A DNA stretch of 35,800 nucleotides. It comes from Hungatella sp. (GTDB lineage: Bacteria; Bacillota; Clostridia; Lachnospirales; Lachnospiraceae). The translations under genes and the position numbers were made by a program. The DNA lies in contig JAAWHU010000031.1 of NCBI GenBank assembly GCA_022796015.1, positions 1 to 35,800 of the forward strand. Direction: 5' to 3'. The notes below the pieces were generated by a model. That model was not told the origin of the DNA, ran no database searches, and saw only the letters and a program-made list of their open reading frames with translations. Positions 1-35,800 of this stretch are shown here, one piece after another (position 1 is the stretch's first letter; every line of letters begins with the position of its first letter).

Positions 1-98
1 CGTCCCAGGTTCTGTCCGCGTCTCCAATTCCAACAACGAGGTGACGACTATGCTGAATTTTATCAACGGCGGCGTCTGCGCGGCCCAGGGGTAGTAAC
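1..98. other. GC-rich junction segment of non-phage character, possible start of a host gene
   Basis: The first ~98 bases are visibly richer in G+C than the AT-rich tail fibre gene that follows. On the plus strand there is a good ribosome binding site (GAGGTGA) followed at position 50 by an ATG opening MLNFINGGVCAAQG, which then hits a stop where the phage sequence begins. The pattern 'I-x-G-G-V-x-A-x-x-G' resembles the N-terminus of bacterial ArgJ proteins from memory, but 14 residues cannot prove it. The minus-strand tail fibre frame runs through this segment as an unnatural run of arginines. I infer a boundary near base 90-98. It could be a prophage end, a recombination junction in the fibre gene, or an assembly join. 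Confidence 0.35.
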
Positions 99-1097
99 AT
101 TAATTGTACCAAATGATAAATTGGCACGAATTACAGTCAAAGCTTTTGTTAAATCAATTCTTTCATCACCACTTCCTAATATATATTTTCCGTTTTGTCT
201 GACCATAGCCATACCAGATTCTATTGTGCACTTAGTGATGTCTGATGACAATATCTTTCCTATTGGGAATGAAAATACTATATCTGTATTTCCTGTGGTC
301 ATAAAACCGTCTACTTGCACATTATAGGTTATAACTGTGTTTGGATGTATCATAATATTGCCATTTAATTGAGTGTACAGATCCATCAGTACTTTCCCCT
401 GCTTTGCCGCCAGTGGTAAATTCTCAGCGTCTGACATGCAGTTGTTGACGATCTGGCCGGCGTACAGTACAAATTTCATCCCTGCTGCAAAATCCCGGAA
501 GAATCCAAAGAGATTCATTTTATTCTTTACTTTCTCCAGAAAGTCGGGGAACCCTGCAATTCCAACTACCTCACCAGAATCATCAAATACTGGCTGCTCT
601 ATTTTATTTGTCCGCAGCTCCAGCTCCGCCAAGTCTTCTGCTGAAGCTGCCGCCCCCATACCTGTTGCGATAATTGCACATTCGGCATTTGACACAGATG
701 TAAAAATATCTATGGTACTCGTAGCCCCAGCAAGCTCAGCTTCAGAAGGCTGGTAATCCATTTTCCCAGTAATCCCGGTTGCAATACTGTATAGGATTTC
801 TCCCTCGTCAGGATCATTTGCATATACACCTATCTCAGATATATAGTAGCCTGTATTAATCCCCTCATTATCCACAACAATCCTAAGTCGCACAGTCGTT
901 TCATTTGTACGCTTAATGCTGGATATCCCTATGCTCTGTTTGATATTTTTCAGATCCGTTGCCTCATTCAAATCTTCATCTTCAGCATATATCCCATCTC
1001 CGAGCTTTACATTGGTAAACTCTGCAACAGCCTCTCCGGTTCTGATTTTTGCATCTAATGCCAATCCTTTTGTCGTGATTACCGCCTCATTAAACAT
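63..1097 (-). CDS. Tail fibre / tail-collar protein (DUF3751-like N-terminus), 3' end probably altered
   Basis: Structural protein that would attach to the P2-type baseplate and carry receptor-binding parts. The N-terminal ~160 residues (MFNEAVITTKGLALDAK..., GYYISEIGVYA, then a long acidic and Ala/Gly-rich linker) match the tail-collar fibre pattern. It is the last gene of the tail operon, directly after gpI, whose 3' end overlaps it by 8 bases. Start: ATG preceded by AAGGAG. The middle is rich in short polar segments, as in fibre shafts. The last residues (VTTPGPRRRRR) coincide with the GC-rich junction segment, so the natural C-terminus is probably missing or replaced. Family call is by pattern recognition; host range cannot be inferred. 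Confidence 0.75.
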   Translation of the reverse strand: MFNEAVITTKGLALDAKIRTGEAVAEFTNVKLGDGIYAEDEDLNEATDLKNIKQSIGISSIKRTNETTVRLRIVVDNEGINTGYYISEIGVYANDPDEGEILYSIATGITGKMDYQPSEAELAGATSTIDIFTSVSNAECAIIATGMGAAASAEDLAELELRTNKIEQPVFDDSGEVVGIAGFPDFLEKVKNKMNLFGFFRDFAAGMKFVLYAGQIVNNCMSDAENLPLAAKQGKVLMDLYTQLNGNIMIHPNTVITYNVQVDGFMTTGNTDIVFSFPIGKILSSDITKCTIESGMAMVRQNGKYILGSGDERIDLTKALTVIRANLSFGTINVTTPGPRRRRR

Positions 1098-1734
1098 ATT
1101 TTTCTCCTTTTATAATAATATTCTTTTGCACAGTAACATGGATTGCCCTGTACGACACATGGTATACACCCGTAAGTCCCTTATCCCATATTCTTATCTT
1201 CGGCACACTTCTAAAATGAGCAGCCATTTTAAATGGCTGCTCCAAATTTCTTGATACATTCACCTGAATTAGATGTGCTCTTAATGGTTTTATTTCCTCT
1301 ATGATTTTTGAAAATTGATGTACCGATTCCTGATTAAGCTCTTCTCCTGTTTCTATATTAAATGTTCCTGGAGCACTTCCGGTTTGGTACCATTCTGTTA
1401 ATTCCCCAGACCGAAATGCTGTTTCAAGTAATGATTTTACTGCCGCAACGGTTCCCTGCTTCATTCTCCAGAATAAAGCGTTCTTTACTATATTCCTTCT
1501 TGTAGCCAAATCCAGAGTCTCATCGTAATACATCGCCCTTGACTCCAACGCTAACAAATTAACAATTTCACTCGGCATATCCTCAATTCCAACATAAAGC
1601 CTTGATATCCTTGCATAATGCAGCAATCTTTGCATAGCCATTTTATATGCATAACTGATTGCCTGTACATCTGTATCATTTTTTATGTATGGCGGCAGGA
1701 CAGAGACCAGTTCTGCATCCTGCATCTTAATCAT
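1090..1734 (-). CDS. Baseplate / tail protein I (P2 gpI family)
   Basis: A 214-residue baseplate wedge component. Position is diagnostic: it follows baseplate gene J and precedes the tail fibre, the J-I-H order of P2-like phages. Family features include the N-terminal pattern SVLPPYIKNDTDVQAISYAY, the central VNLLALESRAMYYDETLDLATRR segment (in P2-type I proteins this is the 'LP x LA W ...' region), and the following KNALFWRMKQGTVAAVKSLL helix. It overlaps gene J by 8 bases and the fibre gene by 8 bases, suggesting translational coupling. Start ATG at the J stop. Confidence 0.85.
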   Translation of the reverse strand: MIKMQDAELVSVLPPYIKNDTDVQAISYAYKMAMQRLLHYARISRLYVGIEDMPSEIVNLLALESRAMYYDETLDLATRRNIVKNALFWRMKQGTVAAVKSLLETAFRSGELTEWYQTGSAPGTFNIETGEELNQESVHQFSKIIEEIKPLRAHLIQVNVSRNLEQPFKMAAHFRSVPKIRIWDKGLTGVYHVSYRAIHVTVQKNIIIKGEKYV

Positions 1735-2884
1735 CTTCCAGCCCTCCGTAAGTGATTGCCCTTTTCAGTAAGGCGGCAACTGTTCCCTCATCCACTACGG
1801 AAAAAGACGGGGAAGTTATCTCAACACGCTTTGCGCCAGCTCTCATTGCCTTGTACCTGAGCATGTCAGGGTTGATATCTCTTCCGATTTTGCTCCTCTG
1901 CCATATAATATAGTCTTCGATTGCCTCCTCAACTTTCTTCTGTATCTCCATGGCATAATTTTTTTCGCTCTTGTTTATGTAATAAGTAACTTCTAGGTCA
2001 TAACTTTTCTGTGGCGGAGCTGCCACCTCTATTTTATCACATACGGGTTTGATCTCATCTCGTGACAGATATTCCTGCATGGCCCGGATTGATTCTTCTC
2101 CCGGAATGATACCTTTTTCCAGCAGATAAGTAATGTACACCACATAATCCGAAGGGCTTGTAATCCTTATGTCTGTGATTGCAGGATTAAATTCCCTTAC
2201 AAAATATATATACGCCGGTATTGATCCAGCAGCAGAGTAGGAATCCGGTGCAAGATATATCCTCTCTCTGTAGGAAGGATCATCTTGTTCTATATCTGCT
2301 CCATTTGCTGGAACCGTGACATTCTCTGCGCGGTCAACAAATGCCACTGGATCAACAATCGTTCTGATATCTCCTATGTCATATCCATTTCCATTTTTTC
2401 CCTTTGTTGTACATACTGCCCTGACTTCTGTGTACAGTTGCCCGCTTTCTATTTCACAATAATCTTCTGTTTCAAAATAAACGCCATCTCCTGCCGTAAT
2501 TCGTGTTCCCTTTGGTATTCCTGTAGCAGTGCTGCGTGTTTCTGATACAGAGAAGCGTATTGTGGTAGTTGCTGCCATTGAAGTCCGGCGCGGAACCCTT
2601 TTCAAAGCACCGAGATTCTCTAAGTAATCTCCTGTGCTGTACTTTAATAGCCCCATTTTCCCAGCATTATCGGCATACATATATCCCTGATAGATAAAAT
2701 ATGCCCCAGTCTTCAGCAAAAGCCTTCTATCGTCTGCTGCTGCCAGAGTCACATCGTTTCCGGTCAGTTCTTTCTTTTTCTCCTTGAACCAGGTAATCAT
2801 GTCTTCTTCAAGCCTGTCAAGCGTATAATGCTCAATAAAACTTATATCAGGATAATCCTTTATTGCCTGCAATTCGTCATTCAT
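1727..2884 (-). CDS. Baseplate assembly protein J (gp47-like)
   Basis: A 385-residue baseplate wedge protein of the P2 gpJ / T4 gp47 family. Family-like segments are the N-terminal WFKEKKKELTGNDVTLAAADDRRLLL region, the central beta-rich part with RFSVSETRSTATGIPKGTRITAGDGVYFET, and the stretch around DPSYRERIYLAPDSYSAAGS, which is the typical 'DE.YR.RI.....S.AG' core of the family. The C-terminal ~100 residues form an alpha/beta domain. It starts at an ATG overlapping the end of the gpW-like gene by 8 bases and lies in the W-J-I order of P2-type baseplate operons. Confidence 0.92.
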   Translation of the reverse strand: MNDELQAIKDYPDISFIEHYTLDRLEEDMITWFKEKKKELTGNDVTLAAADDRRLLLKTGAYFIYQGYMYADNAGKMGLLKYSTGDYLENLGALKRVPRRTSMAATTTIRFSVSETRSTATGIPKGTRITAGDGVYFETEDYCEIESGQLYTEVRAVCTTKGKNGNGYDIGDIRTIVDPVAFVDRAENVTVPANGADIEQDDPSYRERIYLAPDSYSAAGSIPAYIYFVREFNPAITDIRITSPSDYVVYITYLLEKGIIPGEESIRAMQEYLSRDEIKPVCDKIEVAAPPQKSYDLEVTYYINKSEKNYAMEIQKKVEEAIEDYIIWQRSKIGRDINPDMLRYKAMRAGAKRVEITSPSFSVVDEGTVAALLKRAITYGGLEDD

Positions 2885-3182
2885 CGCTTCCCTCCTTTTT
2901 CAGAATCACCTTTACTATTGCATGTCCCTGATCATCATAAGAAAAACTGACTTCTTCTACCTCCACCCTCGGCTCATACTTTTCAATTTTCTCGATAATT
3001 TCTGTAGCATAGTCATTTTCAAGATCAGCCGGGAGCTGAGACAGTCCGGCCCAGCTCAATCCCAAATCCCTTGCAAGTGGTATAGAACCCATCGGAATAC
3101 TTAAAATATTTTTGATGCATTTCCCTATATTTTCCTTTTCAGAATGCTCAAACTTTCCTATATACATAAAATCAAAGTCCAT
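2877..3182 (-). CDS. Baseplate protein W (gp25/GPW family)
   Basis: A ~101-residue baseplate wedge protein with a lysozyme-like gp25 fold. The pattern 'IGKCIKNILSIPMGSIPLARDLGLSW' followed by an alternating strand 'VEVEEVSFSYDDQGHAIVKVIL' is characteristic of the GPW/gp25 family, which nucleates wedge assembly and attaches to the tube hub. I chose the ATG at 3182 because AAGGAG sits six bases upstream; an in-frame TTG lies two codons earlier. The gene sits between U and J as expected and overlaps J by 8 bases. Confidence 0.88.
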   Translation of the reverse strand: MDFDFMYIGKFEHSEKENIGKCIKNILSIPMGSIPLARDLGLSWAGLSQLPADLENDYATEIIEKIEKYEPRVEVEEVSFSYDDQGHAIVKVILKKEGSDE

Positions 3183-3192
3183 CTGCAACTCC

Positions 3193-3588
3193 TTAATGGT
3201 ATTCTGTCATTGTAATATTAAGAGTCATTGAAAGTACTTCTCCCCTTTTTATCACAATATTATAAGCACTGCTAATGCCTGTTATTATAGCTCTGCTAAG
3301 GACTTTTCTTCCTCCGATTACCAGTGGCGCAACTGCTCCTGCATTCATTTTTTTATATAGCTTTTCTTCCTGCTTGCGAGGCCTTGTTCCTAAAAGTGCA
3401 TTCAGCTCCATTTTAAAAGTAACCGTCTGCAAATCTGGCCCAATGAATTCCAATTCTGGCTTTCTGTTTATTAAATTATGCTTAGCTACCCTAACTGTCC
3501 CTTTCCTGGTCATATCAGTAAACGTCAATACAGTCTCATCACTTGTCATAAATTTAAGATAACTTCCCCAGTTCCCAATCTTTGCCAT
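3193..3588 (-). CDS. Tail protein U (P2 gpU-like)
   Basis: A ~131-residue tail completion protein. The segment pattern 'NRKPELEFIGPDLQTVTFKMELNALLGTRP...' corresponds to the P2 gpU consensus in which 'P.LEF.GPG...I.L.G' precedes a short helix. It is followed by the 'PLVIGGRKVLSRAIITGIS' strand pair and a C-terminal 'GEVLSMTLNITMTEY' strand. In P2, gpU works with D and X in tail completion, and here it lies in the same D-V-U-W block. Start ATG at 3588 with GGTGGAG upstream; a GTG three codons upstream is a poorer alternative. Family assigned from memory of the pattern. Confidence 0.75.
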   Translation of the reverse strand: MAKIGNWGSYLKFMTSDETVLTFTDMTRKGTVRVAKHNLINRKPELEFIGPDLQTVTFKMELNALLGTRPRKQEEKLYKKMNAGAVAPLVIGGRKVLSRAIITGISSAYNIVIKRGEVLSMTLNITMTEYH

Positions 3589-3601
3589 GGTCTCCACCTA
3601 A

Positions 3602-3925
3602 TTATCCGCATTTTTCGATAATATCTTTTAATGAAACAGCACCATTAGCATCTCTTAGAATCATATTTCCGTTTACCACCGTGATCCCAGCGCTTCCTCC
3701 ATTTACAGAATAGCTGCCAAGTACAATCCCGGCCGTACCGCCATTAGACAGATGCAGCACAAGCACAGCCTCTCCCTTTTTTAACTCCTGCATTATGCCG
3801 AATGGAGAAAAAACTGGCAGCTCCGTAGTTACCTCGCCGTTTCTGTCTGGATAGAAAACGGTTGCCATTCCGGTTCCCGGATTAAAAGAACTCACAAAGC
3901 CAATCCTGTTATCACTGCTTCTCAT
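3602..3925 (-). CDS. Baseplate assembly protein V (spike-like, short form)
   Basis: A 107-residue protein with the OB-fold signature of phage baseplate V proteins: 'GFVSSFNPGTGMATVFYPDRNGEVTTELPVFSP' then 'LKKGEAVLVLHLSNGGTAGIVLGSY'. V proteins form the central spike at the tail tip. This copy is much shorter than P2 gpV (211 residues) and lacks an obvious long triple-stranded spike tail; only about 30 residues follow the OB domain. Either the spike is minimal or another protein supplies the tip. Start ATG with TAGGAGG upstream. It sits between late control gene D and gene U. Confidence 0.85.
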   Translation of the reverse strand: MRSSDNRIGFVSSFNPGTGMATVFYPDRNGEVTTELPVFSPFGIMQELKKGEAVLVLHLSNGGTAGIVLGSYSVNGGSAGITVVNGNMILRDANGAVSLKDIIEKCG

Positions 3926-3933
3926 CTTACCTC

Positions 3934-4938
3934 CTATAGTCTTTCAAAAATACGGTATCCTGACACATTCATCGTGTAACCTCCGCTTCCGGTTACGCGC
4001 TGCTGTACTTTATCTACAAAATACTTTCCATTACATTGCCCCATTCCATATATCCCTATATTACATGTGGCTACTATGTCTGGATTCCCCATAGCAGCAA
4101 ATGATATGGTTACAGCCTTTTCATTTTCTAAATTGACCTTGGCTTTCGCTATCCTTTGAGCCTCTCCTTCGCTTTCTGCCCTTTCATTGATCTGAAGGAT
4201 TCTGGGCCCGGTCCCAACTATCACATTAATGGTCTGCTTTTTTTCTGGTACTGTGTAGGCAATGGCAGCTCCTGTATACGTTCCATTCAGCGTGCTGTTC
4301 CACTCCCAGTTTCCATCGAAATCACTCTCTGTAAAATCAGCGGTTGTCCCTCTTGGCTCATAAGCCATTTTGTCAAATATAACTAAGTCTTTTTTATAGA
4401 TTTTCAGAAACATTCCCTGCTTTTTGCAGATATCATACAGAAATGCGCTGTCTGCTTGATTACTTTGTTCCACAACCTCCATAATGGGTTCCCCGCCGTG
4501 GTAATACAGATCCCTCATTCCGTATTTTTTTATGATCTCCATAGCAATCTGTTTGAGTGTCACTTTCTTCCATGTTTTACATATTGGCACTACCTGAAAT
4601 GCCTCATTGGCCGGAATGGATACTCCTCTGATAGTACACTGTCTCGGACTTCCCGAATAGCTCAAATCATCCAACGTGAAATTGCCACAATGATATTTTA
4701 GGCAGTCCCCTGGCCTTTTCCAGTTATGCAGCCACATGGTTACATCAAGATCGCTCCCTTTTTGTGGAATAAAATCATTTCGCATCCAATCGGCATTTCT
4801 CCCCGAAAAAGTAAGGATTATCTCATCTGACGTTCCTGATGAATTGTCTGTATAGGAGAGACTTTCTAGCTTGTAAGAAAATCCTACCTCTTTTCCATTA
4901 TACAACACTTCACATGTAACACGCCTTGCTCTACTCAT
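3934..4938 (-). CDS. Late control protein D / baseplate hub (gpD, gp27-like)
   Basis: A 334-residue hub protein of the phage late control D family, which forms the trimeric tube-to-spike adaptor. Features seen are the N-terminal domain with 'GKEVGFSYKLESLSYTDNSSGTSDEIILTFSGRN', the typical 'KKVTLKQIAMEIIKKYGM' helix, 'ESYEQSNQADSAF'-like 'VVEQSNQADSAFLYDICKKQG' (the conserved 'QSN.SDLAFL' region of D proteins), and a C-terminal strand-rich domain. The start ATG overlaps the stop of gene X. The family is large and well conserved, so the call is firm although in Firmicutes the name 'late control' should not imply a regulatory role. Confidence 0.9.
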   Translation of the reverse strand: MSRARRVTCEVLYNGKEVGFSYKLESLSYTDNSSGTSDEIILTFSGRNADWMRNDFIPQKGSDLDVTMWLHNWKRPGDCLKYHCGNFTLDDLSYSGSPRQCTIRGVSIPANEAFQVVPICKTWKKVTLKQIAMEIIKKYGMRDLYYHGGEPIMEVVEQSNQADSAFLYDICKKQGMFLKIYKKDLVIFDKMAYEPRGTTADFTESDFDGNWEWNSTLNGTYTGAAIAYTVPEKKQTINVIVGTGPRILQINERAESEGEAQRIAKAKVNLENEKAVTISFAAMGNPDIVATCNIGIYGMGQCNGKYFVDKVQQRVTGSGGYTMNVSGYRIFERL

Positions 4939-5158
4939 TCAAGACCGCTCTCCATTCTGGGTAATTATCAGATACGTTTTCCTCTGCTATAACTTCCAGA
5001 TCCGGTATTTGCATCACAACTCCGGCAGGGAATACAAAATAATCCAGTAACTCACGGTTTGCATCCATAATGCGGTCACAATAATATTCATTTCCATAAA
5101 CCTCATATGCAATCTGGTCCCATGTCTGACCGCTGACAGTCGTGTAAACCTTGTGCAC
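4931..5158 (-). CDS. Tail protein X (LysM-like)
   Basis: A 75-residue protein of the P2 gpX family. The pattern 'YTTVSGQTWDQIAYEVYGNEYYCDRIMDANRELLDYFVFPAGVVMQIPDL' is a single LysM-like module (T.SGQTWD.IA...YG......I..AN). In contractile-tail phages this small protein helps connect the tube end to the D-type hub. The start is a GTG with AAGGAAGGGGG upstream. It lies between the tape measure gene and gene D and overlaps D by 8 bases. It should not be mistaken for a lysis enzyme: the LysM module alone has no catalytic domain. Confidence 0.88.
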   Translation of the reverse strand: MHKVYTTVSGQTWDQIAYEVYGNEYYCDRIMDANRELLDYFVFPAGVVMQIPDLEVIAEENVSDNYPEWRAVLNE

Positions 5159-5178
5159 TATGTTTTCCCCCTTCCTTT

Positions 5179-8100
5179 TTAAAATGCAAGCCTCTGCTTT
5201 GTTCTTCCATACAGCTCCATAAACCGGACAAACCTATCATAATCATCAGACATTGCCTGCCTTACAGTCTCTTCATTAGAACCATAGACATGAATGACCG
5301 GTGAATATGTAATCTTTTGTTCACTACTTTCGGATGTATTAATATTGGATATTCCGTTTTCATCCAAAATCCCCAGCTTTTTTCCCGTCTGCTCCCATAT
5401 GGACGCCGAACGTTCCGATCTGTCTATAGGAATAAACGCTTCCTCCCCCGCTTCGGCAAATACTCCATAATGAGGCGTATCAAAAATGCCTCCCTCTGCG
5501 TGTTTTGTCATAGTCTGGATTCTTGGAGTGTTTCCTGTCTGGGACTGGGCTTTTATATTAACGCTGATAGGGGAAGAAAACCTTTGACTAACAAGCTCCT
5601 GTGTCTTTTGGTATATCCAGTTGATTGAATTATTTATTTCCGTCTGCCCTTCCTGGATGCCTGCGCCAATCGCTCTGCTGAGAGATCTTCCTGACTGTTC
5701 CGCTTCTTCTATTGCCGATTGAAAGGTTCCTCCTCTTGAGGCTGATGCAATTAATTCATAAATAGCATCCACATCACCTGCAATGGTTCCAAGCTCTGCA
5801 CCCTTTCGTATTCCTTCACTGATAGATTCCGGGATCTCTGCCCCTGCTGCTTCCAGTTCTTCCCTCTTTGCGACAAGGCTCTTAAACTCATCCTCTGTCT
5901 TTCCCCATGCATCCTGAATATTTTGCCTGGATGCATCCTCAAGCCCCTGGATATCCAGCCATGATCCGACCTTTTCAGCCGTCCAGTCTATGAGGTTTTC
6001 TTCACCCTGCACACCTGCATTTACCGATTCAGCCAGGGCTTTTGATGTGATATTGCTTAGTTCCGGCAGAATGCTGTCCAGCTCGCTTCTGTAAGCATCG
6101 GTTACTGCATCCAACGTAAAATTCAGGCCTTTTACCTCTACATCCATCAGATCCATGGTCAACTGGTTCTGGATTTTCTGTGCCGCACTGTCATATTCTT
6201 CCTGGGATATTTCCCCGCGGTTGAGCCCTATTCTGTATCCGGAAAGAGCCATAGATGCTGACTTACTGTAATCCTCTGTCATTTCCCCTAGCTTCTGCTG
6301 CACCTCTGCCTGTACATTTTTAAATGATTCCGAATCCAGAGAGGCGCCGCTGGCTTTCATGGTCATTACCTGCAGGTCGGCATCGGATTGAGCCTGTGTC
6401 AGCTCCCTTGTGATATCGGCTATTTTCTGCTGGACCTCTGCTATAGCCCTAGCCTCATCAATGTCTATGATTCCATCTTCTAAAGCATTGCTGTAAACTT
6501 CTCCCAGCTCTTTTCCAAGAGATTCCAGCTCCCGGTTTACCGAGTTATAGATACCCTCCAGATCACCAAGGATCTCCTGACCCGTTTTATCCTCATCTTC
6601 AAAGAGTACCGACATATTGATGTGAGCGGCATACCTGGTCTGTTCTACCAGGCTTAAAGATTCGCTGATCATCGTGTCTACGGAGCTTTCCAGATTGCCA
6701 AGTTCCGCTTCTGAAAGGGTAAATCCGGCCCCCAGCTTCCATGTCATTTTCCTGATGGCATCCGATGCTTCCTGGATGCTGCCTGCTATAGCGAAGGCTT
6801 TTTCCAGCTCTTCCATGGCGCTTCCCAGCTTTTCCAGCCTGCCTTCTCCCAGGATCTGTGCAGCCATTTCATTAACCTCGCTCAAAGAAAGAGAAAGGGC
6901 TCCAAAATGAGCGGCCAGATTCTCTTTTTTTAACTGGGCATTGGCAACTTTTACTTTGGTGGCTAGTCCGGCAATCGCACCACCTGCAAGGGCTGCGGCG
7001 CTGATGGCAGCAAGAATCGGGTTGCTCATCATTGCCGTGCCAAGGGCTGATAATGCAGAGGCTGTCTGCGTGATTGTCTGGGCCAGCTTGACGGCTGTAA
7101 TCGCGCTCCCTATTGCCACAAATCCTCCAGCAAGATCATCTGCATGATCAAGCATCCAGCCCCCTGCCTCCAGCATTGGGTCTGTAAACTCTGCAATAGC
7201 CGTTTTTACTTCCCCGAAATTTCTTTTTATTGTAGGAGCGGCCTTTTCTATTTTCTTGGCTATGTCTCCCGCAAGATCATAAACCTCCTGTGTGGCAAGC
7301 TGGGCTATTTCTCGCAATGGTTCCTGCAGCTGATCATAGATCTGGATGCCTGCATCATCTAGGGCTGAATTCAAAATGGCCATATCGCCCTGTAAATTAT
7401 CCAGCTTGACCTGTGCCATTCTCTCTAGGGCCCCGCCGGCATTCTCCAACTTCTCCTCCAGATCTTCCCACTCGGTCTTTCCCTCAGCTACGGTCGTATT
7501 AAGCCCTGATATAAGATCATTCAGTGCATCAATATGGTTTTTCCCTCCGATTGCTGCAAGAGCTGCGTTCTGTTCCTCTTCTGTCATATCGGAAATACGT
7601 TCGTTAATGAGCTGCAATGTATCCTGAAGGCCTATAAACTTTCCCTGTGCATCAAAGGCTGATATGCCAAGCTCCTTCATCTTTTTCCCAGCTTGGCCGG
7701 TTCCGCTGGTCATGTTTATGAGTACTGCACTTAATGCATTTCCTGCCTCAGAACCTTTTATTCCTCTGTTGGCAAGCACGCCCAGGGCCGCTGCCGACTC
7801 CTCTAAAGGCACATTCAGGTTTTTAAGAGTTCCTCCTACGCCGATATAGGCCTCCATCAACTGCCTTGCATTCTGGTTTGAGACATTGTTTGCTTTGGCT
7901 GCAATGTCCAGATACTCATCTAAAGCTTCTATCTCTACTCCCAGTGCTGACATGGAATCTGTCACCAGATCTGATGTGGTGGCCAGATCAAGGGCGGTGG
8001 CCTCCGATAGTCTAAGAATCCCTGGAAGCCCTGCAATCTGTTCCTCAACCGTCCAACCTGCAAGAGCCATATATTCTAGGGCATTGGCACTTTCTGTTGC

Positions 8101-8502
8101 TGTTTTTGATGTGGTTTTCCCCATCTCCATGGCTGCCTGTCGGGCTTTTATAAACTGCTCATTGGTCGCATCTGCCGTGGCGGACCATGAATCCATAGCT
8201 GCCTCAAATTCCTGGCCGGTATGGACACTTGCTGCCCCGATAGCTGTGGCCGCTGCCGCCGCCATTGTCACTGCTTTCGTCACTCCCGCCACTGTTTTCT
8301 TGATTCCTCCCCACGCGGCATCAATATCGGGACCGGCCTTTTCCATAGCCTGTGTAAAGCTGACATGGTTTGCATTGGCATTAGCTGCCTCCTTTGCAAT
8401 ATCCCTTAATTGCCGTTTGGTCAGATTGCAGGTATTTCCAAATGACGAATCTATCATCCCTGCGATCCGTATGGCCAATTTGTAATCCTTAGAATTAGGC
8501 AT
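5179..8502 (-). CDS. Tail tape measure protein (TP901 type)
   Basis: At 1107 residues this is the longest gene and follows the tail chaperone, the invariant place for the tape measure. It sets tail length and is threaded through the tube. The N-terminal part (~80-330) has the TP901 core: 'EFEAAMDSWSATADATNEQFIKARQAAMEMGKTTSKTATESANALEYMALAGW...'. A hydrophobic alanine-rich stretch around residues 460-520 is the usual membrane-active region, followed by long helical segments. The C-terminal 'AEGGIFDTPHYGVFAEAGEEAFIPI' motif is typical of the family end. ATG start with AGGAGG; its first codons overlap the stop of the frameshifted chaperone extension. Confidence 0.95.
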   Translation of the reverse strand: MPNSKDYKLAIRIAGMIDSSFGNTCNLTKRQLRDIAKEAANANANHVSFTQAMEKAGPDIDAAWGGIKKTVAGVTKAVTMAAAAATAIGAASVHTGQEFEAAMDSWSATADATNEQFIKARQAAMEMGKTTSKTATESANALEYMALAGWTVEEQIAGLPGILRLSEATALDLATTSDLVTDSMSALGVEIEALDEYLDIAAKANNVSNQNARQLMEAYIGVGGTLKNLNVPLEESAAALGVLANRGIKGSEAGNALSAVLINMTSGTGQAGKKMKELGISAFDAQGKFIGLQDTLQLINERISDMTEEEQNAALAAIGGKNHIDALNDLISGLNTTVAEGKTEWEDLEEKLENAGGALERMAQVKLDNLQGDMAILNSALDDAGIQIYDQLQEPLREIAQLATQEVYDLAGDIAKKIEKAAPTIKRNFGEVKTAIAEFTDPMLEAGGWMLDHADDLAGGFVAIGSAITAVKLAQTITQTASALSALGTAMMSNPILAAISAAALAGGAIAGLATKVKVANAQLKKENLAAHFGALSLSLSEVNEMAAQILGEGRLEKLGSAMEELEKAFAIAGSIQEASDAIRKMTWKLGAGFTLSEAELGNLESSVDTMISESLSLVEQTRYAAHINMSVLFEDEDKTGQEILGDLEGIYNSVNRELESLGKELGEVYSNALEDGIIDIDEARAIAEVQQKIADITRELTQAQSDADLQVMTMKASGASLDSESFKNVQAEVQQKLGEMTEDYSKSASMALSGYRIGLNRGEISQEEYDSAAQKIQNQLTMDLMDVEVKGLNFTLDAVTDAYRSELDSILPELSNITSKALAESVNAGVQGEENLIDWTAEKVGSWLDIQGLEDASRQNIQDAWGKTEDEFKSLVAKREELEAAGAEIPESISEGIRKGAELGTIAGDVDAIYELIASASRGGTFQSAIEEAEQSGRSLSRAIGAGIQEGQTEINNSINWIYQKTQELVSQRFSSPISVNIKAQSQTGNTPRIQTMTKHAEGGIFDTPHYGVFAEAGEEAFIPIDRSERSASIWEQTGKKLGILDENGISNINTSESSEQKITYSPVIHVYGSNEETVRQAMSDDYDRFVRFMELYGRTKQRLAF

Positions 8503-8656
8503 TCCTCCTCCTTTTCCCTACAGCCTTTGCAATCTCCGACAATTCACTGAGGGGCAGGCCCAGAAGGAAGTCCAGGCCTGTCCTTGTCATGAGGCTGATA
8601 GAAACTGCACAATCTCTTATGAGTCCTGCATCGTCTGCTCTCAGCCCCTGGCGTAA
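8495..8656 (-). CDS. Tail assembly chaperone -1 frameshift extension (E'/T-like)
   Basis: This 53-codon reading frame has no start of its own. It is in the -1 frame of the chaperone gene and opens exactly at a run of eight T (minus strand, 8662-8655) near the end of that gene. Sliding back one base at T-TTT-TTT continues as ...AFF-LRQGLRADDAGLIRDC... to a TAA overlapping the tape measure start. The arrangement is the same as P2 E/E+E' and lambda G/GT, in which a minority of ribosomes shift to give a longer chaperone that binds the tape measure protein. Its C-terminus is basic (GKRRRNA). The fusion would be about 151 residues. Confidence 0.85.
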   Translation of the reverse strand, partial: LRQGLRADDAGLIRDCAVSISLMTRTGLDFLLGLPLSELSEIAKAVGKRRRNA

Positions 8657-8949
8657 AAAAAAGCTGTAACCATACTCCTCAATCTGACAGAATCCCTGGC
8701 TTTCATCCGGTTGCAGAAATCCATAGGTTTATGGTTGATCTTGGCTGCTACCAGCATTGCATATTGCCTGGTTATCTCTGGGTTTGACCCGGTATATCCC
8801 AGCCTGATCATATGACGGTCCAGCTCACACATATCCATCCCGTTTAGATGAAAGAGACCTGACAGGTCAAGTTCTGTAATCTCCTCTCCATCATATAAAA
8901 ATGGTTCTGATAAGTTTAGTTTCAATTCAACTTTCTCTTGTTCTTCCAT
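8641..8949 (-). CDS. Tail assembly chaperone (gpE/G-like)
   Basis: A ~102-residue protein between the tube and tape measure genes, the position of tail assembly chaperones. The sequence 'LSEPFLYDGEEITELDLSGLFHLNGMDMCELDRHMIRLG...NPEITRQYAMLVAAKI' matches the phage tail assembly protein pattern (strand - 'GKE..ELDLS.L..L' - helices). I chose the ATG at 8949 with AAAGGAAG upstream; a GTG seven codons earlier overlaps the tube gene. It ends four codons after an eight-T slippery run that leads into the -1 extension described separately, which strongly supports the assignment. Confidence 0.88.
   Translation of the reverse strand: MEEQEKVELKLNLSEPFLYDGEEITELDLSGLFHLNGMDMCELDRHMIRLGYTGSNPEITRQYAMLVAAKINHKPMDFCNRMKARDSVRLRSMVTAFFYARG
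8656..8662 (-). promoter_or_regulatory. Slippery heptamer T TTT TTT for -1 frameshift
   Basis: The minus strand reads GCT TTT TTT TAC in the chaperone frame; T-TTT-TTT is a permissive X-XXY-YYZ slippery site and lies in an uninterrupted run of eight T (8655-8662). A -1 shift here is the only way to translate the 53-codon open frame that follows up to the tape measure start. The zero frame stops twelve bases later. Confidence 0.85.
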
Positions 8950-8963
8950 GTCTCTCTTCCTTT

Positions 8964-9497
8964 CTAGCACAGCTTTCTTACCTTTTCCAGATAATCTATG
9001 CCATCGATCCGGTAGATTCCATTCATCTTATCAAGCTCTATCAGCTTTTTCCCATCGATCTCATAGATTACTGTCGTAGCTTCAATGGTCACGCTGGATC
9101 CCATAACCTCACCCATATTTAATTCCCCCGGGTCTGTTTCTACGGCTCTCCCTTTTACCATGTAACGCACTCCTGCATAGTCTGATAGTCCTGTGGACTT
9201 ATCCGTGACCTGGATTGCTCCGCGGATATTCAGGGTAGTAATCTTCATGGGGTTGGCCAATTCAAACATGGGTTTGTATGCTACACGGAAGGGGACTACC
9301 TGGGTTATGGAATCATAATGGCCCACTACCGGAACATTGTAAGAACCTGTAATTCCGGCTCCGGTAATAGTTGCAACCTTGCTTGACAGCTTTGCCAAAC
9401 TCATCTTATCTGTCACGCCTACAACAAGATCTCCATCACCATCGTATACATTAAATCCAACAATAACCTCCGGTACAATCATGTTCGTAAATTCCAT
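8964..9497 (-). CDS. Major tail tube protein (P2 FII-like)
   Basis: A 177-residue tube subunit following the sheath gene, the FI-FII order of P2. Features: 'GFNVYDGDGDLVVGVTDKMSLAKLSSKVATITGAGITGSYNVPVVGHYDSITQVVPFRVAYKPMFEL', a beta-rich fold typical of contractile tail tubes, and 'LNIRGAIQVTDKSTGLSDYAGVRYMVKGRAVETDPGELNMGEVMGSSVTIEATTVIYEIDGK', which matches the conserved C-terminal half of the family. ATG start with AGGAGG nine bases upstream. Confidence 0.92.
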   Translation of the reverse strand: MEFTNMIVPEVIVGFNVYDGDGDLVVGVTDKMSLAKLSSKVATITGAGITGSYNVPVVGHYDSITQVVPFRVAYKPMFELANPMKITTLNIRGAIQVTDKSTGLSDYAGVRYMVKGRAVETDPGELNMGEVMGSSVTIEATTVIYEIDGKKLIELDKMNGIYRIDGIDYLEKVRKLC

Positions 9498-9499
9498 AC

Positions 9500-10963
9500 T
9501 TAAGCACCTCCTCCTAATGCATTCTGAATCATGGCAGGATCAAATTCAATGTTATTGGTGATATGTTCTGCCGGTGTCCAGAAAGCAATCTTCGTGTAAA
9601 ATACAATCTGACCATTCAAGATAGATGTAATAGGATTGTCCTCTTCGCTGAAGCTGATCTCCCCTCCTGCAATGCGTTCTGTACCACTTAAACTGTTCAA
9701 ATACTGGTTTTCCGCGTCTACCACACTCTCAATCAGCCGGTAATTAGTTGGATCATCTATTTTCTGCTTGTAGGATAAAATAAAATGGTTTCGATACCAG
9801 CTCATCATTCTCCTGCAGCAGATCCACCTGTCTTTAGGATCCGTTGTAGAGGGATAACTGGCAGTATTGTTTCCCCAAGAGTGCCATCCATTATCATTGA
9901 TTGCCGTTACAATCCCGAAAGAATTGACAAGAGCTGCCTGGGATGTATCTAAAGTTACTTCTGTCCCATCCTCAAGCACAGCGGAACTCATGTTCAAAAG
10001 TTCATTGGATGGGCTTTTGGCAGGCACATCACCATTTCTGGCATCTGTGTAAGCAGTCATGGCTGCCCATATGGCAGAATAGTCATAGACATCCTCTCCC
10101 AGCTTTACCTTAGGCCATAACAGAATTCCGTGTCGGCTGGCAAATCCCATGGCCTCTTTTCCCTCTTTCAGGCTGCTGTAGGTCTTATATTTTCCAGTAT
10201 CCATATCAACTGCGCACTCACATGTAAATACGCCATTTAGCCCTTCTGTTTTTGCTGCCAGTGCTGCTGCCACCTCTGGTTCTTTTGACCACCCTGGGGC
10301 CAGGAGCAGACCCGGGACCATGCCGAATCTGGGATATATCTGGCGCACCAGTTCAATTCCGCTCTCTTTCCCGGTCATCATATTATACCCACCAATAATA
10401 TCCTCTTTTGTAACCTTTGACGGATCCAACTGTGTCCCGGTTACTTTCACTTCCGTTACCGTGCCTGTCTTTTCTGTGGACAGCAGGGTAAGGTCCAGCC
10501 CTCCGGCCATATTAAACTCGGCCATATAATCCACATCCTGTTCCAGCCGCACGGCCCCCGTCTCTGAGGTGACGGACACTATAAGACCCTGCAACATAAT
10601 TCCCGGTTCGTTTATCCTTACTATTTTGGAAACTACTGGAACAGATTCTCTGGAATAATCTTTTTTGTGCTTTTGGGGATCCAGCACGTTAATAAAAATA
10701 ACCGGACTTATATTAAACACTTTAAAATTGGCGCTTATTGACTGGCATAGCGTATAATTCGCAAAATCACTGCAGTATCCCAGCTGTCTGACGGCCTCTC
10801 CGTAATTGTAGGCAATTATAGGATGATTGACCGCTTTTTCCGGTTTTTTAACCATATTCACAGGAGCTGTCCCGACTACAACCTGCAGCCCGGCTGTCCC
10901 GCTTACAGGGACGGCCAGCCTTGTATCCATCTCATTTGTATCTATCTGATGCAAATATGCCAT
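9500..10963 (-). CDS. Contractile tail sheath protein (P2 FI-like)
   Basis: A 487-residue sheath subunit. The P2 FI-type pattern is present: N-terminal 'TAGLQVVVGTAPVN', a central 'LLAPGWSKEPEVAAALAAKTEGLNGVFTCECAVDMDTG' (the sheath consensus 'APG.s....V..al...a...r'), the 'SPSNELLNMS' region, and the C-terminal segment 'IAGGEISFSEEDNPITSILNGQIVFYTKIAFWTPAEHI', which forms the inter-subunit beta handshake in sheaths. Its presence fixes the virion as a myovirus. ATG start; AAAGGAGAG lies upstream with slightly long spacing. It is followed two bases later by the tube gene. Confidence 0.95.
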   Translation of the reverse strand: MAYLHQIDTNEMDTRLAVPVSGTAGLQVVVGTAPVNMVKKPEKAVNHPIIAYNYGEAVRQLGYCSDFANYTLCQSISANFKVFNISPVIFINVLDPQKHKKDYSRESVPVVSKIVRINEPGIMLQGLIVSVTSETGAVRLEQDVDYMAEFNMAGGLDLTLLSTEKTGTVTEVKVTGTQLDPSKVTKEDIIGGYNMMTGKESGIELVRQIYPRFGMVPGLLLAPGWSKEPEVAAALAAKTEGLNGVFTCECAVDMDTGKYKTYSSLKEGKEAMGFASRHGILLWPKVKLGEDVYDYSAIWAAMTAYTDARNGDVPAKSPSNELLNMSSAVLEDGTEVTLDTSQAALVNSFGIVTAINDNGWHSWGNNTASYPSTTDPKDRWICCRRMMSWYRNHFILSYKQKIDDPTNYRLIESVVDAENQYLNSLSGTERIAGGEISFSEEDNPITSILNGQIVFYTKIAFWTPAEHITNNIEFDPAMIQNALGGGA

Positions 10964-10970
10964 GATCTGC

Positions 10971-11282
10971 TTACTCTCCTTTCCTGAAAAAATCCTCTGC
11001 GGACCTGTAAATGCGGCACAATGCGGAATCCGAACTTGCCAATTCCCGGTTTGCTGCTGCCAGCTTTTCTATGGGGACCAGTAATTCTCCAATCACAGAT
11101 TTTCGTTTTACTGCCTCTACCAGAGCCGTTGAAGGTCCATTATTGTAAATCGTCCCCCTTGCTGCGCCTTTAAAGGAAGGACCAATATATACCTGTATGC
11201 CCGGTTTCGGACTCTCTTTTTGCACCGGTGCAATTTTGTCATCTCTTTTCTTTTCCTGCAATGTCTCCTTTTTGTCATTCAT
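10971..11282 (-). CDS. Uncharacterised tail-operon protein before the sheath gene
   Basis: A ~103-residue protein whose ATG overlaps the preceding stop as ATGA. It has a lysine/glutamate-rich N-terminus (MNDKKETLQEKKRDDK) and a compact strand-rich part 'GIQVYIGPSFKGAARGTIYNNGPSTALVEAVKR', followed by a helix 'VPIEKLAAANRELASSDSALCRIYRSAEDFF'. Small proteins of this shape ('YIGP.......G.') sit directly upstream of sheath genes in many Firmicutes contractile phages, so a role in tail completion or sheath assembly is plausible. I cannot name a family. The longer frame upstream is a shadow of the neighbouring gene. Confidence 0.75.
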   Translation of the reverse strand: MNDKKETLQEKKRDDKIAPVQKESPKPGIQVYIGPSFKGAARGTIYNNGPSTALVEAVKRKSVIGELLVPIEKLAAANRELASSDSALCRIYRSAEDFFRKGE

Positions 11283-11827
11283 AGATATTTTATCTCCCTT
11301 CTGAAACCTGAAAAGGAAAAGGTCATGGAAATAGCCCCAAAGAAATATGGATAGGTATCTTCCTCCTGGAGTGCCCACTCAAAATCACCCTTATGGATAT
11401 ACTGTCTGTCCAGAATGGGATCCTTGGCAAATCTTTCATAAACTCTCTGGATCAGGTTCATGACCTCTTCATGACCTTTGTTCTCCTCTGACTGATTGTA
11501 AATACCAAAACAGATGGCCGTTTTGACCATCTGCTCTCCATTACTTCCCTTTATCTCTCCGCCTCCAATTTTTACCACTGCCCATGGGCATTTCAAAACC
11601 GCATCCTCTTCCTGATCCTCATAGTCAATAGAATCCTGATATTCACCAGCTCCGTCTTCAGCTTTCCTCCTTGGAATGGGGAGATTCTGACAGTATGCTT
11701 GGATATGTGCCTCCCCTATCCCTCCCTTCCCCTTCTGTGGCACCTGAAACAGCATATCCTTAGCAATCTCTTCTACTTCCCGGGCCAGGGCTCTTTGGAA
11801 CAGCAACGGTGTTTTTGATGCCTCCAT
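11279..11827 (-). CDS. Putative tail terminator / tail completion protein
   Basis: A 182-residue protein between the gpZ-like gene and the sheath block, where the tail terminator (lambda U-like) usually lies. The content 'DYEDQEEDAVLKCPWAVVKIGGGEIKGSNGEQMVKTAICFGIYNQSEENKGHEEVMNLIQRVYERFAKDPILDRQYIHKGDFEWALQEEDTYPYFFGAISMTFSF' has the strand-helix alternation of such proteins ('...C.PFVIV...' then '.V..LI.ri...l....', ending in a 'w.g...l.f' strand). No catalytic motif. ATG start with GGGAGG; ATGA overlap downstream. Assignment rests on position and fold pattern. Confidence 0.6.
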   Translation of the reverse strand: MEASKTPLLFQRALAREVEEIAKDMLFQVPQKGKGGIGEAHIQAYCQNLPIPRRKAEDGAGEYQDSIDYEDQEEDAVLKCPWAVVKIGGGEIKGSNGEQMVKTAICFGIYNQSEENKGHEEVMNLIQRVYERFAKDPILDRQYIHKGDFEWALQEEDTYPYFFGAISMTFSFSGFRREIKYL

Positions 11828-11829
11828 AC

Positions 11830-12450
11830 TTATCCTCCCTTCAGTACTTTGTCTAACATCTTATTAATTTCTTCGTGAAGGCGCTTCGATATCTCATCTG
11901 CATCGTAAACGTTTTTTGCCATGCTGGCCTTGGAAGGGGAATACCATACCCGGAGTTTCTCGTAATGCGGTTTCTTTGGCTTCCCTGCATACTTTTTCAT
12001 GTTCTCTCCTGGTACCCGGCTCACCACCGCTACATGGCCACTCCGGAATCTGACCACAAATCCTTCATCAAATTTTTTGCTGCTTCCCTTCAGCACATTT
12101 CCCCGCGGCCGGAAGGTGCTGTATCTCCCTTTCCCTGTATAAGGGCTCCTGACTTTCAGGCTTGTCACATGAAAATCTTTCACTTCGTGTATGGGTGAAG
12201 AGAATATCACCACTGCCTCTGTGGATGATACGGTTGCTTTCTCAATCCTGCTACTTTTAAGAGCCTCGCTCTTCCTGGCAGCTTTTCCCGCATACCGGGC
12301 TGCTATCTTCTTGGCCAGAAGTTCCCTGGTTTGCCTGGCTGTGTTGTTTACGGCTGTTTTTAATATAGATTCTTCTGACTTATCCAATATTCTGAGACTT
12401 TGTATCACCCTTCCATAATCCGTTTCGTCAACCTTTACTTCAAGAATCAT
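11830..12450 (-). CDS. Minor tail protein Z-like (head-tail connection)
   Basis: A 206-residue basic protein. The N-terminal half 'LDKSEESILKTAVNNTARQTRELLAKKIAARYAGKAARKSEALKSSRIEKATVSSTEAVVIFSSP' fits the lambda gpZ / prophage minor tail Z pattern ('A.N.tar.t...l.k.....Y..k......s..i.kA....l.a.i...'). It is followed by a basic 'RPRGNVLKGSSKKFDEGFVVRFRSGHVAVVSR' part. Such proteins finish the tail before head joining. The start overlaps the upstream stop as ATGA. Moderately confident from the conserved helix. Confidence 0.75.
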   Translation of the reverse strand: MILEVKVDETDYGRVIQSLRILDKSEESILKTAVNNTARQTRELLAKKIAARYAGKAARKSEALKSSRIEKATVSSTEAVVIFSSPIHEVKDFHVTSLKVRSPYTGKGRYSTFRPRGNVLKGSSKKFDEGFVVRFRSGHVAVVSRVPGENMKKYAGKPKKPHYEKLRVWYSPSKASMAKNVYDADEISKRLHEEINKMLDKVLKGG

Positions 12451-12782
12451 ACCTTCGCTGCCCCCAGGGTAATAGAATAGATCCCGCCCTCATCGATGGC
12501 ATCCTCAATCCGGTATATACTGCCGTCCAGCTTTAATGTCCTCCCAATCACGGGAAGCCTTCCAAAATCGCTTCGTGCCACATAAATGAGAACCTGCTTT
12601 TCATAGATCCCTTCTATTCTTCCCTGTTCCCTCTGCTTCTTTGACCGCTCCACCACTTCCAAGCCATCAACAACAATCACCATCTCTTTTCCATCCACAA
12701 CATGGGCTTCCCCAAATTCTTCCGGGTTGAGGAATACACCCCGAAGATCCTCTGCTGCAAGTTCTTTAAATCCTGGCTCCAT
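12447..12782 (-). CDS. Head-tail joining protein, small
   Basis: A 111-residue protein between the decoration protein and gpZ-like genes. The fold pattern is strand-rich: 'NPEEFGEAHVVDGKEMVIVVDGLEVVER', then 'IYEKQVLIYVARSDFGRLPVIGRTLKLDGSIYRIEDAIDEGGIYSITL'. The last part ('P..G..l..dG..Y.V.......g...i.L') is characteristic of lambda FII/head-tail attachment-like small proteins. Role inferred from this pattern and from the position between capsid and tail genes. ATG start with AAGGAG upstream. Confidence 0.7.
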   Translation of the reverse strand: MEPGFKELAAEDLRGVFLNPEEFGEAHVVDGKEMVIVVDGLEVVERSKKQREQGRIEGIYEKQVLIYVARSDFGRLPVIGRTLKLDGSIYRIEDAIDEGGIYSITLGAAKV

Positions 12783-12800
12783 ATTCTCTTTTCTCCTTCC

Positions 12801-13163
12801 TCAGCCCAGCAGCTTCACAGCTATAGCTGTATCGTCTATGCCTGCTCCTGCTGCCGCATAACCAGCTGGGATATTGGAGGCTGCCGGGTCGGATTCGCCG
12901 CTTCCTGCCGTCTCCTCCTGATCCGTGATCCCGGCTCCATCGAAAAATACCGCAGTTCCCATAGGGATTGCGGTATTCCCGGTTTTTGTAATCTCAAAAA
13001 CTCCACAGACATGAACAGACCCGGTTTTTCCCGGATCAATATCGGTCCCGGCCACTCCGATTCTCGTAATCAAAGGGATAATCTCTCCTTCGTTAATCTT
13101 TTCTTCCCCTGAATTTGTGTAATCCAGCGACTCTCCGCGCTGTATGTACCTTGCTTTTTCCAT
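12801..13163 (-). CDS. Capsid decoration / cement protein (DUF2190-like)
   Basis: A 120-residue protein directly downstream of the major capsid gene. The pattern 'ARYIQRGESLDYTNSGEEKINEGEIIPLITRIGVAGTDIDPGKTGSVHVCGVFEITKTGNTAIPMGTAVFFDGAGIT' is the DUF2190 type: a start with 'A..y.q.G..l.y', followed by 'I..G.vv.l....GvA..dI..G..G.v...GvfelpK...ai..G..vyWd'. These proteins decorate or cement HK97-fold capsids. The C-terminus ends with 'AAGAGIDDTAIAVKLL', also typical. ATG start with AAAGGAGA. Confidence 0.85.
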   Translation of the reverse strand: MEKARYIQRGESLDYTNSGEEKINEGEIIPLITRIGVAGTDIDPGKTGSVHVCGVFEITKTGNTAIPMGTAVFFDGAGITDQEETAGSGESDPAASNIPAGYAAAGAGIDDTAIAVKLLG

Positions 13164-13178
13164 ATGGTTCTCCTTTCT

Positions 13179-14705
13179 TTATCCAATGGGAACTCCTGGG
13201 TTCTTTGCCATCCCCCGGTAATCCCTCACACTAATCCCCCAGTCCAAAAAGATATCCCATGTAAATCCAAGGGTTCCCGGTGCTTCCATTCTGCGGACTG
13301 TAGGCGTCTCCTGTCCGTTTAAGTAATCCACCTGAATCCCTCTGGCGCTTGATGGGTCTGCAAACATAAACCATGGGCATGGGTTTTTCTTTGCCAGGAC
13401 ATTTAATACTGGAGACTGCACTACCTTTAACGGGTAATTGTGTAAAGGATTGATATCATTGTTGGCAGCCCCCGTCACCTGGGTGGACCGCAGGATAACA
13501 GCCATATCAAACTCATATCCCATAGGCAGCACAATGGTTCTCGGCGTAATGTAGATAGCCTCACCAAACTGATCTGTCTGTCCCTGCATCAGAAGGATAA
13601 TGCTCTGGATAGAGGTCTGTGTCGGCTTTGAGCCTTTGTCCTCCAGGTTTTTATGATCTTTACTGAAAAGTTCTTTTTTATCAAAGATTTTATCATTGTT
13701 AAACAAAATCACATAGACCTGTTTGTCAATGGTCTTTTTTGCCCGCGCGGCATACAGTCCTGGTATTTCTGTGATAAATCCAATATCATCATTGATAAAT
13801 GCCTGACGGGTCATACTGAACTGCTTCCCATAGGTCTCCAGTTTGCGGCTCGGCAGCATGTCGGTTTTTGGAATGTCTGCCTTAATCTCCCCATTTTCCG
13901 GCACTTTCAGAAAGTCACCCACTCCGCCGATCACATACTCATGATCCTTTGTGTCTTTAAAGTCACTCAAGCTCCCTTTTGTAGTAAACTCCTGGAAGGT
14001 TGTCGGAACCTGGTTGTAGAGATGGACGATGCTTTTCCTGATTGTATTATCCATGATAGCCGGAAATGCCGCCGAAGGGTTGTAGAACTGCCGGCAGAGC
14101 TCTGCATACAGGTCACTCTTATCCATTCGCAGCAGTTCATTGGCGCTTCTTCCCTCCCTTGACAGACATTCTATGCCAAGATCCCTCAGACTCATTCCCC
14201 TCATCGGTACAGGATCTCCCGGCTGTGTATGAACTGGAATATTGGAACGCATCAGCAGACCATCTGTGGCTGCATCCCTGAACTTGTCCCCTTCATCCGC
14301 CATCACTCTTACAGCAATCGGCGCACCTCCGGCTTTTAATTCTTCCAGAATCGCCTCTCTGACCTGATCCATTGTGTGCCCCTGGCGAATATGCTCTAAG
14401 GCATCAACCTGAAATTCCCTGCATATGGCAGTGATATCCTGAACCCTCTGACGTTCTGTCTCTACAGCCCTGGCCGCTATATCCTGACCGGTTTCACCAG
14501 AGGACTGCATCGTGTTTCCTGGTACGCCATGTCCCTGTCCGCTCTCCTCCTCTTCAATTTCTCTGGTCAGGCTGTCAATCTCCGCCTGCAGGCTCTCAAA
14601 CTGTGCGTTTTCTTCTTCCGTAAGCTCACGGCAGGCGCTTTTTGCATTATTTACAAGTGCCCTCTGAGCTGCAATCATCGCCGCTCGTTTCTGCCTTTTA
14701 GTCAT
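13179..14705 (-). CDS. Major capsid protein with N-terminal scaffold domain (HK97 fold)
   Basis: A 508-residue capsid precursor next to the prohead protease gene. The first ~100 residues are charged and helical ('ELTEEENAQFESLQAEIDSLTREIEEEESG'), a scaffold-like delta domain expected to be cut off by the protease. The remainder includes 'TTFQEFTTKGSLSDFKDTKDHEYVIGGVGDFLKVPENGEIKADIPKTDMLPSRKLETYGKQFSMTRQAFINDDIGFITEIPGLYA', a capsid pattern seen in HK97/Mu-type head proteins, and a C-terminal 'FTWDIFLDWGISVRDYRG'. The ATG overlaps the protease stop as ATGA. Confidence 0.88.
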   Translation of the reverse strand: MTKRQKRAAMIAAQRALVNNAKSACRELTEEENAQFESLQAEIDSLTREIEEEESGQGHGVPGNTMQSSGETGQDIAARAVETERQRVQDITAICREFQVDALEHIRQGHTMDQVREAILEELKAGGAPIAVRVMADEGDKFRDAATDGLLMRSNIPVHTQPGDPVPMRGMSLRDLGIECLSREGRSANELLRMDKSDLYAELCRQFYNPSAAFPAIMDNTIRKSIVHLYNQVPTTFQEFTTKGSLSDFKDTKDHEYVIGGVGDFLKVPENGEIKADIPKTDMLPSRKLETYGKQFSMTRQAFINDDIGFITEIPGLYAARAKKTIDKQVYVILFNNDKIFDKKELFSKDHKNLEDKGSKPTQTSIQSIILLMQGQTDQFGEAIYITPRTIVLPMGYEFDMAVILRSTQVTGAANNDINPLHNYPLKVVQSPVLNVLAKKNPCPWFMFADPSSARGIQVDYLNGQETPTVRRMEAPGTLGFTWDIFLDWGISVRDYRGMAKNPGVPIG

Positions 14706-15361
14706 CCTTCTTCCTCCTTGTCTAAATTTTCATTTATCTGAAGCTGCCGCTCTTGTATAGTCGGCACATACTTCTCATTTTCATGTACGGTCTCTGGCCC
14801 GCTCTGCATCCCTCTTCCAACTCCCACCGTTGGGTCTGCCGGTACAGATACGATGGAAATCTCATAAGGTGTCCATCGTTTTGCAATGCTGCAGGGTCCT
14901 GTAAATCTCCCATCTGCAGATTTCTTTGCTGCTCCCACCTCTTCCCAAATATCTACCAAATACCCGACAGATACCCCTTTTAATGTTCCGCCCTTTACTT
15001 TTTGGTATATAGCATCCGATTTCTCATCCTCATCAAATCGAATTTTGGCGTGGCCGCGGTTCCTGTCGCACCATGCTTTCTCAATTTTTGCAATCACATA
15101 ATCGCGGTTATGATTGAACAGTACACACCCGGTACTTTTAAGGCGTTCTAAAACCATACATCCTTCAGAATGATCCAGAATCTCCACTCCCCACCATCTG
15201 GTGTAAGGCTCTTCCGAGGAAAAGGTGATCTCTACCACCCTGTCTTCATTTTCAACAGTGCGTATGCCTCCCTGCATAGATCTCTGCATCCGCTCACTTA
15301 CTTCCTCCTGCTTTTTCTTTTCCTGTACCATTGTCAGCATAGGCTTGTCTTCCCTTTCCAA
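14702..15361 (-). CDS. Prohead protease (HK97 family, U35)
   Basis: A serine protease of ~219 residues that matures the capsid. The expected catalytic landmarks are visible: His in 'GCVLFNHNRD', Ser in 'LKGVSVGYLVD', and the 'TPYEISIVSVPADPTVGVGR' segment carrying the family's conserved glutamate and strand. Position between portal and capsid genes fits. The upstream limit given is a TTG with GGAGGTG; an ATG seven codons in (15340), preceded by AAGGGAAG, is an equally good start. It overlaps the portal 3' end by about 68 bases (or 47 with the later start). Confidence 0.9.
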   Translation of the reverse strand: MEREDKPMLTMVQEKKKQEEVSERMQRSMQGGIRTVENEDRVVEITFSSEEPYTRWWGVEILDHSEGCMVLERLKSTGCVLFNHNRDYVIAKIEKAWCDRNRGHAKIRFDEDEKSDAIYQKVKGGTLKGVSVGYLVDIWEEVGAAKKSADGRFTGPCSIAKRWTPYEISIVSVPADPTVGVGRGMQSGPETVHENEKYVPTIQERQLQINENLDKEEEG

Positions 15362-16808
15362 AAATCACACCTCCCATATCAATTCCCTTTGATTTTCCGT
15401 AGTTAAGAATCTCTGCAATTTCATCAATCTGCTCTTTCCAGTCTTTTCCATTCTCCGCTGCAAGGTCTGCCCATGTCTTCTGCCCGGTATTAAGAGCCGT
15501 TTTATTTGCATTGGCTTCTTTGAGCGGATCAATCCATTTCTTTGGTGCCTGTATCCACGAGTGGTCCAGATAGTCCTCCTTTTTCTCCCAAAAGTCCTTA
15601 ATGATGATCTTTCCCGACAATACCAAAGAGATAACAAAGGTCTCATATATCTCATCCATAATATGCAGCAGCATATCCCGATCCTCGGCATAGGTCAGTT
15701 CATCCTCGATCATTCCCTGTCTTGCGGAACTGTAATTACTCTCGGACATATCCCTGCTGACTGTCTCGTAGCTGAGTCCCTGACCGGAGCCTACCAGACG
15801 CAGCTCCTGCTTTATGTATGCTGTGGCATCCGTAGCCTGTCCTGAAGGATTGACTATATCCACAGAGTCATCAGCATTCAGATACTGGATCATGCCCGGC
15901 GTAATTGTCTTTCCGGAATATGCCTCCGGCTGCTCTCCGCTGCTTGCAGCCCTTCCTGGCCTTCCTCCGCCGATCCCTGCATTAGACGCGATTCTTTTTA
16001 TGAATACGGCCAGACATGACAGAATCCTTTCCTTTACCGATACTGCACGCATAAACTCATTGGTATCGCGTATCCTCGTAATGGTCGGCGCCATATCAGA
16101 TATCTCCCTAATTTGGGTTGGACGGGTCTTTTCGTAGAAAAAAATAACGTCTTTTGCTTCGATGTACACCGGGTCGTTGATTGCCATTCCGTCAATACTA
16201 TACTGCCGTATAAAATAACCTACTGGCCGATTATACTGGTTGTATTCGATTCCACCGACCACCCGGTTCTTTTTTGATTTTGGACTTACTGCCGCCATAT
16301 CCAGCTCATCCACTTCAAGGGCTTGCAGTTTAAACGGAACCAAGCCATCGGAGGTATATCTTTTCAGGAGCAGAATCCCTCCATCAACCTTTTTCCTGAC
16401 AACTACCATCCTCATCAGGGCATCAAAACACTGGGTTCCTGTTACGTCACAGTTTCTCTGTTTGCACCATATCTTCCAGTTCTTCTCAATCATCCTGTTC
16501 AGTTCTTCACTGCCGGTATTTGCGCGGAGCCGGTATCCAGCTCCATAAACATTCCTTTTGTATGCCCTGGTCACGGAGTTCATGATATCTGAATTCCGTT
16601 CCAAATCCCTGGCCCGTGCCCGCAGTGTGTCACGGTCAAACCGATCCGTCATTTCAGCCGAATCATTAAATACACGCCAGCCTGCATTCAGCCTGTCATA
16701 TCCGGCTGCATCGTAACTCCGGCCATGTTCCATAGCTCTTCGATATACCTCTCTCTGGTACCCTGCTCTCGGAGAAATCCAGCCGATCACACTATCAAGC
16801 CAGTTCAT
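15294..16808 (-). CDS. Portal protein (lambda gpB type)
   Basis: A 504-residue portal, the dodecameric DNA gate of the head. Lambda-type family signs: 'MNWLDSVIGWISPRAGYQREVYRRAMEHGRSYDAAGYDRLNAGWRVFNDSAEMTDRFDRDTLRARARDLERNSDIMNSVTRAYKRNVYGAGYRLRA', and later 'GSGQGLSYETVSRDMSESNYSSARQGMIED', the strongly conserved 'G..LGVPYEL...D.s..NYSS.R' core. Start ATG 16808 is preceded by an excellent AGGAGGTGATAG; the longer in-frame extension upstream is not phage-like. It lies between the gpW-like gene and the prohead protease. Confidence 0.95.
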   Translation of the reverse strand: MNWLDSVIGWISPRAGYQREVYRRAMEHGRSYDAAGYDRLNAGWRVFNDSAEMTDRFDRDTLRARARDLERNSDIMNSVTRAYKRNVYGAGYRLRANTGSEELNRMIEKNWKIWCKQRNCDVTGTQCFDALMRMVVVRKKVDGGILLLKRYTSDGLVPFKLQALEVDELDMAAVSPKSKKNRVVGGIEYNQYNRPVGYFIRQYSIDGMAINDPVYIEAKDVIFFYEKTRPTQIREISDMAPTITRIRDTNEFMRAVSVKERILSCLAVFIKRIASNAGIGGGRPGRAASSGEQPEAYSGKTITPGMIQYLNADDSVDIVNPSGQATDATAYIKQELRLVGSGQGLSYETVSRDMSESNYSSARQGMIEDELTYAEDRDMLLHIMDEIYETFVISLVLSGKIIIKDFWEKKEDYLDHSWIQAPKKWIDPLKEANANKTALNTGQKTWADLAAENGKDWKEQIDEIAEILNYGKSKGIDMGGVIFGKGRQAYADNGTGKEKAGGSK

Positions 16809-16815
16809 GGTTCTA

Positions 16816-17055
16816 TCACCTCCTGTCAAAAACTGCCACATAAGTATCGCGAAGCAGAGAGCTTTCTTTTCCGGCCTGGATCTGTGCCTGGAGCCTCGAC
16901 TGCATTTCAAATAATAGTTCCAGATCCGCCCTGGTCAGCTGCTTGCTCCCGATCCGGTAGGACTGCCCGCCCTTTAACACTGTATAGATAGCGTTATTCA
17001 CTGTCTGGAGCTGCTCCTCTGGCCCCTTTCCAAACAAGTTATGATTGTCTTCCAT
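16816..17055 (-). CDS. Head-tail joining protein gpW-like / DUF6148-like
   Basis: A 79-residue protein between large terminase and portal, exactly the lambda A-W-B position. The sequence has the short family pattern 'QTVNNAIYTVLKGGQSYRIGSKQLTRADLELLFEMQSRLQAQIQ' with the 'AI..il.GGqSy.igg..ltradL..L...i..l....' core. gpW-type proteins seal DNA in the head and accept the tail connector. Its stop overlaps the portal ribosome binding site, so the two are likely coupled. Confidence 0.85.
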   Translation of the reverse strand: MEDNHNLFGKGPEEQLQTVNNAIYTVLKGGQSYRIGSKQLTRADLELLFEMQSRLQAQIQAGKESSLLRDTYVAVFDRR

Positions 17056-17065
17056 ATATCCCTCC

Positions 17066-18922
17066 TTAGTTTGCTCCAGCCAGCCAATCTTCCTCTGGCT
17101 GAATCCATACTTCCTCTTGATTGCCCTCCTCTGCTTTCGGGCCTCTCATTGGTATCGGTTCCTTCTGCTGCAGGTGCAGGCTTCTTACTCCCAGAATTTC
17201 AGCGGCTGCCATTGCATATACTTCACAGTCCAGATAGTGGTTATCAGCATGGCTATGCTTTTTCACCCATTTCAGCCTTCTTTTTCCATTGCCGGCTGTT
17301 ACAAATACTTTGTGTTCTGCGGTCACCTGTTTGGCATACTCTTCATCACATCCTTTGTATACCATCCAACTTCCTTTTCCGTTTTCCTTCCTCATCCTTG
17401 CTGCAATGGAATCCTTATACTGCTCACCATCCACCCACACCAGCTTCATTCCAAATGCTTTTGAGTCTGTCTTATCTACTTTGCTGATCTTATATCTGTC
17501 CTGCATAGGATTGCTTGCCCCTTTGCATGGCAGAGCCCAGTCGGAGTTGTCGATACAGAAATCATAGGTTGCATCTGCCTGGAAGCCCGAATCAATCAGG
17601 GCCAGGTTCACGATCATCTTCCTTCCGTCTTCTGTTGGAAATTCTCCATTCATAATTTGTTCTATCTCGGCAAAAGAAAGTACCTGCCCATGATTCAGAT
17701 TCTGGCTGGTAGTATATTCCCCGAATGCCCTGATGGAATAGTACAGGCTTGTCTCCTGTACATCCACTCCGGCAGTGATCAGCTCCGCCCATTCTGGAAC
17801 AATAAATTCTGGTATTTCCGCCTGCCGCTGCAGCACCAGCTCCTCCGATGTCTTGAGCTTAGTGTCTTCCCATGGTTCTGCAAGCCAGGAATTGGTAAAA
17901 TTCTGGAATTTTTCCGGATCGTCCTTTGAATCAAGAAACTCCTCGGCGATATCCGACCATTTTAAAAAGATGCTGTACAAAGAGGAAAGCCAAAAACCTA
18001 CTGTTTTCGGTGCGCCGATTCCACGTTTTTTTACTGCTCTCCACTTTCCTTCCCGAAGCATCTTTGGCTTATCCGTATCTTCAATTTCACATCCGCATTC
18101 CTGGCAGACATATACTGCTGTTTGTGCCCGCTCGTAGTTACTCATGGTGTGACTTTCATCTTTATCAAAAATGATCTGCTTAAATTTCAGCTCAATCCAC
18201 TCCCCGCAATGAGGGCATCTCACGAAATAATGCCTTACTTCATCGGCCCCGTCATGGAGATCCCATATATAGTTTGTCTTGAGTGTCGGTGTTGAGCAGG
18301 CATAGACTTTCTCCTGTGGCCGGTAGGTCTTCGTTCGCTCCAAAGCCAAATTGTAAGGCGATGCCTCTTTTTTGGAGGCACCGCCCATCTTATCAATCTC
18401 ATCGAAAAACAGATATTTTATTGGCTTTGATGCAAGTTTGGAAGGGGAACCTGCCCCTCTTAAGTAAATGGTCATCGTCTGGAATTTCAGCCGCAGTTCT
18501 TTTGACTGATTTTCCCTGAATATCTTTTTCAGTTCCGGGATCAGACGGAATGCCGGCTTTAGCTTATCATTCGAGATATCTTTTGCCAGATCATCATTTG
18601 GGTAAACAATCATAGCCGGAGCAGGCGACTGGGTGATGATATATGACAGCATATTAATCAGTGCTTCGGTCCCTCCGATCTGGCTTGCCTTGCAGAAGAA
18701 TATCTTCCGGATTACCGGATCATTTAGAGCATCCATGATGCCGACAAGGTAAGGCGTAATATCGTTTGACCACCTGCCTTTCAGATTGCTTGAATCATCT
18801 AAAATACGGAATTTTTCCGCCCACTGGCTGACTGTCATGATATCCGGGCTCTTTAATACAGTTTTTATGATGCGCTGAAACAGCCTCTTTGTCTTTTCTC
18901 TTGAACGGCCTCTCTGGCTCAT
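17066..18922 (-). CDS. Terminase large subunit (lambda gpA type)
   Basis: A 618-residue packaging ATPase/nuclease of the GpA family. Landmarks: 'LDDSSNLKGRWSNDITPYLVGIMDALNDP', a Walker A-like 'CKASQIGGTEALINM' near residues 78-92, a Walker B 'YLFFDEIDKM' at 170-179, and a zinc-type pair 'RCPHCGEW' and 'VCQECGCE', which are diagnostic of gpA-type enzymes. The C-terminal part contains 'AGVDVQETSLYYSIRAFG', the nuclease start. The ATG overlaps the small terminase stop as ATGA. A gpA-type enzyme implies cos packaging. Confidence 0.95.
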   Translation of the reverse strand: MSQRGRSREKTKRLFQRIIKTVLKSPDIMTVSQWAEKFRILDDSSNLKGRWSNDITPYLVGIMDALNDPVIRKIFFCKASQIGGTEALINMLSYIITQSPAPAMIVYPNDDLAKDISNDKLKPAFRLIPELKKIFRENQSKELRLKFQTMTIYLRGAGSPSKLASKPIKYLFFDEIDKMGGASKKEASPYNLALERTKTYRPQEKVYACSTPTLKTNYIWDLHDGADEVRHYFVRCPHCGEWIELKFKQIIFDKDESHTMSNYERAQTAVYVCQECGCEIEDTDKPKMLREGKWRAVKKRGIGAPKTVGFWLSSLYSIFLKWSDIAEEFLDSKDDPEKFQNFTNSWLAEPWEDTKLKTSEELVLQRQAEIPEFIVPEWAELITAGVDVQETSLYYSIRAFGEYTTSQNLNHGQVLSFAEIEQIMNGEFPTEDGRKMIVNLALIDSGFQADATYDFCIDNSDWALPCKGASNPMQDRYKISKVDKTDSKAFGMKLVWVDGEQYKDSIAARMRKENGKGSWMVYKGCDEEYAKQVTAEHKVFVTAGNGKRRLKWVKKHSHADNHYLDCEVYAMAAAEILGVRSLHLQQKEPIPMRGPKAEEGNQEEVWIQPEEDWLAGAN

Positions 18923-19437
18923 AGATCTTCCCTTTCTTCCTCATCCTCTATATCATATAATCCCTCCTGTGTCCCATCTATTTCATCCGGGTCATACTCT
19001 GAGAGCTCCTCAAGAGCTTCATAAACAGCTTTTGTCAGGATCTGAATGGTTCTGTTAATATCCTTCTCTCCTGCTACCTGCATGGCCATTTTGGAGGGAA
19101 GAGATAGCAGCCTGTTCTTAAATCCGGTCAGCATATCGGTTAAAAATGCTTCCACATCTGCCGCCTCATGCAATTCTCTCCTGAGCCTGCGGAGCTTCAG
19201 GACTGATATGTCACGCTTAACTTCCTCATGGGAAGCCTTTACCTTCTCGATTGAGATAGATGCACTGCGCCCCACTTCCGCATTTATCTTGAAATTGATA
19301 TACTCCTGTACACATGTTTCCAGAACATAGCCCCGATCCCCATTTACTGTCTGAAACATCCCATCTTTCTTTAAATTTCGGACTTGTCTGGATGAAATAC
19401 CCAGGCACTGGGCCAGCTCCTTCTGATTTACCGTCAA
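18919..19437 (-). CDS. Terminase small subunit (Nu1-like, HTH)
   Basis: A 172-residue DNA-recognition subunit. The N-terminus is a winged-helix/HTH 'NQKELAQCLGISSRQVRNLKKDGMF' resembling Nu1 and other terminase small subunits. The middle is a charged helix 'SHEEVKRDISVLKLRRLRRELHEAADVEAFLTDMLTGFKNRLLSLPSKMAMQVAG', a pattern common to Nu1-type proteins ('...lra.LI....v...l.......r.rll.lp...a..l'). Start is a TTG with GAGGGGGTGG; no closer ATG exists. It is the first gene of the structural operon, right after the candidate cos region. Confidence 0.88.
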   Translation of the reverse strand: MTVNQKELAQCLGISSRQVRNLKKDGMFQTVNGDRGYVLETCVQEYINFKINAEVGRSASISIEKVKASHEEVKRDISVLKLRRLRRELHEAADVEAFLTDMLTGFKNRLLSLPSKMAMQVAGEKDINRTIQILTKAVYEALEELSEYDPDEIDGTQEGLYDIEDEEEREDL

Positions 19438-19500
19438 GCCTTGTCCACCCCCTCACAAAAGCGGAAGGAAATCACCTAAATTTTTTTCTTTTACGGCCAA

Positions 19501-19545
19501 AAGAACCGGAAGTTCTTCGCCCCGCACCCCGGGGTACCCCCTGAG
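19501..19545. other. Candidate cos region (palindromic, GC-rich)
   Basis: Between the HicAB terminator and the small terminase lies an intergenic stretch with an AAGAAC/GTTCTT inverted repeat (19501-19517) followed by CCCCGGGGTACCCC (19527-19540), containing the perfect palindrome GGGGTACCCC. This is sharply more GC-rich than its surroundings. In lambda- and HK97-like phages cos lies just upstream of the small terminase gene. A gpA-type terminase is encoded here, so a cos site in this gap is expected. The exact nick positions cannot be read from sequence. Confidence 0.45.
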
Positions 19546-19597
19546 AAGTACCTTAGCCTTTTTCCTTTGACTTCCCTTGGGTTACATAATCTTTAAA

Positions 19598-19630
19598 CGG
19601 AAAAAGACATCCTGATGTCAGAATGTCTTT
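19598..19630 (-). terminator. Rho-independent terminator after hicB
   Basis: On the minus strand AAAGACAT-T-CTGA-CA-TCAG-G-ATGTCTTT forms a stem (19630-19603) followed by TTTTTCCG. It lies 12 bases past the hicB stop and separates the toxin-antitoxin operon from the terminase operon. Confidence 0.8.
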
Positions 19631-19641
19631 CCTGCATTTAA

Positions 19642-20046
19642 TTAGCTGATAATTTGAGGCTTTCCTAAAATATTGGCAATCGCCTCTTGAAGCACTCGTG
19701 AATAATTAATCCCAATTTTATCGGCCTCAACGCTCATCCAATAGGGAATTGTGCAATTTTTCTTTACCGCTCTGCTGTCTACCTTTTTTCGATACTCGGA
19801 AAAATCAATATCAACTAAGGTTACAATATCATCTTCTCCAGCCACAATTTTCCTGGAATATGGTTCTGGAAGTTCTTTCTTTTCATCCTCCAGATCAATT
19901 CCCAATAATCCGATTGCATCTCTCGCCATTTCCATGGCCTCGGGTATATCTCTTCCTTGTGTTCCAGAATCAAAATCTGGAATTTCCACATAATACCCGT
20001 CTGCTGTCCGTTTTAAGATAATCGGATATGCTCCTTTCTTTGCCAT
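19642..20046 (-). CDS. hicB: HicB-family antitoxin
   Basis: A ~134-residue antitoxin. The N-terminal half is the HicB partial RNase H fold: 'YPIILKRTADGYYVEIPDFDSGTQGRDIPEAMEMARDAIGLLGIDLEDE' (consensus Y...i....dGyyv..PDl.g..t.G....EA...A.dai.l.....). The C-terminal 'SVEADKIGINYSRVLQEAIANIL' is a DNA-binding helix region. It follows hicA in the same operon, about 80 bases downstream of the hicA stop. Start ATG at 20046 with GGAGGGAG upstream; a GTG one codon earlier is possible. HicB would neutralise HicA and repress the promoter upstream of hicA. Confidence 0.9.
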   Translation of the reverse strand: MAKKGAYPIILKRTADGYYVEIPDFDSGTQGRDIPEAMEMARDAIGLLGIDLEDEKKELPEPYSRKIVAGEDDIVTLVDIDFSEYRKKVDSRAVKKNCTIPYWMSVEADKIGINYSRVLQEAIANILGKPQIIS

Positions 20047-20129
20047 CACTTGTTCTCCCTCCTCTTGATCCGGTCAACAAACTAATCAAACGCTAAAAAG
20101 AAGTTATCAGGCAGGGCATATACTGGGGC

Positions 20130-20300
20130 TTACAGCCCCAGCTTCCTGATAATTTTCTTTGCGAGCATCTCGTTAATTTCTGAATGTCTAGGTATCGGCT
20201 CAGTTCTATTCCCATCGGTGTATAAATCATGATTTGAACCGTTTCTTTTTAAATACCATCCATTCTTTTCAAGAAGCTCAATTAAGTCTCTTCTTTTCAT
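20130..20300 (-). CDS. hicA: HicA-family toxin (mRNA interferase)
   Basis: A 56-residue gene. It encodes the complete HicA dsRNA-binding fold: 'MKRRDLIELLEKNGWYLKRNGSNHDLYT', with the catalytic histidine in the GSNH motif (residue 24), then 'PIPRHSEINEMLAKKIIRKLGL', the standard HicA end. HicA cleaves mRNA when free of HicB. The start ATG is 35 bases downstream of the predicted transcription start. A TGGGGCT/AGCCCCA hairpin overlaps the stop codon and could tune hicB expression. No inactivating change is visible. Confidence 0.93.
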   Translation of the reverse strand: MKRRDLIELLEKNGWYLKRNGSNHDLYTDGNRTEPIPRHSEINEMLAKKIIRKLGL

Positions 20301-20341
20301 TGTATGTACTCCTTGATTAGTTATTAACTGGTTACAATAAT

Positions 20342-20370
20342 ATTATACGCATTAAATACGCATTTGTCAA
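20342..20370 (-). promoter_or_regulatory. hicAB promoter
   Basis: Minus strand TTGACA (20370-20365), 17-base spacer, TATAAT (20347-20342): a perfect consensus for the housekeeping sigma factor. Start of transcription is expected near 20335. The spacer holds one of two copies of an operator-like repeat, so repression by HicB (or HicAB) would block polymerase. Confidence 0.9.
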
Positions 20371-20395
20371 TAGTTTGTACGCATTAAATACGCAT
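20346..20395. repeat. Operator-like direct repeats at the hicAB promoter
   Basis: TACGCATTAAATACGCAT occurs twice without a mismatch (20346-20363 and 20378-20395, 32 bases apart start to start). Each copy contains two ACGCAT half-sites 11 bases apart, so four half-sites cover the promoter spacer and the upstream side. This phasing is expected for a cooperative repressor such as HicB. Confidence 0.8.
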
Positions 20396-20447
20396 AATAT
20401 ATTCTTACCTTCCGCAATGCCTAATCACTTTTGAGAAGGGATGAGAA

Positions 20448-20491
20448 TTTTTTTAACAAAATTGGCAGCCGGACGCTTGAGTCCTGCTGCC
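20448..20491 (-). terminator. Probable terminator after the late regulator gene
   Basis: Minus strand GGCAGC-A-GGAC, loop TCAAGC, GTCC-G-GCTGCC (20491-20464) followed by AATTTTGTTAAAAAAATT. The stem is strong; the U-run is interrupted, so efficiency is uncertain. It sits ~70 bases past the regulator stop and just upstream of the hicAB promoter region. Confidence 0.6.
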
Positions 20492-20559
20492 ATATTAGCA
20501 TTTTAACTGATTTTTTCTTAGTCAACTGCCTTACCCACTTAGTGCATGATAGCATTATA

Positions 20560-21075
20560 TCACATTTTAACCCGACATGACCCGACATTTTCAAAAAATC
20601 TTTGATTTTTTTTCCAGCAGTTGTCTTCCGTGTATTTAATTCTCCTTTTCGGGAAGATACAATTCATTTGACAGGCCACCTGAATCCAAGTAAGTCCATC
20701 GATATAACGCAATCGGAGCATGGTTCTCAGCTCCGATTGCTCTATGCTCTGTATATATTCCTCCGCCTGACAGGTCAACTCCAGAAGCTCCTCTTCCTTT
20801 CGTTCCATGATATATTTATATCGCTTGCAGAGTTTTTCTTTTTGCACATATCTGGGTTCTGGTATCCCTGTGATCTTAATCGGTCCTATTGTTCCGTCCC
20901 GCCTGGTCCCTTTTACAACATCCCCTACTACCGGAGGGTCTTTCAGAAACATTTCCAGACTGTGGATTCGTCTCTGTAGATCTTGTATCTCTGCCTGTAC
21001 AGCGCAGAGCTGAACCAGTATCTCCTTGTTCAATCTTATCTCCTCCCCTCCTGTTATTGCCGCATTCCCCGACAT
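20560..21075 (-). CDS. Sigma-like late transcription regulator (ArpU/RinA type)
   Basis: A 171-residue protein with an N-terminal coiled region ('NKEILVQLCAVQAEIQDLQRRIHSLEMFL'), a variable middle, and a C-terminal sigma region 4-like HTH: 'YIQSIEQSELRTMLRLRYIDGLTWIQVACQMN....PKRRIKYTEDNCWKKNQRF'. This layout is that of phage late regulators in Firmicutes, encoded as the last early gene before the terminase operon, as here. It probably activates the terminase-tail operon. The ATG at 21075 has GGGGAGG upstream but lies inside a longer out-of-frame reading frame with its own strong start at 21151. Confidence 0.82.
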   Translation of the reverse strand: MSGNAAITGGEEIRLNKEILVQLCAVQAEIQDLQRRIHSLEMFLKDPPVVGDVVKGTRRDGTIGPIKITGIPEPRYVQKEKLCKRYKYIMERKEEELLELTCQAEEYIQSIEQSELRTMLRLRYIDGLTWIQVACQMNCIFPKRRIKYTEDNCWKKNQRFFENVGSCRVKM

Positions 21076-21151
21076 GATCCGCCTCCCCTTCCCTCTTTCC
21101 CTCCTCCATAATCTGCCGTTCTATCTCTTTTATCAGCTCTGCTAATGCCAT
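20876..21151 (-). CDS. Possible overlapping leader frame of the late regulator
   Basis: An ATG at 21151 has the best ribosome binding site of the neighbourhood (TAGGAGGAATC) and opens 'MALAELIKEIERQIMEEGKREGE', a sensible charged helix for the first ~25 codons. The frame then continues out of register inside the regulator gene with low-quality sequence (Arg, Thr, Gly-rich), to 20876. Either a short protein genuinely overlaps, or the true regulator begins here and a frameshift (programmed or mutational) joins the frames near 21075. The exact end is unlikely to be meaningful. Confidence 0.4.
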   Translation of the reverse strand: MALAELIKEIERQIMEEGKREGEADHVGECGNNRRGGDKIEQGDTGSALRCTGRDTRSTETNPQSGNVSERPSGSRGCCKRDQAGRNNRTD

Positions 21152-21159
21152 GATTCCTC

Positions 21160-21456
21160 CTACAGATAGGACTTTCCATAGCGTGCCCGAAAGCTCTCCC
21201 TGCTGCCGATCCTGGCCTCATACACCGCCTGGCCCAGCATCTTTGACAGCTTCTCTGCCATGATGTTATTGTGGATGGATTCCGTACCAGTACCCATGTT
21301 ATGGCACCGGTTACAGGAAGGGACTTTTAGGCCGTCCTCCTCAGCCAGCTTCCTGCTGCCACTCCCAGATATCAGGTGGTGCTCACACTCTGCCGGCCTG
21401 CCACAGAAGAAACAGATCTTTTCATTTTCCGTCACAATGCTCCTTGTCTTTTTCAC
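21160..21456 (-). CDS. Small HNH-like zinc-binding protein
   Basis: A 98-residue protein with two zinc knuckles around a histidine: C15-x2-C18 ('CFFCGR'), 'CEHHLISG' (24-31) and C48-x2-C51-H52 ('CNRCHNMG'), ending with 'RESFRARYGKSYL'. The 'EHHLISG' strand with flanking cysteines is the beta-beta-alpha metal arrangement of HNH endonucleases. Phage HNH proteins often aid cos cleavage, but those lie next to the terminase; this one lies before the late regulator. GTG start with AGGAGGAG. Confidence 0.7.
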   Translation of the reverse strand: MKKTRSIVTENEKICFFCGRPAECEHHLISGSGSRKLAEEDGLKVPSCNRCHNMGTGTESIHNNIMAEKLSKMLGQAVYEARIGSRESFRARYGKSYL

Positions 21457-21485
21457 TTCTTACGCTCCTCCTGCTTCCTGTACCT

Positions 21486-21668
21486 TTACTCAATCTCTAA
21501 TTTTCCCCATTCAGCTGGGCTCCTCTGGCTGCATGTCTCCAGAATGCACGAATATATATTTTCTTCATTCCCTTGGAAAATACAGTCATTGCAGGCCGTT
21601 ATCCCACAGTATCCTCTTAACATATCATAGGCCTCCAGGGCTTTTCTGTCCATTTCTGCTCTGATCAT
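21486..21668 (-). CDS. Small cysteine-rich phage protein
   Basis: A 60-residue protein starting at an ATG that overlaps the upstream stop (TGATG), with AGGAGGAGG before it. It contains four cysteines 'YCGITACNDCIFQG....CILETC', which suggests metal binding or disulphides. No family recognised. The upstream in-frame extension has no better start. Confidence 0.65.
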   Translation of the reverse strand: MIRAEMDRKALEAYDMLRGYCGITACNDCIFQGNEENIYSCILETCSQRSPAEWGKLEIE

Positions 21669-21991
21669 CACGGTTCCTCCTCCTGATCTAAATAAATATA
21701 TTTTAAAATCTCTGCACATCCCAGAGGAATAAGGAAACTGCCTTGAGGCTCCCATTCCTCCCAATGTTCTGCAAACTCCTCCAGCGTATCATGCAGACAG
21801 ATGCCGGCCTGTAGCTCTGTGATAAACATCGTTTCCATTACGGCTTTGCCGGCGCTGTCCGGCCAGTTATAGAGGTGGAAGGCCCGTCTGTTGTCATAAT
21901 CCCACAAGGATAAGGTAAGGATGTGGTCATCTATGGGCCAGCCGGTCTCCCTGATCTTTGCCTCCACAAGTTCAAAATTGTACTCTTTCAT
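21668..21991 (-). CDS. Uncharacterised early phage protein
   Basis: A 107-residue acidic protein with several aromatic residues ('ILTLSLWDYDNRRAFHLYNWPDSAGKAVMETMFITELQAGICLHDTLEEFAEHWEEW'). ATG start with AAGGAGG. I do not recognise the family. It lies in the early operon between two equally small genes and is coupled to the next by overlap. Confidence 0.7.
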   Translation of the reverse strand: MKEYNFELVEAKIRETGWPIDDHILTLSLWDYDNRRAFHLYNWPDSAGKAVMETMFITELQAGICLHDTLEEFAEHWEEWEPQGSFLIPLGCAEILKYIYLDQEEEP

Positions 21992-22001
21992 AGTATCCTC
22001 C

Positions 22002-22292
22002 TTACTCTTTTAAGAGCTCCAGAGCATCCAGGATCATCACTCCGTCCGCAAATCCGGCCAGGTAGGAAAGAACGGACTGTTCAATCTCCTCTTCATCCAG
22101 GGCCTCCCTCAGCTTCTCCAGGATCACATTCTGCTCCGGCGTTAATCCCATAGCTCCGCATTGAGCCTCCAGCTCTGTAACCTTATCTACCGCCCTGCTG
22201 TAGTCCTTGTCATATTTTTTAACACTAAGTACTGACATCTCCATTCTCTTGATGGCTAATGGCTTAATTGCTGATAATAATCTATCTTTCAT
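22002..22292 (-). CDS. Uncharacterised early phage protein, helical
   Basis: A 96-residue, mostly helical protein ('KDYSRAVDKVTELEAQCGAMGLTPEQNVILEKLREALDEEEIEQSVLSYLAGFADGVMILDALELL'). It resembles the small DUF6809-type proteins seen in Clostridia phages (recalled pattern 'Y...L..GF..G'), but this is not certain. ATG with GGAGG upstream. Confidence 0.65.
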   Translation of the reverse strand: MKDRLLSAIKPLAIKRMEMSVLSVKKYDKDYSRAVDKVTELEAQCGAMGLTPEQNVILEKLREALDEEEIEQSVLSYLAGFADGVMILDALELLKE

Positions 22293-22330
22293 GACGCAAT
22301 CCTCCGCTTTTGCTTTATATTACTCCTCTT

Positions 22331-22498
22331 TCAGGACAAATCCCCTTCATCGTTCTCAGCATCTAGCCCTTCGCTGTATTGCTCTGCACAGGCCCTGCTG
22401 TCTGGATAAAGAAACATACATGCGCTTCCCGATATACTGCATCCATATCCATGCCATTCATCTATGTGGCATGCAGCTTTACATTTTCCTGCTGCCAT
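22331..22498 (-). CDS. Small cysteine-rich protein downstream of the methylase
   Basis: A 55-residue protein beginning at an ATG two bases after the methylase stop, with AAGGGG upstream. It carries five cysteines ('CKAACHIDEWHGYGCSISGSACMFLYPDSRACAEQY'), which suggests a zinc-binding or disulphide module; cysteine-rich minis like this often follow early phage enzymes. Family unknown. Confidence 0.6.
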   Translation of the reverse strand: MAAGKCKAACHIDEWHGYGCSISGSACMFLYPDSRACAEQYSEGLDAENDEGDLS

Positions 22499-22499
22499 T

Positions 22500-23321
22500 T
22501 TACCCCTTCTCATCCATCGTTGCTTCAAACATGGTCATCTGCTTCCCTTCCGGCTCAAAATTCATCCATAGGATCTCTGTCTTTTTGGATGCTGTCTGGG
22601 AATAGCTTACTGCCTCTTCCCGGTGCCAGTGCCGGAGCCGGTCCTGGTACAGAGGGTTGTCATACCCGGAGATCAGCACCGGCCCCTTGTGATCCAGGAG
22701 TGCATCCAGAAGCTCCTCATGATCCTGATCTGACATCTCGCAGCGATACTGCTTTCCATGCCTGGTGCTGAGTATATAGGGTGGGTCAGCATAGATCAGG
22801 ACATTGGGAGAATGAAACCGCCGGATCAGATCCACCGCCGGCATACACTCAATCTGAACGCCTCTGAGGCGTTCTGCTGCTTCTAAAATCCTCCTAGGCA
22901 GGTCACACCAGTCTCTGGCGGCATAAGCCCGCTCCCGGCCCTGAACATCATTCTTCCAGCCCACCTTCTCTCCGTTGGTGCGGAAACCATGGCCCATGCT
23001 AAGGCGTATAAAAAAGTTTACTGCTCTTTCCAGTTTATCCTCCGGCTGTGAAACGAAAGCCTCATTGTAAACCTGCCTGGCATAAGGCGTATAGTAGATT
23101 TCATGAGCCAGGCGCTCCGGCTCTCTCCTGATCTGTTCAAACAGGTTTGCCACATTGCCGTCCAGATCATTGACCGTCTCAATATGGCTCCTGGGCTTGT
23201 TAAATAAAACGGCTCCGCTGCCAAAGTAAGGCTCCAAGTAACTGTGGTGTTCTGGAAAGAATCCTGTGATCCATTTGGTAAGGCCCCACTTGCTTCCTGG
23301 GTATTTTAAGAGGGCTCTCAT
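22500..23321 (-). CDS. DNA adenine methyltransferase (D12 class, Dam-like)
   Basis: A 273-residue N6-adenine methylase. Motifs in order: 'LLKYPGSKWGLTKWI' (motif X, residues 4-18), 'LEPYFGSGAVLFNKPR' (AdoMet motif I, 29-44), 'NDLDGNVANLFEQI' (51-64), and the catalytic 'IYADPPYILSTR' (DPPY at 179-182). The order X-I-IV is that of the alpha/D12 class. No partner restriction gene is present, so it is an orphan methylase that may protect phage DNA or modify replication timing. ATG with AGGAGG. Target sequence cannot be told. Confidence 0.95.
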   Translation of the reverse strand: MRALLKYPGSKWGLTKWITGFFPEHHSYLEPYFGSGAVLFNKPRSHIETVNDLDGNVANLFEQIRREPERLAHEIYYTPYARQVYNEAFVSQPEDKLERAVNFFIRLSMGHGFRTNGEKVGWKNDVQGRERAYAARDWCDLPRRILEAAERLRGVQIECMPAVDLIRRFHSPNVLIYADPPYILSTRHGKQYRCEMSDQDHEELLDALLDHKGPVLISGYDNPLYQDRLRHWHREEAVSYSQTASKKTEILWMNFEPEGKQMTMFEATMDEKG

Positions 23322-23333
23322 TCCATTCCTCCT

Positions 23334-24665
23334 TTACTGGCTTCCAATATAATCCTTCATCTTCTGCTGCCCCGGTATCTCTTTTTTCTCCAGTTCTTTT
23401 ATAATGTTCTCCAGAATCCTGACCAGGCCTTTGGCCTCCATCTTGGCTGTGGCATAGTAGCTCTTTTCCAGGGCAGTCCCAATCTTTTCAAGCTGCTCCC
23501 CGGCCTCCTCCTTCAAGTGTGGGATCCTGCTGTCTTTTTCCGGTACTCCTGCCGCCCCGGCTTCCAGTTTATCCTGCTGCTTTTTGTCCCTCGGCGGGAC
23601 CGTTTCCTCTGCTTCTTCGTCCTCTTTTCCTGTCTGATCCTGTATCTGCTCTTCCGGCTCCTGCATCGGGGCAGGCCCGCCGGCGGCATCGGGCACCTCG
23701 CCGGCTTTCTCCTCTTCCTTTGGAGATTCCTTTTCTTGCACCGGTGCAATTTTTTCTTTTTCCCGGTTCTCCGGGCTTTTCTCTTCTGGTTTCTTCCCGG
23801 CAGAAGGCTGTTTCTCCGTCTTGGCAATCCCTACCACAGGAGCGCTCTTCTTCCCGGTCTTCCCGGTGCTTTCCGGAAAGTCTTCTAGGTACACCGCTTC
23901 CCAGTCTCTTTTGGCATCTCCTGAAAATCCGTCCACGTACAGGCTTCTTAAGCACTGGCACAGCTCCTCCCATGAGAAGGCCTGCTTCCCTCCGTTTCTA
24001 ATGTTCAGCAGCTCCGGGTTCTGATCCCTTCCCCTGAGGGTAAGCATCAGCCGTCCCTCTCCCGCCACCCGCATCATTTTGACGGCGCTTCCCGCCGGCG
24101 CCATGGCCTCTGCTATAAGCCGGACCGTGTCCTCCCTCTCCGTTAAGGCCTCATACAGTTCCTGGTATTCCTCGACTGCTGTATGGTAGTATTCCTTCAG
24201 CGCTCTGGAAAGAAGGCTTTCCTCCTGATCTTCCCGTTCCTCTGCCAGGATCTCCAGATCAGAGGTTTCCTGCTCCTTTGCCGCCTCCCTCTTGATCTCC
24301 TGGATCTGGGCCCTGGTGGCCTCCGCCGGGATTGCTTCCACTACCTCGTCTGTTAAAGTCAGCATGTCCGCCAGCTTTGCCATTCCAAATCCCTTAAACC
24401 GGGCCTCCAAACGGTCGGAGTAGCCGCCCTCGGAATATCTCCGGTTGATGTTTATGTACCTGGAGACATAGGTCTCCGTCAGGCCATACTCCGCTTTGGC
24501 AAATTCGGTTACGGTTTTATAGCCGGACTCCTCCAGGATATCCGTATCCTCTGCCCTCCGCAACAGGTATCCCAAACGGACAAATCCCTCTGCCTGGTTG
24601 GATACCTCACGATCCGTTGCGGCTTTAAATTCCTGATAAGTGCTGATATTCTGCAATCCTTCCAC
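23334..24665 (-). CDS. ParB/KfrA-like phage protein with long acidic linker
   Basis: A 443-residue protein. The first ~130 residues are helical with an HTH-like region ('GFVRLGYLLRRAEDTDILEESGYKTVTEFAKAEYGLTETYVSRYININRRYSEGGYSDRLEARFKGFGMAKLADML'), followed by long charged coils. The middle (about 290-400) is low-complexity, rich in Glu, Lys and Pro, with a conserved C-terminal helix. Proteins like this occur in Clostridia phages and conjugative elements beside PcfJ; a DNA-binding role in replication or partition is likely but not shown. GTG start with AGGAGG five bases upstream. Confidence 0.65.
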   Translation of the reverse strand: MEGLQNISTYQEFKAATDREVSNQAEGFVRLGYLLRRAEDTDILEESGYKTVTEFAKAEYGLTETYVSRYININRRYSEGGYSDRLEARFKGFGMAKLADMLTLTDEVVEAIPAEATRAQIQEIKREAAKEQETSDLEILAEEREDQEESLLSRALKEYYHTAVEEYQELYEALTEREDTVRLIAEAMAPAGSAVKMMRVAGEGRLMLTLRGRDQNPELLNIRNGGKQAFSWEELCQCLRSLYVDGFSGDAKRDWEAVYLEDFPESTGKTGKKSAPVVGIAKTEKQPSAGKKPEEKSPENREKEKIAPVQEKESPKEEEKAGEVPDAAGGPAPMQEPEEQIQDQTGKEDEEAEETVPPRDKKQQDKLEAGAAGVPEKDSRIPHLKEEAGEQLEKIGTALEKSYYATAKMEAKGLVRILENIIKELEKKEIPGQQKMKDYIGSQ

Positions 24666-24674
24666 ATTTTCCTC

Positions 24675-26882
24675 CTATACTGCCTCTTTCCGTTCTTCTG
24701 CTGCTTCCCCGGGATCTTCCGCTTCCATGAAGTCCTCCATGAGGCCGTTTAAAACTCTGGTGTTGCCCTTATCTATAAGCTCCCGGATATTGGCCTCTCT
24801 CAGCCTCCTGCTGGCCTTCTCCCTCCGGCGGTCCTCCTCCTTCATCCTGCCCCGGATCACCTTCTGCCACTTTTTTAAAAAGCTCCGAATTTCTTTGATC
24901 CCGGGTTCTTCATCATAGAAAGACCGGTGCTGCCTTATGGTCCCTCCGGGCTCTACCTCTATGGTGTAGTAGGGAATATCCGGTTCTTTTGTCCTGCGCA
25001 GGAAGCAGATATAGGTCTCATGGCGCATAATCCTCTCAAAGTACCGCTCTGAAGAACCGGCACAATGATGAAGGGTATAGCCTTCCTGGGAGATATCAGC
25101 CAGGCTCTTTGGCACCAGGATTCTGTATGCTTCGTCTTCATATTCAAGCAGCTCCCGGACTTCCTCCAGATTCTCCTCGGCTCCTGGGTACTTCCTCCGC
25201 ATTTCCTGCGCTGTGTGCTCTGCCAGTTCCTGGTTATGCTCCAGCTCCTCCATAGCCCGGAGCTTCCTCAATTCCTCCACAGCTTCGTCATGTCTTCTTT
25301 TCAGCTCCCTTGGACGGCATACCAGGAGGTCGGATAGGTTTTTCTGTAATTTTTTGCACATGTCCAGGTAATCTGTCCACTGCCCCAGCACCTCCTGGCC
25401 CGTTTTTCCCGGGTAGGATTCTTTCTGCTGGCGCCGGATGTAGTTCATGATTTGTTCGGGAGAAAGAATGTCTCTGAGGCCGTCCGTGATTTTGGTGTCG
25501 ATTCTGTTTTCTTCTGCCCACAAGATAAATTCCGTACTGATTTTTTCCCCCTCTTTTTCTGAGTATTTCATCCAGTGAAGTGCAATCCTCCCGCCGTCCA
25601 GATCCCGGAGACGGTTGATCTTCTGCCGGTCCCTGAGGCCAAAAACATCTTCTATGGTTTCTCCTGTCTTGCACAGGGGGCCGTTGTATGCATGCCAGTA
25701 TGTAGATATATCCCTAGTGCTTTCCGTCAGCAGGCGCCTGAACCTTCCCTTTGCCAGGTACTCACAGAGGCCGATAAACTTCTTGTCTGCCGTCGCTACC
25801 ATGGCCATGTTATAATCCATAGGGATCCCGTCTGCTGCTGCCCTTTCAAACACCCGTTCCCATGGCTGGAACACGGTTCCGCCCAGGGCCTCCCGGATTC
25901 CTTCCGGGTATAAATACCCCTCCTTAAACTTCCGGTTGGCCTGGTTTGTCCTTTCAAAGTCTGGTTCCCGATACCAGCATATGTCAGACCACGGGGCAAA
26001 TTCTTCCCACTGATTTTTTAGCCTTTGGGAGTAATAGATTTCACATGGATGGGCTTTATAAGTACGGTGAATAATCAGCCGGATCCCCTCCGACAGCTCT
26101 ACATGCCTCCCTTCCTTGTCCCAGGTAATCCTGACATCCATATGCCTTCCTGCACTGTCCTTTTCGTCCATATTTTGGAGGAGGATGACATGTACCTCTT
26201 TCCTGATCACGCGCTTCCCTGCCTTTATTTTCAGTTTTTTGCGGCAGGAAGGACAGGTGATAAAGCCGTCCTCCTGCAGGCCGGCTCCTGCCCCTTCCAG
26301 CTCCTTCTCTGTATGCTCTGCCCGGCAGGCGGTGCAGAACCACCGGCCTTTCCCTCCTTTTGCCCGGAGCAGGTAATCCTCCCCGCCGGAGACCCTGTGT
26401 ATCCATTCCCGGATATCCCGGGGAAGGGGCGGGATCCGCCTCATCTGATCCAGCATTCTTTCCCGCTTTCGGTTTTCATATCGTTCTTTTTTGTCCTGGT
26501 TGTACCGGGACTCATGCTCCTCAATAATCCCAAAAGCGTTTCTATTCCCTCCCGGAGTATCAAGAAGACCCCTTACGGTCTCTTCGTCCTGTCTGCTGTC
26601 AAAGCATACCTCTCCCTCATGCCAAAACCAGGTGCTGTAGTATCCTGAAGCCGAATATCCATACAGGGTCAAGAGTTTGCGCTCCGCCCACCCGTCGGCT
26701 TCTGCGTTTTGGGACTGGTATCGGTTTGTCTCTGCATCCATGCAGTAGCGGCCGATATACTTACCGTCCAGAAAACAGTCCAGCACCAGCACCTTTCCTG
26801 CTGCCTGGACGGTGATGGTTCCTCCCTTCTTCCTTTCCGGCATTTTTACGGGAATCCCTTCGATCTCCTTTTTCTTTATCAT
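24675..26882 (-). CDS. PcfJ-like protein
   Basis: A 735-residue protein. A zinc ribbon lies at C183-x2-C186 ... C210-x2-C213 ('FCTACRAEH', 'FITCPSCRKK'). The C-terminal part contains the PcfJ signature: 'LHHCAGSSERYFERIMRHETYICFLRRTKEPDIPYYTIEV' (consensus 'L.hCv..Y......g...i..lR......P..T.E'). PcfJ was named in the enterococcal pCF10 plasmid; many conjugative elements and phages encode it, function unknown. ATG overlaps the upstream stop as ATGA. The following minus-strand genes (DUF7666-like and the next) form a set found with PcfJ. Confidence 0.88.
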   Translation of the reverse strand: MIKKKEIEGIPVKMPERKKGGTITVQAAGKVLVLDCFLDGKYIGRYCMDAETNRYQSQNAEADGWAERKLLTLYGYSASGYYSTWFWHEGEVCFDSRQDEETVRGLLDTPGGNRNAFGIIEEHESRYNQDKKERYENRKRERMLDQMRRIPPLPRDIREWIHRVSGGEDYLLRAKGGKGRWFCTACRAEHTEKELEGAGAGLQEDGFITCPSCRKKLKIKAGKRVIRKEVHVILLQNMDEKDSAGRHMDVRITWDKEGRHVELSEGIRLIIHRTYKAHPCEIYYSQRLKNQWEEFAPWSDICWYREPDFERTNQANRKFKEGYLYPEGIREALGGTVFQPWERVFERAAADGIPMDYNMAMVATADKKFIGLCEYLAKGRFRRLLTESTRDISTYWHAYNGPLCKTGETIEDVFGLRDRQKINRLRDLDGGRIALHWMKYSEKEGEKISTEFILWAEENRIDTKITDGLRDILSPEQIMNYIRRQQKESYPGKTGQEVLGQWTDYLDMCKKLQKNLSDLLVCRPRELKRRHDEAVEELRKLRAMEELEHNQELAEHTAQEMRRKYPGAEENLEEVRELLEYEDEAYRILVPKSLADISQEGYTLHHCAGSSERYFERIMRHETYICFLRRTKEPDIPYYTIEVEPGGTIRQHRSFYDEEPGIKEIRSFLKKWQKVIRGRMKEEDRRREKASRRLREANIRELIDKGNTRVLNGLMEDFMEAEDPGEAAEERKEAV

Positions 26883-27457
26883 CCTTCCGCCTCCTGAAGC
26901 TCCCGGTTTTTTAAGGTATACCAGACACCAGGCTTTATATTTTTCTGGACCTTAACTACCTTTGCATCCGTGATCCTGCCCTCATCCTCCTCACACAGCA
27001 GCCCCAGGACGGAGCCGGGTACCCCTTTTACCAGAGGGCACCTCCCCCTGGCTATGGCCACGTCATGCTCCGTGCGGGCCCACGCCCGGTCCCTGGCAGT
27101 CATGAGGTTTTCACAGGAAAGCTCCCACTGCCTGGAAGGGTGCTTCACAATGTACATCATAGCTCTTGCCGTAAGCTGCAGGACTGTCAGCTCTCTTATG
27201 AGTGTCAGCTGGGTACAGGCGATCCTAGTATCCTCTTGGCATTCATCAATGCTTCCTGCTGCCTCGACTTCAAAATACCGGCTCCCTCTCCCCGGGGGAT
27301 ACCACTTGAAGCATTCCAAGGGATATTCCGCACAATGCAGGCCTGCGGTGGTGCACTTTGAGCGATCCTCGTGTATGGTCTGGCCTGGTATGTACTGGAA
27401 TATGCCTTTCCCGAAGGTGCATGTCAAATCCCTTTTGAATCCCTTATATGCAATCAT
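26879..27457 (-). CDS. DUF7666-like protein
   Basis: A 192-residue protein starting 'MIAYKGFKRDLTCTFGKGIFQYIPGQTI....CTTAGLHCAEYPLECFKWYPPGRGSRYFEVEAAGS'. The consensus 'KGF..dl.Crg.fqY..G......G.l..C..GfHaCe.Pl.vf.yY' is the DUF7666 pattern, common in phages next to pentapeptide or PcfJ genes. Function unknown. ATG with GGGAGGG, overlapping the next gene upstream by 4 bases. Confidence 0.75.
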   Translation of the reverse strand: MIAYKGFKRDLTCTFGKGIFQYIPGQTIHEDRSKCTTAGLHCAEYPLECFKWYPPGRGSRYFEVEAAGSIDECQEDTRIACTQLTLIRELTVLQLTARAMMYIVKHPSRQWELSCENLMTARDRAWARTEHDVAIARGRCPLVKGVPGSVLGLLCEEDEGRITDAKVVKVQKNIKPGVWYTLKNRELQEAEG

Positions 27458-27942
27458 GACTTCCCTCCCAGGTAATACTGCGTAATGATCCTTTTTGCCT
27501 TGGCCATTCCTGGAATCCCCAGTGTCACCCGGTAAGATATCTTTGCTCTTTTTAGGATATCCTTATCTACGTTCCTCGCGTTTTTGAGGCTCCAGGTAAG
27601 GAGGGCAGCCATGCAGCCCTTTAAACTTCTTCCCTTCCTTCGGACAGCCAGCGCCATGGCGGGATCCTCCGAACAGCGGATCCCGATGTAGGTGATCCAG
27701 TCCTCCATGATTCCGTAGGGCTTTAGCTCCCTAGTCTCCACATCCAGCTTACCGAATGCGGCAGTAAGAGGAGTGGAAAGCTCCTGGATGTCTCCGTTTA
27801 TGTAGTCCTTCACATCTTCCTTGTCAATGCCGTTTTCTAAGGCAAGAGCCATGAGGGCTTCATCATCCCCCTCCTTCAGCTGTGCCGCGGCGGCCCGGTT
27901 TAACTCCTCGTGGGAATCAAATTCTCCAAATTTATCGAACAC
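27454..27942 (-). CDS. Uncharacterised protein next to the PcfJ gene; weak PcfK/AcrIIA9-like resemblance
   Basis: About 162 residues from a GTG at 27942 (preceded by AGAGGGG); the longer in-frame extension overlaps the upstream gene. The N-terminus is acidic ('FDKFGEFDSHEELNRAAAAQLKEGDDEALMALALENGIDKEDVKDYING'). The C-terminus 'GRSLKGCMAALLTWSLKNA' then 'VTLGIPGMAKAKRIITQYYLG' has the spacing I associate with PcfK-type proteins (a K/G-S-x-x-G-C helix and a final I-I-x-x-Y-Y). Families of that shape include AcrIIA9, a Cas9 inhibitor. The resemblance is weak and from memory, so the function is left open. Confidence 0.6.
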   Translation of the reverse strand: MFDKFGEFDSHEELNRAAAAQLKEGDDEALMALALENGIDKEDVKDYINGDIQELSTPLTAAFGKLDVETRELKPYGIMEDWITYIGIRCSEDPAMALAVRRKGRSLKGCMAALLTWSLKNARNVDKDILKRAKISYRVTLGIPGMAKAKRIITQYYLGGKS

Positions 27943-28249
27943 GGTATTTTCCCCTCTTTCTTCTTTTTCTTCCTTTTTTTCCGGGAACGCGCTCCTCTTC
28001 CTGGGTATCACTCTGGGTGAGGATCTGCACATAAGTCATGGTCCTTATGGGAAGGGGACGCTTTCCGGCTGCCTCCACCCGTACCAAATGCGGGTATTTT
28101 TCTACTACCCGCACGGCTGCCTTTACCGGCACCAGAAGCCTTTCGTCTTCCCGGAGCTTTACCAGGATCTCGCAGGTGAGGATATCACCCACCTGAAGAC
28201 GCTCCTTTAATTCCCGTATGTCTGCTGCCGTGATTCCCTCTTCCTTCAT
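27932..28249 (-). CDS. Uncharacterised early protein with basic tail
   Basis: A 105-residue protein with 'RELKERLQVGDILTCEILVKLREDERLLVPVKAAVRVVEKYPHLVRVEAAGKRPLPIRTMTYVQILTQS' (a compact beta-type fold: 'GD.l.c.i............v..KYPHLV.ve..gkr.pIrTmTY.qil'), followed by a strongly basic end (GKKGRKRRKRGKYRVR). I have seen this short 'KYPHLV' protein type in Firmicutes phage early regions without a known role. ATG with AGGAGG, 4-base overlap with the RNase H-like gene upstream. Confidence 0.68.
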   Translation of the reverse strand: MKEEGITAADIRELKERLQVGDILTCEILVKLREDERLLVPVKAAVRVVEKYPHLVRVEAAGKRPLPIRTMTYVQILTQSDTQEEERVPGKKGRKRRKRGKYRVR

Positions 28250-28626
28250 CCTGTTTCCTCCTGTAATCCTTCTTCATGCAGAGTGGTGTGATGCCAGGCA
28301 AGCTCTATGGCCAGCCGCTTCCACACCTCGGCATTCTTTACCGGCTTCCCTTCAGCGTTTTTCCAGCCCCTGGACTCCCACTTTGCAAGCCAGCCGTTTT
28401 TTATGGGATCCAAGACATGGCCTGACTCTGTAAAGAGATGTACCTCGCAGGGCACCCGCAGGATCTGGAACGCCTCCAGCACGGCCTGAAGAACGTTAGC
28501 GCTCTTGTCTGCTTTTCTCTCTTTTCTGAATTCCTTTTTATGGAGCTTTCCTTTCCGGTCCTCGAACCGGAGCATGGCCCAGTATCCCTCCGGGCTCCCG
28601 CCGATCTCCATGTCTACCTCATACAT
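28246..28626 (-). CDS. RNase H-like fold protein, catalytic residues missing
   Basis: A 126-residue protein that follows the RNase HI fold: strand 'GYWAMLRFEDRKGKLHKKEF', helix 'ANVLQAVLEAFQIL', 'CEVHLFTESGHVLDPI', then 'NGWLAKWESRGWKNAEGKPVKNAEVWKRLAIELAWHHTTLHE', nearly the textbook 'ngWl..W...gWk...gkpvkN.dLw..L' segment. But the usual catalytic D in TDS is E (TES), the glutamate of the helix is replaced, and the first aspartate is absent. It is also short at the C-terminus. It may bind RNA-DNA hybrids without cutting. Encoded with the HUH Rep just upstream, so a replication role is plausible. Confidence 0.75.
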   Translation of the reverse strand: MYEVDMEIGGSPEGYWAMLRFEDRKGKLHKKEFRKERKADKSANVLQAVLEAFQILRVPCEVHLFTESGHVLDPIKNGWLAKWESRGWKNAEGKPVKNAEVWKRLAIELAWHHTTLHEEGLQEETG

Positions 28627-28629
28627 TCT

Positions 28630-29355
28630 TTAATCCCTCCTTTTGATTCTCAGCAGCGTATAATGCCGGTACGGATATCCGGTCACCGGATTGATCCCCT
28701 CGTGCACCGAATCCTGATCCAGATAAAATCCTTTCGGCACGCGTATCCCCTTCCAGGTATTCCACTTTTTATATACTTTCTTTTCCGGTTCTGGAACCGG
28801 GAGGTTTTTGGAAGCGGAGTAGGACGCATCTTTCAGCCTGGGGTCTGTTTTCGGCGTTTTGGTGATATATGCTGCAAGGTCTCTGAACTCTCCTTTTGCA
28901 TACATCAGCTCATTGATTACCTTCCCCTTTTTCCAGGCCTCTGCAAGGATCACGTCTGTATCCGGGTACCGGTTGATTACCAGGTGGATATGCCAGCCAT
29001 TTTTCGTCCCTACCTCAATGTTCCGCATCCACTTCAATTCATACCCCCGCTTTTTATACTGCCTCCTGACTTCCCGGATAAACTTTCTGAAATCCGCTTT
29101 TGCAGCTTTCATGTCGGCCGGCCGCTCCCCCCTCCGGTAGGTCAGATCCGTGAAGTAGTCATGGATGTCAAAATGTTCCCGCAGCTTTCTCCTGGCCAGC
29201 TTCTCCCGGTTGTACTGGTTGATCTTTTCCATCTGCTCAGGGGTGGGCTTTCTTCTCTTCATGCGGCTCTGACCCGGCGCTCCGTATCTGGCAGTATGGA
29301 ACTCCTCCACCTCTATGGCATTCTTAAAATGATACCGTTTTCCTGTGTACGACAT
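28630..29355 (-). CDS. Rolling-circle replication initiator (HUH endonuclease Rep)
   Basis: A 241-residue HUH enzyme. Three motifs in order: motif 1 'YFTDLTYRRG' (68-76), motif 2 'NGWHIHLVIN' with the His-hydrophobic-His pair H122/H124, and motif 3 'DLAAYITKTPK' with Y163 and K166 (YxxK). This is the single-tyrosine plasmid/phage Rep arrangement. It would nick a double-strand origin and start replication. ATG at 29355 has GGGGGAG upstream; a TTG 12 codons earlier is weaker. A short antisense RNA lies ~100 bases upstream of the start. I do not see the origin nick site with certainty. Confidence 0.88.
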   Translation of the reverse strand: MSYTGKRYHFKNAIEVEEFHTARYGAPGQSRMKRRKPTPEQMEKINQYNREKLARRKLREHFDIHDYFTDLTYRRGERPADMKAAKADFRKFIREVRRQYKKRGYELKWMRNIEVGTKNGWHIHLVINRYPDTDVILAEAWKKGKVINELMYAKGEFRDLAAYITKTPKTDPRLKDASYSASKNLPVPEPEKKVYKKWNTWKGIRVPKGFYLDQDSVHEGINPVTGYPYRHYTLLRIKRRD

Positions 29356-29423
29356 TCTCTCCCCCGGTCCTATCTTTAATATCCTTATCAAGTTGAAAAG
29401 AGGCCCAAAAGCCGCTTATTTTC

Positions 29424-29452
29424 TTGACTTTTCAGCCGTACACAGATATAAT
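29424..29452 (+). promoter_or_regulatory. Promoter of a small RNA, opposite to rep
   Basis: Plus strand TTGACT (29424-29429), 17-base spacer, TATAAT (29447-29452). It points away from rep into a 190-base gap with no plus-strand gene, and a strong terminator follows ~35-70 bases later, so the product should be a short RNA. An 8-base inverted repeat (TACACAGA at 29439-29446, TCTGTGTA at 29471-29478) flanks the -10 and the start site and could be an operator. Confidence 0.85.
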
Positions 29453-29457
29453 AAAGG

Positions 29458-29526
29458 TGTGTTTATTTGGTCTGTGTAGACTTATGGCTGCCGGCGTTAT
29501 CCGCGTAACGCTGGCAGCCCTTTTTT
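29458..29526 (+). ncRNA. Short antisense RNA against the rep leader
   Basis: About 69 nt from the start expected downstream of the consensus promoter to the T-run of a strong terminator. There is no start codon with a ribosome binding site inside, and it lies opposite the untranslated leader between the rep start and the preceding gene. Its main fold is the terminator hairpin (29486-29519) with a 6-nt loop TCCGCG. The rep mRNA contains the exact complement, so loop-loop pairing is possible. This is the layout of copy-number antisense RNAs in rolling-circle plasmids. Confidence 0.72.
29486..29526 (+). terminator. Strong rho-independent terminator of the small RNA
   Basis: GGCTGCC-G-GCGTTA (29486-29499), loop TCCGCG, TAACGC-T-GGCAGCC (29506-29519) with a central G-U pair, then C and six T (29521-29526). 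14 paired positions plus the T-run act only on the plus strand; the minus strand has no T-run after the stem. Confidence 0.92.
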
Positions 29527-29549
29527 AGTTGTCAATGTTCCTTTTGTGT

Positions 29550-29759
29550 TCATGCCGTCCCCCTGAATATCAGGCCAGGCATGTCCTTTTTCAGTTCAAG
29601 GAATTCCTCCTTTGTCAGGGCCCAGCGCTTCCTGTATCCCTCCTCTTCCTCCAGCTCCGTCCTGCATTCCTCACAGACTCTGCCTTCTCCCGGATAGTTC
29701 ACGCCTTCCCCACTGTCCATATAGCACCCGCACCGGGCACATCGGTTTCTATGTGCCAT
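29550..29759 (-). CDS. Small zinc-ribbon-like protein
   Basis: A 69-residue protein beginning 'MAHRNRCARCGCYMDSGEG' with CxxC-type pairs: 'CARCGC' and 'CEECRTELEEEEGYRKRW'. The C-x2-C ... C-x2-C spacing suggests one zinc ribbon, followed by an acidic helix. The ATG overlaps the stop of the preceding gene by 11 bases. It ends 194 bases before the rep start. Family unknown. Confidence 0.68.
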   Translation of the reverse strand: MAHRNRCARCGCYMDSGEGVNYPGEGRVCEECRTELEEEEGYRKRWALTKEEFLELKKDMPGLIFRGTA

Positions 29760-30099
29760 TCCTGCCCCGCCTCCTTCTCCCCCATTGTGATACTGCCTGC
29801 CAGATAAAAAATCCCGCCGCAAGGGCTGCCAGGCATTCCCCGCCATAGGCAGTCTTTCCTTCGCGCTCTATGTATGCCAAAGGCGCACAGTAACCATAGA
29901 TACTTACGGCCATAGCCGCCGACAAGACCGGGGGAGCCGCCCGGCTTCCAAGGAACCGTCCCGCGGCCTGTACCACCTGATCCCGCGCCTGCAGCAGGGA
30001 CAGAGATACCCCTGCTGCCCGATCTCTGCCAGGGCGGATACGTTCCAGCTCTGGCCACACTTCATGCAGAATAACTTTCGTACTTTCTTCATGTCTCAT
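29749..30099 (-). CDS. Uncharacterised protein with hydrophobic C-terminal half
   Basis: A 116-residue protein: polar N-terminus (MRHEESTKVILHEVWPELERIRPGRDRAAG), then alternating hydrophobic stretches 'APPVLSAAMAVSIYGYCAPLAYI' and 'YGGECLAALAAGFFIWQAVSQW', ending with a basic tail (GRRRRGRNGT). The two apolar stretches could be membrane helices. Start ATG with AGGTACAGGA. No family recognised. Confidence 0.55.
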   Translation of the reverse strand: MRHEESTKVILHEVWPELERIRPGRDRAAGVSLSLLQARDQVVQAAGRFLGSRAAPPVLSAAMAVSIYGYCAPLAYIEREGKTAYGGECLAALAAGFFIWQAVSQWGRRRRGRNGT

Positions 30100-30120
30100 T
30101 CCTGTACCTCGTTTATGGCT

Positions 30121-31080
30121 CTAATCCATTTTGATAACCGGCGTCACATCTCCTTGGACTGCTGGTAGCTGTCCGTTCCATTTGTCATATTTCTTCTGCT
30201 CCAGAAGCTCTGGTGTGAGAGAATCCGCAATCTTGCGGTTTGCTTCTGCCTCCGCCTGGGCCCTGATCCTCACAGCCTCTGCTTCTCCTTCTGCCTGGAT
30301 CTTTTTCTGTTCTGCCTGAATCTCAGCCTTCTGCCGCTCCTGTTCTGCCTGGATTAAGGCCACCTCTCTGTCTTTCTCTGCCGCCCGGCGGGCAATCTCC
30401 TGTTCCTTTTCTGCCACTGCAATGGCGGTCTGCTTGTCCAGCTCTGCTTTCTCAGCATCCTGTTTTGCCTGCTCTTTGGCCTGGATCTTGGCATACAAGG
30501 CATCATCCAGCTGGACGTCTATAATCAGAGCGCTGGAGATATTGATTCCATATTCCTCACACAGCTTGCTGTTTAAATACTCTGTAATGGCTGTGGAGAC
30601 CTCGGCTCTCTTATCGGAATAAATATCCATTACTGTAAATCTGGGGGTAACCTCTTTTACATAGGCGATAATGGAATTTTGCACCATGCTGTCTACAATG
30701 GATTCTCCGTCCATGCCGTTAAACCTGGTATAAAGATCCACTACCCTGCTGCTGAGGAAATTATAATTGACTGTCATGTTCAGCTTTACCATGCCGCCAT
30801 TAGCGGGGGCATCTATATGCCAGTCGGCATGCTCCTTCTTTCCGTAGTCCTCCGGACTGTTGCTGAACACAATCTGCTGCTGGGATACCGGATAGTTTTT
30901 CACCTTGGCCATAGGGCCAACAAAATGCCAGCCAGGGCTGAGAGTGGCTTTCCGGACTCCTTCCTTTGCTGTCCATACCACTCCGACTTCGCCCTGGTCT
31001 ACCTTTTTCATCGACTTTACCGTATAGGAAGCCCCAAGTACCGCTACTGCCATGATGATTAAAGCCACCTTCTTATTCAT
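30121..31080 (-). CDS. SPFH / prohibitin-family membrane protein
   Basis: A 319-residue protein with an N-terminal membrane helix (residues 4-20, 'KVALIIMAVAVLGASYT'), a prohibitin-like SPFH domain ('VDQGEVGVVWTAKEGVRKATLSPGWHFVGPMAKVKNYPVSQQQIVFSN...VKLNMTVNYNF'), and a long coiled coil of Ala/Glu/Gln/Lys repeats (~210-285, 'AEKEQEIARRAAEKDREVALIQAEQE'). SPFH proteins form membrane-bound ring assemblies. It is unusual as a phage gene and might shield or scaffold the replication site at the membrane, or act against host defence. Its start overlaps the stop of a tiny membrane protein gene. Confidence 0.88.
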   Translation of the reverse strand: MNKKVALIIMAVAVLGASYTVKSMKKVDQGEVGVVWTAKEGVRKATLSPGWHFVGPMAKVKNYPVSQQQIVFSNSPEDYGKKEHADWHIDAPANGGMVKLNMTVNYNFLSSRVVDLYTRFNGMDGESIVDSMVQNSIIAYVKEVTPRFTVMDIYSDKRAEVSTAITEYLNSKLCEEYGINISSALIIDVQLDDALYAKIQAKEQAKQDAEKAELDKQTAIAVAEKEQEIARRAAEKDREVALIQAEQERQKAEIQAEQKKIQAEGEAEAVRIRAQAEAEANRKIADSLTPELLEQKKYDKWNGQLPAVQGDVTPVIKMD

Positions 31081-31222
31081 CTTTCTCCTCCTTTAGGTCA
31101 TATTCCTTTTCAAATGTTCTTTTATCTCTCTGGATGCTGATCCACACCTTGCTGCCTATCCACAATATCAGGATTCCGGCCAGGCACAGAATGAGGAAAG
31201 CACCAATCCATAGGATCCACAT
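31073..31222 (-). CDS. Small single-pass membrane protein coupled to the SPFH gene
   Basis: A 49-residue gene: 'MWILWIGAFLILCLAGILIL' then 'WIGSKVWISIQRDKRTFEKEYDLKEEKDE'. It has an N-terminal helix of ~27 hydrophobic residues (1-25) and a charged C-terminal tail, so one membrane span is likely. GGGAGG lies upstream with rather long spacing. Its TAA lies inside the first codons of the SPFH gene (overlap of 8 bases), so the two are probably translated together and may work as partners at the membrane. Confidence 0.75.
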   Translation of the reverse strand: MWILWIGAFLILCLAGILILWIGSKVWISIQRDKRTFEKEYDLKEEKDE

Positions 31223-31240
31223 GGGCTCTTAGCTACCTCC

Positions 31241-31426
31241 CTACACTTCCACTTGCACGCACTTTTCCACACCGTCATATGTAAGATTTAATGTCTCCCC
31301 AGCTTTATCCCTGATGACGGCTTTGTTTCCATTCACTTCCAAGGTAAAATACCCGTTTACAAATCCATTATCTGACATCCACCTGCGGAATACGTATTCA
31401 GCTATGCTCCTGCAGCCTTTTATCAT
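31241..31426 (-). CDS. Uncharacterised small early protein
   Basis: About 61 residues from an ATG at 31426 with AGGAGGTGG eight bases upstream; a GTG four codons earlier is possible. The sequence 'AEYVFRRWMSDNGFVNGYFTLEVNGNKAVIRDKAGETLNLTYDGVEKCVQVEV' reads as helix followed by a small beta sheet. The 5' part overlaps the gene before it by about 29 bases. Function unknown. Confidence 0.65.
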   Translation of the reverse strand: MIKGCRSIAEYVFRRWMSDNGFVNGYFTLEVNGNKAVIRDKAGETLNLTYDGVEKCVQVEV

Positions 31427-31748
31427 CAGATGGTCCACCTCCTTCCGCCGTCTGTCTTTGATCCTTCTTCATCGCTTCACTTAAAGCCAGTATGTAGGCG
31501 GAAAAGACTTGGAACTGCCGCTCTCTGGAGTTCCCGGCTGCTTCCACAAGTATCTCTACTGTAGAATTAGCCGTGATATCTATCAATTCGGCTGGCTTAA
31601 GACCTCCTCCTGCCATAACTGTTTGAGAGACATGTCCCTCTTCTCCTGCTTTACGGATTCCTACTGCCACGATCATGTCACATGATTCAAGCTTTATGGT
31701 TCTTGGTCTTTGTCCTTCAAACTCTGACCTGATGGTTGCTTCTGTCAT
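31398..31748 (-). CDS. Uncharacterised early phage protein
   Basis: About 116 residues from an ATG at 31748 (AAGGAGAAG upstream), overlapping the preceding stop as ATGA. Contents: 'EFEGQRPRTIKLESCDMIVAVGIRKAGEEGHVSQTVMAGGGLKPAELIDITANSTVEILVEAAGNSRERQFQVFSAYILALSEAM'. The first half is beta-rich, the second helical. No family recognised. Confidence 0.65.
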   Translation of the reverse strand: MTEATIRSEFEGQRPRTIKLESCDMIVAVGIRKAGEEGHVSQTVMAGGGLKPAELIDITANSTVEILVEAAGNSRERQFQVFSAYILALSEAMKKDQRQTAEGGGPSDDKRLQEHS

Positions 31749-31987
31749 TTTGCTTCTCCTTTCATTTTGATGTGGAATCTCTTTTTTTCTTCCCACTTAA
31801 GTTCTATTTCAAGGCGTTCTTTGTAATTGGAGTAGTACCTTGCGGAAACAATGCATTCAATCACGTTATCGGCTGTATATTTTTCTAATAACGGAGTCTG
31901 ATCAAATTTCTCTACAGCCTGCCGGATCTGTTCTAAAGACTCCCTCAGTATTTTGTTTTCGATCTCCAAACGATCCACTTTTTTCAA
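31745..31987 (-). CDS. Coiled-coil early protein
   Basis: About 80 residues. I chose the TTG at 31987 because AAGGGGG is well placed upstream; a GTG seven codons earlier has no good site. 'VDRLEIENKILRESLEQIRQAVEKFDQTPLLEKYTADNVIECIVSARYYSNYKERLEIELKWEEKKRFHIKM' begins with a coiled-coil heptad pattern. It overlaps the following gene as ATGA. Function unknown. Confidence 0.6.
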   Translation of the reverse strand: MKKVDRLEIENKILRESLEQIRQAVEKFDQTPLLEKYTADNVIECIVSARYYSNYKERLEIELKWEEKKRFHIKMKGEAK

Positions 31988-32000
31988 GATATATCCCCCT

Positions 32001-32222
32001 TCATCCACCTCTTGGCATTGCAGTTACCTGTGCTTTAATTTCTTTAAGCCGCCACATCTCAAATCCTTCCGTATCGAAGAAAATTGGGCTATTCTTTTTT
32101 GTAGGATTACTTTTGCTGGCAAAATTCTGGTTACGGCTGTGATATGCATACATTAAATATTCCTGGGGAAATCCCATTTTTTGGAGCTCAGATATTCTCA
32201 TAATCGGCTTTGGGTATTTCAC
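32001..32222 (-). CDS. Excisionase-like / helix-turn-helix DNA-binding protein
   Basis: A 73-residue protein: 'MRISELQKMGFPQEYLMYAYHSRNQNFASKSNPTKKNSPIFFDTEGFEMWRLKEI'. The layout (short HTH 'ISEL..MGFP...L..A', then 'SPIFFDTEGFE.W') is the MerR/excisionase-like winged helix common as the first early gene in Firmicutes phages. GTG start with GGAGGTGAG upstream. Its position at the head of the long minus-strand early operon fits a regulator or excisionase. Confidence 0.7.
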   Translation of the reverse strand: MKYPKPIMRISELQKMGFPQEYLMYAYHSRNQNFASKSNPTKKNSPIFFDTEGFEMWRLKEIKAQVTAMPRGG

Positions 32223-32228
32223 CTTCTC

Positions 32229-32291
32229 TCACCTCCTTCTTATCTGGTGTCTGATCATTCTCTTCAATTTACTGATCTTAGGGCTGTACAT
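32229..32291 (-). CDS. Possible 20-residue basic peptide ahead of the early operon
   Basis: An ATG at 32291 opens MYSPKISKLKRMIRHQIRRR, a very basic peptide ending just before the next gene. A weak GAGGAAGCGGAG site is upstream. It could be a leader peptide for the early operon or chance. It partly overlaps the left end of cassette A's repeat, so it cannot be separated from that region by sequence alone. Confidence 0.3.
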   Translation of the reverse strand: MYSPKISKLKRMIRHQIRRR

Positions 32292-32294
32292 GGC

Positions 32295-32358
32295 GCTCCG
32301 CTTCCTCTAAAATCCCTGTTGCTATTCCCCACCCTTCCTCTTATACTGTATGTACAGG
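32295..32358. repeat. 64-bp promoter-leader repeat, copy A
   Basis: Matches positions 33161-33224 at 63 of 64 bases. It covers the promoter and the first part of the 5' leader of two neighbouring cassettes, while the coding parts that follow are unrelated. Copy C (about 33853-33906) is diverged but keeps the -35/-10 spacing and the hairpin. Confidence 0.9.
32319..32347 (+). promoter_or_regulatory. Cassette A promoter
   Basis: TTGCTA (32319-32324), 17-base spacer, TATACT (32342-32347). The same -35/-10 pair with identical spacing precedes two other plus-strand genes in this region. Transcription should start near 32354, so the leader hairpin begins almost at the 5' end. Confidence 0.8.
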
Positions 32359-32378
32359 CCGCTGGCGCGGCCGAGTAC
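32352..32378 (+). promoter_or_regulatory. Cassette A 5' leader hairpin
   Basis: GGCCG (32357-32361), loop CTGGCG, CGGCC (32368-32372), flanked by GTAC on both sides (32352-32355 and 32375-32378). Copies B and C have different stem bases but keep pairing and keep a 6-nt loop of type CTGSCR. It ends ~12 bases before the ribosome binding site. Confidence 0.75.
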
Positions 32379-32398
32379 GGAAGAAAGGAGAACCAGCA

Positions 32399-32830
32399 AT
32401 GGCAACATATAAAATATCTGACTTGTATAACATACTCAGCGAACTTGCCAATGATGGATATGAATATGTTAATATTGACCTTATTGAGGCAGTCGGTGAA
32501 GAACCCGAATCGTTATCCCTTGACGCAATTGAAGATTCTTTTAGCACAGTTAATGACTCTGTTGAATGTTGTACTATCCCAGAAGATTACTCTATCCACA
32601 ATAAACTTACACGCTCTATCAGACCAACTGACTATTGTTGTGAAATGAATTTCACCTATGAAGAACTGGGAACCATACATCACGCAGCCACTAACGCACT
32701 CGAATACTTCAGCGACCTACTCAAAGATCCTTCTCAGCCAAAAGATATCGTAAAAGAAATTAAACAGTCTTCTGTTGAATTGCGAAATCTCCAGGCTAAA
32801 CTTGCACATTTTTTAAAGCGTCTTCACTGA
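32399..32830 (+). CDS. Cassette A acidic protein
   Basis: A 143-residue protein on the strand opposite to the operons around it, with its own promoter, leader hairpin and AAAGGAG site. It is acidic: about 26 Asp/Glu against 12 Lys/Arg. The N-terminus 'MATYKISDLYNILSELANDGYEYVNIDLIE' alternates helix and strand; a C-terminal helix 'PKDIVKEIKQSSVELRNLQAKLAHFLKRLH' is the only basic part. No family recognised. It is laid out like a moron gene. Its end overlaps the end of a convergent gene by 18 bases. Confidence 0.8.
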   Translation: MATYKISDLYNILSELANDGYEYVNIDLIEAVGEEPESLSLDAIEDSFSTVNDSVECCTIPEDYSIHNKLTRSIRPTDYCCEMNFTYEELGTIHHAATNALEYFSDLLKDPSQPKDIVKEIKQSSVELRNLQAKLAHFLKRLH

Positions 32831-33004
32831 ACATCTAACCCTTTTGCCCGAAATGCGTGCAATGCGCGCCGCCGCCTTTCGGGCTATTTCTTTTACAAGA
32901 TCCTCTTCCGCTTTTCCTGCTCCTGTTATTGTCATCTGGATCTCAGACTTCCTTGGCATTGCATTAGTATGCATCCCTAACGGAAACTTCTTCCTTATAA
33001 ACAT
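32813..33004 (-). CDS. Small basic protein convergent with cassette A
   Basis: 63 residues from an ATG at 33004 with GAGGAGGG upstream; the in-frame upstream extension has no better site. The second half 'SEIQMTITGAGKAEEDLVKEIARKAAARIARISGKRVRC' looks like one strand plus a long helix. Its last 18 bases overlap the end of the plus-strand 143-residue gene. The partner of cassette B (33530-33706) has the same strand-helix plan, so the two may be distant relatives. Function unknown. Confidence 0.7.
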   Translation of the reverse strand: MFIRKKFPLGMHTNAMPRKSEIQMTITGAGKAEEDLVKEIARKAAARIARISGKRVRCSVKTL

Positions 33005-33121
33005 TCTTTCCCTCCTCACTGGCGTGGAAATGCTTATCCTGTTCCACGTCTACATTCATGGCATCTTATGATTTCTCCCAATTCGTTTATTTGTTGCTAC
33101 TGATTCATCCAGCTAATATAC

Positions 33122-33154
33122 CAATGTCATTTACTTAAGCCTTCCCTCCGTTAA
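33122..33154. repeat. 33-bp conserved intergenic element, copy 1
   Basis: Matches 33812-33844 at 31 of 33 bases, and its first 16 bases match 34369-34384 with three expected purine/pyrimidine changes. Each copy lies upstream of the minus-strand convergent gene (and, in two cases, just left of a plus-strand promoter). On the minus strand it contains GGAGGG and an ATG 12 bases further on, but the frames behind it are short. Role unknown. Confidence 0.7.
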
Positions 33155-33160
33155 GTTAAG

Positions 33161-33224
33161 GCTCCGCTCCCTCTAAAATCCCTGTTGCTATTCCCCACCC
33201 TTCCTCTTATACTGTATGTACAGG
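33161..33224. repeat. 64-bp promoter-leader repeat, copy B
   Basis: Differs from 32295-32358 by one base. The following leader diverges only in the hairpin stem, where paired changes keep the structure. Confidence 0.9.
33185..33213 (+). promoter_or_regulatory. Cassette B promoter
   Basis: TTGCTA (33185-33190), 17-base spacer, TATACT (33208-33213), identical to the cassette A promoter over its whole length. Confidence 0.8.
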
Positions 33225-33238
33225 TCACTGCCATGGCC
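33223..33238 (+). promoter_or_regulatory. Cassette B 5' leader hairpin
   Basis: GGTCA (33223-33227), loop CTGCCA, TGGCC (33234-33238), with one G-U pair. It corresponds to the cassette A hairpin, with compensating stem changes. GTAC flanks both sides as in copy A. Confidence 0.75.
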
Positions 33239-33264
33239 GAGTACACAAGGAAGGAGGATCAGCA

Positions 33265-33546
33265 ATGGGATACTTACCTATTCCAGTAGACATGTATTTT
33301 GAAGACTTTGCGATGGAAGTCCTGGAATACAATGTACTAAACAATAACAATGTGATTGGCACTTACCAAGGTCTTTCCAACAGTGATGAAGATGGAACAT
33401 ATATCGGATTTAAGATGAGCGACCAGCCATTAATTTCTGTTGGTAACACTTTATGTACAGTTGATGGATTAGAAGAATACCAAATCATCAAGGTTTCCTA
33501 TGACCGTTATGAAGACAAGCCAGAATTACTCAAGGCATATTATTGA
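33265..33546 (+). CDS. Cassette B acidic protein
   Basis: A 93-residue protein with AAGGAGG before the ATG. It is very acidic: 16 Asp/Glu against 5 Lys/Arg. The sequence 'VDMYFEDFAMEVLEYNVLNNNNVIGTYQGLSNSDEDGTYIGFKMSDQPLISVGNTLCTVDGLEEYQIIKVSYDRYEDKPELL' reads as a small beta-rich fold. No family recognised and no resemblance to the proteins of cassettes A or C, despite the shared promoter and leader. Its last 17 bases overlap the convergent minus-strand gene. Confidence 0.82.
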   Translation: MGYLPIPVDMYFEDFAMEVLEYNVLNNNNVIGTYQGLSNSDEDGTYIGFKMSDQPLISVGNTLCTVDGLEEYQIIKVSYDRYEDKPELLKAYY

Positions 33547-33706
33547 TTTTTTCCGCTATGTGCAGATAAAATTTTCGTGCGCTTTGAGCAATAAAGCTGA
33601 TTGTTTCTCTCATTTCTTCTGATGTAGCACAATCAGCTTTTATTCTCATTTCTAATACAGTTCCTTTTTCATTTTTGAAAACTTTCTTTTCAGAAAATGC
33701 TCCCAA
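33530..33706 (-). CDS. Small protein convergent with cassette B
   Basis: About 58 residues from a TTG at 33706 with GGGGTGAG upstream; a TTG six codons earlier is the alternative. Sequence: 'FKNEKGTVLEMRIKADCATSEEMRETISFIAQSARKFYLHIAEKI'. A strand (MRIKA) is followed by a long helix containing EE, as in the cassette A partner. Its end overlaps the 93-residue gene by 17 bases. Function unknown. Confidence 0.65.
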   Translation of the reverse strand: MGAFSEKKVFKNEKGTVLEMRIKADCATSEEMRETISFIAQSARKFYLHIAEKINNMP

Positions 33707-33727
33707 TATCTCACCCCCCTTCAATTA

Positions 33728-33820
33728 TTACCTCGCCTCCTTCCTAAGCTCTTCTGTCTGATGCAAACAAATAGTCAAAATCATATTCTGGAAACAACTC
33801 AGCTTTTGTAGCAATATCAT
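33728..33820 (-). CDS. Doubtful short frame upstream of the cassette B partner
   Basis: An ATG in the conserved 33-bp element opens 30 codons (MILLQKLSCFQNMILTICL...) ending just before the 58-residue gene. The neighbouring frame, which has no start, reads more like protein (KAELFPEYDFDYLFASDR). It may be a remnant of an interrupted gene rather than an active one. Confidence 0.25.
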   Translation of the reverse strand: MILLQKLSCFQNMILTICLHQTEELRKEAR

Positions 33821-33844
33821 TTATTTAAGCCTTCCCTCCGTTAA
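33812..33844. repeat. 33-bp conserved intergenic element, copy 2
   Basis: 31 of 33 bases match copy 1 (33122-33154). It ends nine bases before the -35 box of the cassette C promoter. Confidence 0.7.
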
Positions 33845-33852
33845 AATTTGTC

Positions 33853-33881
33853 TTGCTCCGCCATCTCTCCTGCCTTATACT
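33853..33881 (+). promoter_or_regulatory. Cassette C promoter
   Basis: TTGCTC (33853-33858), 17-base spacer, TATACT (33876-33881). The spacer differs from A and B but length and both boxes are kept. Confidence 0.8.
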
Positions 33882-33890
33882 GTACTCACA

Positions 33891-33906
33891 GGCTCCTGCC
33901 AGAGCC
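33891..33906 (+). promoter_or_regulatory. Cassette C 5' leader hairpin
   Basis: GGCTC (33891-33895), loop CTGCCA, GAGCC (33902-33906). The loop is the same as in copy B. The outer pair CTGTA/TACAG can extend the structure. Confidence 0.75.
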
Positions 33907-33930
33907 TAATACAGAAGAAAGGAGACTATC

Positions 33931-34149
33931 ATGGCAAATTATATTAATCCTGAAATCGCTGCACATAATATTGCATCAGCATTTTGCCAACATGAAATAC
34001 AGAATCTTCCAGAATCTGCTTTCGCTCCTGGTGATATTAAATATTCATGTACTGCAGCCCAAAAAATGTGGGAATTGTATTCCAATGTCTATGATTTTGT
34101 ATTTGATGCCGCTATGGATGAAAATAATTCTTCTATGCATGATGAATAA
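33931..34149 (+). CDS. Cassette C acidic protein
   Basis: A 72-residue protein with GAAAGGAG before the ATG, and about 11 Asp/Glu against 2 Lys. Sequence 'MANYINPEIAAHNIASAFCQHEIQNLPESAF' then a helical, aromatic 'QKMWELYSNVYDFVFDAAMDE'. No family recognised. It is the smallest of the three cassette products. Its 3' end overlaps the convergent gene by 61 bases, more than in A and B. Confidence 0.8.
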   Translation: MANYINPEIAAHNIASAFCQHEIQNLPESAFAPGDIKYSCTAAQKMWELYSNVYDFVFDAAMDENNSSMHDE

Positions 34150-34346
34150 TTAAATTCATCCACTTTCCTCAATGGGTCTTTTTTTGTCATGTTGCTCATG
34201 ACAACTCCCATTGAGGAAAATAAATATTCTATCTCCTTCAAATTGAATTTTTCTTTGTCTAAATAATCAAACACATAGTTAGCTGCTTGGGCAATCTTAT
34301 ATGGATTAACTCCATTTTGTTTCATATGTATAATATGCCTGTTCAT
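34089..34346 (-). CDS. Protein convergent with cassette C
   Basis: 85 residues from an ATG at 34346 with GAGGGGGTGAAGG upstream. 'MKQNGVNPYKIAQAANYVFDYLDKEKFNLKEIEYLFSSMGVVMSNMTKKDPLRKVDEF' is all helical. It overlaps the end of the 72-residue gene by 61 bases on the other strand. Not related in sequence to the partners of cassettes A and B. Function unknown. Confidence 0.7.
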   Translation of the reverse strand: MNRHIIHMKQNGVNPYKIAQAANYVFDYLDKEKFNLKEIEYLFSSMGVVMSNMTKKDPLRKVDEFNYSSCIEELFSSIAASNTKS

Positions 34347-34368
34347 CCTTCACCCCCTCTCTAGGCCC

Positions 34369-34384
34369 CAATATCATCTACTTA
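34369..34384. repeat. Partial copy of the conserved intergenic element
   Basis: CAATATCATCTACTTA matches the first 16 bases of the element at 33122 and 33812, and then runs directly into the left 29-bp inverted repeat. Confidence 0.6.
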
Positions 34385-34413
34385 GTCCCTTTTTAAGATG
34401 GCGGTTGCTGATG
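34385..34413. repeat. 29-bp inverted repeat, left copy
   Basis: Perfect reverse complement of 35118-35146 over 29 bases. Together they bracket a complete divergent regulator module of about 700 bp. Flanking bases do not match, and no target-site duplication is seen. Confidence 0.93.
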
Positions 34414-34428
34414 ATACTCCTTGGATTA

Positions 34429-34575
34429 TCATGCTGTCTGCTTTGGGGGATTGCGTGGCTGGCTAATCTCCTGCTGTGCCAAAATACCCATAATAAAAAT
34501 TCTTACCTTTTCAACAGTGCTTTCATCATTGATTTTTTCAATATCAGCTTTTAAAGTTTCTTGTGCTTTAGTCAT
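34429..34575 (-). CDS. Small switch protein with QPRNPP end (module 1)
   Basis: A 48-residue gene: 'MTKAQETLKADIEKINDEST' then 'VEKVRIFIMGILAQQEISQP' and RNPPKQTA. AAAGGAGG lies upstream of the ATG, and a consensus minus-strand promoter is placed 33-61 bases upstream. It is divergent from the repressor gene, which is the Cro/antirepressor position. The C-terminal QPRNPPxQxA is shared with the corresponding gene of module 2 (35495-35668), though the rest differs. Function unknown. Confidence 0.75.
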   Translation of the reverse strand: MTKAQETLKADIEKINDESTVEKVRIFIMGILAQQEISQPRNPPKQTA

Positions 34576-34593
34576 CACTTTTCCTCCTTTCTG

Positions 34594-34606
34594 TTGCTTT
34601 TAGCAA
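34594..34606. promoter_or_regulatory. Operator O1 (TTGCT-N3-AGCAA)
   Basis: Palindrome TTGCT-TTT-AGCAA just downstream of the minus-strand -10 box. Confidence 0.7.
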
Positions 34607-34607
34607 A

Positions 34608-34636
34608 ATTATATATTGCTTTAAGCAATTTGTCAA
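34608..34636 (-). promoter_or_regulatory. Module 1 leftward promoter
   Basis: Minus strand TTGACA (34636-34631), 17-base spacer, TATAAT (34613-34608), a perfect consensus. A palindrome ATTGCTT-T-AAGCAAT (34615-34629) fills the spacer. Confidence 0.9.
34615..34629. promoter_or_regulatory. Operator O2 (ATTGCTT-T-AAGCAAT)
   Basis: Perfect 15-bp palindrome in the spacer of the leftward promoter; shares TTGCT/AGCAA half-sites with O1. Confidence 0.8.
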
Positions 34637-34657
34637 GCTATTTTTCAACATTTAGTA

Positions 34658-34686
34658 TTGACATAAGCAATACTATTTGCTATGCT
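34658..34686 (+). promoter_or_regulatory. Module 1 repressor promoter and operator O3
   Basis: TTGACA (34658-34663), 17-base spacer, TATGCT (34681-34686). AGCAA-N6-TTGCT (34666-34681) overlaps spacer and -10, with the same half-sites as O1 and O2 in the opposite arrangement. Divergent promoters with three related operators form a lysis-lysogeny type switch. Confidence 0.85.
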
Positions 34687-34707
34687 AATTTCAGTGAGGT
34701 GATAATT

Positions 34708-35034
34708 ATGATTTGTGAAAGATTAAAAGTTCTTCTAAAAGAACTTGGAATGTCTCAGAGACAATTTGCCATAAAAATAAATCTTGATGCTGGTTATTTC
34801 TCCAGAATCATGCAAGGGAAAGTCAATCCCCCTGACAGAATCCTTTTGTTAATTGAAAATGTATTTAATGTTAATAAAAATTGGTTAGAAAATGGTGAAG
34901 GGGATATGTTCTCGAATCAAGGCATTTCTCTAGCAAAAAAGCAAGTTTTAGAATCTATTGACACCCTTAATGATGAACAAGTAAATGCAGTTTCTTCATT
35001 CATAAAATACCTAACCGAAAATAAAGAGAAATAG
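34708..35034 (+). CDS. Cro/CI-type HTH repressor (module 1)
   Basis: A 108-residue regulator. N-terminal HTH: 'RLKVLLKELGMSQRQFAIKINLDAGYFSRIMQGKVNPPDRILLLIENVFNVNKNWLENGEG', a standard lambda-repressor-like five-helix domain. A short helical C-terminus (ISLAKKQVLESIDTLNDEQVNAVSSFIKYL) may dimerise; there is no LexA-type protease domain, so cleavage-independent induction is likely. ATG with GAGGTGA. The longer in-frame upstream frame includes the promoter and is not coding. It probably binds the TTGCT/AGCAA operators. Confidence 0.9.
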   Translation: MICERLKVLLKELGMSQRQFAIKINLDAGYFSRIMQGKVNPPDRILLLIENVFNVNKNWLENGEGDMFSNQGISLAKKQVLESIDTLNDEQVNAVSSFIKYLTENKEK

Positions 35035-35117
35035 CACATATATACCAATGCAGGAATGAAATCCACTCCTGCACCAGCCCACATGGTAGTGGATAATACA
35101 TATTTTCCAACGTTATA

Positions 35118-35146
35118 CATCAGCAACCGCCATCTTAAAAAGGGAC
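35118..35146. repeat. 29-bp inverted repeat, right copy
   Basis: Perfect reverse complement of 34385-34413. It lies ~85 bases past the repressor stop. Confidence 0.93.
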
Positions 35147-35183
35147 ATTCGTTTAGGACTGGAAGCCCTAAAAAAGGAGCAAG

Positions 35184-35207
35184 AAGAAGGGGAATAGCCC
35201 CTTCTTT
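35184..35207 (+). terminator. Terminator-like hairpin after the repressor
   Basis: AAGAAGGGG (35184-35192), loop AATAG, CCCCTTCTT (35198-35206) followed by T, C, T. A strong 9-bp stem with a short T-run. It works in either direction in principle (CTTGCTCCTTTTTT on the minus strand). Confidence 0.65.
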
Positions 35208-35437
35208 CTGCATATTTATTGGCTCTTATTCACTGGGTACACAATTCCGAAAAGGGAGTAACATTATTGAAGATTTCCCTAAAATCAAACCTAAAAACGC
35301 AAAAATCTTTTCCGAAAAAATTGATCAGGAAATTGACCGTTTCCGTTCCTACTATGAGCAAGGGGTGATTTCTGCTGAAAAATTTGTAAAGATCGTCGAT
35401 GCGATAAAAAAAGGAAAATAATTTTTTACTGCTCCGC

Positions 35438-35466
35438 AAGGCCTTTGGAACTTCCAGAGGCCTTTT
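35438..35466 (+). terminator. Terminator between modules 1 and 2
   Basis: AAGGCCTTTGG (35438-35448), loop AACTT, CCAGAGGCCTT (35454-35464) with one T-G pair, then TT. The stem follows the SHOCT-like fragment and faces the end of the module 2 minus-strand gene. Confidence 0.7.
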
Positions 35467-35494
35467 CAATCGCCATCCAAACAATAATCTACTT

Positions 35495-35668
35495 CTATGA
35501 CTGGGCCATCTGCATTGGGGGATTGCGTGGCTGTTCATATCCTAATTCTGCCATAGTGGTCATCTTGCCAGCTCTGAAACCAGCAACGAATACTTCTAAT
35601 ATATCTGCTTCCTGGTCGGGCATATCTTTTATACTTTCAATTATTTGTATCTTTTTTCCACTTTGCAT
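35495..35668 (-). CDS. Small switch protein with QPRNPP end (module 2)
   Basis: A 57-residue gene: 'MQSGKKIQIIESIKDMPDQE' then 'ADILEVFVAGFRAGKMTTMA' and ELGYEQPRNPPMQMAQS. AAAGGAGGAA lies upstream of the ATG. It occupies the same divergent position as the 48-residue protein of module 1 and ends in the same QPRNPPxQxA, so the two are paralogues in their C-terminus. The apolar central helix may be for dimer contacts. Function unknown. Confidence 0.75.
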   Translation of the reverse strand: MQSGKKIQIIESIKDMPDQEADILEVFVAGFRAGKMTTMAELGYEQPRNPPMQMAQS

Positions 35669-35690
35669 TTTATTCCTCCTTTCTACTTTT

Positions 35691-35752
35691 CTGAGATAAG
35701 AATATCATTTCTTAGATAAGTTGTCAATATTATTTTTCTTGACTGAGAAAAG
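35691..35752. repeat. Operator-like repeats of module 2
   Basis: CTGAGATAAG (35691-35700), CTTAGATAAG (35711-35720) and CTGAGAAAAG (35743-35752) are related 10-mers spread over both divergent promoters. They are unlike the TTGCT/AGCAA sites of module 1. Confidence 0.65.
35699..35727 (-). promoter_or_regulatory. Module 2 leftward promoter
   Basis: Minus strand TTGACA (35727-35722), 17-base spacer, TATTCT (35704-35699). It would drive the 57-residue gene. Confidence 0.8.
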
Positions 35753-35767
35753 TTTTTCTGGTAAACT
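35739..35767 (+). promoter_or_regulatory. Module 2 rightward promoter
   Basis: TTGACT (35739-35744), 17-base spacer, TAAACT (35762-35767). It points to the gene starting at 35785. Confidence 0.75.
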
Positions 35768-35784
35768 TGCTTTGAGGTGATGAA

Positions 35785-35800
35785 ATGGAATTAAAAGATA
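35785..35800 (+). CDS. Start of a second regulator gene (partial, cut by window)
   Basis: ATG GAA TTA AAA GAT with GAGGTGA upstream, the same ribosome binding site as the module 1 repressor. Only five codons are visible. Position and layout suggest a second repressor. Confidence 0.5.

Follow-up and report, generated by a model that had tools for sequence, protein, structure and literature searches.

What would lead three genes that share no sequence with one another to sit, one after the other, behind nearly the same promoter and the same leader? The window analysed here, a 35,800-nucleotide stretch from Hungatella sp. (contig JAAWHU010000031.1), contains three such plus-strand cassettes, A to C. 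In cassette A, the promoter and leader occupy 32312..32396 (covariance-model match 80.8 bits), with a -35 of TTGCTA at 32319-32324, a -10 of TATACT at 32342-32347 and, from the position of that -10, a predicted transcript start at about 32353-32354. The predicted leader hairpin (32353..32377) pairs an outer UAC (32353-32355) with GUA (32375-32377) and a stem at 32357-32361 with 32368-32372 around a loop, CTGGCG, at 32362-32367. Gene A follows at 32399..32830 (plus strand, 143 aa), with a strong stem-loop 3' of it (32846..32884, plus strand) as a possible terminator; a small minus-strand gene of the early lytic side (32813..33019) overlaps its 3' end. Cassette B repeats the arrangement on the same strand, with promoter and leader at 33178..33262 (78.0 bits), -35 at 33185-33190, -10 at 33208-33213, stem at 33223-33227 with 33234-33238, loop CTGCCA at 33228-33233, and gene B at 33265..33546 (93 aa), the 3' end of which is overlapped by a small minus-strand gene (33530..33724). 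Its strong 3' stem-loop (33585..33650, listed on the plus strand) could terminate in either direction. Cassette C, also on the plus strand, has its promoter and leader at 33846..33930 (75.4 bits), -10 at 33876-33881, stem at 33891-33895 with 33902-33906, loop CTGCCA at 33896-33901, gene C at 33931..34149 (72 aa), a possible terminator stem-loop, again strong, at 34164..34220 (plus strand), and an overlapping small minus-strand gene at 34089..34346. A terminator scan called no terminator after any of the three genes, and only the strong stem-loops mark their ends. The three cassettes are interleaved with these small minus-strand genes, which belong to the early lytic side.

The particulars that a first-pass annotation had read from these letters were reproduced. 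The promoters are TTGCTA-17-TATACT in A and B and TTGCTC-17-TATACT in C, the last falling below the promoter-scan threshold; over the 64 bases that run to the first GG of the stem, A and B agree at 63; and stems and loops read GGCCG/CTGGCG/CGGCC, GGTCA/CTGCCA/TGGCC and GGCTC/CTGCCA/GAGCC in A, B and C, respectively. Cassette C lacks the outer UAC-GUA pairing. The three products carry net charges of -14, -11 and -9 and fall into three separate clusters with no common sequence. Three matches to the -10/leader motif at up to two mismatches compare with 0.04 expected in the window from shuffles.

The same annotation had proposed a covariance search, and this recovered many further copies in which the stem is kept. 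Covariance-model searches gave 180 copies, or 161 once duplicates were removed, and later additions brought the collection to 192 entries and 190 distinct copies of the promoter-leader element (L017 and L226 are the same phage). The unit consists of a TTG-17-TATACT promoter and, a nearly constant distance further on, a hairpin of consensus UACA-stem-YYGCCR loop-stem-GAGUAC, which stops immediately short of the ribosome-binding site. In 126 of 141 copies 9 nt separate the -10 from the stem, and in 26 of the 192 entries no perfect stem of 4 bp or more encloses a 6-nt loop. In other bacterial families the hairpin is kept while the promoter is altered (TATCCT, TAAAAT); one (L206) of the 25 copies counted as other-family in the survey of spacing and loops belongs to the window's own family. 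Rfam (release 15) has no match at E<=1 within 30000-35800, and a known Rfam family was ruled out as the identity of the element. Among structured-RNA candidates from the human microbiome, some are neighbours of phage or integrase domains, including one from Firmicutes, according to the portion of that survey drawn on here (PMC8040213). Two sequenced phages, phiRgPS_6 and Montmirail, carry the leader with a lone gene running against the early genes. In phiRgPS_6 that gene is gp25, flanked by an antirepressor and an annotated Cro-type gene, and lysogens of R. gnavus JCM 6515T with this phage are reported in PMC10072058; no cro is annotated in Montmirail. As judged from sequence, then, prophages of Lachnospiraceae and related bacteria carry mostly unrelated small genes behind a similar predicted promoter and one predicted hairpin, as a rule next to the phage repressor and opposed to the predicted lytic genes.

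Is the conserved element an RNA structure or a DNA site? For loci fetched by DNA pattern alone, where copies were picked regardless of stem, 82 of 84 copies entered the count; 204 of their 214 inner pairs form, and shuffled sequences give 65%. When model-fetched loci are included the figure is 277 of 287 in 111 of 113 copies (two omitted for odd spacing), against 63%, in a pool partly fetched with a structure-aware model. I rely on these two counts because alignment A1 (84 copies) was picked under a stem requirement, which biases its own pairing count. Two-sided changes occur in 140 cells, compared with 31.8 in shuffles, and at all five upper pairs (129 of 131 listed leader references, a few of which align poorly). 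Positions 1 and 6 of the loop also change together: among 86 distinct hairpins they are C-A in 52, U-G in 23, U-A in four and C-G in one, and the C-A/U-G swap is an exchange expected of RNA. The covariation that had been claimed from three cassettes is therefore proven by the wider family, but the three window copies alone could not have established it. The accompanying claim, that this is a functional RNA hairpin and no DNA dyad, is supported, since stems and loop ends covary and the dyad at the -10 does not.

What lies behind the leader is far more varied. Of the 161 copies, four have no ORF, and the 152 products with a ribosome-binding-site-like word, including a few with doubtful starts, form 82 clusters without detectable kinship to each other. 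Strong acidity, suggested earlier as their common trait, was rejected as a feature of the class: the median net charge is only -3, 14 of the 152 products are at or below -9, and what remains is a mild acidic bias relative to other small ORFs in the same loci. An anti-defence role, once guessed for the three genes, gained no support from Pfam, PHROGs and NCBIfam, where no product matched a family so named; the clearest matches to a function are to defence itself. A domain scan of representatives of 80 of the 82 clusters gave few matches to defence models and none for genes A, B or C. L116 matches PDC-S47 and one member of its cluster matches Abi_alpha, L023 matches a TIR effector domain, another representative matches PDC-S16, and two further defence matches are weak. 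Genes A, B and C have no Pfam match and, between them, one weak PHROG match (A). Gene A has 10 database matches at E<=1e-3, one of which (99%) is probably the window's own record, and its predicted structure model is poor. Gene B has 18 matches, a 48% identical relative from a different bacterial family (L216) is also preceded by this leader, and its predicted fold comes nearest, weakly, to phage neck/stopper proteins. Gene C has 12, one (100%) probably the window's own record, and a 32% identical relative behind the leader in L218. Probably, the products are mostly genes of benefit to the lysogen, some of them serving in phage defence.

The arrays also have a characteristic position. All 45 of 45 are co-oriented, and in the window a CI-like HTH repressor (34711..35034) lies downstream of the cassettes on their strand. 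With a local profile grown from this repressor and loci of at least 6 kb only (91, or 90 without one duplicate), a related HTH gene lies within 3 kb in 79 of 90 loci, compared with a mean of 57 and at most 69 when positions are drawn at random from the central half, and in 80 of 91 loci, compared with 46 and at most 59, when they are drawn from anywhere. A same-strand HTH gene is found downstream in 70 of 90 loci and is absent in 20. The full order, Cro-like then CI-like, is present in 51 of 90, and where a Cro-like gene is recognised upstream of the CI-like repressor the arrays run against it. The domain scan of flanking genes covered 109 of 133 listed ORFs. Comparison of the flanks of cassette pairs finds 141 that are alike upstream only, 32 downstream only and six on both sides, and a second prophage in the same genome has flanks in common with the window but a different gene at the same slot. 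By this comparison of flanks, recombination or exchange occurs at the leader. The earlier picture of a modular array, in which coding parts are swapped behind a fixed unit, is thus upheld by the 82 clusters, the breaks at the flanks and the slot swap within one genome. Taken together, a kept hairpin, unrelated products, co-orientation and exchange at the leader point to interchangeable moron cassettes with a common structured leader.

What might the leader do for its cassettes? It is, in my judgement, rather probable that the window holds an array of three swappable morons, each with a predicted promoter and a 5'-end hairpin that likely shields the mRNA from decay and so gives expression in the dormant prophage. 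The predicted transcript start is the A of ACAGG or the base before it, in which case the hairpin would fill about the first 26 nt of the message. Such a hairpin could shield the 5' end, and any gene placed behind it would then be expressed during lysogeny from the unit's own promoter; on induction, opposing transcription would silence the cassettes. BsRppH requires at least two unpaired 5' nucleotides, as stated in the portion of PMC3997798 used here. The host genome has an RNase J-like gene, and among its eight Nudix matches, none of them assigned, RppH proper was not identified. Vienna gives the outer UAC a pairing probability of just a third to a half (0.33, 0.42, 0.52). The conserved apical loop and A/GA inner loop amount to more sequence conservation than a plain 5' shield requires. 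Also at odds with the preferred reading are a ribosome-binding site that is on average only 56% unpaired, the terminator scan's lack of calls, the missing outer pairing of cassette C, the 26 imperfect hairpins, and the loci without a downstream same-strand HTH gene or the full Cro-like/CI-like order.

That conservation bears on a different reading, in which a trans-acting RNA-binding factor, of host or phage, binds the hairpin and unites the unrelated genes in one regulon. Across several bacterial families and many unrelated genes, and even where promoters differ, both the YYGCCR loop, including its C-A/U-G exchange, and the A/GA inner loop are conserved. Against it, the leader-only model finds only four strong copies in the window's own (incomplete) genome, all in prophages, and with no strong match outside them nothing points to a host gene of this kind that regulates itself. 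The same result led me to reject a host autoregulatory leader copied by phages. I regard a trans-acting factor as possible but rather unlikely, and would put forward only tentatively its fuller form, an undescribed phage RNA family whose 5'-flush hairpin with a wobble-closed tetraloop is read by a conserved host factor and unites dozens of unrelated genes, defence genes included. If true, it would amount to a plug-and-play lysogeny regulon of prophage accessory genes across several bacterial families.

Alternatively, the conserved patch could be mainly a homology tract for cassette recombination, with no RNA function, which would suit the mapping of similarity breaks to the promoter/leader and the pair of prophages in one genome with like flanks and a different gene; but a homology tract predicts conserved letters, whereas stems and loop ends change with pairing kept, and I consider this improbable. 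A repressor binding the dyad CTGTA-N2-TACAG over the -10 was rejected as a very improbable explanation even though the 84-copy alignment shows 93.8% pairing in the dyad and CI-like genes lie next to the element, because no dyad cell has changed on both sides and several other-family copies lack the left half, yet retain the TACAGG side and the hairpin. It is scarcely credible, finally, that the hairpin is a transcription attenuator or a translation switch hiding the ribosome-binding site. Its place in a 5' leader and a ribosome-binding site that is on average only 56% unpaired (Vienna, 160 leaders) would fit such a reading, but no U-run follows the stem, the consensus GAGUACAUAAGAAAGGAG coming after the hairpin instead, and the conserved hairpin does not include the ribosome-binding site, which mostly begins 24-27 nt past the start of the stem; this reading was likewise rejected.

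How, then, do the shielded, swappable morons preferred here compare with known systems? The boxB and HK022 put RNAs are likewise short, conserved hairpins found early in phage transcripts, but their loop is different, and the present leader is not followed by a long operon that could be antiterminated. The definition of a moron includes its own promoter and terminator. At the level of sequence the cassettes have their own predicted promoter, insertion against the lytic genes near a repressor, and variability at the same site. The morons treated in PMC7067206 are likewise found among phage genes with their own predicted promoter, antisense to the lytic side, near the repressor and variable between related phages, and include a Salmonella prophage locus antisense to lytic genes that is transcribed from its own promoter; one common structured leader is not described in the part of that paper drawn on here, whereas in the present family many unrelated genes have one. 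The leader resembles the stabilising 5' stem-loops of ompA, papA and aprE, listed among the references of PMC3997798, in its predicted hairpin at the very 5' terminus, followed by the ribosome-binding site. Those are single native leaders, whereas this is a widespread family with a conserved loop, and its hairpin would stabilise messages only by analogy. The analogy in idea to start-associated sequences, drawn in the first-pass annotation, holds. In cluster K mycobacteriophages, SAS/ESAS place a short conserved sequence upstream of many non-structural genes, and they too serve different gene families, mostly in one orientation, according to the sections of PMC3203893 relied on. By the same sections SAS is a 13-bp motif, consensus GGGATAGGAGCCC, at the ribosome-binding site/start codon, and for the inverted repeats of ESAS the verdict was that they do not support pairing in RNA; in the present leader family, stems and loop ends covary. 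The leader differs further from SAS in having a -10 at near-fixed distance. The consensus GGGATAGGAGCCC was not seen by eye in the aligned leaders, where the context of the ribosome-binding site is GAAAGGAG.

If the preferred reading is right, this is a phage expression module in which the RNA part is conserved and both promoter and gene are exchanged. A single search with the leader would list many hidden lysogeny genes without any recognisable domain, and for each the strand, the start codon and the likely time of expression would be known. It would thus open direct access to the dark matter of gut prophages and a route to mining new phage-defence genes.

The window, which carries terminase, portal, head, tail-sheath, replication-initiation and repressor genes, is a prophage, and the three plus-strand units reported in the first-pass annotation (cassettes A, B and C, at 32312, 33178 and 33846) stand as first described: each has TTGCT(A/C)-17-TATACT, a hairpin with a CTGSCR loop, a ribosome-binding site and its own unrelated small gene (32399..32830, 33265..33546 and 33931..34149). 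The motif joining the -10 to the leader, as I call the predicted RNA hairpin between promoter and ribosome-binding site, is found three times in the window when as many as 2 mismatches are allowed, where shuffled sequence would give 0.04; no Rfam family matched window 30000-35800 at E<=1. A small minus-strand gene overlaps each cassette gene at its 3' end (32813-33019, 33530-33724 and 34089-34346 for A, B and C), so that the cassettes alternate with early lytic genes. A strong stem-loop lies 3' of each cassette gene, although a terminator scan called none after A, B or C.

Several further features of the window were recorded. A second repeated patch, TCATTTAYTTAAGCCTTCCCTCCGTTAA, lies upstream of leaders B and C (33117-33155 and 33805-33844); its minus-strand reading appears by eye to hold a ribosome-binding site and ATG, and parts of it are present again in three other leader-bearing loci (L033, L130 and L202). 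P0033, a relative of gene C, has an N-terminal extension resembling, by eye, a translated leader, and copies of the leader may therefore lead to misplaced starts in database annotation. The early region encodes a 319-aa protein (30121-31080, minus strand) that matches phrog_200, labelled lipoprotein, and is of SPFH/prohibitin-type appearance by eye. A prophage DNA methyltransferase gene occupies 22500-23321 (minus strand).

Is the leader a functional RNA structure, as originally claimed? The 84 copies behind the covariance model had been selected with a stem requirement, and the pairing test was therefore repeated on loci fetched by DNA pattern alone, with copies chosen only by promoter and flanks. 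The inner length permits a 6-nt loop in 82 of 84 such copies, and 204 of 214 inner pairs form, compared with 65% (maximum 72%) when the 3' halves are shuffled; adding model-fetched loci gives 277/287 inner pairs (111 of 113 copies used) against 63% shuffled. Across 129 leaders, other families included, two-sided changes occur at all five upper pairs, and 140 cells are changed on both sides versus 31.8 in shuffles, a count that leans towards structure because the model itself had retrieved many of the leaders counted. The outer UAC:GUA pairing is retained in 90.8% of cells in the same set. Loop positions 1 and 6 hold C-A in 52 of 86 distinct hairpins and U-G in 23, two wobble pairs that are isosteric in RNA, with the crossed combinations U-A in 4 and C-G in 1 (27, 13, 2 and 1 among 46 from pattern-fetched loci alone). 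A possible DNA dyad over the -10 showed no two-sided change. In families other than that of the window the -10 may be TATCCT or TAAAAT, while hairpin and ribosome-binding site are retained; the -10-to-stem spacing is 9 nt in 126/141 first-group copies and in 12/25 other-family copies, which include one from the first group and for which automatic -10 assignment is less reliable. By its sequence the leader is RNA-like, and the original claim is supported by the compensatory pairing and by the dyad's lack of two-sided change.

A covariance search for more copies took the family far beyond the window, with pairing kept; the collection totals 192 entries, or 190 distinct copies. A pattern scan of viral contigs gave at least 120 stretches, true and chance matches mixed, and a stricter pattern 29 viral stretches plus 19 in genomes, where 10 carry Lachnospiraceae in the title and the rest are from Extibacter, Roseburia, Acetatifactor, Enterocloster, Blautia and similar. 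The model of promoter and leader, built from the 84 copies, matched 69/397 same-family genomes at E<=1e-3, but by my own count of the list only 48 of these reach at least 40 bits, leaving about one third of the 69 weak. At E<=1e-4, and counting the window's genome, it matched 28/392 genomes of one order sample, three other families included, and 6/398 of a phylum sample; a leader-only model matched 14/295 genomes of an order sample at E<=1e-3, again with the window's genome counted. Within that genome the strong matches are the three window copies and one on contig C30, followed by matches of 26.9 bits and less, and the leader-only model found the same four with nothing further at E<=1.

That coding parts are exchanged behind a fixed unit is also supported. 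The 188 copies whose flanks were long enough to compare include 141 pairs similar upstream only, 32 downstream only and 6 on both sides, although these pairs are not independent because many stem from one group of related phages. Loci L034, L046 and L051 have about 156 bp upstream in common at 95-96% but carry different genes. Over the stretch shown, L051 and L067 have the same sequence from the -10 into the gene; they are 99% alike over 200 bp downstream and unrelated upstream. The window's genome holds a second prophage, which matches window 31273-31481, 31754-31993 and 32225-32264 (88-93%) up to its own copy of the leader, beyond which a DUF6173 gene (L184, contig C30, 9789-10213) stands where the window has A. 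This prophage also carries an invertase-type integrase and a CI-like repressor.

The window's HTH repressor gene (34711..35034, plus strand) has a relative within 3 kb of the leader in 79 of the 90 loci that measure at least 6 kb; random positions drawn from the central half of these loci give 57 on average and 69 at most (an easier first control gave 80/91 against a mean of 46 and a maximum of 59). Arrays with at least two leader copies are co-oriented in 45/45 cases, 70/90 loci have an HTH gene on the same strand no more than 3.5 kb after the last leader, and in 51 of the 90 a small opposite-strand HTH gene also precedes that leader. In loci with both HTH genes, the cassettes sit just beyond cro, oppose the early lytic operon and point towards the repressor. 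In the annotation of Ruminococcus phage phiRgPS_6, which shows this order, the leader is followed by gp25, the Cro-type gene gp23 is opposed, and HTH gp22 and the integrase are on the strand of gp25. In Blautia phage Montmirail the leader precedes a single plus-strand gene, which lies amid opposed early genes and shares its strand with regulator and integrase; no cro is named in the annotation. A second plus-strand leader match in Montmirail (L259 5609-5649, 34.5 bits) has no annotated plus-strand gene, and a missed gene there is possible. Flanking-gene scans (n=109) found repressors commonest, then metalloprotease, replication-initiation and antirepressor families.

What might the hairpin do? 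The transcript is predicted to start at the A of ACAGG or one base before it; the hairpin would then cover about the first 26 nt, with the ribosome-binding site directly after it. B. subtilis RppH requires at least two unpaired 5' nucleotides (PMC3997798), and the host genome has an RNase J-like gene; its eight Nudix matches include none assigned to RppH. Together, the predicted 5' hairpin, the RppH requirement and the RNase J-like gene make shielding of the mRNA 5' end the simplest use that the sequence would suggest. Recognition of the hairpin by a trans-acting factor is a strong rival, favoured by the conserved loop. I infer from position and strand that the cassettes would be expressed in lysogeny, the analogy being a Salmonella prophage locus that lies antisense to lytic genes and has a promoter of its own from which it is transcribed (PMC7067206).

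The nearest concept is the start-associated sequences (SAS/ESAS) of cluster K mycobacteriophages (PMC3203893), which are unlike the leader in sequence, in position and in the absence of RNA pairing. Searches of an open-access library returned no account of the leader, the candidate list of PMC8040213 falling outside their scope. Morons, the accessory genes of prophages, are themselves already known; those described here would be morons with one common structured leader, and the unit is most likely an autonomous lysogeny cassette.
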